Part shown: positions 1-64,000 of the stretch, piece after piece | How the letters are laid out: each line of letters starts with the position of its first letter | Numbering within the stretch: the stretch's first letter is position 1 | NCBI RefSeq assembly: GCF_000023285.1 | Contig: NC_013162.1 | Span: forward strand, 612,501 to 676,500 | DNA length: 64,000 nucleotides | Reading direction: 5' to 3' | DNA from: Capnocytophaga ochracea DSM 7271 | GTDB lineage: Bacteria > Bacteroidota > Bacteroidia > Flavobacteriales > Flavobacteriaceae | The notes under the pieces: generated by a model | Seen by the model: the letters and a program-made list of their open reading frames with translations, nothing else | Databases searched by the model: none | What the model was told of the DNA's origin: nothing | Position numbers and translations under genes: made by a program

Positions 1-699
1 TGGATACAGTTTATAAACAGGCTCACTCTGCCAATATTCCTTCGTTTCAATATCCATAACCGTAAGGCGTCCTTTGAAGCCCGCCCCTGTATCTACATTT
101 GCTACTCCGTTTATAATAAGAGGTTTATCAGTCCCCAAGCGCGTCGTAGGTGTATGTCCTATATAAATTTCATTATAGAGTTTCAAACGGTTAGGATAGT
201 ACTTATCCGTTTTAGGAAGACTAACGCTACAAGCAAGTTCCCAAAGCGTTCTATCCCAATAGTACATCTGTTCGAAATGCTCGTGAGCAATCCCCCGCAA
301 ATTAGTAAATCCCGCGTGAAGAAAAAGCCTATTTTTGCTATCCAAGTAGTAATTTTCAAGCGAGTTTAAAAAATCAATATGAGCCTTTTTACGCTCTGCC
401 GAAACATTTCGATAAGCCTTTTCAGTAGCTTTTCCTCCGTGCAAACGCCAAAGAGTATCCATCTCTTTTCCTAAAAGAAACTCACGGCAAAGCGCATCGT
501 GATTCCCTCTGAGGAACAAACAACGCTGTTTCTTTTGGTATCCGATGAGAAAATCCATCACCTCGGGAGTCTCACTCCAACCATCAGCGTAATCACCAAG
601 GAAAATAAGGTAGTCATCAGCTTGTATATCAGCCCTTTCAAGCACCTGCACCAAAGCGCGTAAAGCACCGTGTATATCGCCTATAACAAGAGTTCGCAT
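1..699 (-). CDS. Calcineurin-like metallophosphoesterase (Ser/Thr phosphatase type), partial
   Basis: The gene starts at ATG 697-699 and is still open at base 1, so its C-terminus lies outside the window (233 codons seen). Phosphoesterase metal-binding blocks appear in order: GDIHG at residues 7-11, GDYAD at 35-39 and GNHD at 65-68, followed by an HAGF block and GHTP. This arrangement is that of PPP-type phosphatases and ApaH/PrpE-like hydrolases, which use two metal ions to hydrolyse phosphoesters in the cytoplasm. The substrate cannot be told; protein phosphatase or diadenosine-polyphosphatase activity are both possible. A candidate -7 box (CAAAAGTA on the plus strand, 740-747) lies about 40 bases upstream. 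Family assignment is firm, exact function is not. Confidence 0.88.
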   Translation of the reverse strand, partial: MRTLVIGDIHGALRALVQVLERADIQADDYLIFLGDYADGWSETPEVMDFLIGYQKKQRCLFLRGNHDALCREFLLGKEMDTLWRLHGGKATEKAYRNVSAERKKAHIDFLNSLENYYLDSKNRLFLHAGFTNLRGIAHEHFEQMYYWDRTLWELACSVSLPKTDKYYPNRLKLYNEIYIGHTPTTRLGTDKPLIINGVANVDTGAGFKGRLTVMDIETKEYWQSEPVYKLYP

Positions 700-739
700 A
701 GTGTTTAATTTTGCTATTATTCGTCTGTGAAAAGTTCGG

Positions 740-747
740 CAAAAGTA
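740..747 (-). promoter_or_regulatory. Candidate -7 box of the phosphoesterase gene
   Basis: On the minus strand this reads TACTTTTG, a match to the Bacteroidota TAnnTTTG consensus, about 40 bases before the ATG at 699. Transcription start not demonstrated. Confidence 0.5.
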
Positions 748-850
748 GTAATTTTTTTTCAATTATCAGACAATCTCTAATTTTCCACCTGCCCATCGCG
801 CTATAACCTCACATCACCTCCGTCATTCGTCACCACATTCCCCCTCATTG

Positions 851-890
851 AGGTAGCCAGCGACAGCTGGGTATGTGTAAAGGGGGAGGT
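851..890 (+). repeat. Dispersed repeat shared with 42187-42226
   Basis: The stretch running from GAGGTAGCCAGCGACAGC to the G-rich end is nearly identical to one in the purK-trmB spacer. Both are bordered by C-rich and G-rich runs that could pair as a hairpin. No coding sense seen. Confidence 0.7.
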
Positions 891-1031
891 TATCCCCTAG
901 TGCCTATGGCCTAAGGCCTATCACCTCTTCCTCTTTCTTTCGCCTCGAAACCCCGTTTTTAACATTTTTTACCTTGTTATACTATGCTATTAATCAATTA
1001 TTTATACACCCTTTCTATACCAATCGTCCAA

Positions 1032-1064
1032 GATTCGTATAAGCTTCCTATAAGCTCTCTATAA
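1032..1064 (+). repeat. 11-bp tandem array: GATTCGTATAA / GCTTCCTATAA / GCTCTCTATAA
   Basis: Three successive 11-bp units sharing the core NNCNTATAA. The same three units recur at 40489-40521 and, inverted, at 11903-11935. See the finding on 11-bp arrays. Confidence 0.85.
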
Positions 1065-1344
1065 GCTACCCCCACCCAAATTACAGCTCATCTTTTACCT
1101 TTTACCTAAACCACCTCTTCCGAACTTCTCCGTTTCCTTCCGATAGCTCCGATGTGTCACTTTTAGTGGCACACACTTTGCCAAAGTTTGAAACTTTGGC
1201 AAAGTTAATTACTGGCATTTCTGGTATTATTGGCATTCCCGGTATTATTGGCATTATTGGCATTTATCTCATTTTCTAATTCTCTAATTTGCTAATTTTC
1301 TCTGCCTGTTGTGCTACGAACTTGCTAATTTGCTAATTATTCTC

Positions 1345-1352
1345 TATCTTTG
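1345..1352 (+). promoter_or_regulatory. Candidate -7 box TATCTTTG before the DoxX gene
   Basis: TATCTTTG fits the Bacteroidota -7 consensus and is preceded by a TTTGC at about 1329, near the expected -33 position. The DoxX ATG follows 30 bases later. Confidence 0.65.
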
Positions 1353-1382
1353 CCCCCGTAAACTTAAAAACCCTTTTATAAA

Positions 1383-1787
1383 ATGAAAAACAAAGATTTT
1401 GGACTCCTCGTCCTCCGCCTCACCATAGGCTTGCTTATGCTTCCTCACGGCATCAATAAATTATTACACGCCGATGCCTTTGGATATGTTCAAAGTACCT
1501 TAGTAGCCAAAGGTCTTCCCACCTTCATTGCCTATGGGGTATATCTTAGCGAAATCATCGCTCCTATAATGATTGTATTAGGCTTCCGAACCCGTTTAGC
1601 CGCTCTTATAATGGTACTCGGCGGAATTAGCACGCTCTTTTTGGCGTATGGAGGTCAAATTACCGCAGTTACGGCTCACGGTGGTTGGGCTCCTGAACTC
1701 CCTGGACTATTCCTTTTCGGTGCTTTAGCTTTGTTCTTTACCGGAAGTGGCAAACACGCCATTTCCACTCGCCACAAATGGGATTAA
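1383..1787 (+). CDS. DoxX family membrane protein
   Basis: A 134-residue protein with four hydrophobic segments spread over nearly its whole length, as in DoxX/DoxD-like integral membrane proteins. The N-terminal half has the family pattern with a conserved R and HG..KL (residues about 12-27, LRLTIG...LPHGINKL). Members are small inner-membrane proteins linked with oxidative-stress or thiosulfate:quinone functions in some species; the biochemical role here is unknown. It ends three bases before hflX, so the two are probably co-transcribed from the promoter at 1345. Family call is good. Confidence 0.85.
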   Translation: MKNKDFGLLVLRLTIGLLMLPHGINKLLHADAFGYVQSTLVAKGLPTFIAYGVYLSEIIAPIMIVLGFRTRLAALIMVLGGISTLFLAYGGQITAVTAHGGWAPELPGLFLFGALALFFTGSGKHAISTRHKWD

Positions 1788-1790
1788 CGA

Positions 1791-2996
1791 ATGTTAGAAC
1801 AAGTCAATCTTACCTACGAGAAAGTAGTACTTGTAGGGATTATCAATCAAACACAAACCGAAGAAAAATCTAAGGAATATTTAGACGAACTCGAATTTCT
1901 TACTTACACAGCTGGGGGTGAAGTGCTCAAACGCTTCACCCAAAAGCTTGATGTGCCTAACCCTAAGACCTTCATCGGCACCGGTAAGATGGAGGAAGTA
2001 CAGCAATTTGTTGAAGAAAATGAGGTAGGTACTGTCATCTTCGACGATGAACTCACCCCTGCTCAACAGAAGAATATCGAGCGTATTCTCAAAGCAAAGA
2101 TATTAGACCGCACAGGGCTCATTCTCGATATCTTTGCTCAGCGTGCACAAACCAGCTATTCGCGCACACAAGTCGAATTGGCACAATACGAATACCTCTT
2201 ACCGCGCCTTACGGGATTATGGACGCACCTCGAACGTCAGCGAGGCGGTATCGGTATGCGTGGTCCTGGTGAAACCGAAATCGAAACCGACCGCCGTATC
2301 GTGCGCGACCGTATTGCCCTGCTCAAAAAGAAACTCACCGCTATCGATAAGCAAATGGCAACTCAACGCAGTAATCGCGGAGCATTAGTGCGTGTGGCGC
2401 TCATCGGCTATACCAACGTAGGCAAATCTACCCTAATGAACGTAATAAGCAAAAGCGAAGTCTTTGCCGAAAACAAGCTCTTTGCCACCCTCGATACCAC
2501 CGTGCGCAAGGTTGTGATTGAGAACCTACCGTTCTTGCTCAGCGATACCGTAGGGTTCATTCGCAAACTGCCTACCCAGCTCATCGAGTCGTTTAAAAGT
2601 ACCCTCGACGAGGTACGTGAAGCCGATTTGCTCTTGCACGTAGTTGATATTTCACACCCCAACTTCGAGGAGCATATCCAATCAGTAAACCAAATATTAG
2701 CCGAAATTCACAGCGCCGATAAGCCCACCATTATGGTATTCAATAAGATTGATGCGTATACCAATGAAGAAATAGCCGAAGACGATTTGGCTACCGAGCG
2801 CACTAAAAAACACTTCACTCTTGAGGAATGGAAACAAACTTGGATGCAACGAATGGGGCGCGATGTACTCTTCATTTCGGCACTCAATAAAAACAATCTC
2901 GAAGAATTCCGTGAGGTGGTGTACGAAAAGGTAAAGGAGATACACATCACTCGCTTTCCTTTTAATAATTTTTTATACGAAAAAATAGATGAATAA
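1791..2996 (+). CDS. hflX: GTPase HflX
   Basis: HflX is a ribosome-associated GTPase that splits or rescues stalled 70S ribosomes under stress. The 401-residue protein has the N-terminal HflX domain, the family signature RGGIGMRGPGETEIETDRR near residues 150-168, then a GTPase domain with G1 GYTNVGKST near 206-214, G3 DTVGFI and G4 NKID. Length is usual. It starts three bases after the DoxX stop, and its end overlaps the ATG (2989) that would naturally start the next gene. Role taken from the family; identification is secure. Confidence 0.96.
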   Translation: MLEQVNLTYEKVVLVGIINQTQTEEKSKEYLDELEFLTYTAGGEVLKRFTQKLDVPNPKTFIGTGKMEEVQQFVEENEVGTVIFDDELTPAQQKNIERILKAKILDRTGLILDIFAQRAQTSYSRTQVELAQYEYLLPRLTGLWTHLERQRGGIGMRGPGETEIETDRRIVRDRIALLKKKLTAIDKQMATQRSNRGALVRVALIGYTNVGKSTLMNVISKSEVFAENKLFATLDTTVRKVVIENLPFLLSDTVGFIRKLPTQLIESFKSTLDEVREADLLLHVVDISHPNFEEHIQSVNQILAEIHSADKPTIMVFNKIDAYTNEEIAEDDLATERTKKHFTLEEWKQTWMQRMGRDVLFISALNKNNLEEFREVVYEKVKEIHITRFPFNNFLYEKIDE

Positions 2997-3683
2997 ACTA
3001 ATTTACTATTGGCTACGACAGCCTTATGTTGCACCTCATTAGCAGTTGCTCAAAACGATGAAAACCTCAACACCGATCGCCCCGACCAAAGTGAAGGGGT
3101 ATACACCCTGCCCAAAGGTCAGTTTCAAATAGAAAATGGTTTAGTTTTCAGCAAAGAAGAAAGCAGTGATAACCTAATGTTACGCTACGGACTCATCACA
3201 AACACCGAACTCCGATTAGAAGCCGATTTCGACCTCCGTACCCCCGATTTTAGTAGTACTACTTTCAGCATAAAACAGCGTTTATACGAATCGGAACAGC
3301 GTTATATCCCCTCAGTGGGACTCATCGGTTATGGACAATACAGCAAAACAGACGCTAAGACTTATACTTTCGACGCTTGTTTAGCTTTTGAAAGCTCTCT
3401 TACCGACCAGCTTTCATTAGCTTATAGTGCTCGTAGCTCTGAACAATTTAAGAATTTAGATGTTACTGCTCAGGTCAATTATGCTCCCAACAACAAGCTA
3501 TGGAGCTTTGTTGAGTATTACGCTTCCTATAATGGAATGCGTGCTCCTGAGCACAATATCAATGCAGGAATTGCCTATCTCCTAAAACCTAATTTTCAAA
3601 TAGACCTCAGCGGAGGGCGTACCCTTTGGCAACCAGAACCTCAATATTTTGTAGGGGTGGGAATAGGATATTTATTCATTTAA
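2989..3683 (+). CDS. Putative outer-membrane beta-barrel protein; N-terminal frameshift suspected
   Basis: The reading frame seen (TTG at 3009 to the stop at 3683, about 224 residues) begins inside a signal peptide (ATTALCCTSLAVAQ) with no basic N-terminus. An ATG at 2989, overlapping the hflX stop, gives MNKLIYY but is one base out of frame; adding one base near 3007-3009 would yield MNKLIYYLATTALCC..., a complete signal peptide. So either the gene starts at TTG 3009 or one base is missing. The mature part starts with NTDRPDQSEG and continues as alternating strands ending in GVGIGYLFI, like the transporter or phenol-degradation MetA-like beta-barrel families of Bacteroidota. Substrate unknown. 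Confidence 0.65.
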
Positions 3684-3812
3684 CAATATGGAAAATTTCG
3701 CCCGAAGTATGGCTTTTGCATCTCTAATTCCCCTCACAGAGGGGGCAGGAAGAGGTTTCTTCATTATTAATCACTAACCCATTAATCATTAACAATTAAT
3801 CATTAAAAAAAA

Positions 3813-4796
3813 TTGCCTAAAATAGGAAACATAGATTTAGGAGATTTCCCTTTATTGCTTGCACCTATGGAAGATGTAAGCGATCCTCCCTTTCGTCGCC
3901 TCTGCAAAATGCACGGAGCTGATATGCTTTACAGTGAGTTTATCTCTTCCGAAGGACTCATACGCGACGCCATTAAAAGCCGTCAAAAGTTAGATATTTT
4001 CGATTACGAACGTCCCGTAGGCATACAAATTTTTGGAGGTGATGAAGAAGCAATGGCGCTCTCAGCTAAAATCGTTGCCACTGTAAACCCCGATTTAGTA
4101 GACATCAACTTTGGTTGTCCTGTAAAGAAGGTTGTAAGCAAAGGTGCAGGAGCGGGGGTATTGAAAGATATCGATTTGATGGTGCGCCTTACCAAAGCAG
4201 TCGTAAACAGTACCCATTTACCTGTAACCGTAAAAACGCGTTTAGGCTGGGACGAGCAAAGTATCAATATAGAAGAAGTAGCCGAACGTCTGCAAGATGT
4301 AGGTATCAGCGCGCTTACCATTCACGCCCGTACCCGTAGCCAGATGTACAAAGGTCACTCCGATTGGAGCTACATTGCCAAAGTGAAGAACAATCCTCGT
4401 ATCCATATTCCTATTTTTGGTAACGGCGATATCGATAGTCCTGAAAAAGCCTTAGAATACCGCAATACTTACGGTGTTGACGGTATAATGATAGGTCGTG
4501 CAGCCATTGGTTATCCGTGGATATTTAATGAAATAAAGCATTATTTTGCAACGGGAAAGCTTCTCCCCTCCCCTACTATATCCGATCGTGTAGAAGCTGC
4601 TAAAAACCATCTATTATGGTCGGTAGAATGGAAAGGTGAACGACAAGGAGTGTTGGAAATGCGCAGGCATTATGCTAATTATTTTAAGGGGATTCCTAAT
4701 TTTAAAGAACATCGCCAGCGATTAGTAACGTTAGATTCCTCAGAAGAAATAATAAGAGAACTCGAAGTAGTGAGAGAATTAAAAAGGGAAGTCTAA
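3813..4796 (+). CDS. dusB: tRNA-dihydrouridine synthase (DusB type), TTG start
   Basis: The enzyme reduces uridine to dihydrouridine in the D-loop of tRNAs with FMN and NADPH. The 327-residue TIM barrel begins with the family block LLLAPMEDVSDPPFR (residues 14-28) and has the active-site cysteine in DINFGCPVKK near residue 100, then VTVKTRLGW and ALTIHARTRSQ, and GNGDI further on. A stop at 3804-3806 and no upstream ATG leave TTG 3813 as the only start that keeps the conserved N-terminus (PKIGNIDLGDFPLLLAPM). The leader is a run of AATCATTAA-like repeats. DusB versus another Dus subtype is inferred from the whole pattern. Confidence 0.92.
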   Translation: MPKIGNIDLGDFPLLLAPMEDVSDPPFRRLCKMHGADMLYSEFISSEGLIRDAIKSRQKLDIFDYERPVGIQIFGGDEEAMALSAKIVATVNPDLVDINFGCPVKKVVSKGAGAGVLKDIDLMVRLTKAVVNSTHLPVTVKTRLGWDEQSINIEEVAERLQDVGISALTIHARTRSQMYKGHSDWSYIAKVKNNPRIHIPIFGNGDIDSPEKALEYRNTYGVDGIMIGRAAIGYPWIFNEIKHYFATGKLLPSPTISDRVEAAKNHLLWSVEWKGERQGVLEMRRHYANYFKGIPNFKEHRQRLVTLDSSEEIIRELEVVRELKREV

Positions 4797-4800
4797 TAAT

Positions 4801-5934
4801 CTAAGCTTTTTTACTTTTTATTTTTAGTAAACCATAGGTGAGCATTCCTAAAACAAATGAAGCAGTAATCGCCAAAGTAAAACTCCCTACTAAGTATTGC
4901 AACAAATTGTTTTTGATGTATTCCATTGCGGTGAGGTCTCCTTGCGGAAGAATCGTGCCCCCCACAAAAAAAGTACCTATTTTAAGAGAAGTGAAAATAA
5001 GCACCGGTATCATTGGGGGAATACTCACATTCGAGCAGATAAAAGCCAATGTTTTGTTCAAATTGAAGAATACTGCCAAAGTAATAGTAAGTATGGTTTG
5101 AAATCCCCAAAAAGGCGCAATGCCAAAGAATACACCTAATGCTACCGAACCTGCCTTCACACTATCGCTACTGTCGCTCTCTAATATATCTTCTTTAATA
5201 AAACGTTTGAGACTCTTCTTCTTAGCATCTCTAAAGAAATTACGCGGTTTGATATAGAAGAGCGCAATGAGCACCAACACACTATTCAGCACACTGATAC
5301 GTATAAAATCCCTAAACGGACGAAAATGCGAAACTCGTTCTTCGGGGTCGTACAACACTTGTATAGGTACATTCTTCAGTTGTACCCCATTCCAACTACT
5401 GCGCACTAATATCTCTATCTCAAACTCAAACTTTTCGGTGTAATATTTCTTAGGAATGTACTGCAAAGGATATAACCTATATCCTGATTGCGTATCAGGA
5501 AGATTGACGCCCGTTTCGAGGTGAAACCAGAAGTTAGAAAATTTATGCCCGAAGCTACTTTTCTTAGGTACCCCGTCTTGGGTCATATTCCTACTACCTA
5601 CCAATAGAGTAGGTTCGCTTTCCGCTTCGATAGTAGCTATAAATACAGGTATATCTTCGGGGTAATGTTGTCCGTCGGAGTCGATGGTAAGGGCATAGTC
5701 GTAACCTAAATTGCGAGCTTTGTCAAACCCTATACGTAGGGCATTGCCTTTGCCTTTATTCTTAGGAAGATGAATAATACTGAGCTCAGGGTAACGAGCA
5801 AGTATATCGGGAGTAGCATCGGTTGCGCCATCATTCACTATGATAATGTGAGAGGTATAACGCAACACCCCATCAATCACACGAGCGAGGGTTTTAGCAT
5901 TGTTATAAGTAGGAATTAAAACGCAATAGTTCAT
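4801..5934 (-). CDS. Glycosyltransferase family 2 with C-terminal DUF2062 membrane domain
   Basis: Residues 1 to about 220 form a GT-A glycosyltransferase 2 domain resembling dolichol-phosphate mannosyltransferases: MNYCVLIPTYNNAKTL at the start, IIVNDGATD, and the metal-binding DSDGQHYP near residues 87-94. The rest is a DUF2062 domain with several membrane helices (VALGVFFGIAPFWGFQTIL). This fusion is common in Bacteroidota and suggests transfer of a sugar at the inner-membrane face, possibly to a polyprenyl phosphate carrier. Its ATG overlaps the stop of the upstream gene (5931-6413) by four bases, so the pair is translationally coupled. Acceptor and donor unknown. Confidence 0.88.
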   Translation of the reverse strand: MNYCVLIPTYNNAKTLARVIDGVLRYTSHIIIVNDGATDATPDILARYPELSIIHLPKNKGKGNALRIGFDKARNLGYDYALTIDSDGQHYPEDIPVFIATIEAESEPTLLVGSRNMTQDGVPKKSSFGHKFSNFWFHLETGVNLPDTQSGYRLYPLQYIPKKYYTEKFEFEIEILVRSSWNGVQLKNVPIQVLYDPEERVSHFRPFRDFIRISVLNSVLVLIALFYIKPRNFFRDAKKKSLKRFIKEDILESDSSDSVKAGSVALGVFFGIAPFWGFQTILTITLAVFFNLNKTLAFICSNVSIPPMIPVLIFTSLKIGTFFVGGTILPQGDLTAMEYIKNNLLQYLVGSFTLAITASFVLGMLTYGLLKIKSKKA

Positions 5935-6413
5935 AGTCCCATTTTCTTTTTCTCTCCATCGTTAAACACTTTCGACTTCTTTACAAACCCAGCTATATAC
6001 TTTTGTAGTTCACGGGTTTGCTGAGCGTAGTGTGCAAGTATAAAATCCTTATCGTCTGTGATGTCGTTGCGATAGGGTACTACTTTGGGCAAGTGTTCTT
6101 GCACACTGAGGCGTATCAGGTGAAGTTCAGCGTTTTGAGGTTGCTGTTTGAGAGCGTTTTCTAAGAGCGGTTTACCCTCTTTGAGCAGGGCAATACGGTT
6201 ACCTCCAAATTTTGCCAGTATCATCTTACTCGCCCCTTTATAGGCACTTAGCACCACATCGGTAGTAGGAGCATTAGCCATTAGCTCTACAAAAGCTACA
6301 GCATTCTCTTTGCTATCGGAAGCCGTAGTATAAGCGGTGCGTAGTTTCTCAAGGCTCTGTGCTTGCAGTGCTCCAAAACTCAAGAATAATATGATGAAGT
6401 AGATGTGTTTCAT
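5931..6413 (-). CDS. Exported protein of unknown function
   Basis: A 160-residue protein with a clear signal peptide (MKHIYFIILFLSFGALQAQ, cleavage after AQA/Q) and a predicted mostly helical mature part with TPR-like spacing (LLENALKQQPQNAELHLIR). I do not recognise a named family. It shares a four-base ATGA overlap with the downstream glycosyltransferase gene, so a joint role at the cell envelope is plausible. It is probably periplasmic. Confidence 0.7.
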   Translation of the reverse strand: MKHIYFIILFLSFGALQAQSLEKLRTAYTTASDSKENAVAFVELMANAPTTDVVLSAYKGASKMILAKFGGNRIALLKEGKPLLENALKQQPQNAELHLIRLSVQEHLPKVVPYRNDITDDKDFILAHYAQQTRELQKYIAGFVKKSKVFNDGEKKKMGL

Positions 6414-6484
6414 TTAGCCTATAAGTTCTTCAACTTTGCCAAAGTTCAAACTTTGGCAAAGTCTTATCTGTTTTCTCTTATCTG

Positions 6485-7813
6485 TTACTTGAAAATCGCT
6501 CTATACAGGTCGCTACCATTGGCATATAGCAAAAGGGCTATTAAAATAGCAAAACCTACCATTTGGGCGTGTTCTAATACTTTTTCACTCGGTTTTCTAC
6601 CCGTTACCATTTCGTATAGGAGGAATACCACGTGTCCGCCGTCTAAGGCTGGGATAGGCAAAATATTCATAAAGGCTAAGGCAATAGATAGAAAAGCAGT
6701 GATATGCCAAAAAGCGAGCCAATTCCAAGACGATGGGAAGAGCTTTCCTATAGAACCAAAGCCTCCTACTTCACTGGCTCCCTTCTTGGTAAAGATAAAT
6801 TTAAACTGGGCTACATAGTCGTGTAGCACATTGTAACCGTATGCAATTCCGTGACTGAGGGCTTCTCCTAAACTGTAAGTCTTATGGGTAAATTGTACCT
6901 CACCTTCGGTTTGCATACCACTGATACCTATTTTTTTATTACTGTCGGGAAGGACGCTGAGGGTCATTGGCTTTCCGTTGCGCTCAATAGCAAAAGTGAG
7001 AGGAGTGTTCTCAGGAGCCATTGCAAGGGCAGGAGTTACATCGGAGAAATAGTAAATAGGTTCTCCATTGATGCTTAACAGCTTATCGCCCTTTTGTAAA
7101 CCTGCTTTCTGAGCAGGCATTCCCACTATTACTGTATCGATAATGGGTTTTACTTTTACACTAAAAGGAGTCGTTTCTCCTCGTAAATAGAGCATCTTCC
7201 CAATAGAATCGGGGAGAGATAGAGTACGCACAGTTCCGTCTTGTCCTTTTACGGTAAGCTCACTGGTATTGCGCAACAAGATATATTTACTTACATCGGC
7301 TACGCTTTCTAAGGGTTTGCCATTAATAGCGGTTACAATATCGCCGTTCTGGAACCCATAAGCGCGCATTGTGCGGGTTACTGCAAAACCTTCCTTAATA
7401 CCTTCGGGTTTGAGCTGGTCTTGCCCCCAAGTGAAGAGTATCATCGCGTAAATAATGAAACCTAAGAGCAGGTTTACCGTTACACCACCTACCATAATGA
7501 TAAGGCGTTGCCACGCAGGTTTAGAACGGAACTCCCACGGCTGTGGAGGTTGCGCCATTTGCTCCTTGTCCATACTCTCATCAATCATACCGGCAATCTT
7601 CACGTAGCCACCCAACGGTAGCCACCCGATGCCGTATACTGTTTCGCCTATCTTCTTCTTAAAAAGGGCAAACTTCACATCGAAGAAAAGAAAAAACTTT
7701 TCTACTCTTGTTTTAAAGAGTTTAGCAGGTATAAAATGTCCTAACTCGTGTAGGACTACTAAAATTGAAAGACTCAGAATCAGCTGAGCCGCTTTTATTA
7801 AAAATACTTCCAT
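6485..7813 (-). CDS. rseP: RseP-type site-2 membrane metalloprotease
   Basis: An intramembrane zinc protease that cleaves membrane-bound regulators such as anti-sigma factors. The 442-residue protein has HELGH at residues 22-26 in the first membrane helix, the early GYVKIAGM block, two PDZ-like regions in the middle (including GMPAQKAGLQKGDKLLSING) and the third zinc ligand motif NILPIPALDGGH near residue 385, followed by the last helices. Length and order are those of RseP/YaeL. Which anti-sigma factor it acts on cannot be told here. It is followed by rlmN on the same strand. Confidence 0.95.
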   Translation of the reverse strand: MEVFLIKAAQLILSLSILVVLHELGHFIPAKLFKTRVEKFFLFFDVKFALFKKKIGETVYGIGWLPLGGYVKIAGMIDESMDKEQMAQPPQPWEFRSKPAWQRLIIMVGGVTVNLLLGFIIYAMILFTWGQDQLKPEGIKEGFAVTRTMRAYGFQNGDIVTAINGKPLESVADVSKYILLRNTSELTVKGQDGTVRTLSLPDSIGKMLYLRGETTPFSVKVKPIIDTVIVGMPAQKAGLQKGDKLLSINGEPIYYFSDVTPALAMAPENTPLTFAIERNGKPMTLSVLPDSNKKIGISGMQTEGEVQFTHKTYSLGEALSHGIAYGYNVLHDYVAQFKFIFTKKGASEVGGFGSIGKLFPSSWNWLAFWHITAFLSIALAFMNILPIPALDGGHVVFLLYEMVTGRKPSEKVLEHAQMVGFAILIALLLYANGSDLYRAIFK

Positions 7814-7866
7814 TCTTTTTTAGGTAAAAGGTAACAGGTAATATGACGCAAATGTTATGCCACCAT

Positions 7867-8919
7867 TCACTTTTCACTATTCACTTTCTTATTTGCTAAT
7901 TGTCCGCAAGCGGCATCGATGTCTTTACCACGGGAGTGGCGAACGGTAACGGTGATGCCTGCCTCTTCAAGCATTGTTTGGTAAAGTTCAAGCGCTTTAG
8001 GGTCGGCTTGTTGAAATGCTCCATCGTCAATAGGGTTGTACTCAATGAGGTTTACCTTAGAAGGGGCAAACTTACAAAACTTTATCAGTGCTTCTACGTC
8101 CTTCTTCTGGTCGTTGATCCCCTTCCACACTACGTACTCATAAGTAATACGGTTTTTGGTTTTTTGATACCAATACGCTAAGGCTTCGCGTAGTTCTTCC
8201 AGTGGAAATTGCTCATTGAAAGGCATAATGCCCGTGCGCACACTACTGATAGCCGAGTGCAAAGATACAGCTAATTTGAATTTTACCTCATCATCAGCCA
8301 TTTTTTTTATCAATTTGGGGATACCCGAAGTGGATAGCGTAATGCGTTTAGGCGACATTCCTAAGCCCTCAGGCGAAGTAATCTTGTCGATTGCCTTCAA
8401 TACATTATTATAGTTCATCAGCGGTTCGCCCATTCCCATAAATACTATGTTAGAGAGCGGACGACCAAAGAAAGCGCGACTCTGCTCATCGATTACCTTT
8501 ACTTGGTCGAATATCTCATCGGGGAGGAGATTGCGCATACGTTTTAAGCGAGCTGTGGCACAAAACGAACAGTTGAGACTACACCCCACCTGACTGGATA
8601 CGCAAGCGGTGGTGCGAGTATCGGTAGGAATTAGCACCGACTCTACTAATAACCCGTCGTGCAAACGCACTGCGTTTTTAATCGTACCATCGTTACTGCG
8701 CTGCATCACATCTACTTTGATATGGTTGATGCTAAAATGTTCGCTGAGCATCTCGCGAGTAGCTTTGGGCAGTGAGGTCATCTCCTCGAAAGTATGCACG
8801 CCTTTCTGCCACAACCATTCATATACTTGGTTGCCACGGAAAGGTTTATCGCCATTACTCTCGAAGAAAGCGCGAAGTTCCTCCTTAGTAAGAGCGCGTA
8901 TGTCGCGTTTTTGTTGCAT
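7867..8919 (-). CDS. rlmN: Dual-specificity 23S rRNA/tRNA methyltransferase RlmN
   Basis: A radical-SAM enzyme that methylates C2 of A2503 in 23S rRNA and A37 in tRNAs. The 350-residue protein has the iron-sulfur motif CSLNCSFC at about residues 112-119, the SAM-binding MGMGEPLMNY, and the second methyl-carrying cysteine in DIDAACGQL near the C-terminus. Both key cysteines are present. Start MQQKRDIRALTKEEL fits the family N-terminus. The spacer to rseP is about 50 bases, so they may share a transcript, but rlmN is the upstream gene. Confidence 0.96.
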   Translation of the reverse strand: MQQKRDIRALTKEELRAFFESNGDKPFRGNQVYEWLWQKGVHTFEEMTSLPKATREMLSEHFSINHIKVDVMQRSNDGTIKNAVRLHDGLLVESVLIPTDTRTTACVSSQVGCSLNCSFCATARLKRMRNLLPDEIFDQVKVIDEQSRAFFGRPLSNIVFMGMGEPLMNYNNVLKAIDKITSPEGLGMSPKRITLSTSGIPKLIKKMADDEVKFKLAVSLHSAISSVRTGIMPFNEQFPLEELREALAYWYQKTKNRITYEYVVWKGINDQKKDVEALIKFCKFAPSKVNLIEYNPIDDGAFQQADPKALELYQTMLEEAGITVTVRHSRGKDIDAACGQLANKKVNSEK

Positions 8920-8948
8920 ATATTTGTGTTAGAGATGAGGCTTTGCCT

Positions 8949-8983
8949 CAGAAATCTTACAAATCAATTCAAATCAAACAAAG
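8949..8983 (-). repeat. Short piece resembling the AATTAACGTGAGTTCG repeat family
   Basis: CAGAAATCTTACAAATC and CAAATCAAACAAA resemble the middle of the repeat copies at 56473 and 61635. A GAGGCTTTGCCTC hairpin precedes it. Weak, partial match. Confidence 0.35.
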
Positions 8984-9034
8984 AAGTATGAATAAAGGCG
9001 TTAGCTTCAACTTTGACAAAGTTTACGACCCTAA

Positions 9035-9637
9035 TTATAATTTAAAATCCTTTACTACCTCTTCTAACGGCAAGCGCGATTTTGGGCGCAAGTGCAATTG
9101 ATTGCTGTCCTCAGGGTCGCGGTAGCCTATTGCCACCGCGAAGAGCGTAGTGTATTGAGGTTCATTCAGAAGCTTGTCGTACTCAGTATTGACAATACCT
9201 TCCATAGGAGTACTATCGATGCCCATAGAAGCACAAGCACTGAGAAAAAATCCTAATGCGATGTACACTTGGTTGTTTATCCACGCATAGAGTCCTACAT
9301 CACCTTTGGGTTTTTGTACTTTATGATAGAAGTTAAGTCCCATTTCAGTAGCTGCTTTAACGAGCTTTTCTTCAAATGATGGCAAAGCGCTATTCGCCAT
9401 AAATACCACTAAATGACTTGCTTTTCTAACGCGTTCTTCGTTGGTAAGCGATACTTTGGCGAAAGCCTCTTTAGTAGCTTCATCACTTATGAAAACAAAT
9501 TGCCAAGGCTGTGAATTGATAGACGAAGGAGCGAGGCGTAATATCTCTTTGAGCTTAGCGATATCTTCATCGCTCACACGTTTAGAGCTGTAATGTTTAG
9601 TAGTATAGCGGGTTTGTGCTAATTTTAAAAAATCCAT
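9035..9637 (-). CDS. NAD(P)H-dependent nitroreductase family protein
   Basis: A 200-residue FMN-dependent oxidoreductase of the nitroreductase (NfsB/YdgI-like) family. The signature [17 protein letters not shown] lies near residues 34-50 and a [13 protein letters not shown] block near residues 135-147, the region lining the FMN pocket. Such cytosolic dimers reduce nitroaromatics, quinones or flavins with NAD(P)H; the natural substrate is not deducible. A -7 box (CAAAGGTA on plus, 9677-9684) with a GCAA near -33 lies upstream. Confidence 0.9.
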
Positions 9638-9676
9638 AGTGTTTTGTTTTTAAGTTTAACTTTTAATTTCAAGGTG

Positions 9677-9684
9677 CAAAGGTA
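9677..9684 (-). promoter_or_regulatory. Candidate -7 box of the nitroreductase gene
   Basis: Minus strand TACCTTTG, preceded at a suitable distance by TTGC (plus-strand GCAA at 9696-9699). Good match to the Bacteroidota consensus. Confidence 0.65.
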
Positions 9685-9756
9685 CGGCGTAATTAGCAAT
9701 TTAACAAATAAGGAAAAAGGTAAAAGGTATGGCAGGTGAAATATGGCTAAAAATCA

Positions 9757-9800
9757 AGAGGTTATTCGGAGGTCATTCGAATCTAAGGCTACGGTAAGAC
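9757..9800 (+). repeat. 11-bp tandem array, four units
   Basis: AGAGGTTATTC, GGAGGTCATTC, GAATCTAAGGC and TACGGTAAGAC follow each other without gaps at 11-bp spacing. The third unit matches the GAANCTAAGGC unit type of the 33.4 kb array. Lies between the POT transporter gene and the nitroreductase gene. Confidence 0.7.
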
Positions 9801-9808
9801 GAAAAATG

Positions 9809-9855
9809 TCCGCTCTCGATGGCTTTCTCAGAGAGGTAAAGGCAACGAGAGCGGA
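9809..9855. terminator. Hairpin downstream of the POT transporter gene
   Basis: TCCGCTCTCG (9809-9818) can pair with CGAGAGCGGA (9846-9855), a perfect 10-bp stem around a 27-base loop. It lies 35 bases beyond the stop of the minus-strand transporter gene, but no strong T-run follows, so a terminator role is tentative. Confidence 0.4.
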
Positions 9856-9889
9856 GTTTAACGTAAGAGTAAGAAAAAAGTTAGATTTA

Positions 9890-11347
9890 TTAAATTGATT
9901 CTTTTCTTACCATTATTTTGTTATAGGCATATAGTGATAGGGCAGCAAAGACACCTATTCCACAAATAAGATACCACATTTTGTTGGGGTTATAAGTATT
10001 CCAAAGCAAATCGGTGATTTGAGACTGACTGAGACCTAACTTCTGACTTGCCAAATCGAAATATTCCTTTTTAGTGAGATTTTCGGGCATTGCAATGGCT
10101 TTATTTGTGAGTTCGGTTTTTAGTAAAGTATATTTATCAGACCATTTTTCGTATAAATCACCAGAAATAAGTCCTGCAATATAATTACCTACCGCCACAG
10201 GCAAGAAATAAGTGCCTTGATAGAGGGCTTCCTTCCCCTTAGGGGTGATTTGAGCGATAAAAGCTGAAAGCGTGGGGCTAGCAGCCATTTCGCCTATGGA
10301 GAAAATCATAGTGCCTATAATGGTAAACCACACATTATTAAACATAAAAGTGAGCGTTACCCCTATGGTTCCGATAATCGTACCGCGAATCATTGCGCTT
10401 ACGTGAGTCATTTTGGTTACGAAATAGGATACAACTACCTGAAAGAAGATAATCATAAACGAATCGATATTGATAAACCATTCGGCTTTTACTTGTCCTT
10501 TTTCGGTGAGAATAGTGCCTAAGAAAGGCAAATGATGGTTAATCCACGCACTTACTTTGGAGGAATCTACCCAATCTTCGATAAAATTAGGCAGGGTGTA
10601 GAACAGCTGGTTGAACATCGTCCAAAAGCCGACCATCAGTATGAGCAGTATGGTAAGGCGACGGTCTTTGAGTGCCTCTATAATGTGCATTATGGATTCT
10701 TTGATTTCGGTGAGGATAGGTTTGCTGTCGCGTTGTGCCATTTTAGGTTCTTTGAAAAAGAATAAAACTACCAGCAGGTTGATAACCATTACCACCGCAG
10801 CTTGCAGGAAGATAATGCGCCAACCGAGGGTAGTGCGTAGGTAAGACGACATTGCAGGACCTAAGAAGCCTCCGACGTTTACCATCATATAGAAGATACC
10901 GAAGCCCATTGTACTGGTGCTTTCATCGGTATTGCGGGCAACGGTACCGTTGATAACGGGTTTGAAGAAGCCCCCTCCAACGGCGGCAAAGAGGAACATC
11001 ATATACATCGACCAATAGGTGTTTACTTCACCCATTAGGTAATAGCCTATCGCCATTATAGTACAAGAAATGACTAAAGAGAGTTTGTAGCCTATACGGT
11101 CGGCTATCACGCCAAAGACGAGTGGCAAAAAGTACTGTATAGCGGTTACGTTACCTATAATACTTCCTTTTTCGGTATGCGAAAGACCTAATCCGCCTTG
11201 GTCAGTTGAAGCTACTAAATACAAGGGGAGAAGGGTAAAGATACCGTAGAAGCCCCAACGTTCCATCAGTTGGAGGAAACTTGCTACCCAGAAGTTGGGT
11301 GAGAAAGTTTTGAGTGTTTGACCAAAGGATTTTTTATTTTCTGACAT
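9890..11347 (-). CDS. POT/PTR-family proton-coupled peptide transporter (MFS)
   Basis: A 485-residue protein with about 12-14 membrane helices. The N-terminal block LQLMERWGFYGIFTLLPLYL (about residues 21-40) carries the ERxxxYG motif that couples protons in the POT family, and FKPVINGTVARN fits the conserved helix 4-5 region. These inner-membrane carriers import di- and tripeptides with protons. A second conserved POT block, GEMAASPTLSAF, appears near residue 360. Peptide uptake is the likely role, though some family members carry other substrates. A possible -7 box (CAAAAGTA on plus, 11578-11585) lies far upstream. Confidence 0.88.
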   Translation of the reverse strand: MSENKKSFGQTLKTFSPNFWVASFLQLMERWGFYGIFTLLPLYLVASTDQGGLGLSHTEKGSIIGNVTAIQYFLPLVFGVIADRIGYKLSLVISCTIMAIGYYLMGEVNTYWSMYMMFLFAAVGGGFFKPVINGTVARNTDESTSTMGFGIFYMMVNVGGFLGPAMSSYLRTTLGWRIIFLQAAVVMVINLLVVLFFFKEPKMAQRDSKPILTEIKESIMHIIEALKDRRLTILLILMVGFWTMFNQLFYTLPNFIEDWVDSSKVSAWINHHLPFLGTILTEKGQVKAEWFINIDSFMIIFFQVVVSYFVTKMTHVSAMIRGTIIGTIGVTLTFMFNNVWFTIIGTMIFSIGEMAASPTLSAFIAQITPKGKEALYQGTYFLPVAVGNYIAGLISGDLYEKWSDKYTLLKTELTNKAIAMPENLTKKEYFDLASQKLGLSQSQITDLLWNTYNPNKMWYLICGIGVFAALSLYAYNKIMVRKESI

Positions 11348-11577
11348 AGTTCATTTATTTTTGATATCTGTTTGAAAAGGCTCTGAAAATTTTATTGTAA
11401 AAGGAGGTGATACATATTTAGGTTTGTTTTTAGGAAAAATTGTAATTAACCTCTATAACATATGGCAAAACAATTGATTATTAGGGCAATCAGCTTAGAC
11501 AAAGTTTGAAACTTTGGTTAAGAGCAGGGTGCATCACATTTTACTTTTTGATTCATAGTATACGCTGAATTAAAGTG

Positions 11578-11585
11578 CAAAAGTA
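11578..11585 (-). promoter_or_regulatory. Candidate -7 box upstream of the POT transporter
   Basis: Minus strand TACTTTTG. It lies about 230 bases before the ATG, implying a long leader; a nearer promoter may exist. Confidence 0.4.
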
Positions 11586-11649
11586 AGAGCATTTTTGCTT
11601 CTATAAAAATAAAAAAGGGGTTTTATACAAAGGGGGTTGGAGATGTTAT

Positions 11650-12180
11650 AAATATAACAACGCTCATAATGCCATTAATACTGGAAATGCCAATAATGCC
11701 ATAATTCAACTTTGACAAAGTTTAAAACTTTGCCAAAGTTCGAGACGAAAAAGCGATGACAGCCATAGAGAATTAGCAAATTAAAAAATGAGAGAATTAG
11801 AAAATAGGGGGAGGTTGAGGGGTTCGGAAGATATCGAAAGGGTTCGGAAGGACGGGTTGAGATAAAAGGTAAAAGATGAGCTGTAATTTGGGTGGGGTTA
11901 GCTTATAGAGAGCTTATAGGAAGCTTATACGAATCTTGGACGATTGGTATAGGAAGGGTATATAAGTGGTTGGTTCATAATATAATACAACAACGCTAAA
12001 AATGTTAAAAACGGGGTTTCGAGGCGAAAGAAAGAGGAATCCTCACCCCGTCCCTCTCCCAAGGAGAGGGGGAATGTGGCGACGGAAAAGAGAAGAAATG
12101 ACGAGTGACGAATGATGAATGACGGAGGTAATGTGAGGTTATAGCGGCGACGGGCAGTCGTAGCACGGCTGGCAAATTAA
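11650..12180 (-). repeat. Mosaic intergenic element, copy 2, inverted (gap 11348-12330)
   Basis: The 983-base gap between the divergent transporter and 2TM-protein genes holds no convincing gene. Read on the minus strand from about 12180 it repeats the module order of 775-1340: a CCTCCGTCATTC block, the CGAAACCCCGTTTTTAAC module (about 12005-12030), the 11-bp array, a TTTACC stretch, the TTTGGCAAAGTT pair (about 11707-11741) and NATTGGCATT-like 9-mers. Individual modules are near identical to copy 1; spacers between them differ. It contains a short spurious reading frame only. Confidence 0.75.
11903..11935 (-). repeat. 11-bp tandem array, inverted copy of 1032-1064
   Basis: Plus strand TTATAGAGAGC, TTATAGGAAGC, TTATACGAATC, the exact reverse complement of the 1032 array except for frame. 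Three units. Confidence 0.85.
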
Positions 12181-12294
12181 TTAGCAAATTTATGTGGGGT
12201 ACACAGGCGTTTTATTAATAGCAGATGAGCAGATAAGAAGTGACAAAAATAATATAAATAGTGTATAATTCTTTCGTAGATAGCATATTTTTCT

Positions 12295-12302
12295 TACTTT
12301 TG
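12295..12302 (+). promoter_or_regulatory. Candidate -7 box TACTTTTG before the 2TM protein gene
   Basis: TACTTTTG with the ATG 29 bases downstream. Matches the Bacteroidota TAnnTTTG consensus. Confidence 0.6.
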
Positions 12303-12330
12303 CCCCAAAATCTTAAAAACAGATAATAGA

Positions 12331-12762
12331 ATGGCAGACACTCAACTCACTCCCGAACAATATGAACTTTTCAAAAATGCTGAAAATCGTCTCAAGCAGA
12401 AACGATTGTTATATCTTCACTTCTTTGTCTTTGTGTTAGGCTCTATCTTTTTTGTAGTAGCCAATAAGGTATTAGACTATGGAGCGACCTATAATTGGTA
12501 TTTGTGGGCGATACTCTTATGGCTTTTCATCTGGCTGTGGCACGCTATAAATGTATTTGTATTGCATCGCTTCTTAGGAAAGGAATGGCAAGAAAAGCAA
12601 CGCGAACAACTGATAGCAGCCCAACAGAAAAAACTTATAAAGATGGAAGCCGCAGTAGAAAAAGAGCTTGCTACACAAAAGGAACAAGCAAAACGTGAAT
12701 TGGCAGCTGAACAGGCTGAGAAAGATAACGAGCAAACCAATACGCCGTCTACAAACTTTTAA
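12331..12762 (+). CDS. 2TM domain-containing protein
   Basis: A 143-residue protein with two membrane helices (about residues 25-45 and 55-75) in a conserved 2TM block that begins with a charged helix (NAENRLKQKRLLYLHFFVF) and ends in FLGKEWQEKQ. The C-terminal third is a highly charged, probably coiled-coil helix (KMEAAVEKELATQKEQAKRE). In other Bacteroidota this domain occurs alone or attached to histidine kinases of the LytS type. Function unknown. It lies 27 bases before folA and may be co-transcribed with it. Confidence 0.85.
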   Translation: MADTQLTPEQYELFKNAENRLKQKRLLYLHFFVFVLGSIFFVVANKVLDYGATYNWYLWAILLWLFIWLWHAINVFVLHRFLGKEWQEKQREQLIAAQQKKLIKMEAAVEKELATQKEQAKRELAAEQAEKDNEQTNTPSTNF

Positions 12763-12789
12763 CTGTTCACTTTTCACTTTTCACTAAAT

Positions 12790-13284
12790 ATGATAACTCT
12801 TATAGCTGCTGTTGCCGAGAATAATGCTATTGGCAAAGGAGACCAACTGTTATGGCATTTGCCTGAAGATTTTAAGCATTTCAAACGCCTCACGACGGGA
12901 CACTGCATTATAATGGGACGGAAGACCTTCGAGACTTTCCCCAAACCTTTGCCTAACCGTATACATATTGTTATTACGCGCCAGAAAGGGTATGCGAAAG
13001 AGGGAGCTGTGGTGGTTTCTTCAGTTGAAGAGGCTATAGAAAAGGCTTTGGCAATAGACCCTAACCCTTACGTGATAGGCGGTGGAGAAATCTATGCACA
13101 AGCCCTCCTCTTTGCCGATGCGATAGAACTCACACGGGTACATCACACTTTTGCCGAAGCTGATGTATTCTTTCCTGAGTTTAACCGTGAAGAATGGGAG
13201 TTAGTAGCCTCTGAGCGTTTTGAAAAAGACGAACGGCACGCTTATGGGTTTACTTTTGAAAGATACGTTGTAACACGGTCGTAG
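12790..13284 (+). CDS. folA: Dihydrofolate reductase
   Basis: Reduces dihydrofolate to tetrahydrofolate with NADPH, needed for thymidylate, purine and Met synthesis. The 164-residue protein has the substrate and cofactor blocks in order: AENNAIGKGDQLLWHLPEDF (residues 9-28), CIIMGRKTFE (39-48) with NADPH contacts, and VIGGGEIY near residue 95. Length is typical for chromosomal DHFR. The leader is a run of TTCACTTTTCAC repeats rather than a ribosome-binding site. Confidence 0.95.
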   Translation: MITLIAAVAENNAIGKGDQLLWHLPEDFKHFKRLTTGHCIIMGRKTFETFPKPLPNRIHIVITRQKGYAKEGAVVVSSVEEAIEKALAIDPNPYVIGGGEIYAQALLFADAIELTRVHHTFAEADVFFPEFNREEWELVASERFEKDERHAYGFTFERYVVTRS

Positions 13285-13335
13285 CACGACGGGTAGCCGT
13301 AACACGGCGGGCAGTTGTAGCACGACAGGCAATTT
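13275..13335 (+). repeat. Short repeats of the GTAGCACGACGGGCA type
   Basis: Three successive variants (GTCGTAGCACGACGGGTAG, CCGTAACACGGCGGGCAG, TTGTAGCACGACAGGCAA) span the end of folA and the following spacer. Related sequences occur at about 12150, 37.8, 39.3, 51.8 and 54.2 kb. Confidence 0.65.
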
Positions 13336-13414
13336 TGTAGTGATTATAATATACCAATACTGGTTGTGAAATAGAAAATATTACGCGTAGAAGCGAGTTA
13401 TAAATAGAATAAAA

Positions 13415-13981
13415 ATGAAAAAATGGATTGGCTCCTTTGCTCTATGGCTAATGGGGTGGAAGATAGAATTACAAGGTGATTTGAAAACTTTAAATCGCTG
13501 TGTATTAGTAGTAGCACCGCACACTACTAATTGGGAGTTTGTTTTGGGTATCTTGGCTTATTGGAAGATGGAAAAACCGATTAAACTCATTATAAAAGAC
13601 GCACATACCAAAGCGTGGTACGGCTGGTTAGTGCGCAAGTTAGGAGGGATTGGCATCAATCGTTCACAGCGCAATCACTTGATAGAATTTGTTACTGAAC
13701 TCTTTAAGAAAGAAGACTTTAGCTTGGTAGTAACCCCTGAGGGAACGCGTTCTAAGGTGAACAAGTGGCGTATGGGCTTCTACCATATAGCTCTTTCTGC
13801 CCAAGTACCCATAGTTTTAGGTGCTGGTGATTTTAAGAAGAAAATGATATATATCGGGAAGACCATTAGCATAGAAGACTTACAAACGCTCCCACAAGAG
13901 CAAATAATGGAGGAAATACAGAACTTTTATAAGGATATTACTCCTAAATACCCCGAGCAGTGGAACCCTAAAATTTATTGA
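13415..13981 (+). CDS. 1-acyl-sn-glycerol-3-phosphate acyltransferase family protein
   Basis: A 188-residue membrane-associated LPLAT-family acyltransferase. Motif I appears as APHTTNWEF near residues 31-39; the usual HX4D has E in place of D here. Motif III is VVTPEGTRSKVNKW near residue 109-122, and SAQVPIVLGAGDF gives the later proline block. The GGIGINRS block (about 82-89) fits motif II. It probably acylates lysophosphatidate or another lyso-lipid at the inner membrane. A bidirectional terminator follows at once. Family secure; substrate inferred. Confidence 0.85.
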   Translation: MKKWIGSFALWLMGWKIELQGDLKTLNRCVLVVAPHTTNWEFVLGILAYWKMEKPIKLIIKDAHTKAWYGWLVRKLGGIGINRSQRNHLIEFVTELFKKEDFSLVVTPEGTRSKVNKWRMGFYHIALSAQVPIVLGAGDFKKKMIYIGKTISIEDLQTLPQEQIMEEIQNFYKDITPKYPEQWNPKIY

Positions 13982-14016
13982 TGTGAAAGCAGTCGTTATA
14001 AGGAATTGAATAATAT

Positions 14017-14050
14017 AAAAAGTCAGCTTTTATAGCTGACTTTTTATATT
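14017..14050. terminator. Bidirectional rho-independent terminator
   Basis: AGTCAGCT and AGCTGACT form a stem around TTTATT/A, flanked by A-run on one side and T-run on the other. It sits between the convergent acyltransferase and obg genes and can serve both. Confidence 0.85.
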
Positions 14051-15047
14051 ATTGTATCATTTCCCAAAGTTTGTCTTTCAGTTGCTGAATACCTTTGCCC
14101 GATACCGACGAGATAAACAAGAAAGGCGTATCACCTAATCCTGTTGCTACTTCTTGACGAATAGCTTCGGTGAGCTCGTCGTCTAACATATCCGATTTTG
14201 AAATAGCTATGAGGCGGTCTTTGTCCAGTAGTTCAGGGTTGTATTCTTTGAGTTCATTTAACAAGATATGATACTCAGCTATGATATCCTTGCTGTCGGC
14301 AGGAATGAGGAATAGCAATACCGAGTTGCGCTCTATATGTCGCAAGAAGTAATGCCCTAAACCTTTACCCTCGGCAGCACCCTCTATAATACCAGGGATA
14401 TCGGCTACTACAAACGATTGGTAATCGCGGTTTTGCACAATACCCAAGTTGGGTTTGAGGGTTGTGAATGGATAATCGCCTATTTTTGGCTTAGCAGAAG
14501 TAATTACCGATAGCAGTGTAGATTTGCCTGCATTGGGGAAGCCTACAAAACCTACATCGGCTAACACTTTTAACTCTAAAAGCAACTCGCGTTCTTCACC
14601 AGGGAGACCTGGTTGGGCGTAGCGCGGGGTTTGGTTAGTAGCTGTGCGGAAATGCCAGTTGCCTAACCCTCCTTTACCACCGCGCAAAGCGATGATTTCT
14701 TGTCCGTCTTCAGTAATTTCAAAGAGTACTTCCTCGGTTTCAGCATCTTTAACAATGGTTCCTAAGGGGACTTCCAAAGTGATATCTTTACCGTCGGCAC
14801 CAAAACTACGGTTGGCTCCTCCGGCTTCTCCGTGTTCGGCACGGAAGTGCTGTTGGAACTTGAAGTGTATGAGTGTCCAAAGGTGCTTATTGCCACGCAA
14901 GATGATATGCCCTCCACGACCGCCATCGCCCCCATCAGGACCTCCTTTGGGTACGAACTTCTCGCGGTGTAGGTGCATAGAACCTGCGCCTCCTTTGCCA
15001 GAGGCAACGTATATCTTTACGTAGTCGGTGAAATTGCCTTCGGTCAT
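14049..15047 (-). CDS. obgE: GTPase ObgE/CgtA
   Basis: Obg is an essential GTPase that binds the 50S subunit and links ribosome assembly with the stringent response. The 332-residue protein has the glycine-rich Obg domain at residues 1 to about 160 ([30 protein letters not shown]), then the G domain with GFPNAGKST near 166-174, DIPGIIEGA and the SKSD base-recognition motif. The C-terminal OCT domain is absent, as in many Bacteroidota. It starts seven bases after the HPRT-Adk gene, so both are probably one operon. Confidence 0.95.
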
Positions 15048-15053
15048 TGGGGA

Positions 15054-16178
15054 TTATTCAGCTTTGAGTTTGTCGATAGTTTCAGAAAGGCGGGTAGTAA
15101 TTTCTTCGATAGTACCTATACCATTAATCGTGTGATATTTACCTTGCGTTTGATAGAAAGTGATAAGAGGAGCTGTTTTTTCGTTATATTCAGTGAAACG
15201 GTTGCGTATTTTCTCTTCGTCTTGGTCATCAGTGCGACCACTCACTTTACCGCGCTCTACCAATCGTTTGATGAGTACCTCGTCATCAGCTTCCAAGGCA
15301 AGAGTACCGTGAATGCGCATTCCTTTGCTGTCTAAGAAAGCATCGAGGGCTTCGGCTTGTGCGATAGTACGAGGGAAGCCGTCGAAAATAAAGCCTTCGG
15401 CATTAGGGTTCTTTTCAACTTCCTCTTGTAGCATTTGTATAGTAACTTCATCGGGTACGAGGTCGCCTTTATCCATATACGATTGAGCGAGCTTGCCGAG
15501 TTTGGTTTCGTTCTTGATATTGTAGCGGAAAATATCGCCGGTAGAGATGTGTACTAAGTTGTATTTATCTTTCAAAAAAGCGGCTTGGGTGCCTTTGCCA
15601 GCTCCTGGTTTGCCGAAAAGTACTAAATTTGTCATCGTTAATGAAGTGTTTAATTGATATACTTGGGGTAAGTTACGCGCTATCTCGTCAAAATCCAATC
15701 CATAGCCCACGATAAATCGGTTAGGGATAGGTTTACCTACATAGTCTATTTTGAGGTCTTTTTTGTAGGCATCGGGTTTGAAGAATAGGGTAGCCACGCG
15801 GAAAGAGTTTACCTTTTTGTCTTCGAAAATGCGGTAAATCTCTTCTAAGGTGTTACCGGTGTCGATAATGTCTTCCAAGATTACCACATCACGTCCTTCC
15901 ACTGGGGTAGAAAGCCCAATGAGTTGGTGTATTTTTCCAGTAGACTGGGTACCCTCGTAAGATGCCATTTTTACGAATGATATTTCACATTCGCCTTTGT
16001 AGTGCCTTAGAAAGTCGGCAGCGAACATAAAAGAACCGTTGAGTATGGCGATGAAAATGGGGCGTGATTCTTGCAAATCTTGATATACCTCGCTTGCCAT
16101 TCGTTCGGCAATTTGGTTGAGTTCCTCGGCAGATACGTAAGGCTCAAAAGTCTTATCGTGTAATTTTATCAGTTCCAT
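15054..16178 (-). CDS. adk: Hypoxanthine phosphoribosyltransferase-adenylate kinase fusion
   Basis: One 374-residue open frame joins two enzymes. Residues 1 to about 175 are a purine phosphoribosyltransferase with the PRPP loop VVILEDIIDTGNTLE near 98-112 and the purine-contact VGYGLDFDE. From about residue 181 a complete short-lid adenylate kinase follows: P-loop FGKPGAGKGTQ, STGDIFR, DGFPRT and GKVSGRTDD. The linker is only about ten residues (LNTSLTMTN) and holds an internal ATG, so separate translation of the kinase is also possible. The fusion would link IMP/GMP salvage with AMP-ADP exchange. I know this arrangement from other Flavobacteriaceae. Confidence 0.93.
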   Translation of the reverse strand: MELIKLHDKTFEPYVSAEELNQIAERMASEVYQDLQESRPIFIAILNGSFMFAADFLRHYKGECEISFVKMASYEGTQSTGKIHQLIGLSTPVEGRDVVILEDIIDTGNTLEEIYRIFEDKKVNSFRVATLFFKPDAYKKDLKIDYVGKPIPNRFIVGYGLDFDEIARNLPQVYQLNTSLTMTNLVLFGKPGAGKGTQAAFLKDKYNLVHISTGDIFRYNIKNETKLGKLAQSYMDKGDLVPDEVTIQMLQEEVEKNPNAEGFIFDGFPRTIAQAEALDAFLDSKGMRIHGTLALEADDEVLIKRLVERGKVSGRTDDQDEEKIRNRFTEYNEKTAPLITFYQTQGKYHTINGIGTIEEITTRLSETIDKLKAE

Positions 16179-16297
16179 TGTTTAGTCATTAGTGATTAGG
16201 GTTTAAATTCCAAATTCTTTTTTTATTTTCCTTTTTACTTCCTCAATTTAATTGATGCTCCTACTGCAATTGTTGGCTTGTCTCCTAAAATAAATTG

Positions 16298-16305
16298 CAA
16301 AAGTA
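16298..16305 (-). promoter_or_regulatory. Candidate -7 box of the HPRT-Adk-obg operon
   Basis: Minus strand TACTTTTG, about 120 bases before the ATG at 16178. Confidence 0.5.
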
Positions 16306-16389
16306 ATCAATTTTAATGAATGAGCAAAATCTGTTTTTTCTAAATATTGTAAAGAGCAAAGCTATAACAAACGTCGCGTTTCTCATAGT

Positions 16390-17073
16390 TTATACAAAAA
16401 TAGATTGTCCTATATCTGTTAATATCAATTCTTTGCCTTTTGCCTTAAAACTTCTCTTTGCTAAATCCTTATCATCTAACTTAATGAGGTTAAAAGTGTC
16501 GTAATGATACCCCAACACCTTGTTGCATTTCACAAAGTCCGAAGCCATAATAGCGTCTTCCACGTCCATTGTAAAGTTACCTCCAATGGGCAATATAGCT
16601 AAGTCCAATTTATAACGCACCGGTATGAGTTGCATATCAAAATACAAAGCCGTAGCCCCCGATACATATACCGTCTTTTCCAAAGTTTTAATCACAAACC
16701 CACAAGCGCACCCGCCGGCAGTGCCATTTTCGAAGGTAGAAGAATGCAACGCCGGTACCATCTTCACCGACCCAAATGAGAAACTGTACAACCCTCCCAA
16801 GTCCATAGGGTGCGAATTTTCTATTCCCAAATTAAAAAAGTAATTAGAGATTTCAAAATTCGAAATGATTTGCGCTTTCGTGCGCTTAGCTATCTGCTCC
16901 ACGTCCGATATATGGTCTTGTTGCGCCGAGGTTATCAAGATGTAATCAGCAGGAATCGTATTGATATCTATATGGCTTGCCAAAGGATTATTAGCAATAA
17001 ACGGGTCTACAAGCAAATGTGTATCGCCTATTTTGATACTCACACACGAGTGTCCGTAATAAGTTACCTCCAT
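16390..17073 (-). CDS. UPF0173-type metallo-beta-lactamase-fold protein with lost metal ligands
   Basis: A 227-residue homologue of the UPF0173 metal-dependent hydrolases (YtkL-like): MEVTYYGHSCVSIKIG, DTHLLVDPFI, then later LDLAILPIGGNFTM and LGYHYDTF. The zinc motif that normally reads THxHxDH is TSAQQDH near residues 49-55, so two histidines are replaced; the downstream GDT block reads SGATAL, losing the bridging Asp; and the usual PIGDNF is PIGGNF. The fold appears intact and the frame is open, so this is best seen as a non-catalytic or altered member, not a decayed gene. Role unknown. Confidence 0.85.
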   Translation of the reverse strand: MEVTYYGHSCVSIKIGDTHLLVDPFIANNPLASHIDINTIPADYILITSAQQDHISDVEQIAKRTKAQIISNFEISNYFFNLGIENSHPMDLGGLYSFSFGSVKMVPALHSSTFENGTAGGCACGFVIKTLEKTVYVSGATALYFDMQLIPVRYKLDLAILPIGGNFTMDVEDAIMASDFVKCNKVLGYHYDTFNLIKLDDKDLAKRSFKAKGKELILTDIGQSIFV

Positions 17074-17149
17074 AGTTATTATGTTTTTTAGTGTATTTAT
17101 TTAATATATATAACGTCCGTTACTATCTCCTTCTTTCGTTTAACTCTCC

Positions 17150-18064
17150 TTAAAATATATGTATCAAAATCCCCACAAAAAAGAGTACCGAAAGCAAAAA
17201 AGTACTCAGGGCTACTATCTTTAATTCTTTATCAAGCTGTTTGAGTTCCGTATTTCGTTTTACAGTGAGCAAATGTCCTATTAAAGGCAGAAAAGCAACT
17301 AAGTACAAAAGCTCCCAGCGCATTTGCAAACGCATCACCGAAAAGCCCAACATTGCCACCATCGCCAATATAACTAAATAATAATGATAATATTTAGCCA
17401 TCGGAATTCCCATTTTCACTACCAATGTATGTTTGCCCGAACGCTTGTCGTTCTCATAATCGCGCATATTGTTTAAGTTCAGCACTGCTACACTCAGCAA
17501 GCCAATAGCTATAGCGGGCAAGCATATAACCTTATTCAAGCTCTCTGTGTATAAGAAATAACTGCCTACCACGCTCACTAACCCAAAGAACACAAACACA
17601 AATAGGTCACCCCAACCCCGATATCCATAAGCCGATTGCCCCACAGTGTACTTGATAGCCGCTACCACACACAGCACTCCTAAAACAAAAAACACCGAGA
17701 TATATAACAAATTTTCTCTTCCAAAAGCCGTATAAATAAGCACCGTAGCCGAAAATAACGACAGTAAAGCAGTGATAAGTACAACCCTCTTCATCTGCCT
17801 ACGCGTAACCCTCCCACTCTGCAAAGCTCTTGTAGGACCTATGCGGTGCTCATTGTCAGTGCCCTTTACCCCATCGCCATAATCATTGGCAAAGTTCGAA
17901 AGTACCTGAAACAAAATAGTGGTAAGCAGTGCCCAACCAAAAATCTCCCACCTAAAAGCATAAGGGTCTTCGCGAAATGCCAAAGCACTCCCCGTGATAA
18001 TCCCCGCAACCGATAAGGGTAAGGTGCGCAACCTCGCAGCTTTCAAAAGAGTTATGATATCCAT
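17150..18064 (-). CDS. menA: 1,4-dihydroxy-2-naphthoate polyprenyltransferase
   Basis: MenA attaches the isoprenoid tail to 1,4-dihydroxy-2-naphthoate, the membrane step of menaquinone synthesis. I set the start at ATG 18062-18064 (MDIITLLKAARLRTLPLS), because the conserved UbiA N-terminus begins there; the frame is open for 38 further codons upstream without family features. The 304-residue protein has eight or nine membrane helices and the Asp-rich prenyl-diphosphate motif NFANDYGDGVKGTDNEH near residue 50, and NNMRDYENDKRSGKHT as the second one. MenB, from the same pathway, lies 10 kb away. Confidence 0.93.
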   Translation of the reverse strand: MDIITLLKAARLRTLPLSVAGIITGSALAFREDPYAFRWEIFGWALLTTILFQVLSNFANDYGDGVKGTDNEHRIGPTRALQSGRVTRRQMKRVVLITALLSLFSATVLIYTAFGRENLLYISVFFVLGVLCVVAAIKYTVGQSAYGYRGWGDLFVFVFFGLVSVVGSYFLYTESLNKVICLPAIAIGLLSVAVLNLNNMRDYENDKRSGKHTLVVKMGIPMAKYYHYYLVILAMVAMLGFSVMRLQMRWELLYLVAFLPLIGHLLTVKRNTELKQLDKELKIVALSTFLLSVLFFVGILIHIF

Positions 18065-18224
18065 AGAGCCTGCAAAATTACAAATACTAATGACAAATAC
18101 AATAATATATTCTAATAATTCTTTTTGCTTTATACTTTTCTCTAAAAACGATTTCAATACCCCTGCTCCAACTTTCAAAGCTCATAGAGATTACTAAAAA
18201 AGATATTTATTTCGTTGTGAAAAT

Positions 18225-18440
18225 GATTTTTGGAATGTTTTTCTATAAAAGTAGTATTTGTGTAGAAATGTATAGATATGGCTATTGTCCAAGATTCGTC
18301 CAAGGTTTGTATAAGGTTCGTATAAGATACCTATAACAAGAACTTTTTTCTGTTTTGTTTCTCTATATTATAGCCTTTCCGAATTTACGCGCCACACTTT
18401 GGCAAAGTTTGAAATTTTGCCAAAGTTGATTGTACTGATA
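18225..18440 (+). repeat. Mosaic intergenic element, partial copy (gap 18065-18614)
   Basis: The 550-base gap between menA and the ClC gene has no gene I can support. It holds the 11-bp array module (18293-18336) followed by the TTTGGCAAAGTTTGAAATTTTGCCAAAGTT pair (18400-18428), in the same order as at 1 kb but without the CGAAACCCC and ATTGGC modules. A plus-strand TACCTTTG near 18585 has no gene behind it. Confidence 0.6.
18293..18336 (+). repeat. 11-bp tandem array, four units
   Basis: GATTCGTCCAA, GGTTTGTATAA, GGTTCGTATAA and GATACCTATAA in perfect 11-bp register. Related to but not identical with the 1032 and 40489 arrays. Confidence 0.85.
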
Positions 18441-18614
18441 ACCAACTACTTTTTCAGTATTCATAGAGGAAAAGCTGGTGATAGCAGAGTATGTGAGGCT
18501 ATTTGTCCCTCCAAAAAACAAGCCTTTTTATTCGCAATCTATTTTTGTTTGACTATAAAAACACTTGTATTAGCTTAATTCTATACCTTTGTTTATCTTT
18601 TACCTTTTTAGCTC

Positions 18615-20411
18615 TTACTGCGTAAAATATATCAATTTCCTTCTATAAATGCTCAACAACTTCGATTTGGAAATAAACCCTACGTACTTACCGTCCTTCA
18701 CTACGGGCAAGTTCCACGCACCAGTATGCTGAAACTTATTCATTACGGTGCTCATCTTGTCCTTGCCCATTTCTATGATGGCAGGTGGTTTTTGCATTAG
18801 CTCTACGGCAGGAATCTTGTCGTAATAGTTCGTTTCAAAAATCAAGTGTCGTATGTCGTCAAGCAGTATCACACCTTGTAGCGTACCTTTTTCGCGGTCG
18901 AGTACGGGGTAGATGTTGCGGTTCGACTCGCGCACAGCATTGTACACCACCTCACGAAGTTTCATATCGGTATATACGGGGGTGAAATTGTGTTCCACCA
19001 CTTGGTCAAAATCCATTAGGGTGAGTATCGATTGGTCTTTGTTCTGCGAGATGAGCTCTCCTTTTCTGCCTAATTCCATCGTATAAACAGAATATTTGTT
19101 AAAATATTTAGCTACCGAAAACGATACCGCAGCAGTGAGCATCGCCGGTACTAACAGCGAATAGCCTCCCGTTACCTCGGCGATGAGAAAAACAGCCGTA
19201 AGGGGTGCGTGCAATACCCCTGTCATCAGGGCAGTCATTCCCACCAAAGTGAAGTTCGGTAACTCTGCTTTATAGCCCAAAATAGGAAACTCGTTGATGA
19301 TGCGCGCCAAGCAGTTCCCCATCACTCCCCCCATAAACAGCATAGGCGAGAAGATACCTCCTACCCCTCCCGCACCAAAGGTGAGCGAGGTGGCAATAAC
19401 CTTTGCAAAGGTAAGGGCAGCCAAAAGTAGGATAATCACCCACGCATTCGATAAGTCCCAACCAAAAATATTACTACTCAGTGATAGTTCGGGGTGACCT
19501 TCTTTTAGGTGATTGATAATCTCGTGTCCTTCACCGTAAAGCGGTGGCATTATGTAAATAAGCAACCCCAAAAGAGCTCCGCCCACTACTATTTTTAGCC
19601 AAGGTGAAGTGAGTTTCTTAAAAGTAGCATTTATTTTCTCGTATACATAGGTAAAGTAAGCCGACATCAAACCGCCTACTACTCCCAAGAGAATATAAAA
19701 CGGAATGCCTTGCAATGAAAAAGCTCGCGTGATGGTTATGGGTATCAATACTTCACTGCCAAAGAAGAAATACGAAGTGAATACCCCACAAAGGGAAGCG
19801 ATAAACAGCGGTATGAGTGACGAGAGCGTCAAATCCAACCCAAAAACCTCAATAGCAAACAGTATCGCCGCAATAGGCACTTTAAAAATAGCTGCTAAAG
19901 CCGCCGCACAAGCACACGCCAAAAGCAACATCCGGTTAGATTGATTAATGTGAAAAAACCTGCAAATATTGGAACTAATACCTGCCCCCGTTACTACCAT
20001 CGGACCTTCTAACCCCACCGAACCTCCAAAACCAACGGTAATAGGTGCTGTGAGGATACTGCCATACGCCTGAAAGCGCTTCATTATTCCTTTTTGGTGG
20101 GCTACCGCATAAAGAATCGAAGGGATTCCGTGGTTCACATCGTGCCGTATCACGTATTTTTTTACCAAATACACAATGGCAAAGCCTAACATTGGGAGGA
20201 TAAAGTAAAAACTATAAGTAATAGTTTGAGCGAGCTTGTCGTCTAGCAACCACTGAATAAGATGTGTAAACGAGCGCATTGCCAAGGCTGCCAATCCCGT
20301 AGCAATACCTATTATTCCACTGAGAATAAGGATAAAACGCCTATCCGAAATATGCTTTACACGCCATATCAAAAGGCGTTTGAGAAGATGTTGCTGGTGA
20401 TGGGTCGTCAT
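18615..20411 (-). CDS. ClC-family chloride channel/transporter with CBS domains
   Basis: The start is placed at ATG 20409-20411 (MTTHHQQHLLKRLLIW); the frame stays open upstream but that part is encoded by an 11-bp repeat array and is not family-like. The resulting 598-residue protein has the ClC membrane domain with GFGGSVGLEGP, where the Glu corresponds to the gating glutamate, and GAGGVGGIFSPMLFMGG as the later anion-path block. Two CBS domains fill the last 130 residues (SILTLMDFDQVVEHNFTPVY and MSTVMNKFQHTGAWNLPVV). It moves chloride across the inner membrane, perhaps with proton exchange; channel or exchanger is undecided. Confidence 0.92.
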   Translation of the reverse strand: MTTHHQQHLLKRLLIWRVKHISDRRFILILSGIIGIATGLAALAMRSFTHLIQWLLDDKLAQTITYSFYFILPMLGFAIVYLVKKYVIRHDVNHGIPSILYAVAHQKGIMKRFQAYGSILTAPITVGFGGSVGLEGPMVVTGAGISSNICRFFHINQSNRMLLLACACAAALAAIFKVPIAAILFAIEVFGLDLTLSSLIPLFIASLCGVFTSYFFFGSEVLIPITITRAFSLQGIPFYILLGVVGGLMSAYFTYVYEKINATFKKLTSPWLKIVVGGALLGLLIYIMPPLYGEGHEIINHLKEGHPELSLSSNIFGWDLSNAWVIILLLAALTFAKVIATSLTFGAGGVGGIFSPMLFMGGVMGNCLARIINEFPILGYKAELPNFTLVGMTALMTGVLHAPLTAVFLIAEVTGGYSLLVPAMLTAAVSFSVAKYFNKYSVYTMELGRKGELISQNKDQSILTLMDFDQVVEHNFTPVYTDMKLREVVYNAVRESNRNIYPVLDREKGTLQGVILLDDIRHLIFETNYYDKIPAVELMQKPPAIIEMGKDKMSTVMNKFQHTGAWNLPVVKDGKYVGFISKSKLLSIYRRKLIYFTQ

Positions 20412-20433
20412 TATACTTTTCTTAAAAACGGTG

Positions 20434-20441
20434 CAAAAATA
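20434..20441 (-). promoter_or_regulatory. Candidate -7 box of the ClC gene
   Basis: Minus strand TATTTTTG, 23 bases before the ATG at 20411; this placement supports the shorter start. Confidence 0.5.
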
Positions 20442-20583
20442 CAAAACAAATCTCAATACACCAATTATTCTTCTCCTTACCTTCTCCATAGGTTCAATTA
20501 TTCTGCGTTTATTCTTCATCTGCCTATGTGGCTCGCACCGTCTTTTATCCCTCTTTCCTCTACTGATTCTTAATCTATTAGTC

Positions 20584-20660
20584 AGCGTAGACCCACTGTA
20601 GACCCACTGTAGACCCACTCATCGTTCGCCTTACCTTCGCCTTACCTTCGCCTTACCTTC
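20584..20660 (-). repeat. 11-bp tandem array of mixed units (gap 20412-20832)
   Basis: On the minus strand seven units run without a break: GAAGGTAAGGC three times, GAACGATGAGT, GGGTCTACAGT twice and GGGTCTACGCT. Two different unit types share one 11-bp register. GGGTCTACAGT recurs at 50.3 kb and GAAGGTAAG at 33.4 kb. The gap also has tandem ATTAACCATTAACCACTAATC-like repeats (20712-20772) just before the accD promoter; no gene is seen. Confidence 0.9.
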
Positions 20661-20801
20661 GCTATATACTTTACCAAAGTTGAAAATCACTCAAAAAACC
20701 TATCTTATCTTCACCATTAACCATTAACCACTAATCATTAATCATTAACCATTAACCACTAATCATTAATTCTCCTTTTTTGCTATTTCAAAAAAACTTT
20801 G

Positions 20802-20809
20802 TACTTTTG
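20802..20809 (+). promoter_or_regulatory. Candidate -7 box TACTTTTG of accD
   Basis: TACTTTTG, 23 bases before the ATG, with TTTTTTGC about 20 bases upstream as the -33 element. Confidence 0.7.
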
Positions 20810-20832
20810 CACTTTACTAAAACAGAATAATT

Positions 20833-21690
20833 ATGTCTTGGTTTAAAAGAACAGCAAAAGGAATACAAACCTCTACTGAGGAAAAGAAAGATATCCCCAA
20901 AGGATTATGGTTTAAATCACCTAGCGGTAACATCGTCGAACAGGACGAGTTAGCTTCCAACTTCTATGTAAGTCCCGACGATGGGTATCACGTGCGCATA
21001 GGTAGTAAAGAGTACTTCCAGATATTGTTTGATAACAACGAATTTCAAGAACTCGATGCCAATATGAGCTCTAAAGACCCTTTAGAATTTGTCGATACAA
21101 AACCCTATACCCAACGTTTGGAAGAAGCTACTCAAAAAACAAACTTAAAAGATGCCGTGCGCACTGCCGTAGGAAGCTCTAAAGGTAAGTCTATTGTAAT
21201 AGGCTGTATGGATTTCGCTTTCATCGGTGGTTCTATGGGAAGTGTGGTAGGTGAGAAGATTTGTCGTGCGATTGATTATGCTATCAAACACCGATTGCCT
21301 TTCTTGATGATTTCTAAATCAGGAGGCGCACGTATGATGGAAGCCGCTCTTTCACTAATGCAAATGGCTAAAACGTCTATTAAACTCGCTCAGTTAGACG
21401 AAGCCAAACTACCTTACATCTCGCTTTGTACCGACCCTACAACGGGAGGTATTACTGCATCGTTTGCAATGCTGGGCGACATCAATATAGCCGAACCAGG
21501 GGCTCTTATTGGTTTTGCAGGGCCTCGTGTAGTGAAAGACACAACAGGGCAAGACCTCCCCGAAGATTTCCAAACAGCAGAGTTCTTACTCGAACACGGC
21601 TTTTTGGATTTTATCGTAAACCGCAAAGAGCTCAAAGACAAAGTAAATTTGTACATCGATTTGGTGATGAACCGCGCCGTGAGAGCTTAA
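20833..21690 (+). CDS. accD: Acetyl-CoA carboxylase carboxyltransferase, beta subunit
   Basis: AccD with AccA transfers the carboxyl group from biotin to acetyl-CoA in fatty-acid synthesis. The 285-residue protein begins [19 protein letters not shown] and has the crotonase-like carboxyltransferase core, including [31 protein letters not shown] and [13 protein letters not shown]. The N-terminal zinc ribbon of the E. coli protein (four cysteines) is missing: no Cys pair occurs in the first 60 residues. That is usual for this gene in Flavobacteriia as I recall, not a truncation. Monocistronic with its own promoter. Confidence 0.95.
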
Positions 21691-21742
21691 AATATATACG
21701 GCTCGCACCTTTGGCAAAGTTGAATCCCTAAAACCTAACAAT

Positions 21743-21982
21743 GTGAACACACTTATATTAAATAAAAATATCGACTTTGAGCAGTATCAACAAATAGTTG
21801 ATTACTTTGCTACCATAGGAATTGAGGTAACCAATCCTTACGAATATCCTTCTCTAATAACAAATGAGGATAAACAAGCTATTGCCTTAGCCCGTGAAGA
21901 CGTCGAAAAAGGTAATTGGATAGACGGAAAAGAATTATTCGATAACATCAGAAAAAGATATGCGAGTAAGGTGGTCGGGTAA
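21743..21982 (+). CDS. Antitoxin of a ParE-type toxin-antitoxin pair
   Basis: A 79-residue protein whose stop lies inside the following toxin gene (23-base overlap), the usual order of type II pairs. The C-terminal half (AIALAREDVEKGNWIDGKEL) is amphipathic and charged, as in antitoxin tails that wrap ParE toxins; the N-terminal half (LNKNIDFEQYQQIVDYFATI) may be the DNA-binding or dimerising part. I do not recognise a named family in it. Function is assigned from the partner and layout. Confidence 0.7.
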   Translation: MNTLILNKNIDFEQYQQIVDYFATIGIEVTNPYEYPSLITNEDKQAIALAREDVEKGNWIDGKELFDNIRKRYASKVVG

Positions 21983-22247
21983 AGCTAAGACAGAGCTAGA
22001 AAACACTTTAGATTTCTGGAGTGAGAACAATAAATCTGACTCTTATTCTGAAAAGATAGCAATTGAAACTGAAAAAGTTCAGAAAGAAATAGAAGAAGAC
22101 CCTTATTTTTTAGCTAAATACATAGAGGAAGATAATGTTTATCAGCGAATTTTCTTTAAAGGAAGATTTTTACTCTACTATGAAATTAAGGGAGATAGTG
22201 TAATAATTCTCAGATTCAGAAGTACTAAACAAAAACCCTTGTTTTAG
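21960..22247 (+). CDS. RelE/ParE-family toxin
   Basis: A 95-residue protein of the RelE/ParE fold: MRVRWSGKAKTELENTLDFW at the start (the typical first strand and helix with A...L..I..Y pattern), a middle helix pair, and the end strands YQRIFFKGRFLLYYEIKGDSVIILRFRS, the family's R..... YLLYY..... I.VL.... layout. ParE toxins poison gyrase; RelE-types cut mRNA on ribosomes; which applies is not clear, although the sequence is closer to ParE in length. Its ATG at 21960 overlaps the antitoxin gene. Confidence 0.82.
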   Translation: MRVRWSGKAKTELENTLDFWSENNKSDSYSEKIAIETEKVQKEIEEDPYFLAKYIEEDNVYQRIFFKGRFLLYYEIKGDSVIILRFRSTKQKPLF

Positions 22248-22352
22248 TTCTTAGTATTGTAATAAAAACTAAAATAATATGTGTCAGTAGTTTCCTGCTA
22301 TTGCCTATTGCCTATACCCTAACGCCTATGGACTAAGTCCTATTGCCTAAAT

Positions 22353-23381
22353 ATGATTTCTTTCAAAGCACCAAGTAATATAGCCTTAGTAAAGTATTGG
22401 GGCAAGAAGGGAGAACAGCTCCCTGCGAACCCTTCTATCAGCTTTACACTCACACATTGTTATACCGAAACTTCTATTGAATATGAACGTAGGAGTGAGT
22501 CTTCTATTGCCTCAGGCGAACCCTTTTCATTCGATTTTAGCTTTGAAGGACAACCCAAACCTTCTTTTCACCCTAAAATCCATACTTTCTTCGAGCGGAT
22601 TGTAGCTTACTTGCCTTTCTTAAAGGACTATCATTTTAGCATTGCCTCACATAATTCTTTCCCTCATAGCAGTGGTATTGCGTCTTCTGCAAGCGCAATG
22701 GCTGCCCTCTCGGTATGCTTAATGCAGATTTCTAAAGAGTTAGGAGAAACTTATGCAGAAGAAGCTTTTTGGCAAAAAGCCTCTTTCTTGGCGCGCTTGG
22801 GTTCGGGTAGTGCCTGCCGAAGTGTGCGAGGCAGTATAGTAGTATGGGGCGAACACCCTGCCATTATAGGAAGTTCCGATGAATATAGTATACCCTATCC
22901 CCTACCCGTTCACGAAGTTTTTCAAAATTATCAAGATACTATTTTGCTCATCGATAGAGGTCAGAAGCAAGTCAGCAGTACCGTAGGTCATAACCTAATG
23001 CACGGTCACCCTTTTGCTGAGGCGCGTTTTGCACAAGCCAATGAGAATATCAATAAACTTGTCAGAAGTTTTGCTTCCGGTGATGTAGAGCGTTTCATAG
23101 AAGTAGTGGAAAGTGAAGCTCTCACTCTGCACGCAATGATGCAAACCAGTATTCCATACTTTATTCTGATGCGCCCCAATACGTTAGAAGTGATTCAGCG
23201 CATATGGCAATATCGTAAAGAAACAAATATCCCACTTTGTTTTACGCTCGATGCAGGGGCTAATGTACATCTGTTATACCCTAAAACTTCTACTACGGAA
23301 GTAAAATGGTTTATAGAAGAGGAATTAGCTCAATTTTGTGAAGGACGACAATATATTCACGACGAAGTAGCCACTATTTAA
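22353..23381 (+). CDS. mvaD: Diphosphomevalonate decarboxylase
   Basis: This GHMP-kinase-fold enzyme makes isopentenyl diphosphate from diphosphomevalonate with ATP, the last step of the mevalonate pathway, which Flavobacteriia use instead of the MEP pathway. The 342-residue protein opens with SFKAPSNIALVKYWGKKGEQL and LPANPSISFTL, and has the ATP loop PHSSGIASSASAMAALS near residues 107-123 and the GSACRSVRGSIVVWG block. FTLDAGANVHLLYP near the end fits the catalytic Asp region. Its leader has repeats of GCCTATTGCCTA. It supplies precursors for MenA and polyprenyl carriers. Confidence 0.94.
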   Translation: MISFKAPSNIALVKYWGKKGEQLPANPSISFTLTHCYTETSIEYERRSESSIASGEPFSFDFSFEGQPKPSFHPKIHTFFERIVAYLPFLKDYHFSIASHNSFPHSSGIASSASAMAALSVCLMQISKELGETYAEEAFWQKASFLARLGSGSACRSVRGSIVVWGEHPAIIGSSDEYSIPYPLPVHEVFQNYQDTILLIDRGQKQVSSTVGHNLMHGHPFAEARFAQANENINKLVRSFASGDVERFIEVVESEALTLHAMMQTSIPYFILMRPNTLEVIQRIWQYRKETNIPLCFTLDAGANVHLLYPKTSTTEVKWFIEEELAQFCEGRQYIHDEVATI

Positions 23382-23452
23382 CCCGATTTCTTCTCCGTTG
23401 GTTTTAGCCTTTTTTTGATAATTCACATATTTGCTAATTGGCAAATTATTCC

Positions 23453-23460
23453 TACCTTTG
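23453..23460 (+). promoter_or_regulatory. Candidate -7 box TACCTTTG of the SDR gene
   Basis: TACCTTTG 18 bases before ATG 23479, preceded by ATTTGC about 23 bases upstream. Confidence 0.7.
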
Positions 23461-23478
23461 CACAAATTTCTTAAACGA

Positions 23479-24300
23479 ATGAACAAAACTGTTCTCATCA
23501 CTGGTGCTACATCGGGCATAGGCAAAGAAACCGCCTTGCTACTTGCCTCCAAAGGCTTTTTGGTCTACGGAACAGCACGCAATGTAGAAGGTAAAAACTT
23601 GCCTTTTCGTCTCTTGCCAATGGACGTGCGAAACGAAGCTTCTATCAAAGAAGCGGTGCAGCAAATCCTCTCCGAAGTAGGTCGCATCGATATACTCATC
23701 AATAATGCAGGTGTAGGTGTTACGGGTGCGGTAGAAGAACTCCCCGCTGAGCAGTTGCACAACGTTTTCGCTACCAATCTCTATGGTGCTATAACTGTGA
23801 TACAGCAAGTTCTCCCAGCAATGCGCTCTCAGGGAAGCGGACGTATCATCAATATTGCCTCTATTGCAGGCTATATGGGCTTGCCTTTTCGTGGGGCTTA
23901 TTCAGCCAGCAAAGGCGCTCTCCTCCTGATGAGTGAAGCTCTACGTATGGAAGTTAAGTCTTTTGGTATAGAAGTCTGTACCATTTCCCCAGGCGATTAT
24001 GCTACCGATATCGCTTCTCGCCGTTATCACACCCCTGTAAACGAAGGTTCTCCTTATGCTGAAGTCTATGAAAAACAACTCCGTCTGATGAACGAGCACG
24101 TCGATAGTGGTGGCGACCCCAAAGAAATGGCAGACAAAATACTAAAAGTCATCAATACCAAACACCCAAAAGTGCATTACAAACAAGGTAGTTTCTTGCA
24201 GAAGTTCTCCATTGTCCTCAAACGACTCTTGCCGAGCAAATCCTACGAGAAAATGCTGATGAAACACTATCAATTAGGTGCAAATCGCACAGGCAATTAA
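23479..24300 (+). CDS. Short-chain dehydrogenase/reductase
   Basis: I place the start at ATG 23479 (MNKTVLITGATSGIG), since the promoter lies just upstream and inside any longer frame. The 273-residue protein is a classical SDR: TGATSGIG cofactor loop at residues 8-15, NNAGVGVTGAVEE, the catalytic Ser in INIASIAG and YSASKGALL with the Tyr and Lys. It oxidises or reduces a small alcohol or ketone with NAD(P)(H); substrate unknown. A LPMDVRNE segment follows the second strand. No operon partner is evident. Confidence 0.9.
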   Translation: MNKTVLITGATSGIGKETALLLASKGFLVYGTARNVEGKNLPFRLLPMDVRNEASIKEAVQQILSEVGRIDILINNAGVGVTGAVEELPAEQLHNVFATNLYGAITVIQQVLPAMRSQGSGRIINIASIAGYMGLPFRGAYSASKGALLLMSEALRMEVKSFGIEVCTISPGDYATDIASRRYHTPVNEGSPYAEVYEKQLRLMNEHVDSGGDPKEMADKILKVINTKHPKVHYKQGSFLQKFSIVLKRLLPSKSYEKMLMKHYQLGANRTGN

Positions 24301-24376
24301 CCACTGCGTCACACACTTTGCCAAAGTTGAACAACATTAATTGTCAATTGTCAATTATCAATTATAAAATAACATT

Positions 24377-25030
24377 ATGAAATTTTTTATCGATACAGCG
24401 AATTTATCGCAAATTCAAGAAGCCCAAGATTTGGGCGTGTTAGACGGCGTAACCACTAATCCGTCGTTAATGGCAAAAGAAGGTATCACCGGCAAAGAGG
24501 CGATACTAAAACATTATACTGATATCTGCACTATCGTAGAAGGCGATGTTTCTGCCGAAGTAATCGCCACCGATTTTGAAGGTATTGTGCGCGAAGGCGA
24601 AGAACTCGCTGCCCTTCATCCTCAAATCGTGGTAAAAGTACCAATGATAAAAGACGGTATCAAAGCCATTAAATATTTCACCGATAAGGGTATCCGTACC
24701 AACTGTACGCTGGTATTCTCAGCAGGACAGGCACTTTTGGCAGCCAAAGCAGGCGCTACTTATGTGTCGCCTTTCATCGGTAGACTCGACGATATCTCAA
24801 CCGACGGACTTTCGCTCATCGAGGACATACGTCTCATTTACGATAACTATAACTTTGAGACACAAATCCTTGCTGCTTCTGTCCGTCACACAATGCACAT
24901 ACTCGAATGTGCTAAAATAGGTGCCGATGTCATTACTGCACCTCTTTCGGCTATCACAGGGCTTCTCAAACACCCTCTTACCGACAGTGGCTTAGCTCAA
25001 TTCTTAGCTGATGCAAAGAAATTGGGATAA
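24377..25030 (+). CDS. Fructose-6-phosphate aldolase/transaldolase-like protein
   Basis: A 217-residue class I aldolase of the TalC/FSA subgroup of transaldolases. [20 protein letters not shown] begins the barrel, [14 protein letters not shown] is the phosphate-binding signature, and the Schiff-base lysine is in [10 protein letters not shown] near residues 83-92. [10 protein letters not shown] follows. The small subgroup either acts as transaldolase in the pentose phosphate pathway or cleaves fructose 6-phosphate; sequence alone does not settle it. The leader carries TTGTCAATTGTCAATTATCAATT repeats in parts. Confidence 0.9.
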
Positions 25031-25050
25031 TTAGCAATATACTTTTAATT

Positions 25051-25644
25051 ATGTCTAAACTCCCAAAACTATATATCATAGCAGGGTGTAATGGAGCGGG
25101 AAAAACAACAGCTTCCTTTACTATTTTGCCCGAAATACTTGGCTGCAAAGAGTTTATCAATGCCGACGAAATCGCTAAGGGACTATCGCCTTTCCAGCCC
25201 GAAAGTGTGGCTATGCAAGCAGGGCGAATAATGCTCGCTCGTATGGACGAATTATTGCAAAAAGGAGAAACTTTTGCCTTCGAAACTACTTTGGCTACTA
25301 AAAGCTATAAGCAAAAAATAGAATGGGCACAAGCTAATGGCTATGAGGTTACGCTGTTGTTCTTTTGGTTAGACTCACCCAATATAGCTAAAGAACGGGT
25401 CGCCCAGCGAGTTGCTGAAGGAGGTCATAGTATTCCCTTAGAAACCATTGAAAGAAGATATTATAACGGCATTGCCAATCTCTTTACTATCTATATAGAT
25501 ATAGTAGATATTTGTTATATATTTGATAATTCAGAAGGGAGAAAGGAACTTATAGCTCAAAAGGAAAGGCATAAGGATATAGTAATTTATAACAACGACA
25601 AGTTTAACTTGATGAAAAATAATGATGAAAGAGGAAATAACTAA
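25051..25644 (+). CDS. Zeta-toxin-like P-loop ATPase
   Basis: A 197-residue protein with P-loop IIAGCNGAGKTTASF at residues 9-23, INADEIAKGL near 37-46 (the sugar or nucleotide-binding Asp region in zeta toxins), FAFETTLATKSY and LDSPNIAKERVAQRVAEGGH. This layout is that of the zeta-toxin/chloramphenicol-phosphotransferase-like family common in Bacteroidota; zeta toxins phosphorylate UDP-N-acetylglucosamine. It overlaps the start of a small basic partner gene. A toxin role is an inference; a stand-alone kinase is also possible. Confidence 0.8.
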   Translation: MSKLPKLYIIAGCNGAGKTTASFTILPEILGCKEFINADEIAKGLSPFQPESVAMQAGRIMLARMDELLQKGETFAFETTLATKSYKQKIEWAQANGYEVTLLFFWLDSPNIAKERVAQRVAEGGHSIPLETIERRYYNGIANLFTIYIDIVDICYIFDNSEGRKELIAQKERHKDIVIYNNDKFNLMKNNDERGNN

Positions 25645-25777
25645 AAAAGAAAGTCTAAAAGACAAACTTTTAAAAGGTTTAGACCTTGCTTATGAGCGAA
25701 TGATTGCCGAAAAACGCAAGAATAACCAAAAGATTGTGGTGCGCCGCGAGGGAAAAATCGTAACTATCACTCCATAG
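25622..25777 (+). CDS. Small partner of the zeta-like gene (possible antitoxin)
   Basis: A 51-residue frame (MMKEEITKKESLKDKLLKGL ... VRREGKIVTITP), starting at ATG 25622 or 25625 and overlapping the end of the zeta-like gene by about 23 bases. It is rich in Lys and Arg and predicted to be one helix plus a short strand end. Zeta-like ATPases of Bacteroidota often have such a small companion. A role as antitoxin or adaptor is inferred only from the layout. Confidence 0.55.
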   Translation: MMKEEITKKESLKDKLLKGLDLAYERMIAEKRKNNQKIVVRREGKIVTITP

Positions 25778-25805
25778 GAATTAGCAAAAGTATCAATTAA
25801 CACAT

Positions 25806-26056
25806 TAATTAACGTCAGTTCGATATAACAAAACACTGATTTACAATTATATTTGCATTACAATCTGTGTAAATCCAGCAGCGCCAGCTACCTATCCGTG
25901 CATATTATATTTGTTAGTTATCAATTGAAAGACTATCCGTGTTAAATTCGTGTGATTCGTGTAATCCGTGCGAGAGCTAAAAAACAGCGAAGCTGTTTAT
26001 TTATTTGATTAATAAATGTTTAACTATATATTTCTTACAACGAACTCACATTAATT
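25806..26056. mobile_element. MITE-like element with inverted ends (repeat family, copy D)
   Basis: The left end AATTAACGTCAGTTCGATAT and the right end, read on the minus strand, AATTAATGTGAGTTCGTTG, match at most positions and face each other about 230 bases apart. The interior has no gene. The end sequence is the same as that opening the copies at 56473, 61635 and (inverted) 43105. This is the only copy with both ends seen, and it lies directly before a broken gene. No transposase is nearby. Confidence 0.6.
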
Positions 26057-26062
26057 AAGTTT

Positions 26063-26483
26063 ATGACCTAAGACATTAAAAACAGGAAAGGGGCTCAAAA
26101 GGCGGTAGATATCCCTGCCGAAGTACTTTCGCTACTAAGTGCGGGCAGCATAGAAACGGTAAATCTTACCGAATGGTTAGCAATAGACCATTCACAGAAT
26201 ACTATTAGACTTATAGGAGCATTGTTATACGAAAAATATGCAAATACTGACCTCTATGATCCTTTGTTTAAGCAACTCATACACTTAATACCAAATCATA
26301 GAAGAAGACGATGACGACCGCCAAGAGGAACTAATAGAGCTATTTGATAGCAATGTACCTCACCCTGAAGGCAGTTCGTTGTTATTCTATCCGGAAAACT
26401 ACAACGCCCGCACTATGACGACCCCACCGTCGAGGAAGTAGTAGACAAATGCTTGGCGTATCAACTGATTATAATTAACTAAT
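26063..26483 (+). pseudogene. Broken gene of unknown function
   Basis: Starting at ATG 26063 the third codon is TAA. In the same frame coding sense resumes (DIKNRKGAQKAVDIPAEVL) and continues to about 26305, where the frame must shift to continue as IIEEDDDDRQEELIELF, and shift once more near 26410 to end as HYDDPTVEEVVDKCLAYQ and the stop. One nonsense and two frameshift lesions thus reconstruct a protein of about 135-140 residues. I do not recognise the family; the acidic, helical character recalls immunity-type or repeat-like accessory proteins, but that is a guess. Confidence 0.7.
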
Positions 26484-26527
26484 AAAAATGTGTCAATTGG
26501 CAAATATACTAATTAACAAATTACACA

Positions 26528-27292
26528 ATGACCACAAACGAGTATCATCAACCCATAGGGGAGGCATTACCTGATTTTTCAGTAGGAGAACCCCCTCATA
26601 TAACTCTTTTAAAGGGAAATTATTGTCTATTGGAACCTCTTTCTGTAGAGAAACATTTAGACGATTTGAGTGATTTCTATTTGGAAGCCAATGCCGTAAT
26701 ACCTGATTGGACGTATCTACCTATAGCTCCTATGAAGGATAAAGAGGAGTTGCACGCTTTACTCACTGAGCAGGAAGCCTCTGCTGACCCTTATTTTCTG
26801 ACAATTGTAGATAAGCAAACACGAAAAGCCGTGGGTACGCTCTCTCTAATGCGTATAGACCCTAAAAATAGAGTGATAGAAGTGGGATGGGTTATCTATT
26901 CGCCGGCTTTACAGCGTACGCGTATGGCTACAGAAGCACAGTATTTGTTGGCGAAATATGTGTTTGAAGTCCTCCAATATAGGCGTTACGAATGGAAGTG
27001 TGACAGCCTTAATGCACCTTCGCGCCGTGCTGCGGAACGCTTGGGCTTTGTGTATGAGGGCACATTCAGGCAGGCAGTGGTTTACAAAGGGCGTTCACGC
27101 GACACCGCTTGGTTTGCTATGATAGATAAGGAATGGACTGACAATAAATGTATTCTTGAACAATGGCTCTGCCCTGAGAATTTCGACTCGCAGGGTAAGC
27201 AACAGAAATCTTTGAAGAAGTTGAGAGAATTAATTAGCAAAAGAATAGATGAATCAATAGTAAAACCTTACATTTTAAATAACTCTGAATGA
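26528..27292 (+). CDS. GNAT-family N-acetyltransferase (RimJ/RimL type)
   Basis: A 254-residue protein with a GNAT domain at residues about 30-215. LLEPLSVEKHLDDLSDF opens it, AVGTLSLMRIDPKNRVIEVGWV forms the central strands, ALQRTRMATEAQYLLAKYVF includes the acetyl-CoA loop, and NAPSRRAAERLGFVYEG is the typical C-terminal GNAT block. Length with an N-terminal tail and a 40-residue C-terminal extension resembles RimJ/L or spermidine-type transferases acting on proteins or small amines. Substrate unknown. It has its own leader with AATTGGCAAATATACTAATT repeats. Confidence 0.87.
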   Translation: MTTNEYHQPIGEALPDFSVGEPPHITLLKGNYCLLEPLSVEKHLDDLSDFYLEANAVIPDWTYLPIAPMKDKEELHALLTEQEASADPYFLTIVDKQTRKAVGTLSLMRIDPKNRVIEVGWVIYSPALQRTRMATEAQYLLAKYVFEVLQYRRYEWKCDSLNAPSRRAAERLGFVYEGTFRQAVVYKGRSRDTAWFAMIDKEWTDNKCILEQWLCPENFDSQGKQQKSLKKLRELISKRIDESIVKPYILNNSE

Positions 27293-27334
27293 CTTCCAAG
27301 TCTCATCAAATAAATTACTTTTTCATCATCAGAA

Positions 27335-27400
27335 TTACAATCCTAAAAAAATAGGATAATCGACTTCATTAATCGTTGCTTGTAATACAATTGAGTTCAT
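27335..27400 (-). pseudogene. Remnant of a small gene with its promoter
   Basis: A minus-strand -7 box (TACCTTTG, 27422-27429) precedes ATG 27398-27400, which opens a frame of only 21 codons (MNSIVLQATINEVDYPIFLGL). After the stop a shifted frame still looks coding for about 18 residues (DDEKVIYLMRLGSHSEL). This suggests a decayed small gene, perhaps of toxin-antitoxin type. The rest of the 236-base gap has nothing else. Confidence 0.4.
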
Positions 27401-27475
27401 AATACTTCTTGTTTTTTTTCTCAAAGGTACAAAATAATTGACAATCTACAAATTGGCTAATTGACAAATTATTAC

Positions 27476-27483
27476 TACCTTTG
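27476..27483 (+). promoter_or_regulatory. Candidate -7 box TACCTTTG of menB
   Basis: TACCTTTG 45 bases before the menB ATG, preceded by a TTGGC at the expected spacing. The leader has TTTTCACTTTTCAT repeats. Confidence 0.65.
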
Positions 27484-27528
27484 CCCCCTAAATAATTTTT
27501 CACTTTTCATTTCTCACTTTTCAATTAT

Positions 27529-28359
27529 ATGAACTGGACAACCGTAAAAGAATACGAAGATATTACGTATAAAAAATGTGACGGCGTAGCGCGTATCGCC
27601 TTTAACCGTCCCGAAGTGCGCAATGCTTTTCGCCCTAAAACTACCGCCGAACTGCTCGACGCGTTCAAAGATGCCTATGAAGATATCAACATAGGCGCCG
27701 TTTTACTTTCTGCCGAAGGTCCCTCTCCCAAAGATGGCGTATGGAGTTTTTGCAGTGGTGGCGACCAAAAAGCGCGTGGTCATCAGGGGTATGTAGGCGA
27801 CGATGGCTACCACCGTCTCAATATCCTCGAAGTGCAACGCCTTATTCGCTTTATGCCCAAAGTGGTGATAGCAGTTGTGCCCGGTTGGGCAGTAGGGGGC
27901 GGACACTCATTGCACGTGGTATGCGATCTTACCCTTGCCAGCAAAGAACACGCTATTTTCAAACAAACCGATGCCGATGTAACGAGTTTTGATGCTGGTT
28001 ATGGGTCGGCTTATCTCGCCAAAATGGTCGGACAGAAGAAAGCCCGCGAAATCTTCTTCTTGGGGCGCAACTATTCTGCTCAAGAGGCTTTCGAGATGGG
28101 AATGGTAAACGCCGTAGTCCCTCACGACGAGCTCGAAGCTACCGCTTTTGAGTGGGCGCAAGAGATAATGGCTAAATCGCCTACCTCTATCAAAATGCTG
28201 AAATTCGCTATGAACCTCACCGATGACGGTATGGTTGGGCAACAAGTATTCGCAGGTGAAGCCACCCGTTTAGCATATATGACCGATGAAGCCAAAGAAG
28301 GACGCGATGCCTTCCTCGAAAAACGCAAACCTAACTTCGAAAAGAAATGGATTCCTTAA
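27529..28359 (+). CDS. menB: 1,4-dihydroxy-2-naphthoyl-CoA synthase
   Basis: MenB closes the second ring in menaquinone synthesis (Dieckmann-like condensation of o-succinylbenzoyl-CoA). The 276-residue crotonase-fold protein has RIAFNRPEVRNAFRPKT, SFCSGGDQKARGHQGYVGDD (oxyanion and disordered-loop region), PGWAVGGGHSLHVVCDL and TSFDAGYGSAYLAKMVG with the conserved Asp, then FFLGRNYSAQEA. Order and length are typical. It starts a group of genes on the same strand (to 31171) and complements menA at 17-18 kb. Confidence 0.95.
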   Translation: MNWTTVKEYEDITYKKCDGVARIAFNRPEVRNAFRPKTTAELLDAFKDAYEDINIGAVLLSAEGPSPKDGVWSFCSGGDQKARGHQGYVGDDGYHRLNILEVQRLIRFMPKVVIAVVPGWAVGGGHSLHVVCDLTLASKEHAIFKQTDADVTSFDAGYGSAYLAKMVGQKKAREIFFLGRNYSAQEAFEMGMVNAVVPHDELEATAFEWAQEIMAKSPTSIKMLKFAMNLTDDGMVGQQVFAGEATRLAYMTDEAKEGRDAFLEKRKPNFEKKWIP

Positions 28360-28379
28360 CAATTTGCTAATTCAATATT

Positions 28380-28799
28380 ATGACTGAAAAATTTACCTTA
28401 AATGAAGATGCTCAAGGCAATAAAAATCCTATATTGCCAGAGGGAGTGAAAAACTACCTCATCGATATTGATGGTACGGTAGGCGAGGATATCCCCAATG
28501 AAGAACCCGAGCGAATGGCTACTGCCGAGGTATTTCCCGATGCCTTAGCACAAGTAAACAAATGGTATGATGAAGGTCACGTGATTTACTTTTTCACCTC
28601 ACGCACCGAAGCACACCGTAAGGTTACTGAGCAATGGCTCAAAAAGCACGGCTTTAAGTATCACGGCATCATCTTTGGCAAACCTCGCGGAGGCAACTAT
28701 CATTGGATAGACAATCACATCGTAAAAGCTACCCGCTACAAGGGCAAATTCACCGATTTTGTCCTCAAAGAAGAAACCGTAGAAGTGTTTAATGATTAG
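28380..28799 (+). CDS. HAD-like phosphatase-type protein (LNS2-like)
   Basis: A 139-residue protein with an acidic DxD motif in KNYLIDIDGTVGED (about residues 22-35), YFFTSRTEAHRKVTEQWLKK (motif II region with T/S) and IIFGKPRGGNYHWIDNH. These steps fit a minimal HAD fold of the kind also seen in LNS2 domains. In Flavobacteriia it is sometimes labelled phosphoheptose isomerase, which the sequence does not support. Substrate unknown. It sits 20 bases after menB, so the two probably share a transcript. Confidence 0.75.
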   Translation: MTEKFTLNEDAQGNKNPILPEGVKNYLIDIDGTVGEDIPNEEPERMATAEVFPDALAQVNKWYDEGHVIYFFTSRTEAHRKVTEQWLKKHGFKYHGIIFGKPRGGNYHWIDNHIVKATRYKGKFTDFVLKEETVEVFND

Positions 28800-28949
28800 T
28801 GCGAGCTTGTAGCTCGTGCCAAATTGACAAATCGACAAATTGACAAATTACAGCCCGTGCGGCTCGCACCAAATCGACAAATTACAGCTCATACAACTCA
28901 TACCAAATTTGCTAATTTCCAAATTTGCTAATTTTCAAATTAGATTATT

Positions 28950-29723
28950 ATGATTCCAACAATGGCAGAACTCTCAGCTCGCGGCGAAACCCCCGAAGTA
29001 CTCTTCTGGGTAGGCTGTGCTGGTAGTTTTGACGACAGAGCTAAACCTATTATTAAAGCCTTTGCCCACCTCTTGCAAAAAGCAGGGGTGCGCTTTGCCG
29101 TACTCGGTACCGAAGAGAGCTGTACCGGCGACCCTGCCAAGCGTGCAGGTAACGAATTTCTCTTCCAAATGCAGGCAATGACGAATATCAAAGTGCTGAA
29201 CAGCTACCATATTACTAAGATAGTAACTGCTTGTCCACACTGTTTCAATACTCTTAAAAACGAATACCCTGCCTTAGGCGGACACTATGAAGTCCTCCAT
29301 CATACCGAATTGCTCAAAACTTTGGTGCAGGAAGGCCGACTTACCATTGAGGACGGTGCTTTTAAAGGTAAACGCATCGTCTTTCACGACCCTTGTTATT
29401 TGGGCAGAGCCAACAAGGTGTACAATGCCCCGCGTGAACTCTTACAAAAACTCGATGCTGATTTGGTAGAGATGAAGAGTTGCAAGGCACGTGCTCTTTG
29501 TTGTGGAGCGGGAGGCGCTCAGATGTTCAAAGAAGCTGAAAAAGGCGATAAGGATATCAATGTTTTGCGCACTGAGCAAGCCCTTGAAGTGCACCCCAAT
29601 ATCATCGCTACCGCTTGTCCCTTTTGTAATACTATGATGACCGATGGTATAAAGACAAAAAACAAAGAAACACAAGTAAAAGTATACGACATCGCAGAAT
29701 TACTTGAGAACAGTGAAAAATGA
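28950..29723 (+). CDS. CCG-domain Fe-S oxidoreductase subunit (GlpC/LutA/HdrB-like)
   Basis: A 257-residue protein with two cysteine-rich CCG domains. FWVGCAGSFDDRAK opens the first, ACPHCFNTLKNEYP closes it; HDPCYLGRANKVY, CKARALCCGAGGAQMF and TACPFCNTMM make up the second. These ligate an iron-sulfur cluster in heterodisulfide reductase-type and lactate-utilisation proteins. In other Bacteroidota the gene follows an Fe-S protein partner; here none is adjacent. It overlaps the cls gene by four bases (ATGA). Electron partner and substrate unknown. Confidence 0.85.
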   Translation: MIPTMAELSARGETPEVLFWVGCAGSFDDRAKPIIKAFAHLLQKAGVRFAVLGTEESCTGDPAKRAGNEFLFQMQAMTNIKVLNSYHITKIVTACPHCFNTLKNEYPALGGHYEVLHHTELLKTLVQEGRLTIEDGAFKGKRIVFHDPCYLGRANKVYNAPRELLQKLDADLVEMKSCKARALCCGAGGAQMFKEAEKGDKDINVLRTEQALEVHPNIIATACPFCNTMMTDGIKTKNKETQVKVYDIAELLENSEK

Positions 29724-31171
29724 AGTTCCTTCTGCTCTATGAAATCCTCTACGTCCTACTGATAATCGCTATTTGTTTGCGCATCGTGTGGGACACCCGT
29801 TCGGTGAGTAAAGCCTTAGCATACTTGCTCTTGGTTATCTTTGTGCCTATATTGGGGGCTATCTTTTACTTCTCATTTGGTATCAACTATCGCAAGCATA
29901 AAATATACCACAAAAAGCTCACTATCGACCAATCCTTTCGTCAGCGATTAGAACATATCTATCCGCAGATACGTGCCCATCTAAACTCGCTTGATACTGC
30001 CTTCATCACTCCCTATGAAAAGAGTTTACGCTTCCTCTCGAACATAGAAGAACGCCTCTCTATTATCCCTAACGAAGAGGTAAAGGTGATATGCAACGGC
30101 GAAAACCTCTTCCCTGAACTACTCGACGCCCTACGCACAGCAAAGCACCATATTCATATAGAGTATTACATCTACGAGAATGACCACATAGGCAATGCCA
30201 TTAAAAATATTCTTATTGAGAAAGTGCGGGCAGGGGTAGAAGTGCGCTTTATTTATGATGATTTCGGAAGTCAGGGCATTCGCAAGAATATAGTAAAAGA
30301 ACTCTTAGCCAATGGTGTGCCTGCTTTCCCTTTTTACAAAATCAACTTTGTAAAACTCGCTAACCGTATGAACTACCGCAACCACCGCAAGATAGTGGTG
30401 GTGGACGGCTATACCGCTTTCGTAGGAGGCATCAATATCAGTGATAAGTACAACAACAATGAGCCTAATGCCCTCTATTGGCGGGATACTCACCTAAAAG
30501 TACGAGGTTACTCAGCTCACGTATTGCAAGCAGTATTCTTACAAGATTGGAATTTTTGCAGTGAGGAAAACGTAGCTATCGATGCACCTTACTTTCCCAT
30601 AGTCACACAGCCCTACCCTACCGATTATTTTACACAAATCGTCTCTAGCGGTGCAGATTCTGACTTATCTAACATTCTCTTCGCTACCGTACAACTCATC
30701 TACGCTGCCAAGCGTGAAATCCTGATTACCACTCCTTATTTTATTCCCGACACTTCGCTACAAGAAGCCCTCATCATTGCGGCACTTAGCGGGGTAGAGG
30801 TGAAATTACTTGTACCAAAAGAAGGCGATTCGGTGTTTGTGCATACGGCTAGCGAGTCGTTTTTTGAAGAACTGCTAAAGGCAGGGGTAGAAATCTACCG
30901 ATACGAAAAGGGCTTTGTACACGCCAAGACTTTTGTGATAGACGGCGAAGTAGCCTCAGTAGGGACAGCTAACCTTGATGCGCGCAGTTTCGACCTTAAC
31001 TTTGAAGTGAATGCCTTAGTGTACAACAAAGAAGTTGCAGGTGATTTGCGCAGGATTTTCTATAAGGATTTAGAAGACGCAAGTTTTTTAAGGTTAGAAG
31101 CGTGGGAAAAGCGAAGTAAGTTCAAACAGCTTATAGAACGTATCGTGCGGTTGTTTTCACCCTTCTTGTAA
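29720..31171 (+). CDS. cls: Cardiolipin synthase
   Basis: A membrane phospholipase-D-type enzyme that joins two phosphatidylglycerols. The 483-residue protein has two N-terminal membrane helices (residues about 1-55), then two PLD domains with HKD motifs: NHRKIVVVDGYTAFVGG near residue 220-236, and HAKTFVIDGEVASVGTANLD near residue 400-420. Both H, K and D sets are complete. A YYIYENDHIG strand precedes the first. Length is as in ClsA. The start overlaps the CCG protein stop, and a strong hairpin follows the gene. Confidence 0.93.
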   Translation: MKFLLLYEILYVLLIIAICLRIVWDTRSVSKALAYLLLVIFVPILGAIFYFSFGINYRKHKIYHKKLTIDQSFRQRLEHIYPQIRAHLNSLDTAFITPYEKSLRFLSNIEERLSIIPNEEVKVICNGENLFPELLDALRTAKHHIHIEYYIYENDHIGNAIKNILIEKVRAGVEVRFIYDDFGSQGIRKNIVKELLANGVPAFPFYKINFVKLANRMNYRNHRKIVVVDGYTAFVGGINISDKYNNNEPNALYWRDTHLKVRGYSAHVLQAVFLQDWNFCSEENVAIDAPYFPIVTQPYPTDYFTQIVSSGADSDLSNILFATVQLIYAAKREILITTPYFIPDTSLQEALIIAALSGVEVKLLVPKEGDSVFVHTASESFFEELLKAGVEIYRYEKGFVHAKTFVIDGEVASVGTANLDARSFDLNFEVNALVYNKEVAGDLRRIFYKDLEDASFLRLEAWEKRSKFKQLIERIVRLFSPFL

Positions 31172-31175
31172 AACA

Positions 31176-31204
31176 AAAAAGGCTTCCTTATAGGAAGCCT
31201 TTCG
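31176..31204. terminator. Bidirectional terminator between cls and tRNA-Gln
   Basis: AGGCTTCC and GGAAGCCT pair around TTATA, with an A6 run on the left, so minus-strand transcripts (tRNA-Gln) end with T6; the right side has a shorter T run for cls. Confidence 0.85.
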
Positions 31205-31275
31205 TTGGTCTACTAGGACTCGAACCTAGAATAACAGAACCAAAATCTGCTGTGTTACCATTACACCATAGACCA
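31205..31275 (-). tRNA. tRNA-Gln (anticodon TTG)
   Basis: The minus strand folds into a full cloverleaf of 71 bases: acceptor TGGTCTA/TAGACCA, D arm GTGTAATGGTAACAC, anticodon stem GCAGA/TCTGT with loop TTTTGGT (anticodon TTG reading CAA), and T arm CTAGG TTCGAGT CCTAG. Discriminator A; the 3' CCA is not encoded. A -7 box lies at 31298-31305. Confidence 0.95.
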
Positions 31276-31297
31276 ATCACATTTCATTTTTGCGGTG

Positions 31298-31305
31298 CAA
31301 AGGTA
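31298..31305 (-). promoter_or_regulatory. Candidate -7 box of tRNA-Gln
   Basis: Minus strand TACCTTTG, 23 bases before the tRNA 5' end, with TTGC-like element upstream (plus GCAAATT near 31323). Confidence 0.65.
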
Positions 31306-31496
31306 CTGCTATTTTTCTAATCTGCAAATTTTTTAATAGTTTTTTTACGAAAAATCTATTAGAAACAAATAAAATACTTTATAATTAAGCAGTTAATCAC
31401 AGTTCTCTTCTGATAGTATTCTATTTTTTAACAAGTAAAAGCACTGAATCCTTCCCATTCTTCTTTCGTATTCCTTCATCTGAACTACACTCACTA

Positions 31497-31526
31497 AAAA
31501 GCCTCATTGCTGCGCAATGAGGCTTT
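31497..31526 (-). terminator. Terminator of the Ig-like lipoprotein gene
   Basis: AAGCCTCATTG and CGCAATGAGGCTT pair around CTG, with an A-run on the left giving a T-run on minus-strand RNA. It follows the stop at 31529 directly. Confidence 0.8.
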
Positions 31527-31528
31527 TG

Positions 31529-33172
31529 TCATTCGTTAATACTCCAAGTTTCTTCTACTTCCCAGTTGGCGCGAAGTTCTATGAGTTGTGGGAAATACCA
31601 GACTCGCTCGGGCTGGCGTTGTTCAAGGAAACTACCTGTGTCCCACTCTCGATTAGCATTCTTGTCCTCTATCAGGCGTAAGCGGAACTTACTGGGGTTT
31701 ACGTTCTCGAACAGGTATTGCTCTTGTGGTTTTTCAACATAAAGCTCTCTCACTACCTCGGTAGCTTTTTCATTGGTGAGTTGCAAAATAACAGGGTATT
31801 GCAAGGTCTTCTCATCGGTGTTGAGGTGCAACTTAAAGATGGCTACTTCTTCGAGTTTTTTGGTATGTAGGTTTACTTTTAGGGTATCGTTCGTATGTCC
31901 AAAAAAGTCGGTGAGCGCATTAGGGAGTGCTTCTATGCGGTAGGTCTCGTCATTCTTTTTATCGAATAGCACATAGTATTCTAAGCGATTAGGGGCTAAT
32001 TGCGTTTTAAACGGAACAGCTATCGCCGTAGAATCTTTGCCTGCAAACACTTTTAGCTTAGTGCTATCGGTCTTTACTATGGGGATATTACTCCTAAAAC
32101 CAAAGTCTTTGTACATCGGCAAATCACCCGAAAAAAGGTTCTCTATCTGCAAACTGTCGTTCTTCATTTCCTTTATACGGACTTTAAACGTATCAATTTT
32201 TTTCTGTTTTGCTACTGTAAATACCAAAGAATCCTTCTGTTTAGGGCTATACCACAGGTTGAGCGTATCTTTCTTGGGGTCTTTGGAGACGATATACTTA
32301 AAATCTTTACTCACCGGTGATATCGGCTTGATGCTCACACTATCGGTTTTACCTTCGAAGCCAAACTGTATATGGTTACCCGCCACTTGTGTAGGGCGGT
32401 GTGCTTTATAAGGGGGCACTTCTTTGAACAAGCGCAATTTGGGGTAGAAACCCTGTGGATTCCCCTTCAAATCGGCGACGGTGATAGGTTCTTCCATAAA
32501 GGCAATTTTGTCGTCTTTGGGATTGAACAGATAGTTGGCACTCTTCTCTTTCAGCGCAATGAGCTTGTATTTGCCTTCTTTGAGGTATTCGAGCACAAAG
32601 CTATCGAGACTATCGAGCGTATTAGTAACGTAAGTAGGTTGCGTTTTGTACACGAGCGAATCGTTATACTGCTCATTATAAGGGTAGAGCATCACCGTTA
32701 CAAAGTTATCGGGTTTAGGGGCAATGGCATCGGCAATATCACCTTCATACCAAAGCGAGTCGAGCGCATCGCCAGTGGAAAACACGTATTTAAAATCGGA
32801 CAAAGGATTGCCTTCGTTGTAATCCTGAATGCTATTGCCGAAGTTCAGCACGTAGGTAGTATTGGGTTTTAGGGTATCGATAATGTTTATTTCCAACCAT
32901 TTCGAAGCTGAAGTAGGCGAAATAGTAGGGAAGGTTTTCATCGGGGGGGAGATGATAAGCTGTTTGCGCACGTCTTTGGTAACCACAAACTCATCGAACT
33001 GCAAACGTATTTTCTTGCCGTAGAACTTCATTGCTCCCGACCTTGGCACCGACTGCAAAAGGACAGGTGCAGTAGTATCTTTGGGACCTCCTGTGGGCGA
33101 ACCACGACGGGCGCACTGCCACAGCAGTAAGGCGATGAATATAGTGAGCAGTATGGGGAATCTATGTTTCAT
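31529..33172 (-). CDS. Lipoprotein with N-terminal Ig-like (Big_5) domain
   Basis: A 547-residue exported lipoprotein: signal helix LLTIFIALLLWQC with the lipidated Cys at residue 20, then RRGSPTGGPKDTTAPVLLQS. Residues about 35-130 form a Big_5-type Ig-like domain (DEFVVTKDVRKQLIISPP, TLKPNTTYVLNFGNSIQD). The long remainder is predicted as beta-rich without motifs I recognise. Proteins with this beginning are widespread in Flavobacteriia and of unknown role; an outer-membrane or periplasmic location is inferred. Promoter: TACTTTTG on the minus strand at 33199-33206. Confidence 0.85.
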   Translation of the reverse strand: MKHRFPILLTIFIALLLWQCARRGSPTGGPKDTTAPVLLQSVPRSGAMKFYGKKIRLQFDEFVVTKDVRKQLIISPPMKTFPTISPTSASKWLEINIIDTLKPNTTYVLNFGNSIQDYNEGNPLSDFKYVFSTGDALDSLWYEGDIADAIAPKPDNFVTVMLYPYNEQYNDSLVYKTQPTYVTNTLDSLDSFVLEYLKEGKYKLIALKEKSANYLFNPKDDKIAFMEEPITVADLKGNPQGFYPKLRLFKEVPPYKAHRPTQVAGNHIQFGFEGKTDSVSIKPISPVSKDFKYIVSKDPKKDTLNLWYSPKQKDSLVFTVAKQKKIDTFKVRIKEMKNDSLQIENLFSGDLPMYKDFGFRSNIPIVKTDSTKLKVFAGKDSTAIAVPFKTQLAPNRLEYYVLFDKKNDETYRIEALPNALTDFFGHTNDTLKVNLHTKKLEEVAIFKLHLNTDEKTLQYPVILQLTNEKATEVVRELYVEKPQEQYLFENVNPSKFRLRLIEDKNANREWDTGSFLEQRQPERVWYFPQLIELRANWEVEETWSINE

Positions 33173-33198
33173 ATAATGAGTTACAAGGTAATTTTTTG

Positions 33199-33206
33199 CA
33201 AAAGTA
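33199..33206 (-). promoter_or_regulatory. Candidate -7 box of the Ig-like lipoprotein gene
   Basis: Minus strand TACTTTTG, 27 bases before the ATG. Confidence 0.6.
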
Positions 33207-33408
33207 GTAAATAATTAGTGAATTGGCAAATTCAGCTAATAGTACACTGACAAATCTATCCATTAATAAAAATGTTAATACTTGTTAAATGCTTGCGTTT
33301 TTTTCAGATTTAAGAGCTGAGTATCTTAAAACTTTTTAAAAACTATAAATATATAATAGTCAATATATTGTCTTTATTTTTATATTTTACTTTTTAGCTA
33401 CTTTAACC

Positions 33409-33463
33409 GAAGGTAAGACGAACCTAAGGCGAATCTAAACCGAAGCTAAGGCGAAGGAAAGGC
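33409..33463 (+). repeat. 11-bp tandem array, five units (gap 33173-33575)
   Basis: GAAGGTAAGAC, GAACCTAAGGC, GAATCTAAACC, GAAGCTAAGGC and GAAGGAAAGGC, without gaps. The rest of the 403-base gap shows only AT-rich sequence. Confidence 0.88.
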
Positions 33464-33575
33464 GTTAGAAAACTGAATATCAGATGGGTAAAAAAGGCTG
33501 ATTTTTTTTGAACAAAATGCAGGTAAAAGTGTTTTTTTAACAAAAAAACCGCAAAGTATTTCATCTGCAAATTGT

Positions 33576-34004
33576 CTATTCTGTTAAAGTGTTGCTTTGT
33601 ATCCAAAGGCTATCTATAGCTATTTTGCCAAAAGCCGACTTGTCATCTGCTAAGCTACTGTATTGTTCAAACGATACCTCAGGGGTAGTAAGCAGGCGTT
33701 TTTCGGTTTGTATAGCCTTAAAGTACTCTGCTTTACGCTGTTGCCATAGTTCCCAAAAGGGCGATTTATAACCGTAAATACTCGTGAGGATTTTAATTGT
33801 TTCTTCTTGCAAGGCAAGCATCTCTACCAATGCTTTTGTATCGCCCTCGTCTACTAAGGCGTCTAAACAAAGCACCGTATTGTAATAGGTATAACCCGCT
33901 TTACAGAGCAAGTGCAAGGTTTCCGCACTTACAGTAGGAAAATAAGCGTGAAACAACGCAGGGTAATGCTTGTAAAATTCTGGAAATTTCTCAGTAGTGA
34001 GCAT
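33576..34004 (-). CDS. Short protein of unknown function, possibly a truncated isoprenoid-synthase-like protein
   Basis: A 142-residue frame without signal peptide, starting four bases after the frameshifted paralogue ends. The helical pattern around AGYTYYNTVLCLDALVDEGD recalls the first Asp-rich helix of class 1 isoprenoid-biosynthesis-like proteins found in Bacteroidota, which are about twice as long. The C-terminal half of such a protein is missing. I cannot confirm this link; it may simply be a short unknown protein. Confidence 0.45.
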   Translation of the reverse strand: MLTTEKFPEFYKHYPALFHAYFPTVSAETLHLLCKAGYTYYNTVLCLDALVDEGDTKALVEMLALQEETIKILTSIYGYKSPFWELWQQRKAEYFKAIQTEKRLLTTPEVSFEQYSSLADDKSAFGKIAIDSLWIQSNTLTE

Positions 34005-34008
34005 AAGG

Positions 34009-35174
34009 CTATTGGTTTATAAAATCTTGTTCTTCTTTGGTGAGTAAAAACTTGGCTTCACCTTGTTTATGAGGGGTAACGTATTCAAAGAAAGGTTTTT
34101 CAACCTCTATTCTGTCATTCTTTTTTATTTGTCCTTTTGTTACACCTGTACGCAAGAAAGATTGTTCTGTTTGAAGATTATCCCTTTTGTTATTATATTC
34201 AATACCTCCTTTAGCTTTTACATAAAGACTGCTAAACAATAATTTGTTCTTATAATTACTGAAAGTAATGTCTAAGGAGAAATTATCTGAGATAGATTTA
34301 AAGGGAATTTTGCTTTCCTTTGAAACATTTTCACTTACAGAACGCTTGGTATCATTAAAAACAATACGTTTCACTGCATTAGTGTGATTATCAAAATAAA
34401 TAACCGAATTAGTTAATTTAAGACTGAGCTCTTTTTTGATAACAATGTCTGCATTAAAAGTTACTTTGGTGTAATCAGCATTCTTTTCAACTTTTTTAAT
34501 TTCAATATTCTCTCCATAATATTTTATGAAAGATAGATAACTATTGGGGTAAAGAAATTGAAATAGGTTTTTAGGATCTAAAAAAGCTCCTTGCGTAGTT
34601 TTATTCTTATCATTCTTTATGTGAGAATAATCAGTATTTTTGAGTGCAACAGCCAACTGTTTATCTAATGTTTCTTGTGGGATATATAGATATTGTTTAA
34701 ACCACCAATCTAATTGTACTTGATAAAGCCGTGTAAGGGTATCATTTCTTATAAACTTTTCTCTATAAGTACATTCTAATGTTTTAGCATTAGTTTCATA
34801 GAGTTTTTTATAATTATCTAACACGTATCCTACTTGTTTTTTTAAATCAAAATTATAAATAACTACCTCATCAAGCACAATTTCTTCAGGAGTTAAATAC
34901 AGAGTGCTAAGAGAAGTGTCTTTATTTATAACTAATTTCTTTGTCGCATAACCTACACAACTTACAATTAAGCTATCTTGTATGCTAAAATCTATTTTTG
35001 CCTTACCCTCTTCATTAGTAATTGTTCCTTTTTCAAGATTAGGCAGATATAGATCACATTGCTAATAGGCTGTTTGGTTGTGTTATCCAAAACATTTATA
35101 ATCTTCTGTTGTGCAGCAAGAAATTGAAAAGAAATTAGTAGTAAAATTGTTGTTATATGTAATTTTAATTTCAT
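34009..35174 (-). pseudogene. Frameshifted carboxypeptidase-regulatory-like exported protein (paralogue 1)
   Basis: ATG 35172-35174 opens a signal peptide (MKLKLHITTILLLISFQFLAAQ) and KQPISNV, then the frame breaks. Restoring one base near 35052 gives ISNVDLYLPNLEKGTITNEEGKAKI, matching ISNVEVYYTNTLNGTITNEEG of the next gene, and the frame then runs through DEVVIYNFDLKKQVGYVLDNY to the same C-terminus GEAKFLLTKEEQDFINQ. So a single base is missing from an otherwise intact 385-residue gene. Members have an N-terminal CarboxypepD_reg-like domain and a long unknown domain. It is a recent relative of 35208-36362. Confidence 0.8.
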
Positions 35175-35207
35175 AAGTTTCTTATATTAAATGTTTAGAT
35201 ATTATGG

Positions 35208-36362
35208 CTATTGGTTTATAAAATCTTGTTCTTCTTTGGTGAGTAAAAACTTGGCTTCACCTTGTTTATGAGGGGTAATGTATTCGTGGAAAGACTTTTG
35301 AATATCTATTCTATCCTCTTTTTTAATATGTTTGTTCTGTACTCCTGTACGCAAAAAACTATGTTCCAAAAAGAGTTTATCTCTTTTTCCTTTGTATTCA
35401 ATAGCTCCTATGAGTCTTACATAATAAGAACTAAATAGTAGTTTGCCTTTATAGTCAGTTAAAGTGAGTTCCAAACGATAATTATCTGTAATAGACTTAT
35501 AAGGAACTTTAGTTTTCTCAGAAATTTTATCACTTATACCTTGATGTATGTCGTTAAAAATAACTTTTCTCACAGCATTGGTAGTATTGTCAAACACCAA
35601 TACCGAGTTTTCAAGTTTTAGATTTAGCTTTTTATTGATAACGATATCAGCGTTAAAAGTTACTTTAGTAACCTCTTTATTTTTCTCTACTTTTTTGATA
35701 TCAATATTTTCACCAAATTGATCTATAAATGACAAATAGGTGTTCACAAAAATATATATAAACATTGGTTTTCTTTCTACATAAGCAGAACGAGCCGCGA
35801 CTTCTTCTTGGCTTAACATTTTAGAGTAGTCAATATTCTTAAGTCGGATTTGTAATAGTTTTTCTAAAGGTTGCTTGAAAGAAGTATAACGATAACTTTT
35901 GCTCCACCAATCTAACTGCACTTGATAGAGGCGTGTAAGGGTATCATTTCTTATCATCTTTTCTCGATAGGTACACTCTAATATTTTAGCCTTAGTGTCA
36001 TACAATTTGAAGTAATTATCTAAAACATACTTTACTTTCTTTTTTAAATCAAAATTGTATAACACAACTTCCTCAAGTTGTATTTCCTGAGGATTGAGAT
36101 AAATGGTTGCTTTGGCAAAGGTTTTATCTGTAAAAATCTTTTTAGTTTCATAGCCTATATGGCTTAGGGTAAGGGTGTCATTCTCTATGGTAATTTTTGC
36201 CTTGCCTTCTTCGTTAGTAATAGTGCCGTTAAGCGTGTTGGTATAATACACTTCGACATTGGAAATAGCTTTATGAGTAGTAGCGTCGAATAGGGTAAGC
36301 TCAGCTACTTGGGCGTGTAAGGTAGTAGTTGTGAACAATAGGATCAAGAATAGTGTTTTCAT
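35208..36362 (-). CDS. Carboxypeptidase-regulatory-like exported protein (paralogue 2)
   Basis: A protein of 384 residues starting at ATG 36360-36362 (MKTLFLILLFTTTTLHAQ signal peptide); seven further codons upstream belong to the promoter. Residues about 20-95 are a CarboxypepD_reg-like beta-sandwich (TLFDATTHKAISNVEVYY, ITNEEGKAKITI, LSHIGYETKK), followed by EVVLYNFDLKKKVKYVLDNY and a domain of about 260 residues shared with its neighbours. The family is a conserved Bacteroidota exported type without known activity. Its -7 box is TACCTTTG on the minus strand at 36381-36388. Confidence 0.8.
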   Translation of the reverse strand: MKTLFLILLFTTTTLHAQVAELTLFDATTHKAISNVEVYYTNTLNGTITNEEGKAKITIENDTLTLSHIGYETKKIFTDKTFAKATIYLNPQEIQLEEVVLYNFDLKKKVKYVLDNYFKLYDTKAKILECTYREKMIRNDTLTRLYQVQLDWWSKSYRYTSFKQPLEKLLQIRLKNIDYSKMLSQEEVAARSAYVERKPMFIYIFVNTYLSFIDQFGENIDIKKVEKNKEVTKVTFNADIVINKKLNLKLENSVLVFDNTTNAVRKVIFNDIHQGISDKISEKTKVPYKSITDNYRLELTLTDYKGKLLFSSYYVRLIGAIEYKGKRDKLFLEHSFLRTGVQNKHIKKEDRIDIQKSFHEYITPHKQGEAKFLLTKEEQDFINQ

Positions 36363-36380
36363 TTTATTATATTTTTGCGC

Positions 36381-36388
36381 CAAAGGTA
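36381..36388 (-). promoter_or_regulatory. Candidate -7 box of paralogue 2
   Basis: Minus strand TACCTTTG followed by GCGCAAAAATATAATAAAAT up to the ATG. The same stretch precedes paralogue 3, showing that the promoter was duplicated with the gene. Confidence 0.7.
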
Positions 36389-36413
36389 GTAATAATTAGT
36401 AAATAACGTACCT

Positions 36414-37571
36414 TTAAAAATTAGAGATTACACGATATTCTTTCTGGTTATGAGCTTTATTGATAAAGTTACGCATTTCATTGGTAAGAGGCAATTGGTT
36501 TTGGGTCTCCCAAAATTCTTTGTTATAGGGCACCTCTAATTTAAACAGTTCTTTTTTACCATTTACATTGGCTTTAAAAGTACTGAGGTCTGAAAAAGGG
36601 TGGGTAACAATGAGCTCGAAACTTACATCATATACTATTCTTTCTTCGCCTACATATCCTTCTACTTTTGCGTTAACTATGGCATTGGCTATAAAATACT
36701 TGCCTTTTTTAGCATCTTTCTCAAGCTTATTTTTACAATAATAATCAATAGTTCTATACTTTATAAAAGGCTTTTTAGTATAGGGTATTTTATGAATAGT
36801 TTTAGGGTTGGTTTTATAAATACGTTCTTTAATAGCATAATCATTAGTATTGATGATAAAATATCCTATTGATTTTTGATAATCATCTTCGCTTTTAGGT
36901 GTATATTCTATCTTCTGATGTTGTTCATCTACAGTTTTAGGTCGTGAAAAATGATAGTTTTCTTGATTTAAAAATAGAATATTGCTCCACCATTGAAAAA
37001 CATCATTTAAGGAAGGGATATTAAAATCGTCTGCTCGCATACCTTTCTTTTCTATACCAAATTTACGCATATTTAGCAATTGAAAGGTGAAATTTTTCTT
37101 GGCTCCTAATAATTTATCGCGCTTGATACGCCCACTGAAATCTTCTATTTTCACGAGTTCACCATTGCGTTTGAGCACACAACGCAAAAAGAAATCTTCA
37201 ACAAAAGGTTCCATAGGATAATTGGTGCTAGCGTGATTATAGGCTTCTTGTATAATGTTTTTGTTAGAAAGGGTTACTTCGTCTAACTGAAAAGGTTTTG
37301 GGGTAAGGTACAAGGTGTCTTTTGTACGACTCAGCGCTTTGAAAGTAGTTTTGAGGGTTTCATAGCCTAACATTTTTATAGTTACGCTATCGTTGGCTGA
37401 ATAGAATACAAAAAGCCCGTCATCATTAGTGATAGTATAGTTACTTGCATTATGGATAGTAGCAGACCGTAAAGGAACTTTGGTATCTTTATCTAAAAGA
37501 TACTTTGAGGTAGTGTGCTGTGCCACTACGCATTGACTACAAACCAAAGCTATACATACAACTGCTTTCAT
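36414..37571 (-). CDS. Carboxypeptidase-regulatory-like exported protein (paralogue 3)
   Basis: A 385-residue exported protein starting at ATG 37569-37571 (MKAVVCIALVCSQCVVAQ). The N-terminal CarboxypepD_reg-like domain covers about residues 20-95 (LLDKDTKVPLRSATIHN, ITNDDGLFVFY, IKMLGYETLKT), then LYLTPKPFQLDEVTLSNKNI and a long unknown domain. It is more distant from the other two paralogues and ends differently (NKAHNQKEYRVISNF). Signal peptide and domain type indicate a periplasmic or surface location. Function unknown. Confidence 0.8.
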   Translation of the reverse strand: MKAVVCIALVCSQCVVAQHTTSKYLLDKDTKVPLRSATIHNASNYTITNDDGLFVFYSANDSVTIKMLGYETLKTTFKALSRTKDTLYLTPKPFQLDEVTLSNKNIIQEAYNHASTNYPMEPFVEDFFLRCVLKRNGELVKIEDFSGRIKRDKLLGAKKNFTFQLLNMRKFGIEKKGMRADDFNIPSLNDVFQWWSNILFLNQENYHFSRPKTVDEQHQKIEYTPKSEDDYQKSIGYFIINTNDYAIKERIYKTNPKTIHKIPYTKKPFIKYRTIDYYCKNKLEKDAKKGKYFIANAIVNAKVEGYVGEERIVYDVSFELIVTHPFSDLSTFKANVNGKKELFKLEVPYNKEFWETQNQLPLTNEMRNFINKAHNQKEYRVISNF

Positions 37572-37598
37572 ATAAATTATTTTATTATATTTTTGCGC

Positions 37599-37606
37599 CA
37601 AAGATA
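37599..37606 (-). promoter_or_regulatory. Candidate -7 box of paralogue 3
   Basis: Minus strand TATCTTTG, 28 bases before the ATG, embedded in the same sequence as at 36365-36403. Confidence 0.7.
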
Positions 37607-37895
37607 GTAATAATTAGTAAATAATATACCCTTGCACGACAAGCTTTTGCTAAATATCCCTATACCCTAAAAACTATGGTTTATGTTTTATTGAACTTAT
37701 CCAATACAAATCTCTTTCCCTTTACTACCGAAAAACAAATGGTATAAAGTTACGAACTCACCAAGCAGAAAGATTTTCACGAGTTTCTCAAAACCCAAAA
37801 TCATAAACTGTCTACCGTACTACGGTTGCCTGTGCGGCTCGCACTTGCCTGTGTGGCTCACACTGGCTATCGTGCTACAATCTACGGCTTAAATA
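37607..37895. other. Gap without a supported gene (part of 37572-37968)
   Basis: It holds a degenerate stretch on the plus strand with possible coding sense (MVYVLLNLSNTNLFPFTTEK from about 37675, then YELTKQKDFHEFLKTQNHK in another frame), which may be a gene remnant, and two GCCTGTGYGGCTCRCAC repeats near 37828-37860. Confidence 0.35.
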
Positions 37896-37926
37896 AGAAA
37901 AAAGCTCCTCTTATAGGAGCTTTTTC
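37896..37926. terminator. Terminator of the YD-like lipoprotein gene
   Basis: AAAGCTCCT and AGGAGCTTT pair around CTTAT with A-run and T-run on both sides. It lies 43 bases beyond the stop at 37969 and can act in both directions. Confidence 0.8.
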
Positions 37927-37968
37927 TGAAAGAAATTTCAAACACAAATACAATGTAAAAGTCTCTAA

Positions 37969-38883
37969 CTAATATGTGAATTCTATTGTTTTTACTTCTT
38001 TACCGTTTTCCTTTACAGTAGCTTTAAGAGGGTATTCAGTTTTAAAGTAACTATAAGTGGTTTCTTGCTCGTAACTACGTCCTGTTGTACCAGAATCCTT
38101 TACCGTTTTCTTGGTAATGTTATTTCTGGCGTATTGCTCATCTAAGAATACTTCGGGGTGAGTAGCTCTATAAGACAAATGCAAAAACCAAGGATTAGTT
38201 CTACCATCATACTGGTAGGTTGTTACCGAAGTCTTATTACCTGCCGTGTGAGTGTGTTCTCTTACCGTTTCGTTGTAGTTCAACACATAAGTATCTGTAG
38301 CAGTAGTGGTAGCGGTACTCTTCACTCCACTCGTTTCAGTGTATTCGCTTGTTACAGCCTTTATCTCATTGAGTACTTCACGATTGTAGACTACCACTGT
38401 ATACTTAGTTACATTAGCCGATAACTTTTCACTTTTAGTATGTTTTTTTAACCTGCCACCATCATACTCATACTCATCTACGGTTGGTAAACTCTCTTTG
38501 CCTACCACAGTAGTTGTTTTCTTAAGCAAGCGTCCTCTTTCACTGCTATACTTGTCATACACAACTTCCTCTTTTTTCACATTGCCTTCTGTGTAAACCG
38601 TTTTGATAGGAAAAGTCCCGTCATACGAAGTCTCGTACACTTTTTCCACAGTTCTACCGGTGCCATCTATCGCTTTTATTGTGTGTTTGCGTACCAAGCC
38701 TAATGCGGTTTTCTCATATTCAAAAAGATTTTCAGTAGTTTGTGTTTGGGTACCTTGTGCAGGTAGGGTCGTCTCCACTATCTTATCTGCAAAATAGATA
38801 GGATCTGAAGGTGGTAAATCGTCGCCTTTATCACAAGCTGTGAATAAGCCAACTGTCGAAAGTAATAAAATAACTCTTTTCAT
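37969..38883 (-). CDS. Lipoprotein with YD-like repeats
   Basis: A 304-residue exported lipoprotein with lipobox GLFTAC (Cys 17). The mature part is beta-rich and has repeated Y..D/G blocks (YETSYDGTFPIKTVY, DEYEYDGGRLKKHT, TTYQYDGRTNP, TTYSYFKTEYPLK), like the YD/RHS-type strands found in short Bacteroidota lipoproteins. It lacks the long toxin shell of real RHS proteins. Role unknown; a surface or periplasmic place is likely. Followed by a hairpin terminator. Confidence 0.78.
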   Translation of the reverse strand: MKRVILLLSTVGLFTACDKGDDLPPSDPIYFADKIVETTLPAQGTQTQTTENLFEYEKTALGLVRKHTIKAIDGTGRTVEKVYETSYDGTFPIKTVYTEGNVKKEEVVYDKYSSERGRLLKKTTTVVGKESLPTVDEYEYDGGRLKKHTKSEKLSANVTKYTVVVYNREVLNEIKAVTSEYTETSGVKSTATTTATDTYVLNYNETVREHTHTAGNKTSVTTYQYDGRTNPWFLHLSYRATHPEVFLDEQYARNNITKKTVKDSGTTGRSYEQETTYSYFKTEYPLKATVKENGKEVKTIEFTY

Positions 38884-39351
38884 TGTATATAATTATTTTG
38901 AAGATTATCTATGTTTGTAATACTCGTACTTTCTAAAACCTGCGCGAGTCTTTCCAAGCCAAAGACTTATACGCTATTTTTAATATGTGTGCTGTGTTAC
39001 ACTCCTTACAAAATAACTATTGTGCTAAAACACTGCAAGACACACTTGTTTACATCATATTTATACTAATTCTACTATCAAAAATCTTGCCATAAAGCAC
39101 TTTTCCTCCTAAAAACACCCCTTTTTTAACATTTATTCGATATACCTCAAGCCTTCTTTCACCGTTTTTTAGTAACTCCGGCAATTTCTACCTCTTTTTA
39201 CCTTTTACTCACATACCCAACTATGAGCCCTCGCTGACTTTACCTTTCCTTTTACGCCTGTGTGGCTTGCACCTTTTACCTACTCATACAGCTCACTCTG
39301 CCCGTCGTGCTAGAATCGCCCGTGCGGTTCGCACCTTTTACCTTTTACCTT
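38884..39351. other. Gap without a gene
   Basis: AT-rich DNA with a run of CTTTTTACCTTTTACTC-like pieces and repeats of the CCGTGCGGTTCGCAC and CCGTCGTGCTAG type near 39300-39335, ending in TTTACCTTTTACC repeats right at the ribD stop. No reading frame is convincing. Confidence 0.6.
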
Positions 39352-40347
39352 TTACTTAAGAATAGGCGCTTTCACCCCTTCTCCAAAGCAAATATCCCCC
39401 GTAAATACAACCGCTTCGTCCCATAAACCTTCGTCGATAAACTGTTGTAATGTATAAGCCCCTCCTTCCACAATCATACTTTGTAAATTCATTTCATACA
39501 GTTTAGCACAAATTTGTTCCAAAGGTTTATGCTTAAAATCTATCGTGAAAAAATCAGTGTGTATCATCTCCGGAACAGACGTCTCTTCAGTAAAAAACAA
39601 AGTAGTTGTACGGTCGTTCCATACCGCAAATTCCTTCGGACTACGTAACTTCGGGTCAATTATTATCCTCACAGGGTTGCGCCCATACCAGCTACGGCTG
39701 TCCAACGAAGGATTATCCGCCAATACCGTTCCTACTCCCACCACAATACCCTGTTCCTCAGTGCGCATTTGGTGTGCTGTCTGGCGTGCATAAACGTCGC
39801 TAATCCAGTGCGGAGCAACCTCTTCTTTATGCAGGGGAGCTATAAACCCATCGCGCGTTTCAGCCCATTTTAGGATAATATAAGGGCGATGTTTTTCGTG
39901 AAAAGTAAAAAACCGCTTGTTCAGTTCCCTACATTCAGCCTCACACACCCCCACTATCACCTCACACCCTGCATTGCGCAGTTTTTCAATCCCTTTGCCG
40001 TGCACTTTCGCAAAAGGGTCGGTAGTACCAATCACTACCCGCCCTATCTTGTGAGCAATGATAAGGTCAGCACACGGAGGCGTTTTCCCAAAATGGCAAC
40101 AGGGCTCTAAACTCACGTAAATTGTACTTTTCGGTAGCAGACTCTTATCCTTCACCGAGGTAATCGCCCGTACCTCAGCGTGTGCCTCACCCGCTTTCTG
40201 GTGCCACCCCTCCCCTATGATACGCCCTTCGTATACGATAACACTACCTACCATAGGGTTCGGATAGGTACTTCCTAAGCCATTATAAGCCAACTGAATG
40301 CACCTACGCATATACCACTCATCAATAGTTAATTCTGAGGTTGTCAT
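39352..40347 (-). CDS. ribD: Riboflavin biosynthesis deaminase/reductase RibD
   Basis: RibD carries out the second and third steps of riboflavin synthesis: deamination of the pyrimidine and reduction of its ribosyl chain. The 331-residue protein has the zinc deaminase domain with GEAHAEVRA (His, Glu) near residue 51-59 and EPCCHFGKTPPC (two Cys) near 82-93, then the reductase domain with KWAETRDGFIAP and VEGGAYTLQQFI near residue 295. Length is a bit short of E. coli RibD but both domains are present. No FMN riboswitch is evident upstream. The promoter is TATCTTTG (minus) at 40371. Confidence 0.94.
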   Translation of the reverse strand: MTTSELTIDEWYMRRCIQLAYNGLGSTYPNPMVGSVIVYEGRIIGEGWHQKAGEAHAEVRAITSVKDKSLLPKSTIYVSLEPCCHFGKTPPCADLIIAHKIGRVVIGTTDPFAKVHGKGIEKLRNAGCEVIVGVCEAECRELNKRFFTFHEKHRPYIILKWAETRDGFIAPLHKEEVAPHWISDVYARQTAHQMRTEEQGIVVGVGTVLADNPSLDSRSWYGRNPVRIIIDPKLRSPKEFAVWNDRTTTLFFTEETSVPEMIHTDFFTIDFKHKPLEQICAKLYEMNLQSMIVEGGAYTLQQFIDEGLWDEAVVFTGDICFGEGVKAPILK

Positions 40348-40370
40348 AAGAAAAAAAATAACTTTTGGCG

Positions 40371-40378
40371 CAAAGATA
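40371..40378 (-). promoter_or_regulatory. Candidate -7 box of ribD
   Basis: Minus strand TATCTTTG followed by GCGCCAAAAG, 24 bases before the ATG. Confidence 0.6.
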
Positions 40379-40459
40379 ATAAAATAACTCCTAAGTATAA
40401 AAACGACAAAATGTTTTATACAATTTTAACAATTCATAACCCATTGAAAATAAACAATC

Positions 40460-40935
40460 TATATAGCATTTCTATATCTATCTTCCAAGATTCGTATAAG
40501 CTTCCTATAAGCTTTCTATAAGCTAAGTACACTTTTTTCATAGTTTTCTTTTATCTCGGTATTTTCCGATATTATCCTAATACCTTTTGATATCTTCCGA
40601 AAACCCAACATCTTTTTTGCAGTATATGCTACTTTTCAAATGATAAAACTAACGCTTCAAAAATTAAGACAAATCTATACAAACTAAACAAAACCTTTCT
40701 TGTTTGATTTTGTTGTAATCTGTTCTATTTCTCTCCCGAAGGGAGATTTTCTTTTAATTTTGAAACCAATTTATTTTAAATTTCTGCACCATCAGGCGCT
40801 CTTCCACTAAAAGAAAATTTCGTACTACGACCTTTGCCAAAGTTGATTATCAGTATTATTGGCATTTTTGGCATTGTTGGTATTTTTGGCATTAATCAGT
40901 ATTATTGGCATTATTGGCATTTTTTGGTATTAAAA
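40460..40935 (+). repeat. Mosaic intergenic element, partial copy (gap 40348-41000)
   Basis: The 653-base gap between ribD and purK has no gene. It holds the 11-bp array (40489-40521), a region with TTTTCCGATATT-like pieces, one TTTGCCAAAGTT half-site (about 40843-40855) and a long run of TATTATTGGCATT-like 9-mers (about 40857-40928), in the module order of the 1 kb copy. The purK promoter follows. Confidence 0.7.
40489..40521 (+). repeat. 11-bp tandem array: GATTCGTATAA / GCTTCCTATAA / GCTTTCTATAA
   Basis: Three units, differing from the 1032 array in one base. Confidence 0.85.
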
Positions 40936-40945
40936 ATTAATTTCG

Positions 40946-40953
40946 TACCTTTG
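40946..40953 (+). promoter_or_regulatory. Candidate -7 box TACCTTTG of purK
   Basis: TACCTTTG 47 bases before the ATG. The leader between them is built of CATTAACC and CTAATCATTAA repeats. Confidence 0.65.
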
Positions 40954-41000
40954 CCTCCTCATTAACCATTAACCTCTAACCACTAATCATTAAAAGCAAT

Positions 41001-42155
41001 ATGCCCCATTATTTCTCTTCCGATTTTACACTCGGAATCCTTGGCGGAGGTCAGTTAGGCAAGATGCTCCTTACCGAAACCCGCAAGTTCGATATCACCA
41101 CCAAGGTGCTCGACCCCTCCCCCGATGCTCCTTGTCGCATTGCCTGCAATACCTTTGTGCAAGGCAACCTTACCGACTTTAATACCGTGTATAACTTTGG
41201 TAAAGACGTAGAGGTACTCACCATTGAAATCGAAAACGTAAACGTAGAAGCCTTAGAGAAACTACAAACCGAAGGGGTAAAAGTATATCCGAGCCCTCAA
41301 ACTATCAAGAATATCCAAAATAAAGCCTCTCAAAAACAGTTTTATGCCACTCACGGTATCCCTACCGCTCCTTTTCAAGTCTTCCAAAATACCGAAAGTC
41401 TGAAAAAGGCAATCAATGAACAACAGCTCACTTTACCTTTCGTGTGGAAGTCAGCACGCTTCGGGTACGACGGTAATGGCGTGAAAATCGTCCGCCAGCT
41501 CACCGACCTGAATTTTTTACCTAACGACCAGTGCATTGCCGAAAGCTTAGTGCCTTTCAAAAAGGAATTGGCAGTAATCGTAGCCCGTAATGCAAAGGGT
41601 CAGGTGCGTACCTACCCTGTGGTAGAAATGGAGTTCCACCCCGAAGCCAATCAGGTGGAGTATGTGCTCTGTCCTGCGCGTATTGAAGAGGCTGTCGCTC
41701 AAAAAGCTCGTACTATTGCAATACAAGTAGCCCAAGCTTTTGAAGTAGTAGGACTCTTAGCCGTCGAGCTCTTTCAAACAGAAAACGATGAGATTTTGGT
41801 AAACGAAGTCGCTCCTCGCCCACATAACTCAGGGCATTACAGTATCGAGGCAGCTTATACCAATCAGTTTGAGCAACACCTGCGCGCTATCTTAAACCTG
41901 CCCTTAGGAAGTACCGAAAGTAAGGTCGCAGGTGTAATGGTGAATCTTGTAGGAGCAGAAGGCTATCAAGGAAAGGTAGTGTATGAAAACATCGAACAGA
42001 TAATGGCAATGGAAGGCGTAACCCCCCATATCTACGGCAAAAAAGAAACACGCCCTTTTAGGAAAATGGGACACGTAACTATTGTAAACCCCAATATCAA
42101 CAAAGCACGCCAAATAGCCGAACAAGTAAAGAACACCATACGCGTAATCGCCTAA
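41001..42155 (+). CDS. purK: N5-carboxyaminoimidazole ribonucleotide synthase
   Basis: PurK makes N5-CAIR from AIR, bicarbonate and ATP in purine synthesis. The 384-residue ATP-grasp protein opens with TLGILGGGQLGKMLL (residues 10-24), has the ATP-binding KSARFGYDGNGVKIV in the middle and VNEVAPRPHNSGHYSIEA near residue 276-293, the metal and phosphate region. Length is usual. PurE is not adjacent. It has its own promoter and a repeat-rich leader. Confidence 0.95.
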   Translation: MPHYFSSDFTLGILGGGQLGKMLLTETRKFDITTKVLDPSPDAPCRIACNTFVQGNLTDFNTVYNFGKDVEVLTIEIENVNVEALEKLQTEGVKVYPSPQTIKNIQNKASQKQFYATHGIPTAPFQVFQNTESLKKAINEQQLTLPFVWKSARFGYDGNGVKIVRQLTDLNFLPNDQCIAESLVPFKKELAVIVARNAKGQVRTYPVVEMEFHPEANQVEYVLCPARIEEAVAQKARTIAIQVAQAFEVVGLLAVELFQTENDEILVNEVAPRPHNSGHYSIEAAYTNQFEQHLRAILNLPLGSTESKVAGVMVNLVGAEGYQGKVVYENIEQIMAMEGVTPHIYGKKETRPFRKMGHVTIVNPNINKARQIAEQVKNTIRVIA

Positions 42156-42176
42156 TATATAGACCGTCTCATATTC

Positions 42177-42226
42177 TCCCTTTGGAGGTAGCCAGCGACA
42201 GCTGGGTATGTGTAAAGGGGGGAGGT
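42177..42226 (+). repeat. Dispersed repeat shared with 841-890
   Basis: CTCCCTTT and AAAGGGGGGAG flank GGAGGTAGCCAGCGACAGC; the ends can pair into a hairpin. Nearly identical to the copy at 0.85 kb. Sits between purK and trmB. Confidence 0.7.
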
Positions 42227-42245
42227 TTAAATTATATATAACAAT

Positions 42246-42932
42246 ATGGGAAGCAAAAACAAACTCAAACGCTTTGAAGAAAATAAAACCTTTGCCAATG
42301 TAATCCAACCTTCACGCAAAGAGCTCCTTAACGGTGCTTTTGCCTATAAAGGTCGGTGGAACGAACTCTTTTTTAAGAACAATCACCCTATCGTCTTAGA
42401 ATTGGGTTGTGGTAAAGGTGAATACTCAGTGGGCTTAGCCAAACGCTACCCTCAGAAGAATTTTATAGGTATCGATATCAAAGGAGCACGCTTTTGGCGA
42501 GGGGCTAAAACTGCTACTGACGGAAATATTACCAATGTAGCCTTCTTGCGCACCCAAATAGAACTCATCGAATGTTGTTTTGCCCCTGAGGAAGTAAGCG
42601 AAATATGGATTACCTTCCCCGACCCTCAAATCAAATACAAGCGCACCAAGCACCGCCTTACAAACGCCGATTTTCTAACGCGGTATCAGCATATCCTTGC
42701 ACCTGAGGGTTATATCCACCTAAAAACCGATAGTGAGTTTATGCACGGCTATACGCTGGGATTGTTACACGGAGCAGGGCATAAAGTACTCTATGCCAAT
42801 CACAACATCTATAACAGCGACGGTGTACCCGAAGAAGTAACCGAAATTAAAACCTTTTATGAGCAGTTCTATTTGGAGCAGAACAAACCTATTACCTACA
42901 TTCGCTTTCAGATAAAAAAAGATAATAATTAA
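42246..42932 (+). CDS. trmB: tRNA (guanine-N7-)-methyltransferase
   Basis: TrmB puts the m7G46 methyl group on tRNAs. The 228-residue protein has the SAM-binding LELGCGKGEYSVGLAKRYP near residues 56-74, the second block NFIGIDIKGARFWRGA, and EIWITFPDPQIKYKRTKHRL near residue 118-137. The canonical PDPWPKKRHHKRR is here PDPQIKYKRTKHR, a variant often seen in Bacteroidota. Length is typical. Start MGSKNKLKRFEENKTF is fitting. Confidence 0.93.
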   Translation: MGSKNKLKRFEENKTFANVIQPSRKELLNGAFAYKGRWNELFFKNNHPIVLELGCGKGEYSVGLAKRYPQKNFIGIDIKGARFWRGAKTATDGNITNVAFLRTQIELIECCFAPEEVSEIWITFPDPQIKYKRTKHRLTNADFLTRYQHILAPEGYIHLKTDSEFMHGYTLGLLHGAGHKVLYANHNIYNSDGVPEEVTEIKTFYEQFYLEQNKPITYIRFQIKKDNN

Positions 42933-42954
42933 CAATTATCAATTGTCAATTGAA

Positions 42955-43112
42955 AAACTATCTGTGTAATCTGTGTGTAGTCTGAGAGCTGGCATAGCAG
43001 AGTATGTGTTTAAAGGCAACTTGTTGCCTATTTGTTTGATTTTTTAAAGATTTATAAGATTTCTAGTAGCGCAAGCTACATTTTTCTTACGTCGAACTCA
43101 CGTTAATTAACA
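42955..43112 (-). repeat. AATTAACGTGAGTTCG repeat family, copy C (gap 42933-43316)
   Basis: Read on the minus strand from 43108 it begins AATTAACGTGAGTTCGACGT, then AGAAAAATGTAGCTTGCGCTAC, GAAATCTTATAAATC and CAAATAGG, as in copies A and B. The plus strand also has a CTGGCATAGCAGAGTATGTG block shared with copy A. The rest of the gap has a CCCCCCTCGGGGG hairpin near 43197; no gene. Confidence 0.75.
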
Positions 43113-43316
43113 TTGAAAACCCTAAAAAGTCTCTTTTGCATTTCACTTCCCTCTCAAAAAAGGCTATGGGCAGCTTACCTCTCTTTACGGGTTGTCCCCC
43201 CTCGGGGGAACGGGGGCTTATAGTCGAGTAAGTACATCTCACTTCCCCCTCAGAGAGGAGAAGGTTTATAATTAACAAGTTTATTCAACTCTTAATTTGC
43301 ATTAAGTATTTATCAA

Positions 43317-44432
43317 ATGAAAAAGAATATTATTTTAACGTATGTTTATCTCATCATTGTGATATCTTTCGCAATCATCTCTTGTAACAAAAACAGTAAC
43401 ACTGAAGAGATTCTACAAAAAGAAAATCCTAAAAAAGAGAACCCTAAAAAGGAAGAACCTAAAAAAGGAGACAGTTCTTTATTAGCTTATTCCAAGCCTT
43501 TCTATCTCTTTACTGAAACTAAGGCTTATGAAATGACTAAGCAAGAAAAAGACCCTTACTTAAAGAAACTCTATTACCAAATAGCCGCTACTCCCACAGC
43601 TGAATGGTTCGAAGGCGTAGAAGCCTTCGACGATACTACCTTAAAACGCCTCATCGAAGGCGCAAAGGCACAACAAAAAACACCTATCATCACACTCTAC
43701 GGCATTCCTTATAGAGATTGTGGTTCGTATTCAACTGGAGGTCATAAAACGGCTACTTCTTATAAGGCGTGGATAGATCGCACCAGTGCTATTATTGGCA
43801 AAACCCCTATAATAGTGATTGTAGAACCCGATGCCCATAACTTTTGTTTAAAGAAAGGCTGGAAATACAACGATGCAAAATACAAAGAACGCGCTGAACT
43901 CCTCACTTATGTAGGAAAGACTTTTGCTGATAACAACCCGAATGCGTTGTTGTATTTGCATATTGGCGGAACAGAACTCAAACAAGAAGAAGCTGCCCAA
44001 GCGGTAATAGATGGCGGTATCCGGTATATGCGTGGCTTTGTTACCAACGTCGCCGACCACAGAGGGACTCCTCGGGCTGAAAAGTGGAGCGAAGAGTTCG
44101 TACAAACGCTCCAAAAGAAAAACTTAGGCACAAAATACTACGTGATAGACACCTCCCGCAATGGTATCGATAGCCCTAAACAAACCAATAAAGCTTATTA
44201 TTACAGTTGTAACAATTTCAATGCCGCTTTAGGAGTACGCCCTACCACCAAAACCTCTGCTCCTCACGCCGACGCTTATTTGTGGATTAAACATCCTGGC
44301 TTATCCGATGGTACTTGTGCCAATGGCGATCCTAAGGCAGGCTCTTGGTATCCCGCAGTAGCAAAATCATTAGTGCAAAAAGCTATTGAAAAAGGAATTA
44401 TAGAAGAGTGGAAAGTCCCTAACAACTTTTAA
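43317..44432 (+). CDS. Glycoside hydrolase family 6 lipoprotein (cellulase/cellobiohydrolase type)
   Basis: A 371-residue surface or periplasmic lipoprotein: lipobox SFAIISC (Cys 23) and a Lys-Glu-Pro linker with ENPKK/EEPKK repeats to about residue 52. The rest has GH6 blocks in order: ITLYGIPYRDCGSYSTGG (first catalytic Asp), IIVIVEPDAHNF (general acid Asp), GFVTNVADHRGT, KYYVIDTSRNGI, SCNNFNAALGVRPT and DAYLWIKHPGLSDGTC. GH6 enzymes cleave beta-1,4-glucan with inversion. The usual PGESDG reads PGLSDG, a change in a subsite residue. GH6 is rare in this phylum, as far as I know. No CBM is seen. Confidence 0.88.
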   Translation: MKKNIILTYVYLIIVISFAIISCNKNSNTEEILQKENPKKENPKKEEPKKGDSSLLAYSKPFYLFTETKAYEMTKQEKDPYLKKLYYQIAATPTAEWFEGVEAFDDTTLKRLIEGAKAQQKTPIITLYGIPYRDCGSYSTGGHKTATSYKAWIDRTSAIIGKTPIIVIVEPDAHNFCLKKGWKYNDAKYKERAELLTYVGKTFADNNPNALLYLHIGGTELKQEEAAQAVIDGGIRYMRGFVTNVADHRGTPRAEKWSEEFVQTLQKKNLGTKYYVIDTSRNGIDSPKQTNKAYYYSCNNFNAALGVRPTTKTSAPHADAYLWIKHPGLSDGTCANGDPKAGSWYPAVAKSLVQKAIEKGIIEEWKVPNNF

Positions 44433-44451
44433 ATTATCTTACTAAATAACT

Positions 44452-45222
44452 ATGTTACATTCTCAAATTATAGGCGAAGGCACTCCCTTCATTATCCTGC
44501 ACGGCTTTTTGGGTATGTCAGATAACTGGCGTACTTTGGGGCTCAAATATGCCGAAGCGGGCTTTCAAGTGCATTTAGTAGACCAACGCAATCACGGTCG
44601 TAGTTTTCACAGCCCCGATTTCAGCTATCCTCTAATGGCACAAGATTTGCTTGCATATGCTGATGCTCACGGATTGAAAGTCTTTCACCTGATGGGGCAT
44701 TCTATGGGAGGCAAAACAGCAATGCTTTTCGCTACTGAACACCCCGATAGAGTGCTTTCTCTCATTGTTGCTGATATGTCGCCTAAATACTTTCCTGAGC
44801 ATCACGGAGCTTGTTTACAAGGTTTAGCGTCCTTAAATTTCGATGTGATACATTCACGTACCGAAGCCGATAAAGCTCTTTCGGCTTATGTAAGCGATAT
44901 AGGAGTGCGACAGTTCTTACTGAAAAACCTTTATTGGGAAACCAAAGACCGATTGGGCTTGCGCCTGAATCTCCCTGCTTTAATTGAGAATGAAAGCGAG
45001 ATAGGAGCTGAACTCCCCGATAGTAACGTGTTCGAAGGTAAAACGCTCTTCCTAAAAGGAGAGTATTCTGAGTATGTGATGCCCGAAGACGAAGCCCTTA
45101 TTCGCACTCACTTCCCGCACGCTATTATCGATACGGTGAGCAAGGCAGGACACTGGTTACACGCTCAAAACCCTACTGAATTTTACAATAAAACCATACA
45201 TTTTCTATGCGATACTTTATAA
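44452..45222 (+). CDS. Alpha/beta-hydrolase (YbfF-type esterase)
   Basis: A 256-residue hydrolase with the oxyanion region IILHGFLGMSDNW near residues 13-25, DQRNHGRSFHSPDFSY as the second strand, and the nucleophile elbow MGHSMGGKTAM near 83-93. The catalytic His lies in KAGHWLHAQNP near residue 238. Pattern and length are those of small esterases of the YbfF group; substrate unknown. It overlaps the following membrane protein gene by 16 bases. Confidence 0.9.
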   Translation: MLHSQIIGEGTPFIILHGFLGMSDNWRTLGLKYAEAGFQVHLVDQRNHGRSFHSPDFSYPLMAQDLLAYADAHGLKVFHLMGHSMGGKTAMLFATEHPDRVLSLIVADMSPKYFPEHHGACLQGLASLNFDVIHSRTEADKALSAYVSDIGVRQFLLKNLYWETKDRLGLRLNLPALIENESEIGAELPDSNVFEGKTLFLKGEYSEYVMPEDEALIRTHFPHAIIDTVSKAGHWLHAQNPTEFYNKTIHFLCDTL

Positions 45223-45554
45223 GCTTATTCATCTCCGCAACCCTTGTTTTTGTATTGGGCTACCTAAATGTGGGTGCTCATATCGAGAACTTCTTTACAG
45301 CCCTCGTGGTAGCCTTTGTGCTCTCACTTCTCAATGGTATTGTACGCCCTATATTAGAGTTCATTGCCTTCCCTATTACCTTTATGACTTTTGGGCTCTT
45401 TTTATTTATCATCAACACTGTAATTGTGCTCCTGGCAAGCAAATTAGTAGGTGGCTTTGTAGTACACGGCTTCTGGGGCGGACTGATGTTCAGCACTTGC
45501 CTTTCGTTAGCTCAGGCATTAGCTCTTGCTCCTCTTGGGAAAGTAAGAAACTAA
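45207..45554 (+). CDS. Phage holin family/4TM membrane protein (PF04020-like)
   Basis: A 115-residue protein with four hydrophobic helices and the blocks ALVVAFVLSLLNGIVRPILE and FPITFMTFGLFLFIINTVIV that mark the 4-TMS membrane family (YvlD-like). Holin in its name is historical; a lysis role is not implied. It starts within the esterase gene, so translation is coupled. Role unknown. Confidence 0.85.
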   Translation: MRYFISLFISATLVFVLGYLNVGAHIENFFTALVVAFVLSLLNGIVRPILEFIAFPITFMTFGLFLFIINTVIVLLASKLVGGFVVHGFWGGLMFSTCLSLAQALALAPLGKVRN

Positions 45555-45609
45555 TTATTGCCAAAGTTGAAATCACTCAAAAAACTTATCTTTCTTCAAC
45601 TGTTAATTC

Positions 45610-47031
45610 TTAACCAAAATCCTCGTCTTTAAACCCTACTAAGTAGACCCTTTCTTTAGCACGAGTGATAGCCGTATAAAGCCATCGCAAGTAACCTTCA
45701 TCTATGATATCATCAGGTAAATAAGGTTTCTCTACAAACACGGCGTCCCATTGCCCCCCTTGACTCTTATGGCAGGTAATCGCATACGAAAACTTCACCT
45801 GCAAAGCATTGAAATAAGGGTTTTCTTTCACTTTCTGATATCTTTTATAAGCCGTAGGTTCATCAGCGTAATCAGCGAGTACTTCTTCATAAAGCTGATT
45901 GCTTTGAGCCGGTGATAAAGCAGGAGCTTCACTGTTTAAGGTATCTAATAATATAACCGTATCAAACGAAGGCACTTCGGGATAATCAATAAGCTGAGCC
46001 GATACCTCAGCAAAGCGGAAACCATAGGCTTCTGTAAAGTCATAAAGTTGTAATACCTCTATAGTATCACCATTGGCAATAAAACTCACTTGCGAATTAT
46101 CCTTACACCAGAAGTAATTATTCTTAACCACCATTAGCAAGTCACCCGCAGCTATTTCGTCTTCAACGTCTAAAATCACCCTGCGTATTTGGTTGTTCCA
46201 AGCCACCGCGCGCTTGTTGGAGCGCACTATCACCGTAGTTTCTTCTGAACCATAATCGTCATACGCCTCACTAATAGCGTCTTGTATTTCAGCCCCGTCA
46301 GTGAGTCGTATTATATCAGGGTGATGATTTATCTTAAAAGCGAACTGTTTTTCAGCAAGCGAAGAGAAAATGTGCTTGCGCAAACGGGTAGCATTGCGCA
46401 ATATCCCCGACTTCCGTCGCTGGCGTACCACCTCAGTAAGCGTAACCGTGAGTACTTCTTTTTGAAACTGATATTCTAAATAAGGAATATTCAGTGCAGG
46501 ACTTTCGAGGGTATTAACAGGAGGCAATTGCGCAGTATCGCCTATAAGTAATAGTTTGCAGTTTTTCCCAGAATACACAAAGCGCATTAAGTCGTTTAAT
46601 AATGAAGGGCGCTCAAAGAGTTGATAGTCGTTATCAGCAATCATCGAAGCCTCATCTACTATAAATAAAGTATTTTGGAGCTTATTGGCACGCAGTTTGA
46701 AGGATACATCAGTACCATCAGCTTTGGAGTAATAAATATATTTGTGAATAGTGAAAGCCTGTCTTTGGGTGAAATAGGTCATCACTTTGGCTGCCCTACC
46801 GGTAGGTGCTAATAACACCGATTGGTGATTTATGAGCGGTAAAGTACGGATAAGACAGTTGGTGATAGAAGTTTTTCCGGTTCCAGCAAAACCTTTTAGT
46901 AAAAAAAGTTTATCAGAAGCATTCGCCGAGAATAGATATTCTGTAATCTTTTGTAAAGCAATATCTTGCGAAGGAGTAGGCTCGTGTTTAAAGGCACTAA
47001 TAAGGGCGCTAAAAAAGGCTTTTTCGTTCAT
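45610..47031 (-). CDS. RecD-like ATP-dependent DNA helicase
   Basis: A 473-residue superfamily 1B helicase. Walker A is LKGFAGTGKTSITN near residues 45-58, followed by LLAPTGRAAKVM (Ia), TLFIVDEASMIADND (motif II), LLLIGDTAQLPPVN (III), EVVRQRRKSG (IV) and, at the end, FSYAITCHKSQGGQWDAVF and YTAITRAKERVYLVGF (V and VI). It resembles the short RecD2/exonuclease V-like helicases of Bacteroidota, likely in repair or recombination; no RecB or RecC is near. A -7-like TAATTTTG lies about 20 bases upstream. Confidence 0.9.
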   Translation of the reverse strand: MNEKAFFSALISAFKHEPTPSQDIALQKITEYLFSANASDKLFLLKGFAGTGKTSITNCLIRTLPLINHQSVLLAPTGRAAKVMTYFTQRQAFTIHKYIYYSKADGTDVSFKLRANKLQNTLFIVDEASMIADNDYQLFERPSLLNDLMRFVYSGKNCKLLLIGDTAQLPPVNTLESPALNIPYLEYQFQKEVLTVTLTEVVRQRRKSGILRNATRLRKHIFSSLAEKQFAFKINHHPDIIRLTDGAEIQDAISEAYDDYGSEETTVIVRSNKRAVAWNNQIRRVILDVEDEIAAGDLLMVVKNNYFWCKDNSQVSFIANGDTIEVLQLYDFTEAYGFRFAEVSAQLIDYPEVPSFDTVILLDTLNSEAPALSPAQSNQLYEEVLADYADEPTAYKRYQKVKENPYFNALQVKFSYAITCHKSQGGQWDAVFVEKPYLPDDIIDEGYLRWLYTAITRAKERVYLVGFKDEDFG

Positions 47032-47102
47032 AATAAAAACAGTTCTGAGAGCAAAATTATAAAAAAAAGTTAAAATAATTTTTTTGTTTCAAAAAAAGAT
47101 TG

Positions 47103-47110
47103 TAGTTTTG
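47103..47110 (+). promoter_or_regulatory. Candidate -7 box TAGTTTTG before the pseudopilin-like gene
   Basis: TAGTTTTG 47 bases before the ATG at 47158, with TTTTTTTGTTTC upstream. It is back to back with the helicase promoter. Confidence 0.5.
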
Positions 47111-47157
47111 CGCAATACCAGTCAAGAAAGTTATTATTAATTTATAGAATTAAAACG

Positions 47158-47820
47158 ATGAAAAAAATTGTAACTATTGCATTTTGGGCATTAGGTTTAG
47201 TATTTTGCTACCTAATTTACAGGTCTATCACAGGCCCTATTGAGTTCAAAAAAATTAAGGAGGAACGCTACACCGAGGTAATTAAGAAACTAAAAGATAT
47301 CCGTGCAGCGCAAGATGCTTATTTGAGACTCAACGGCAAATATGCCGATAATTTTGATGAGCTTACTAAGTTCATCGAAACTGCACAATTTACTATTACT
47401 TCACAACGCGACACAAGCTGGAATGCTTTCGATGAGACTTTTAAAATTACGGTAATGCGCCAAGGTGTAGTTATTGATACTTTGGGACACGTATCAGTAA
47501 AAGATTCATTGTTTAAAAACGATAATCGTTATTTGCATTTGCGCGATTTACCTCCTATCAAAGGTAAAATTCCTGGTCAGTTTATAATGAAAACAGGAGA
47601 AATTACCGACAAAAACAATGTAAAATCTTCCGTTTTTGAAGCGTATGTGCCTAAGAGAGTGGTGCTACAAGGTCTTGATGAAGACTTAGTAGAAAAAGAA
47701 ATTGCAAAAACATCGGTAGAAGATGTAAGAGGTCCTAATATTAAAGTAGGTTCACTCGAAGAGCTTACTGTAAACGGTAACTGGCCAACTTCTTATGACG
47801 CAAAAATTGCAAAGCAATAA
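47158..47820 (+). CDS. Membrane-anchored protein, pseudopilin-like start (unknown function)
   Basis: A 220-residue protein with one N-terminal membrane helix (residues 4-24, IVTIAFWALGLVFCYLIY) and then a long helix KLKDIRAAQDAYLRLNGKYA followed by NFDELTKFIET. Helix plus the A..AY....GKYA..F.EL pattern resembles the N-terminal part of type II/IV pseudopilins, although no prepilin peptidase site is visible. The remaining part is unknown. It overlaps by 26 bases the DUF3822 gene, which itself has a PilM-like look. Function is not known; the pilin relation is a guess from pattern. Confidence 0.6.
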   Translation: MKKIVTIAFWALGLVFCYLIYRSITGPIEFKKIKEERYTEVIKKLKDIRAAQDAYLRLNGKYADNFDELTKFIETAQFTITSQRDTSWNAFDETFKITVMRQGVVIDTLGHVSVKDSLFKNDNRYLHLRDLPPIKGKIPGQFIMKTGEITDKNNVKSSVFEAYVPKRVVLQGLDEDLVEKEIAKTSVEDVRGPNIKVGSLEELTVNGNWPTSYDAKIAKQ

Positions 47821-48637
47821 TCAGTTTAAAACGTACTTTAAGGAATTGTCCATTCAAATAAACTTGGATGGACTTTCTTTTTGTGTGTTTAACCCTGTAC
47901 TCCTGTGTGTAGAGGCTATTTATAATTTTCCTATCAACTTCAGCTATAAGAGCAAAGAAGAAATTGATAGGCAAATTTATTTTGTGATACAAAGTGAAGA
48001 CGACCTCCGCCAAGATTTCGATACTATTAAGGTTTTACACAATACCCCTTCTTTTGCTTTTATTCCACAGTCTCTTTACGGCGGAAAAGACGAAATGCTG
48101 GAATACCTCAAATACAGTATAGATGTATCGGAGGCGGAACCCTATACCGTGGAAATTGATAGAATCATATCTATTGAAACGGTGAATGCTTATTTGCCCA
48201 ACACAATAGTAAATAACGCACTACTTTCTTATTACGGTAGGTTCGACTACCAACACTTTGCTACCTCACTACTACGTATGTTCCTCAAACACTACTCTTC
48301 GCACGCTTTCGAAGTGATGTATATCTATGCCGAAGTAGGCTCTTTTTACTTTGTAGTGTTTAGAGGTAAAAAACTGTATTACTTCAATAGGTTCAGTTAT
48401 GAAACCATTGAAGACTTCTTGTATTATATTCTTTTCTCTATTGAACAATTGGATATCGATACTGAGCAAGTGCCTCTTTATATCACAGGGGAAGTAGAAC
48501 CTACAGCACTGTTTTATAATAAGGTAAGGCGTTATGTGAGGTATATTTACCTCCTGAAATACCATAAGGAACATTTTGCTGCAGGAATGGACGAAGAGCT
48601 CATTCGTCGGAATTTTGTGCTCACCCAATCTTTTTAA
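47795..48637 (+). CDS. DUF3822 family protein
   Basis: A 280-residue protein of the Bacteroidota-specific DUF3822 family. It has no signal peptide. The order of strands (SFYFVVFRGKKLYYFNRFSY, then DFLYYILFSIEQL and PLYITGEVEPTA) follows the actin-like fold of PilM, in which the same steps read environmental strand, helix, gene-encoded G-turn; ATP motifs are not clearly conserved. It is coupled by overlap to the preceding membrane-anchored gene and followed at ten bases by a membrane protein. Function unknown; family call good. Confidence 0.75.
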   Translation: MTQKLQSNNQFKTYFKELSIQINLDGLSFCVFNPVLLCVEAIYNFPINFSYKSKEEIDRQIYFVIQSEDDLRQDFDTIKVLHNTPSFAFIPQSLYGGKDEMLEYLKYSIDVSEAEPYTVEIDRIISIETVNAYLPNTIVNNALLSYYGRFDYQHFATSLLRMFLKHYSSHAFEVMYIYAEVGSFYFVVFRGKKLYYFNRFSYETIEDFLYYILFSIEQLDIDTEQVPLYITGEVEPTALFYNKVRRYVRYIYLLKYHKEHFAAGMDEELIRRNFVLTQSF

Positions 48638-48646
48638 CCTATTGCT

Positions 48647-49354
48647 ATGAAATTTTTGAACATATTGCGCAATACTTTTAAACTATACCAAAGTACTTTC
48701 GGAGTGCACCTTTTGGGCTCTCTTATTTTATTTACAGTAGTGTTTTTAGTTTACGCTTCTCTTATTACTACTATCTTCGGAATGCCTTTAGAGGATATTA
48801 TTGCTCTGCAAAGCAATCCCGAAAAGCTTATCGCTTTAGTCAATAGCCGGAGTTTTGTTATTAAATTTTGGTTCTTCTCGTTACTTGTAGATGGCATCAT
48901 TACCCCTTTTACAGCAGGTATTTACAAGAACTACGCGACGGTAATCCAAGGGGAACGCGCTACTTTGGGCAACCTATTCACTTATTATCGCGCTCCTGAA
49001 ACAAGTGCTATTTTAAGCCACGTTATTCTGCAAATGTGTCTTAAAACTTTTATATTAGTAGGCTTTTCTGCCGTAGGAATGTACTCGTTAGGACTTGCCT
49101 TTAACACTATCATCTCGTTAGTATTTGTACTCACTATCCCGATTATTATTTTGGAAAACAAACCTCTTTTCAAGGCTATGGGAGAGAGTTATAGAAGAAT
49201 AATGCTCACACCTTTCACTGCCCTTATCATTACCTTCTTGGGTTGTGTTTTTGTGTTAGCAGGCTTTCTTTCTTTTGGTATAGGCATTGTGATTACCTTC
49301 CCGATACTTTTTGCGAGCATTTTCAGTATATACCTTTCAATAAATAAAAGGTAA
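48647..49354 (+). CDS. Integral membrane protein of unknown function
   Basis: A 235-residue protein with about six hydrophobic helices (for instance LLGSLILFTVVFLVYASLIT and FIVTIPIIILE-like segments). It begins with MKFLNILRNTFKLYQSTFGVHL, an amphipathic lead. The family is not one I recognise by name. It starts ten bases after the DUF3822 stop, so it is probably part of the same operon. Confidence 0.7.
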   Translation: MKFLNILRNTFKLYQSTFGVHLLGSLILFTVVFLVYASLITTIFGMPLEDIIALQSNPEKLIALVNSRSFVIKFWFFSLLVDGIITPFTAGIYKNYATVIQGERATLGNLFTYYRAPETSAILSHVILQMCLKTFILVGFSAVGMYSLGLAFNTIISLVFVLTIPIIILENKPLFKAMGESYRRIMLTPFTALIITFLGCVFVLAGFLSFGIGIVITFPILFASIFSIYLSINKR

Positions 49355-49435
49355 ATAGTAAATTTGTGCTATGATTTACGCTACTTATACAGATGAAATA
49401 AGAAAAAGACTGTTGAAAATTAATAAAACAAATAT

Positions 49436-50149
49436 ATGAAAAAAGTAATGCTTTTGGGGCTCTTAACAATGGGCTCTTTTACTCTGAACAGTTGCGACGA
49501 ATTGCAACAAGTTATGGGCAACACTACCCAAGGTGGTAGCGGATTTAATGTAGCCAGCGGACTCAAACAAGCCCTTGAAATGGGGGTAAGTAGTGGGGTG
49601 GATTTGCTGAGCAAAGACGGTGGTTATTTTAAAGACCAAGCAGTGCGCATTCTCTTACCCGAAGAACTCCAGAAGGTAGATAAAACTTTGCGTTCGGTGG
49701 GGTTAGGTTCTTTGGCTGACCAAGGGCTAAAAGTACTAAACGAAGCAGCCGAAAATGCTGTGAGCCAGGCGAAGCCTATCTTTTTATCGGCGATACGAAA
49801 TATGACCTTTACCGATGCGATGAACATCTTAAAAGGTGACAATACCGCAGCGACTACCTACCTAAAAAACAGCACTTATAGTTCTTTGGAGACTGCTTTT
49901 GCTCCCAAAGTGCAAGCCTCGCTTAGTGAAGTAGGTGCCGATAAAGTATGGGAGAACATTATCAACAAATATAACCAAATACCATTGGTAAAGCCCGTTG
50001 AACCGAACCTTACTAAATACGTTACCCAACAGGCTATCAATGGGTTGTTTGTGAAGGTGGGCGATAAGGAGAAGGAAATACGCACGAACATAGCGGCGCG
50101 CACTACCCCTCTACTAAAATCGGTGTTTGCGATGCAGGATAATAAATAA
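49436..50149 (+). CDS. DUF4197 domain-containing exported protein
   Basis: A 237-residue protein with a signal peptide, probably lipidated at SFTLNSC (Cys 20), then GLKQALEMGVSSGVDLLSKDGGYFKD, VRILLPEELQKVDKTLRSVG and ITFTDAMNIL-like blocks; these and LIPLVKPVEPNLTKYVTQQAINGLF-type text mark DUF4197, a helical periplasmic family known in Proteobacteria and Bacteroidota. Function unknown. A strong terminator follows. Confidence 0.88.
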   Translation: MKKVMLLGLLTMGSFTLNSCDELQQVMGNTTQGGSGFNVASGLKQALEMGVSSGVDLLSKDGGYFKDQAVRILLPEELQKVDKTLRSVGLGSLADQGLKVLNEAAENAVSQAKPIFLSAIRNMTFTDAMNILKGDNTAATTYLKNSTYSSLETAFAPKVQASLSEVGADKVWENIINKYNQIPLVKPVEPNLTKYVTQQAINGLFVKVGDKEKEIRTNIAARTTPLLKSVFAMQDNK

Positions 50150-50167
50150 TAGCAAATCCCTTATAAT

Positions 50168-50207
50168 AATCGCCGTGTGGTATGAATACCGCACGGCGAT
50201 TTTGTAT
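50168..50207 (+). terminator. Terminator after the DUF4197 gene
   Basis: AATCGCCGTGTGGTAT and ATACCGCACGGCGATT form a 16-bp stem with one G-T pair and a GA loop, followed by TTTGTATT. Confidence 0.88.
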
Positions 50208-50220
50208 TCCTATATACGCC

Positions 50221-50330
50221 GAACCTATACCGAACATATAGTGGCTTTACAGTGGCTCTACAGTGGCTCTACAGTGGCTCTACAGTGGCTCTACAGTGGG
50301 TCTACAGTGGGTCTACACCGAACAATAATA
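50221..50330 (+). repeat. 11-bp tandem array of mixed units, ten units
   Basis: GAACCTATACC, GAACATATAGT, GGCTTTACAGT, GGCTCTACAGT four times, GGGTCTACAGT, GGGTCTACACC and GAACAATAATA, in one register. GGGTCTACAGT is also found in the 20.6 kb array. The gap (50150-50514) contains otherwise a terminator and the DUF389 promoter. Confidence 0.9.
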
Positions 50331-50439
50331 GGTATTAAACTGAATAGCAGACGAATACATTTGCTACTTCATTTAATATCTTATAGTTTTGCGCCACTAA
50401 TCGACAAATTGACATATTGGTTAATTGATAAATTATGCT

Positions 50440-50447
50440 TATCTTTG
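50440..50447 (+). promoter_or_regulatory. Candidate -7 box TATCTTTG of the DUF389 gene
   Basis: TATCTTTG 67 bases before the ATG, with TATTGG about 18 bases upstream as a -33 element. Confidence 0.6.
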
Positions 50448-50514
50448 CACTTCACATAAAAAACATTAGCCGTTTGTGCTAATGACTAAAAACTAACATC
50501 TAATATCTTACATT

Positions 50515-51831
50515 ATGAGTTTTTTGAAAAAGCTTTTTAATTTACATCAGGGGGAAGAGAAAAAGGAAAAAGTAATTGAAGATATCCTTAGCAATATCTC
50601 TTTTCGTGGTGCTAATCTATGGATTTTGGCTTGTGCTATCCTGATTGCTTCTATTGGGTTAAACGTGAATTCTACTGCTGTAATCATTGGGGCGATGCTT
50701 ATTTCTCCTTTGATGGGACCTATCGTGGGGGCAGGATTTGCGCTTGCTACTTACGATTTCGACCTGTTGAAGAAAACTGGCAAGAGTTTGCTCATCGCTA
50801 CTGTGGTGAGTCTTATAGTATCGTTTATCTACTTCTATATCAGTCCGTTTAAAGATGTACAGTCAGAGCTTTTGGCACGTACTTCTCCTACCATTTACGA
50901 TGTGCTTATCGCCTTTGTAGGTGGGTTGGTAGGAGCTATCTCCCTCACCCGTCAAGACAGAGGGAACCCTATACCAGGGGTGGCAATTGCTACTGCTTTG
51001 ATGCCACCGCTTTGTACAGCTGGATTTGGCTTGGCTACGGGCAATATTAGTTTTTTTTTAGGAGCTTTCTATCTATATAGCATCAACTGTTTCTTCATTG
51101 GGATTGCTACTTTCCTCATCATCAAATACCTAAAATACACTCCTAAAAACACGGGTAATGAGGCACTCAACAAGCGTTTGCGCGTTGTTATCACCACATT
51201 GGTAATCCTTATTGTTACCCCTAGTTTGTATTTGGCATATAGCCTTTTGAAAGAGAAGGAATTCCACGAGAATGTAGCTCATTATATCACTGCCGAGTTT
51301 GAAAACAGCGGTTATACCATTATTTACAAGAAAATACACTACAATGCCTCACCTAAAACCATTGAATTGGCTTTTTTAGACAAGAAATTTACCGATGAAG
51401 AAGTAAAAACACTACAAAGCAACCTCAAAAACTTCAAATTGCACAATACCGAACTCATCATTAGGCAAAAAGAGTCGGATATTGACAAAGAGATGCTATC
51501 AGAAATCAACAAAAACAAGGCATCGCTCTCTAATAAAGACGTAAAGATAAATCAGCTAAAAGAAGAGTTGGCGCAATACAAATATACCGACCCTACTTTT
51601 GCCAAAGAAATAAAAGTATTGTTCCCTAATATTGAGAGTTTTTATTTTGGAAAACTGACGGATTTTTCGGGAAAAGGCAACCCTTCTCTTACTACGGTGA
51701 TGCTCTACACACCTAAAAAAGAGACTGTAAAAGGCAAAGAGGTAGCCAAAGAAGTAGATACCCAAAAGTTGCAACAATGGCTCGCTGAGAAGTTTGGCGA
51801 CAAGAAAGTAATTTGCCGAGTAGCAGATTAG
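50515..51831 (+). CDS. DUF389/TIGR00341-type membrane protein
   Basis: A 438-residue protein. Residues about 35-215 form a DUF389 membrane domain with six or so helices and the hallmark NSTAVIIGAMLISPLMGPIVG and IPGVAIATALMPPLCTAGFG. The remaining 200 residues are soluble and charged, with a coiled coil (SNKDVKINQLKEELAQYKY). Transported substrate or role unknown in this family. It has its own promoter and is followed by a terminator hairpin. Confidence 0.9.
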   Translation: MSFLKKLFNLHQGEEKKEKVIEDILSNISFRGANLWILACAILIASIGLNVNSTAVIIGAMLISPLMGPIVGAGFALATYDFDLLKKTGKSLLIATVVSLIVSFIYFYISPFKDVQSELLARTSPTIYDVLIAFVGGLVGAISLTRQDRGNPIPGVAIATALMPPLCTAGFGLATGNISFFLGAFYLYSINCFFIGIATFLIIKYLKYTPKNTGNEALNKRLRVVITTLVILIVTPSLYLAYSLLKEKEFHENVAHYITAEFENSGYTIIYKKIHYNASPKTIELAFLDKKFTDEEVKTLQSNLKNFKLHNTELIIRQKESDIDKEMLSEINKNKASLSNKDVKINQLKEELAQYKYTDPTFAKEIKVLFPNIESFYFGKLTDFSGKGNPSLTTVMLYTPKKETVKGKEVAKEVDTQKLQQWLAEKFGDKKVICRVAD

Positions 51832-51868
51832 GTCGTAGCACGAGTCGTAGCACAACACACAATAACTA

Positions 51869-51907
51869 AACTCCCCGTGTAGTGAATAACTGCACGGGGA
51901 TTTTTTT
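51869..51907 (+). terminator. Terminator after the DUF389 gene
   Basis: CTCCCCGTGTAGT and ACTGCACGGGGA pair around GAATA, with T7 after. Adjacent to GTCGTAGCACGAGTCGTAGCAC repeats. Confidence 0.88.
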
Positions 51908-51923
51908 ATTTGCTAATTTTTAC

Positions 51924-51931
51924 TATCTTTG
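51924..51931 (+). promoter_or_regulatory. Candidate -7 box TATCTTTG of the yciI-sigma operon
   Basis: TATCTTTG 56 bases before the ATG, with TTTGCT 17 bases upstream. Confidence 0.65.
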
Positions 51932-51986
51932 TCCCCATAGAGAAAATTCAATCGTTATAGGGGTATAATATTAAATTTAAAAATAT

Positions 51987-52331
51987 ATGAAAGATTTTGT
52001 ATTGATTTTTCGTTTGAACAACATCGCTGATTTCAAACCTACTCCTGAGCAAATGCAAGAACGTATGAACTGGCTTGCAGGTATCGCTTCACAAAACAAA
52101 TTAGCCGATAAGGGCAATACTCTTTTGCCTATTGCTGGCAGTGCCAAAACTATCAAAGCCGATAAGGTTGTAACCGATGGACCTTTTACCGAAATTAAAG
52201 AGTTTATCAGTGGTTATGTGGTAGTGAAAGCTGAAAACATTGATGAAGCAGTAGAGATGGCAAAAGCCAATCCTATTTTTGAACAAGTAGGTGGCAGTAT
52301 TGAAGTACGTGAAGTGCTAAAAAGAGATTAA
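51987..52331 (+). CDS. YciI/DGPF family protein
   Basis: A 114-residue protein of the YCII-related family: MKDFVLIFRLNN start, VTDGPFTEIKEFISGYVVVKAENIDEAVEMAKANPI, where DGPF is the family's namesake motif. Dimeric alpha-beta barrels of unknown enzymatic role. The gene ends one base before the sigma factor gene; pairs of DGPF proteins with ECF42 sigma factors are a known association, so it is the likely target or cofactor of that sigma factor. Confidence 0.9.
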   Translation: MKDFVLIFRLNNIADFKPTPEQMQERMNWLAGIASQNKLADKGNTLLPIAGSAKTIKADKVVTDGPFTEIKEFISGYVVVKAENIDEAVEMAKANPIFEQVGGSIEVREVLKRD

Positions 52332-52332
52332 A

Positions 52333-53553
52333 ATGCCTCACTCACAACTTTTATCCGATTTGTTTCGAAAAGAATACGCTAAAATGGTGGCAGTGTTATG
52401 TCGCCATTTTGGCTTTTCTCATTTGGAAATTGCTGAAGATATTGCAAGTGATACTTTCCTAAAAGCCTATGAATTATGGGAAATACAGCCCTTGCCTGCT
52501 AACCCTACTGCGTGGCTTTACACCGTCGCCAAAAATAAAGCTAAGGACTATGAGAAACACATAGCTATATTTGAAGATAAAGTAAAAAAGGCACTTACAC
52601 CTACTGAGAAAAGCGAAGAACTTACCTTTGAAACTTCTGAAATAAACGACAGTCAGTTAGAAATGCTTTTCAATATATGTGACCCTTCTATTTCTGTAGA
52701 ATCACAAATAAGTTTAGCTTTGCAAATACTCTGTGGTTTTACAGTAGAAGAGATTGCCAATGCCCTACTCACCCATACCGAAACTATAAAAAAACGACTT
52801 CTTAGGGCTAAAAACAAGCTTAGAGAGCATCATTTTCAAATCAAAACCGTAAGCCCAGCCAATATACAAGCCCGATTAGAAACTGTACTGCGCTGTTTGT
52901 ACTTATTTTTCAATGAAGGCTATTTTTCAGAAACTAATAATCAGTTCATACGAAAGGAGTTCTGCAAAGAAGCCTTACGTCTTACGCTCTTACTTGCCGA
53001 GCACCCTCAAACTGATACACCACAAGTGAATGCTCTTTTATCGCTGATGTGTTTCCAAAGTTCTAGACTTGAAGCTCGTATCAATACCACAGGTGAAAAC
53101 ACCCTTTATGAACAACAAGATAAAAGCAAATGGGACAAAGAACTCATACACAGAGGCAACTATTACTTAGTAAAAGCCTGTGAAGACTCTCAAATCTCTA
53201 AATATCACTTAGAAGCTGGTATTGCCTATTGGCATACTACCCCTACCGATGAAAATAAGTGGGAGTATATTCTCCGCCTATATAACCAACTCATTATCAT
53301 TGAATATTCTTCTGTAATAGCCTTAAACAGGACTTTTGCTTACGGCAAGGTGTACGGCAAAGAAAAAGCTATTGTAGAAGCTGAAAAATTAGGACTACAA
53401 GACAATCGTTACTACCACGAGTTATTAGGATATTTGTATACTGATATCAATAACCAAAAAGCAATTGCTCACTACCAAAAAGCGATTGCTCTTTCTAAAT
53501 CGGCTAACGAGCGCGCTACACTGCAAAAACAGATAGAACAATTAGTGAAATAA
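52333..53553 (+). CDS. ECF42-like sigma-70 factor with C-terminal extension
   Basis: A 406-residue sigma factor, twice the size of plain ECF sigmas. Region 2 (DLFRKEYAKMVAVLCRHFGF, EDIASDTFLKAYELW, AWLYTVAKNKAKDYEK) and region 4 (LALQILCGFTVEEIANALLT, TIKKRLLRAKNKLREH) occupy residues 1-170; the rest is an ECF42-type helical extension with a tail resembling TPR repeats (LNRTFAYGKVYGKEKAIVEA, YHELLGYLYTDINNQKAIAHYQKAI). Such factors regulate DGPF-protein genes and need no classical anti-sigma. It lies one base after yciI, supporting this. Confidence 0.9.
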   Translation: MPHSQLLSDLFRKEYAKMVAVLCRHFGFSHLEIAEDIASDTFLKAYELWEIQPLPANPTAWLYTVAKNKAKDYEKHIAIFEDKVKKALTPTEKSEELTFETSEINDSQLEMLFNICDPSISVESQISLALQILCGFTVEEIANALLTHTETIKKRLLRAKNKLREHHFQIKTVSPANIQARLETVLRCLYLFFNEGYFSETNNQFIRKEFCKEALRLTLLLAEHPQTDTPQVNALLSLMCFQSSRLEARINTTGENTLYEQQDKSKWDKELIHRGNYYLVKACEDSQISKYHLEAGIAYWHTTPTDENKWEYILRLYNQLIIIEYSSVIALNRTFAYGKVYGKEKAIVEAEKLGLQDNRYYHELLGYLYTDINNQKAIAHYQKAIALSKSANERATLQKQIEQLVK

Positions 53554-53582
53554 GAGGAGTAGTTTTATTCGCTAATTATTAC

Positions 53583-53590
53583 TACCTTTG
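53583..53590 (+). promoter_or_regulatory. Candidate -7 box TACCTTTG before the small exported frame
   Basis: TACCTTTG 22 bases before ATG 53613, with TTATTCGC upstream. Confidence 0.6.
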
Positions 53591-53612
53591 CCAACAAAAA
53601 CCTTAGGACGAT

Positions 53613-53765
53613 ATGTTAAAAAACTTCACCCTTATCATTGCTCTCTTGCTCACTTCTTTAGCGCAAGCACAAAAAGAAACTTCAATCCGTCATATCGATA
53701 TCCTCACTTATGACTCTGATGGGGGACTTTATTTTTATGCTTCTCCTGAAGATGTAATCATTTAA
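53613..53765 (+). CDS. Small exported protein, probably a truncated gene
   Basis: A 50-residue frame with a good signal peptide (MLKNFTLIIALLLTSLAQAQ) followed by KETSIRHIDILTYDSDGGLYFYASPEDVII and a stop. It has a good promoter. Beyond the stop the sequence continues with a further 20 codons of possible coding sense in other frames, so it may be the beginning of a larger gene that was cut. Function unknown. Confidence 0.5.
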   Translation: MLKNFTLIIALLLTSLAQAQKETSIRHIDILTYDSDGGLYFYASPEDVII

Positions 53766-53867
53766 CGAGAACAAATCACAAATAAAATTCTCGTATGCAA
53801 ACTACTTATATAGAACGCACTACAGGGATTCTTTGTTAATTATCAATGGTTAATTCTCAATTATTAC

Positions 53868-53875
53868 TATCTTTG
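53868..53875 (+). promoter_or_regulatory. Candidate -7 box TATCTTTG before the BRO-like gene
   Basis: TATCTTTG 28 bases before ATG 53903. Confidence 0.6.
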
Positions 53876-53902
53876 TAACTTAAAAATATATCATCATCTG
53901 AA

Positions 53903-54235
53903 ATGAAAAAAGAAGCTATCAAATTATTTGAAGAACGCAAGGTGCGTACCATTTGGGATGACACTCACGAGAAATGGTATTTCTCTATTGTAGATGTAGT
54001 GGCTATACTTGCTGATAGTAAAGATTTTCTTACTGCTCGAAAGTATTGGAACAAACTAAAAGAACGACTCAAAAAAGAGGGAAATGAAACGGTGTCAAAT
54101 TGTCACCAGTTGAAATTAGAAGCTGCTGATGGTAAAATGCGACTTACTGATGTTGCTGATACTAAAACTCAATTGGGGCGCAGTGTTATATCGCCTACAA
54201 AAGCTAAAGACTACCTTAAAATTGAGGAGCCGTAG
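53903..54235 (+). pseudogene. BRO-N-like antirepressor protein with internal deletion
   Basis: A 110-residue frame starting with the common Bacteroidota BRO-family N-terminus: VRTIWDDTHEKWYFSIVDVV, RKYWNKLKERLKKEGNETVS, LEAADGKMRLTDVADT. Complete homologues have about 270 residues and a middle region after VADT; here VADT is joined directly to KTQLGRSVISPTKAKDYL, which resembles the C-terminal end of those proteins (TGxSVIS..NAKDYL). So the middle was probably lost by an in-frame deletion. Usually phage- or MGE-linked; may be non-functional. Confidence 0.6.
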
Positions 54236-54300
54236 CACGACAAGCTATAAAAAACTCCGCGTGGTGCGAGCTACACAGGCTGTCGCTATCAAGAGTTTAT
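54229..54300 (+). repeat. Degenerate copy of the CTCCCCGTGGTRCGAG hairpin repeat
   Basis: GTAGCACGACAAGC followed by AACTCCGCGTGGTGCGAGC and TACACAGGC resembles the hairpin at 56250-56299, but the right arm is missing. Together with the 51.87 kb hairpin it shows a dispersed terminator-like repeat. Confidence 0.5.
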
Positions 54301-54327
54301 TAGCTAACTTGTTAATTAACTAATTAT

Positions 54328-54335
54328 TATCTTTG
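54328..54335 (+). promoter_or_regulatory. Candidate -7 box TATCTTTG upstream of the Crp-family gene
   Basis: TATCTTTG about 146 bases before the ATG at 54481, preceded by CTTGTTAATT. A leader of this length leaves its link to the gene uncertain. Confidence 0.45.
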
Positions 54336-54480
54336 CAGTAGCACAACAGTAAATAGCTTCATCTTCCACTTATTCAGTAGTGATTAGACAGATGTTTTTA
54401 CACTATTATTAGACTTAGAGGATGAAAGCTCCGTAAGTAATACCTAGCAGACTTACAAATGCAAATATCAAAGAATAACA

Positions 54481-55050
54481 ATGATGCATAACTTATTTCA
54501 AAATATCTACAAACACCCTCTGATAGGGGCGCAAGAACTACAACAAATACAAAAAGCCCATCAGCCTATTGCTTTTCGTAAAGGTGATTTTATCTTGCGC
54601 AAGGACGAAATAGCTCGTGGTTATCTCATCTTGCAGACAGGAGTTGCTCGCGCCTTTGTATATGACTATGAAGGGAATGATATCACTACCGACTTCTTTT
54701 GTGAAGGTGAAATTATCGTGCAAGAACTCTCTCTTTTTAAGCATTTGCCTTCTGCCGAAAATATCCAAGCCCTTACCCCTTGCGAGGGATGGCATATAAA
54801 TTATGACAATTTTCAAGAACTTTATCATAGTTTGAAAGGATATTCCGAATGGGGGCGACTCTTTATGACAGAGAAATTGTTTCAGGCAAAAAAGCGTTCT
54901 CTTGAAATGATTACACTCCCTGCCAAAGAACGCTATATGCAGTTTATAAAGGAAAAACCCAGTGCTATAAAGTACGCCCTCTTAAAACATATAGCTACTT
55001 ATTTAGGCATCACAGATACTTCGCTGAGTCGTATCAGGAAAGAAATGTGA
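54481..55050 (+). CDS. Crp/Fnr-family transcriptional regulator
   Basis: A 189-residue regulator with a cNMP-binding-type beta barrel at residues 20-110 (FRKGDFILRKDEIARGYLIL, DFFCEGEIIVQELSLF) and a short C-terminal helix-turn-helix (YALLKHIATYLGITDTSLSRIRKEM). Second ATG at 54484 is equally possible. The ligand pocket lacks the Arg-Ser pair that binds cAMP, so its ligand is unknown, as is usual for this small Bacteroidota type. A terminator follows directly. Confidence 0.88.
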   Translation: MMHNLFQNIYKHPLIGAQELQQIQKAHQPIAFRKGDFILRKDEIARGYLILQTGVARAFVYDYEGNDITTDFFCEGEIIVQELSLFKHLPSAENIQALTPCEGWHINYDNFQELYHSLKGYSEWGRLFMTEKLFQAKKRSLEMITLPAKERYMQFIKEKPSAIKYALLKHIATYLGITDTSLSRIRKEM

Positions 55051-55081
55051 AAATCTTGTCTTATGGCAAGATTTTTTTTGT
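55051..55081 (+). terminator. Terminator after the Crp-family gene
   Basis: AAATCTTG and CAAGATTT pair around TCTTATGG, with a T8 tail. Confidence 0.8.
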
Positions 55082-55091
55082 GTATTAGTCA

Positions 55092-55099
55092 TATTTTTG
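55092..55099 (+). promoter_or_regulatory. Candidate -7 box TATTTTTG of the DinB gene
   Basis: TATTTTTG 27 bases before ATG 55127. It overlaps the frame that would extend the gene upstream, arguing for the shorter start. Confidence 0.55.
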
Positions 55100-55126
55100 C
55101 CCCCGAATTTTAAAAAGTATTTAAAA

Positions 55127-55597
55127 ATGACAAAAACAAAACACTTTGATTTTCTTTTATCCATTCGCAAAAACCTATTGACTTACTTGGATAATCTTAC
55201 TCCTGAACAATTAGGTTATATTCCAATAGGTTTTTCTAATAATATCTTTTGGAATATAGCACATTGTATTGCTGTACAGCAATTCTTATGTTATCAACTC
55301 AGTGGAAATAAACTGCTAATAAGCAATGATTTTTTAGAGAAATACAATCGTGGCACCTTTCCTCAAAAGATTGCACCTTCAAAGGGAGAAATCTACCAAG
55401 TAAAGGAATTGTTACTTAGTACAGTAAATCAATTACAAGAAGATTATCAAACAAGGCTATTCAATGAGTTTCCAACGGTTAAGGTAGGTTTATTTTGTAT
55501 AGACACTATAGAAGATGCAATGTATGTAAACAATATGCACGAATCGAGACATTTGGGAACTGTAGTAGCTTTAAACTATTTTAGTTCAAAAATTTAA
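55127..55597 (+). CDS. DinB family protein
   Basis: A 156-residue protein starting at ATG 55127 (MTKTKHFDFLLSIRKNLL); the ten codons before are part of the promoter region. It is a four-helix bundle with the three DinB-type histidines: WNIAHC near residue 53 and MHESRHLG near the C-terminus. DinB/YfiT-like proteins bind a metal and act as thiol-dependent S-transferases in some species. No substrate inferred. It is followed at six bases by the TfoX-like gene. Confidence 0.83.
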   Translation: MTKTKHFDFLLSIRKNLLTYLDNLTPEQLGYIPIGFSNNIFWNIAHCIAVQQFLCYQLSGNKLLISNDFLEKYNRGTFPQKIAPSKGEIYQVKELLLSTVNQLQEDYQTRLFNEFPTVKVGLFCIDTIEDAMYVNNMHESRHLGTVVALNYFSSKI

Positions 55598-55603
55598 TAT
55601 AAT

Positions 55604-55960
55604 ATGGCTTATAGTATAACACTTGCCAATAGAGTTCGCGAATATTTAGCCGAAATTCCTCATATCACAGTGGAAGAAAAGGCGATGTTTGGCGGTTTGG
55701 CTTTCTTGGTGAATGACAAGATGTGCATCAACATAGGGGAGGATTGCCTAATGTGTAGGTTTGACCCTGAGCAGACAGAAGAAATTGCCGAAAGGCAGGG
55801 GTTCTCGCCAGTGGTAATGAGAGGCAAAGAGCTCTCTGGCTATTGCTATGTAGACCCTACGGGGTACAACCCAAAAAAAGACTTTGATTTTTGGTTACAA
55901 CTCTGTTTAGAGTTCAACAGCAAAGCAAAGAGTTCTAAGAAAAAGAATAAAAACAACTAA
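55604..55960 (+). CDS. TfoX/Sxy N-terminal domain protein
   Basis: A 118-residue protein with the TfoX_N domain: IPHITVEEKAMFGGLAFLVNDKMCINI and CLMCRFDPEQTEEIAERQGF, then MRGKELSGYCYVDP. TfoX/Sxy is a competence regulator in some Proteobacteria, but single-domain proteins of this kind in Bacteroidota are of unknown role. It lies six bases after DinB, one operon likely. Lys-rich tail. Confidence 0.85.
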   Translation: MAYSITLANRVREYLAEIPHITVEEKAMFGGLAFLVNDKMCINIGEDCLMCRFDPEQTEEIAERQGFSPVVMRGKELSGYCYVDPTGYNPKKDFDFWLQLCLEFNSKAKSSKKKNKNN

Positions 55961-55973
55961 TTCGCAATAATAT

Positions 55974-56144
55974 ATGTTTGATTTTCTTGCAGAACTCACT
56001 AAAAATAAGAATAAAGAGTGGTTTGATACTCATAAAGCACATATGAATCGGCTACAAGGATTATTAGTTATGCGTCCTTTTTTTGACTTTATGACTGAAG
56101 CGCTCACAACAAACCTCAATAGGGAATCGATATCGAATAATTAA
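55974..56144 (+). pseudogene. Truncated DUF2461 gene
   Basis: 56 codons (MFDFLAELTKNKNKEWFDTHKA ...) match the start of DUF2461 proteins, whose N-terminus reads FL.EL..NN.REWFD.H; those have about 220 residues. Here the frame ends after LTTNLNRESISNN. It follows the TfoX-like gene by 13 bases. Confidence 0.6.
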
Positions 56145-56249
56145 AAAAAATAGAACTCCCTATTGGAGAACAATATTTTGGTTACTACGGTAGCTTTAGG
56201 GATAAGTTTGGTATTGGTTAGATGTTTTTATGCTAACTTTTTAAAAGTA
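56145..56249 (+). pseudogene. Remnant of an unidentified gene
   Basis: After AAAAAAA a frame reads KIELPIGEQYFGYYGSFRDKFGIG and stops near 56220. It may be a later piece of the same DUF2461 gene or another one. No start or promoter is seen. Confidence 0.35.
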
Positions 56250-56299
56250 AAACTCCCCGTGGTACGAGCCACACAGGCAGTAACCACGGGGAGTTTTTG
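56250..56299 (+). terminator. Long hairpin of the CTCCCCGTGGT repeat family
   Basis: AAACTCCCCGTGGT pairs exactly with ACCACGGGGAGTTT around ACGAGCCACACAGGCAGTA, followed by TTTGT. A good terminator without a clear gene in front. Confidence 0.8.
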
Positions 56300-56331
56300 T
56301 CAATTATCAATGGTTAATTGTCAATTTTTAC

Positions 56332-56471
56332 TATCTTTGTGGCTTGAAAAATAAAAGCGTTACAAGTTGTGACAGCTTGAAACAAATTACTCTGGTGGTA
56401 AAACTCCTATTGAGGAAACCCATCGCAAACTGAATGAACTTGCCCTTACTTTCTTTAAAAAACATTTATAA
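56332..56471 (+). pseudogene. Orphan promoter and C-terminal gene remnant
   Basis: A good -7 box (TATCTTTG, 56332-56339) is followed by a frame that ends TNYSGGKTPIEETHRKLNEL and ALTFFKKHL before the stop at 56471, which looks like a real protein C-terminus without its body. The gene it belonged to seems deleted. Confidence 0.45.
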
Positions 56472-56472
56472 T

Positions 56473-56667
56473 AATTAACGTGAGTTCGACATAAGAAAAG
56501 TGTAGCTTACGCTACAGAAATCTTATAAATCTTAAAAAAAAATAAACAAATAGGTAGCAAGCTACCTTTAGACACATACTCTGCTATGCCAGCTCGCAGA
56601 CTACACACAGATTATGATACAAACATAGGCGTGACTTTGGTAGTTTTAAAAACTTTTAGATGGCTTT
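56473..56667 (+). repeat. AATTAACGTGAGTTCG repeat family, copy A
   Basis: Starts AATTAACGTGAGTTCGACAT, continues with a TGTAGCTTACGCTACA hairpin, GAAATCTTATAAATC, CAAATAGG, CTCTGCTATGCCAGC, and ends with the ACAAACATAGGCGTGAC block through GTAGTTTTAAAAAC. The last part is shared base for base with copy B at 61848. It lies about 200 bases beyond the stop of the first SusD gene. Confidence 0.8.
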
Positions 56668-56792
56668 TGTTGAAGCAGTACTAACTAAATTCTTTAACGC
56701 AATATACTGGAATAAAGTAGTGATGCTTATAACTAAGCAATAGAGAAATAGGTTAATATCGAAAAAATCTTTTTGTTTAAAAAGTACAAAGG

Positions 56793-56829
56793 AAATAAAA
56801 AGAGCTGAATCTCTCTCAGAAGATTCAGC
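56793..56829 (-). terminator. Terminator of the first susC-susD operon
   Basis: On the minus strand GCTGAATCT and AGATTCAGC pair around TCTGAGAG, followed by TCTTTTTATTT. 36 bases beyond the SusD stop. Confidence 0.85.
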
Positions 56830-56864
56830 CCTAATTTTATTCTATTTTTTTAGTTTACTAAAAA

Positions 56865-58235
56865 TTAATAACCTTGGTTTTGTACCATATTGCCATTAGC
56901 TCCCATTTCGCTATTTGGAATAGGGAATGAGTATTTATAGCTTCCATAGGTTACTGTTCCATAAGTTTGTAAGGCATCATCTACAAGAGGCATATCTTGT
57001 TTATTTCGAGCAATATCATAAAAACGGAAGCCTTCACCTGCAAATTCTTTTCGTCTTTCTAACAAAATATTCTCAAGAGTTGCCGATGTATAAGCAGTTG
57101 CTCTTCGTTTTGCTGGTATTAAATTCAGCTGAGCAAGGGCATTTGCAGTATCACCTAAACGGAAAAGAGCTTCGGCATAGGTGAGCACCACTTCTTCATA
57201 ACGAATAATAGGAATATCTTGTGAACCTATGAGATCTGTTTGTTTTCGCATTCTGTAAGTTTTACCAGCTTTTACTTCGGAAAAAAGAGCCTTTCTAACA
57301 TCTCCTGTTTCGTATTTTGAATACAAATCGTTGAGCATTACCACATCTCCATAAGACCCAAAATAAATATTTCCTAAACTATTGACACTAGTATTATCAC
57401 TATCATTATTGGCAATAGAGAAAATTTGATTTTTAGTATTATCAGTAGTAAAGGTTTTTGCAAAATCGTCGGGAGCTGCAATATCTAAACGAGAGCCTTT
57501 GTGATCAATTACGTACTTAGCAGCATCACGAGCAGTTGCCCAATCTTCAAAGAAAAGAGCTACACGAGCTTTGAGTGCATAGGCTGCAAAAGTAGTAATG
57601 TAGTGAGCAGAAGTATCGTCTTCGCTTGCCGATAAATTGCTAATGGCTGCATTTAGGTCTTCCATTATAAGCTCATAGGTACGCTGAACCGTTTCACGAG
57701 CTGGATAAATGGCTTTCCCAAATACTTTTGTATAAGGAACGCCTAACGCCTTTGTTCTGTCAGGCTCTTGATATTGTTGACCGTAAAGTTTCAACAAGTC
57801 AAAATGCGCTAAAGCACGAATGGCATAAGCTTCCCCTAAATAATGATTCAGCGTAGTAACATCACCCGTAATTTTTGCTCTATCAGCATTAATAACTACA
57901 TTGGTGGATACTATTGTCTGATTGATTAGCGTCCAAGTATCAGAAGCATAAGCATCTGTTTTGGTCATATCCATTTTAGCAACTGTAATAAAACGGTTTG
58001 AGTTTGCGTCGGAATATGCATTATCGGAACGCACCTCTCCGAAAATAATGACATCTCTTCCGTAGTAATATCTTGTACTCATACGGCTATATGCTGAGTT
58101 TAAAACACTCCTAACGTCTTCTACAGATTTGATACTTCCCTCTAACTCTTTATCTTGTTCTAATGTAGGGTCTAAGTCGGCACAGCTTGTAGCTAACAAG
58201 GCTATGCTAAATAGTGTATATATAACTTTTTTCAT
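56865..58235 (-). CDS. SusD/RagB-family outer-membrane lipoprotein
   Basis: The surface partner of SusC that caps the barrel and binds substrate. The 456-residue protein has lipobox LLATSC (Cys 18), then ADLDPTLEQDKELEG, the SusD-type TPR helices (LGEAYAIRALAHFDLLKLYGQ) and the conserved end ENILLERRKEFAGEGFRFYDIAR. The starting ATG lies five bases after the SusC stop, giving one operon. Substrate class (glycan or peptide) cannot be read from sequence. Confidence 0.93.
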   Translation of the reverse strand: MKKVIYTLFSIALLATSCADLDPTLEQDKELEGSIKSVEDVRSVLNSAYSRMSTRYYYGRDVIIFGEVRSDNAYSDANSNRFITVAKMDMTKTDAYASDTWTLINQTIVSTNVVINADRAKITGDVTTLNHYLGEAYAIRALAHFDLLKLYGQQYQEPDRTKALGVPYTKVFGKAIYPARETVQRTYELIMEDLNAAISNLSASEDDTSAHYITTFAAYALKARVALFFEDWATARDAAKYVIDHKGSRLDIAAPDDFAKTFTTDNTKNQIFSIANNDSDNTSVNSLGNIYFGSYGDVVMLNDLYSKYETGDVRKALFSEVKAGKTYRMRKQTDLIGSQDIPIIRYEEVVLTYAEALFRLGDTANALAQLNLIPAKRRATAYTSATLENILLERRKEFAGEGFRFYDIARNKQDMPLVDDALQTYGTVTYGSYKYSFPIPNSEMGANGNMVQNQGY

Positions 58236-58240
58236 TTTGT

Positions 58241-61200
58241 TTAGAATTTTAAATTAACACCAAAAACTACAGATTTCACAGGTGGAGTTGTAAGGGTAGT
58301 AAATCCCCTTGTGTTATCTTTATTACCTACTTCTGGGTCGAGTTTTAGCCCGCTGTCTTTCACCCAAGTATAAAGGTTAGTACCTCTAAGGGTAAAGGTA
58401 ACTCCATCAAAACCTGTTCCTTCTAAATATTGAGAAGGCACTTCATAACCCAATGTAATATCTTTCAAGCGCGCAAAAGTACCATCGTATAAGTGACGAG
58501 AAGAAGTATTATGAAAATTATCATTGCCTGAATAGGTTATTTTTGGCACATCGGTTACATCTCCTGGTTTTTGCCAAGCATTTAGCAACTCAGCATCTCC
58601 ATTATAAGTTACCGTTGTAAAATTATTGGTTCTCAAATAGTATTGAGCATACTGCTCATATATTTTATGTCCTCCTGTAAAATAAACAGTTGCATCTAAG
58701 AATACCCCTTTATATTGAAGGTGAGTAGACAGACCTCCTGAATATTTTGGAATGGCAATACCTTGGAATCTTCGCTCTGCGAGGTTATAGTCTGATGTTT
58801 TCTTGCCATCTTTGTCATACCACTCAGGAAGCCCTTTATCTACATTGACACCTGCCCAAGTTGGCATATACCAATAGCCGTAGGTTTCTCCCACTTTGGT
58901 TTGTCTGTATGAACTCCCTGCTGTTGGGTCTACATCGGCGCCTGTGCCATCTTTTGCCAATTTTTCTACCTTGTTTTTAACCGTTGCTATATTAGCTGAC
59001 AAGTTCCAAGTGAAGTTTTTATTACGGATAATATCAACCCCTAATGAAGCCTCAACACCTTTATTGCTCATTGCTCCTGCATTAATAGCCTGCTCTTCAA
59101 AACCTGTGGTTCTTGACAAAGGCACATTTAGCAACAAATCATACGTATATTTATCGTAATATGCAACAGAGCCTCTTAAGCGCTGGTTAAATAGTGCAAA
59201 ATTAAGCCCCACATCAAAAGTACGGTTTTTCTCCCAAGTAAGGTCGTCATTCCCTAACGTTTTGGGGTAGGCAGCTCCATTTTCAGCATATTCAGCATCA
59301 TAAGCTAAAAGTACTTGGTATTGGTTTAATTCTACCCCAGAGTTCCCTGTAAGCCCATAAGAAGCTCTTAATTTTAACTCGTTGAAAACTTTTGCAAGGG
59401 CATCAAACTCCTTATGAAGGTTGTAAGCAAGCCCTAAAGACCAGAAATTTCCATAGCGATTTCCTTTTGCAAAACGAGATGAACCCTCTCTACGAATACT
59501 TGCGTCAAGAATATATTTTTCGGCATAAGAATAGTTAAACATTCCTAACAACGATACATTCGCCCAATCTTCGAAAGTAGAAGATATTGTTTTTTGTTTT
59601 GTTACAGAAGCAAGATTGGTTAAACCATCAACAGCTATATTCGTACCATAACCATATAAATAATCTTTTTTGTACTTTTGATATTCATAAAGTGCTGTTA
59701 CACCAAATTTATGCTTTTCGGCCACATTAAAATTGTATGTTAATGTGTTTTGATATACCCAAGTAGTGTGGTTAGCCATTATACGCTGTGAAGACCCGTT
59801 ATTTTTAGAAGCATTACTATGTATCCTGTTTTGATAGTCTTTATAATCTGATGAAATGTAATCTACATTTGCACGAGTAGAGAATACCAAATTTTTAAGC
59901 AGTTCGTAATCTACTTTAAAGTTTATCAACCCTCTTAGGGTATTGTTCTTTGATATATCGTGGTCTTTTATATACAAATAATTATACAAACTTGTGTAGT
60001 CATTAAATGTGGTAACATTATAGGACCCATCAGCATTATAAGGACTTACCCAAGGAGACATCAATATTTTTGTCACATAAGGATTTGTAAAATAAGCTGA
60101 TTGCTCAGCAATAGGATTTTGAGATACCCAAGAGCCATTTACTGAAGCCTCTAACTTCAATTTATCATTCAAATCTCTGTTAATTCTTATCAATCCAGAT
60201 ACACGTTTAAAAGGGTCGGATGTTTTTACAGTAGATTCTGTTCTGTTATATCCCAACGATACATAATAAGTTCCTTTTTCATCTCCTCCAGAGGCTGATA
60301 TATCGGCAGAGGTCATTACAGCATTTTTGTTTTTTATAAGTTCTGACCAATTGTTATTATTTAATGCACTATTAAAGTTTTCTGCCCCGTTGATTCTCAA
60401 ACCATTGGTCTGGGCAAAATCAATTGCGGTGTCGTAAGTTACACCTCTACTTGCAAACTGGTTTGCTAAACCTTGCTTTAACAAATGATAGCGTTGGTCA
60501 CCCGTAAGAGGAGACCTTTTATAATATGCATCGTTTTGGAAACCCACTGAGGTGTTTACATTAAACCTCGTTTTTCCTCTTTTACCAGACTTGGTTGTAA
60601 TAACAATAACCCCATTGGAGCCTCTCGCTCCATAAAGAGCCGTAGCGGCGGCATCTTTGAGCACTGTTAGGGTTTCTATATCTTCATTATTAATACTTGC
60701 AAGGGTTGACATTGAAGAAGCTGTATTTTTATCCTCTGTTAAGTTTTCTGTGATTACTGGCACACCATCTATCACATAAAGAGGTTTATTGCTACTATTC
60801 ATAGAGCCTACCCCGCGAATCATCACGGTCTGTTCTGCTCCTGGTGTTCCTGAAGCAGCGTTAATTACCACTCCTGGAGTTTTCCCTTGCAGAGCTTGGT
60901 CTACAGAAATAGCCGAAGGTGTACTTATATCTTTACTTGATAACTGTACAGTATTCCCTGTGGATTCGGCTGCTTTCTTTTTAACAACACCCAAAACTAC
61001 TACCTCATCAATCACTTGGGCTTCTTCTTGCATTACTACATCAATGCGACCTGAAGGACCTACTTTGTGATTTTGGGTTTTCATTCCTAAGAATGAGAAC
61101 TCCAAGGTCTTACCTGGAGCAACCTTGATGCTATAACGACCATTAAAGTCGGTTTGAACACCGTGTTGTTCTCCTTTTACTACTACAGCTACGCCCATCA

Positions 61201-61315
61201 TTTCGGTTCCACTAGCATCGCGTACTGTTCCTGTCACTTCTCGTTCCTGCGCCCACGAGAAGCCTTGCACTATTAGTATTAAAAATAGTGCGAAAGATAC
61301 TTTGTTTAATCTCAT
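58241..61315 (-). CDS. SusC/RagA-family TonB-linked outer-membrane protein
   Basis: A 1024-residue TonB-dependent receptor: signal peptide to WAQ (residue 23), CarboxypepD_reg-like domain at about 24-100 (VTGTVRDASGTEMMGVAVVV), the SusC plug (EVVVLG, STPSAISVDQALQGKTPGVV, GVGSMNSSNKPLYVIDGVPV, TVLKDAAATALYGARGSNGV) and a 22-strand barrel ending PPVKSVVFGVNLKF. It takes up a ligand bound by SusD. Both genes are transcribed from TACCTTTG (minus strand) at 61345-61352. No glycoside hydrolase is adjacent, so the substrate is open. Confidence 0.95.
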   Translation of the reverse strand: MRLNKVSFALFLILIVQGFSWAQEREVTGTVRDASGTEMMGVAVVVKGEQHGVQTDFNGRYSIKVAPGKTLEFSFLGMKTQNHKVGPSGRIDVVMQEEAQVIDEVVVLGVVKKKAAESTGNTVQLSSKDISTPSAISVDQALQGKTPGVVINAASGTPGAEQTVMIRGVGSMNSSNKPLYVIDGVPVITENLTEDKNTASSMSTLASINNEDIETLTVLKDAAATALYGARGSNGVIVITTKSGKRGKTRFNVNTSVGFQNDAYYKRSPLTGDQRYHLLKQGLANQFASRGVTYDTAIDFAQTNGLRINGAENFNSALNNNNWSELIKNKNAVMTSADISASGGDEKGTYYVSLGYNRTESTVKTSDPFKRVSGLIRINRDLNDKLKLEASVNGSWVSQNPIAEQSAYFTNPYVTKILMSPWVSPYNADGSYNVTTFNDYTSLYNYLYIKDHDISKNNTLRGLINFKVDYELLKNLVFSTRANVDYISSDYKDYQNRIHSNASKNNGSSQRIMANHTTWVYQNTLTYNFNVAEKHKFGVTALYEYQKYKKDYLYGYGTNIAVDGLTNLASVTKQKTISSTFEDWANVSLLGMFNYSYAEKYILDASIRREGSSRFAKGNRYGNFWSLGLAYNLHKEFDALAKVFNELKLRASYGLTGNSGVELNQYQVLLAYDAEYAENGAAYPKTLGNDDLTWEKNRTFDVGLNFALFNQRLRGSVAYYDKYTYDLLLNVPLSRTTGFEEQAINAGAMSNKGVEASLGVDIIRNKNFTWNLSANIATVKNKVEKLAKDGTGADVDPTAGSSYRQTKVGETYGYWYMPTWAGVNVDKGLPEWYDKDGKKTSDYNLAERRFQGIAIPKYSGGLSTHLQYKGVFLDATVYFTGGHKIYEQYAQYYLRTNNFTTVTYNGDAELLNAWQKPGDVTDVPKITYSGNDNFHNTSSRHLYDGTFARLKDITLGYEVPSQYLEGTGFDGVTFTLRGTNLYTWVKDSGLKLDPEVGNKDNTRGFTTLTTPPVKSVVFGVNLKF

Positions 61316-61344
61316 CTTCTATAACATTATTTTATAAACTGGTG

Positions 61345-61352
61345 CAAAGGTA
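61345..61352 (-). promoter_or_regulatory. Candidate -7 box of the first susC-susD operon
   Basis: Minus strand TACCTTTG, 30 bases before the SusC ATG. Confidence 0.7.
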
Positions 61353-61634
61353 GAAAAGTTTTCTGTTAAGCTCCAAATTTATCCTTAACAAATTTACTCA
61401 TTTTGTCTGCCAAAAAATAGATGAGAAAAAAATCATAAAAACGCAATTTCTTTGCGTTTTTTGCAATAAAATAGGCATTTCTTTGATGAAAACGCAAAGA
61501 AAAGCCTATTATGCACTGTTTTTATGCAAAATTATTTCGGTAGAAAAACACTATTTTTGTTACAAAATAACTAATAGAATGTTACAAATATCACAATGAG
61601 GAAATAAGGAAATGAGAGAATTTGGAAATTAGTA

Positions 61635-61897
61635 AATTAACGTGAGTCCGATGTAAGAAAAGAGTAGCTTACACTACAGAAATCTTATAAATCTTAAAAA
61701 AATCAAACAAATAGGCAACAAATTACCTGAAAATCTCGCACAGATTACACGGATTGCACGGATAATCTTTCATTTGACAATTGATAATTGACAAATGTGA
61801 TGGGCACAAATTGGCAACTGCGTTGCTGGATTTCACAGATTATAATACAAACATAGGCGTGACTTTGGTAGTTTTAAAAACTTTTAGATAGTTTTAT
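61635..61897 (+). repeat. AATTAACGTGAGTTCG repeat family, copy B
   Basis: Begins AATTAACGTGAGTCCGATGT, then GTAGCTTACACTACAG, GAAATCTTATAAATC and CAAATAGGCAACAAATTACC; the centre is replaced by CGCACAGATTACACGGATTG-type sequence; the end ACAAACATAGGCGTGAC... is the same as in copy A. It lies 110 bases beyond the stop of the second SusD gene. Confidence 0.8.
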
Positions 61898-61942
61898 GAG
61901 GGAATTATAAGTTATAAGGATCAGATCACTCTTATATAAATA

Positions 61943-61979
61943 CAAAAGAGGCTGTTTATAAAATTATAAACAGCCTCAA
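61943..61979 (-). terminator. Terminator of the second susC-susD operon
   Basis: GAGGCTGTTTATAA and TTATAAACAGCCTC form a perfect 14-bp stem; on the minus strand TTTTGTATTTATA follows. Confidence 0.85.
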
Positions 61980-62005
61980 GTATTTTGATGATAAATATTG
62001 ATTAC

Positions 62006-63571
62006 TTAGGGTAGAGGGTTAAAATCAGTTTCACTTGCAGGAACATCAAACCACTCTAAGTATTGATAGTCTATTGTACAAGCCTCGGTAGTACCATCGG
62101 TGGCGACTACTACATTGGCATTGGTACGACCTCCTCCTTGAGCTACGGGTTTGAGAATGCCCCAACGACGTGCATCATAGAAAGAAGTCCCTTTAAGGAA
62201 CAAGCCTATACGACGTTCTTTGCGGAGTTCTTCAAGAGCTTGTTCCTTGGTTAAGCCTGTACCTGTCACAGCTGTAAGTCCAGCTTTTTGGTAAGTACGC
62301 ACTGCATCTATGTGAGCCAGACCACCATCAATATTGTTATTTCTGATTTTTACTTCAGCGAGCATTAATTGGTTTTCTTCATAAGTACCTGCAAAAGGCA
62401 ATTCTACAACACCAGCGCTAGTACTTGCGTAATCACCACCATCTTTAAGGGTGTAGCGAGTACCTATACCATAACCACGATTTCGAGGGTTAAAAAGAGC
62501 ACTACTTCTTCTTAGTACATTTCGGGTATAGCGATTATCTCCAGCCTTAAAATCTTGTACTAAACGCTCTGAAAGGTATTCCCATCCTACGAGAATCCTA
62601 TAAGGAGTCCAAGCGGTTTCACTTACAAAACACAAACTGCTAGGTGTGATAGATCGCATTATAAAAATCTTATCTCCTTGCTGGATACCACTATTAACTA
62701 AGGTTTCTATCTGTGATAATTCAGATGAAGTAAGCTCTGAAGCATATTTGTTTACCAAAAGATTACGTGCTATATAGGTATTGATATTGCGGATAAACAT
62801 CTTAGGAGTAATGACCCCTCCATTGCCTTCTTTAAACTGAGAAGGAATAAAAGTATCAATGAGACCACTATAAGTAGTGTCTCCCTCAGGAATAGTAGCT
62901 AAGATTGCTTTTGCTTCTTCAAAGATACGATTGGCTTCAGTGATTATTGCTTCGTGTGATTGGTAGTTATTGCTAAGCACATTGTATTCATTAGTAATCA
63001 CTCCCTTTGCATAAAGAGAACCAATACGAGAGTAAGCAAAAGCCTTCCACCATAAGAACCAAGCTTGGTAGGTTTTTTTCTTTACCTCAGCGTTATCTCT
63101 AAAGACCACCTCATTATTATCAAGGAGTTTAAGAGCTAAATTACAATGTCCTAATACACCATACATAGCCATCCATTCATTATTGAAAGCATTTTCATTC
63201 CCATTTTCTCTGATATTTAATTGTTTCAACACTGCTCCTTGAGTTTTTTCTCCTAACAAAGAAGATTTAATAACAGAGCCATCGGGACGTGTAATGCTAA
63301 ATATTTGGTTACTATAACAGAATCCAAAATTAAGAGCGACAGCAGTTGTAGCATCTCCCATCAAATTATGAAGGGTAAGCGCAAACCAAGCGTAATAATT
63401 AACCCCTCCTCTCATTGGAGCATACACCCCTAAGGCAAATTTTTGGATACCTTCTTCTGTTTCAAGATTTTCCAAACCAGGTTCATTAGGATTCTGTAGT
63501 TTAAGAGAGTCCTTACTACAAGCAATAGATAGTAAGGCTACTATAGCGATTATTATATATATCTTTTTCAT
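62006..63571 (-). CDS. SusD/RagB-family outer-membrane lipoprotein, second locus
   Basis: A 521-residue SusD protein with lipobox LLSIAC (Cys 18), KDSLKLQNPNEPGLENLETEEG and the SusD helices (YQAWFLWWKAFAYSRIGSLYA), ending with LRKERRIGLFLKGTSFYDARRWG and LEWFDVPASETDFNPLP. It is longer than the first SusD and only distantly similar, so it likely binds a different ligand. It follows the SusC C-terminus by 19 bases in one operon. Confidence 0.92.
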   Translation of the reverse strand: MKKIYIIIAIVALLSIACSKDSLKLQNPNEPGLENLETEEGIQKFALGVYAPMRGGVNYYAWFALTLHNLMGDATTAVALNFGFCYSNQIFSITRPDGSVIKSSLLGEKTQGAVLKQLNIRENGNENAFNNEWMAMYGVLGHCNLALKLLDNNEVVFRDNAEVKKKTYQAWFLWWKAFAYSRIGSLYAKGVITNEYNVLSNNYQSHEAIITEANRIFEEAKAILATIPEGDTTYSGLIDTFIPSQFKEGNGGVITPKMFIRNINTYIARNLLVNKYASELTSSELSQIETLVNSGIQQGDKIFIMRSITPSSLCFVSETAWTPYRILVGWEYLSERLVQDFKAGDNRYTRNVLRRSSALFNPRNRGYGIGTRYTLKDGGDYASTSAGVVELPFAGTYEENQLMLAEVKIRNNNIDGGLAHIDAVRTYQKAGLTAVTGTGLTKEQALEELRKERRIGLFLKGTSFYDARRWGILKPVAQGGGRTNANVVVATDGTTEACTIDYQYLEWFDVPASETDFNPLP

Positions 63572-63590
63572 CGTATTTCGGTATTAAGGG

Positions 63591-64000
63591 TTAAAATCTA
63601 ACATTAAGTGCCATCGTAACAGTGCGCATATTAGGAAAAGTGTACAAATCGATACCACGATAGAGCGGATTGTTGAGTGATACCCCTACGGCTTCAGGGT
63701 CTAAACCTGAATAGTTAGTAAAGGTAAGCAAATTCCTTACTGAGGCGGTAAGCGTCAATCCTTTGATAAAGGTATCTTTTAGGATATCGGTCATATCATA
63801 AGAAAGAGAGACGTTGCGCACTCTTACATAAGAACCATCTTCTATAAAATAAGAAGTGGCTTGTCCCTTGTTATACAAAGATACATAATAGTTTGTATAG
63901 GGTAAATTCTTATCTACAGGTATAGGTGTATCAAGGTCACCGTGGGTTCTATTGAAATACATACGTTGTTTTGTACCATTGTAAATATCACCTCCTTTTG
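63591..64000 (-). CDS. SusC/RagA-family outer-membrane protein, C-terminal part
   Basis: The last 135 codons of a SusC gene that continues beyond the window. The visible part is the barrel end: SYFIEDGSYVRVRNVSLSYDM, then LTASVRNLLTFTNYSGLDPE and the final strand MRTVTMALNVRF. This is the usual end of the family (RN.Y.WTKYSG.DPE). It makes a pair with the SusD gene downstream. Confidence 0.92.
   Translation of the reverse strand, partial: KGGDIYNGTKQRMYFNRTHGDLDTPIPVDKNLPYTNYYVSLYNKGQATSYFIEDGSYVRVRNVSLSYDMTDILKDTFIKGLTLTASVRNLLTFTNYSGLDPEAVGVSLNNPLYRGIDLYTFPNMRTVTMALNVRF

Follow-up and report, generated by a model that had tools for sequence, protein, structure and literature searches.

A menA-linked UPF0173 protein that has lost metal ligands in 13 Capnocytophaga genomes is likely a conserved pseudoenzyme

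Proteins of the UPF0173 family are present in bacteria and archaea, and we know of no settled function for them. The window analysed here, a stretch of 64,000 nucleotides from the Capnocytophaga ochracea DSM 7271 genome (a single contig of 2,612,925 bases), contains a member of this family, UPF0173-A (hereafter A), in which residues that bind metal in its relatives have been replaced. The locus raises the question of whether A is a gene drifting towards loss, an enzyme with altered chemistry, or a protein retained for something other than catalysis. We conclude that A, far from decaying, most likely does something useful that is not catalysis, and that it most likely formed as a pseudoenzyme in a lineage also holding an intact homologue, here called B. 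The coordinates of the features are given in table 1.

Table 1. Features of the menA and UPF0173-A locus, in window positions ("degenerate A" denotes the A copies that have lost ligands)
Feature	Position	Strand	Basis or state
menA (1,4-dihydroxy-2-naphthoate prenyltransferase), the gene just upstream of A	17150..18064	(-)	TIGR00751, 260 bits against a cut-off of 102
UPF0173-A, degenerate metallo-beta-lactamase-fold protein, 227 aa	16390..17073	(-)	ORF, profile, structure matches, AlphaFold
Codon 49 (TCG, Ser), first His of HxHxDH (His48 of TM_1162)	16927..16929	(-)	Lost in 13/13 degenerate A
Codon 51 (CAA, Gln), second His of HxHxDH	16921..16923	(-)	Lost in 7/13 degenerate A
Codon 140 (GCT, Ala), GDT Asp, bridging ligand	16654..16656	(-)	Lost in 13/13 degenerate A
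HxHxDH His (codon 54) and Asp (codon 53), both still present	16912..16917	(-)	Kept in 13/13 degenerate A
Codon 110, motif-3 His, retained	16744..16746	(-)	Kept in 13/13 degenerate A
Codon 190, last His, retained here	16504..16506	(-)	Asn in the six-genome pattern

The reading frame of A is open from ATG to TAA and carries the motifs TSAQQDH, SGATAL and PIGGNF. It scores 218.4 bits on the NCBIfam model NF001911 (cut-off 144), with a full-length alignment over profile positions 1-224 of 228, in agreement with the preliminary description of an intact frame close to the family; Pfam Lactamase_B_2 and Lactamase_B_3 also match in the domain search. The closest solved relatives are chains of TM_1162 from Thermotoga (E 1.9e-48 to 8e-47). 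The AlphaFold model, based on an alignment of 44 sequences, has a pLDDT of 92.8 and a pTM of 0.92, and compares with 3x2z (TM_1162, 1.6 Å) at a TM of 0.93 and 40% identity; further top structure matches are the H8A and H48A mutants of TM_1162, 7e3w, 7e3v and Igni18. In this prediction A has the metallo-beta-lactamase fold of UPF0173. The family match to NF001911 and the fold are common to A, TM_1162 and Igni18, but A lacks three of the seven ligands. UlaG (2wyl, 2wym) belongs to the same superfamily, with a TM of 0.76-0.80 by query length and 15-17% identity, but it is distant, A is not a member of its group, and an extract of PMC7846560 describes it as a hexamer with longer loops that binds one Mn (2WYM).

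The seven ligand positions were set by alignment to TM_1162 (49, 51, 53, 54, 110, 140 and 190), and we take 49, 51 and 110 to form the first metal site and 53, 54 and 190 the second, with Asp140 bridging them. The metal ligands of UPF0173 are five histidines and two aspartates according to an extract of PMC7846560; in A, positions 49, 51 and 140 read Ser, Gln and Ala, which bears out the claim that HxHxDH and the GDT aspartate are replaced in this family member. PIGGNF had also been counted as a lost ligand, and this we set aside, because TM_1162 itself reads PIGGNF and the position varies among intact relatives, in which PIGSNF, PIGNNY and PIGGNF are common. The window protein still has Asp53, His54, His110, His190, His8 and Glu74. 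In 3X2Z, His8 and Glu73' of the neighbouring subunit lie in the second sphere of the metals, as stated in the same extract (PMC7846560). A is related to the family by descent but, judged from its sequence, is not a full metal-dependent hydrolase, and to call it a "metal-dependent hydrolase" after its family is probably a mistake. Loss of the first ligand does not unfold the protein, since the H48A mutant of TM_1162 (3x2x) keeps its fold, with a TM of 0.92 to the model of A. A search of the open-licence full-text literature found no report of UPF0173 members without ligands.

UPF0173 is present in all 20 Capnocytophaga genomes searched, a sample that includes C. leadbetteri, C. periodontitidis, C. 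sputigena, C. bilenii, C. canis, C. cynodegmi and C. felis. A occurs in 15 of them, B in 18 and both in 13; A is found alone in G002 and in G017, a draft of 89% completeness whose gaps could conceal a B, and B is found alone in G004, G007, G011, G012 and G015. Ligands have been lost from A in 13 of the 15 genomes that carry it, following two patterns. In the first, comprising seven genomes including that of the window, the motifs are x-A-[QG]-Q-D-H and G[AS]T and the last histidine is kept; in the second, comprising six, they are [SAN]AHQDH and GNT, the second histidine is kept and His190 has become Asn. The replacements are thus conserved in a clade, and sequencing error or a change in a single isolate is out as an explanation, the same positions being altered in 13 genomes. 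The first idea, that three ligands were lost at once, does not hold across the genus: positions 49 and 140 are changed in all 13 copies and position 51 in seven, while the other six have the change at His190. The A of G002 retains all ligands in the alignment, and that of G017 has them intact in both pieces of a broken gene. The latter (L046, 1044-1720), from a draft assembly, is a ligand-complete UPF0173-A with an interrupted frame, and the interruption may be an error or real.

In order to place these losses against the family, we used as reference 148 other distinct sequences (18 B, the A of G002 and 129 more), drawn from 80 of 328 loci and from two sets of 30 loci among the matches listed. 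They comprise every other gathered sequence of at least 200 aa, pieces below that length, including those of G017, being excluded, and are a sample and not the whole family. All seven ligand columns are conserved in 148/148 of these sequences, among the matches listed. Among the 28 columns that are invariant in the 148, degenerate A has changed four of the seven ligand columns and none of the 21 others (Fisher p 0.0017). Of the 66 columns conserved at the 95% level, 13 show a change in one or more degenerate copies (ligands 4/7, others 9/59, p 0.024), and those changed in six copies or more are 4/7 for ligands versus 3/59 for others (p 0.0015). As the degenerate copies share ancestry, the p-values refer to columns and not to independent events. 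Around the site, the pocket residues His8, Asp53, His54 and His110 are retained in 13/13 degenerate copies and the second-sphere Glu74 in 12/13, with Gln in G008. Position 123 is Ala in all 13, and among the matches listed it is Pro in 138/148 and Ala in 3/148 of the others.

The retained residues bear on the possibility that A is a residual enzyme. In the window protein Asp53, His54 and His190 could hold one metal, and the subclade of the window, which keeps these three together with His110, might be a mononuclear enzyme with altered chemistry. One-metal members of the fold do exist, as UlaG illustrates, and Asp53, His54 and His110 are retained in all 13 degenerate copies and His190 in seven. 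The six-genome pattern, however, lacks both His190 and His49, so that neither site is complete, and yet its omega (see below) is not above that of the seven; moreover, the bridging aspartate is absent from all 13, and the adjoining GGxP loop reads GG[CAS]A in every one. We regard a one-metal enzyme as quite unlikely.

All 13 degenerate copies are full-length with open frames, and selection on A is strongly purifying. By the Nei-Gojobori method, the C. sputigena/C. periodontitidis pair has a dN/dS of 0.025, with 43 synonymous versus 5 nonsynonymous differences, and the values are 0.018 for C. felis/G019, 0.046 for C. cynodegmi/G019 and 0.047 for the window genome and G013, the last with a dS of 1.9, near saturation. 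Two further pairs are saturated, leaving four pairs with a value. Neutral evolution can be rejected in the first three pairs (p 6e-24, 5e-9 and 3e-31, respectively), in which the dN/dS of B is 0.033, 0.064 and 0.085. Codon models, whose estimates are rough on account of long trees, put omega at 0.057 across the 13 degenerate A and at 0.047 across the B copies in those genomes; a set of 13 intact genes from Flavobacterium gives 0.021. Separated by pattern, the values are 0.057 (seven genomes) and 0.047 (six genomes) for A and 0.028 and 0.063 for B of the same genomes; in the seven, A evolves about twice as fast as B. Some relaxation of A is possible, its omega being two to three times that of the Flavobacterium genes, though B gives about the same.

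A pseudogene would be expected to have a broken frame or relaxed selection, and here all 13 frames are open and dN/dS is 0.018-0.047 in four pairs; the loss of catalytic residues throughout a clade, on a scaffold under purifying selection, is instead what characterises a pseudoenzyme. Taken by itself, and as far as sequence comparison can establish it, the assignment of A as a conserved pseudoenzyme can be made with high confidence. The preliminary description had proposed a pseudoenzyme with a conserved scaffold and a binding or regulatory role, naming clade-wide replacement and low dN/dS as the things to look for; both were found and the first part stands, while the role is something that we can only infer.

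All 13 genomes with degenerate A carry an intact B, which in the window genome is at G000:C1:2058356-2059030, and none was found in the two with ligand-intact A. Ligand loss and the presence of B therefore agree in 15/15 genomes with A, but behind this link stands a single evolutionary event, or two at the most, and the 13 genomes cannot be counted as 13 events. A rule that a second copy always leads to ligand loss was rejected, as G178 and G117 have two copies with the motifs kept in both. A profile search of the seven A-only and B-only genomes gave one UPF0173 gene in each, above the cut-off in six, the broken A of G017 appearing as two pieces below it. A match of 97 bits in G004, also below the cut-off, was discarded as, by its sequence, a different, exported metallo-beta-lactamase-fold protein, and the other sub-cut-off matches in the seven genomes are weaker.

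The presence of B is an argument for slow decay, since A could have been redundant from the arrival of B onwards and be drifting towards loss. Five species do have B and no A, which also speaks against A being needed, and no A was seen in the menA surroundings of the two of these genomes in which they were read (G007 and G004). The B-only species, however, need never have had a degenerate A, because they form a separate clade in a tree whose root was placed by choice. Each lesion pattern is common to several species, and the full-length copies, the low dN/dS and the absence of change in 21 invariant non-ligand columns are not those of a gene being lost. Slow decay is thus already largely refuted, and we consider it highly improbable. 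An intact second paralogue had been named in advance as a sign that A is decaying; the paralogue exists, but for the same reasons, including the 43:5 ratio of synonymous to nonsynonymous differences, the decay does not follow from it.

The history of B differs from that of the species. B adjoins tsaD in the window genome. Among the 20 B loci, which come from 18 genomes, this is the one at which tsaD was found, so the location of B varies. A tree of ObgE and AccD, with the root placed by choice between B-only and A genomes, sets the five B-only genomes apart from the 15 with A (100/100); within the 15, G017 branches off first, though weakly supported (81/66), and the position of G002 is not resolved. 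In the B tree, G004, a member of the B-only clade, groups with G014 and C. canis, and the B-focused tree nests it within the B of the other clade. The B proteins of G004 and G014 are 95% identical, whereas ObgE, AccD and MenA are 80%, 83% and 61% identical, respectively, and the same RND transporter gene lies beside B in both (L021 and L029). AU tests reject the grouping of the 13 B of the A clade (p 0.013) and of the five other B (p 0.0006), the groups being taken from the species tree, although a first B tree was already known when the test was made. Because the B tree conflicts with the species tree, we conclude that B moved horizontally between species.

As to origin, the large tree pairs A with B as sister groups (96/88) and gives B a long stem; B may be native to the B-only clade, may stem from a duplication at the root of the genus or may have entered from outside, and transfer may have run in either direction. 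A phage origin was discarded, the seven matches in a phage collection being uninformative: they cover stretches of 39-45% identity in unannotated records from Listeria, Enterococcus and Staphylococcus. The B of the six genomes with the second pattern fall in one group with G004 (99/99 in the B-focused tree, 87/46 in the large tree), and those of the seven with the first pattern in another (100/95 in the large tree, less resolved in the B-focused tree). Two arrivals of B would fit these two groups, but the A of C. canis groups with the seven and not the six (98/78 in the large tree, 85/50 in the B-focused tree), and the fit is suggestive only. The fuller scenario, in which a horizontally acquired B freed the menA-linked A to lose its dinuclear site by two paths, A now being a dedicated non-catalytic subunit or receptor, is tentative and on balance doubtful.

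The genomic context of A is far more constant. In the window the ORFs of menA, with its start at 18064 picked by eye, and of A are on the same strand and 76 bp apart, and A is the next gene downstream of menA for 15/15 A genes of the genus. The spacing is 42-133 bp between matched stretches in 14 of the 15 genomes; in G008 the choice of start codon decides whether the two genes abut or overlap by 4 bp. No menA was found near B in any of 18 genomes, in flanks of up to 1.5 kb. Outside the genus, searched with the MenA of the window as query, menA lies within 500 bp upstream in 23/28 family loci and in 66/72 named loci, among the loci listed, and in none of the 27 loci listed for other Bacteroidia families; a diverged menA could have escaped this search. 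Across the Flavobacteriaceae loci that were examined, UPF0173 is intact and usually linked to menA, and because this linkage is common in the family, A is by position most likely the ancestral family copy.

Two Flavobacterium loci (L104 and L095) have menA, UPF0173 and a menC-like gene on the same strand, in a span of a few kilobases; the menC-like genes score below the menC cut-offs. There is a hint here that UPF0173 serves menaquinone synthesis in Flavobacterium. The idea that it is the missing DHNA-CoA thioesterase was dropped, as the window's own genome has one TIGR00369-type hotdog thioesterase and a gap is not evident. Elsewhere in the window, 15054-16178 (-) is one ORF with phosphoribosyltransferase (18-163) and adenylate kinase (187-346) domains, an apparent HPRT-Adk fusion, and 34009-37601 (-) holds three consecutive similar ORFs, surface or carboxypeptidase-regulatory-like by eye, the first without its N-terminal part.

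Regarding function, we consider it likely that A is a conserved pseudoenzyme acting as a non-catalytic subunit or ligand-binding partner, with B supplying the chemistry. B would now provide the hydrolase activity and A would be kept for binding: it may be a non-catalytic subunit of oligomers that also contain B, or it may bind something in the context of the menaquinone genes. Candidate ligands are B subunits, a nucleotide, a menaquinone-pathway partner and one residual metal. That the partner is B in mixed oligomers is a guess, and one more probably wrong than right. Igni18 is a trimer according to an extract of PMC7846560, and A could assist B within a trimer made of both, since Glu74, the equivalent of Glu73 of TM_1162, is kept in all but one of the degenerate copies. 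A comparable arrangement is provided by INTS9 and CPSF100, in which, as in A, HxHxDH is lost, the fold is kept and an intact homologue is present in the same cell; the available part of PMC7980224 describes INTS9 as having NYHC in place of HxHxDH, which removes three of four ligands, and as pairing with the active INTS11. INTS9 and CPSF100 differ from A in being eukaryotic MBL/beta-CASP nucleases with C-terminal dimerisation domains, a group to which A, a bare fold, does not belong, but by analogy INTS9 would be its closest precedent in kind.

The main rivals to a non-catalytic subunit or binding partner are the single remaining metal in the seven-genome pattern, discussed above, and a nucleotide receptor. 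In the latter, the pocket would have become the receptor of a small molecule, for instance a cyclic nucleotide. By its entry title, 7e3w is a UPF0173 protein (C7P97_11315) deposited with cAMP, 7e3v being the same without cAMP, and both the four pocket residues retained in every degenerate copy and the constant menA neighbour are consistent with ligand sensing. A has no extra domain, however, no effector gene was identified, and a literature search found no paper on 7e3v or 7e3w; on this evidence ligand sensing is unlikely, if somewhat less so than a one-metal enzyme.

If A is indeed a conserved pseudoenzyme, Capnocytophaga would provide a natural series across one genus, with the metal site intact, lost in two ways or absent, that shows the passage of a bacterial enzyme to a pseudoenzyme. 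The genus offers comparisons between intact A alone (G002), degenerate A together with B (13 genomes) and B alone (five), and a clade whose metal site has gone while selection persists allows the reason for keeping the fold to be told apart from the role of the metals. The findings also have a bearing on annotation, as the automatic family model NF001911 still calls a protein without three ligands a metal-dependent hydrolase, and they tie UPF0173 to menaquinone genes in the Flavobacteriaceae.
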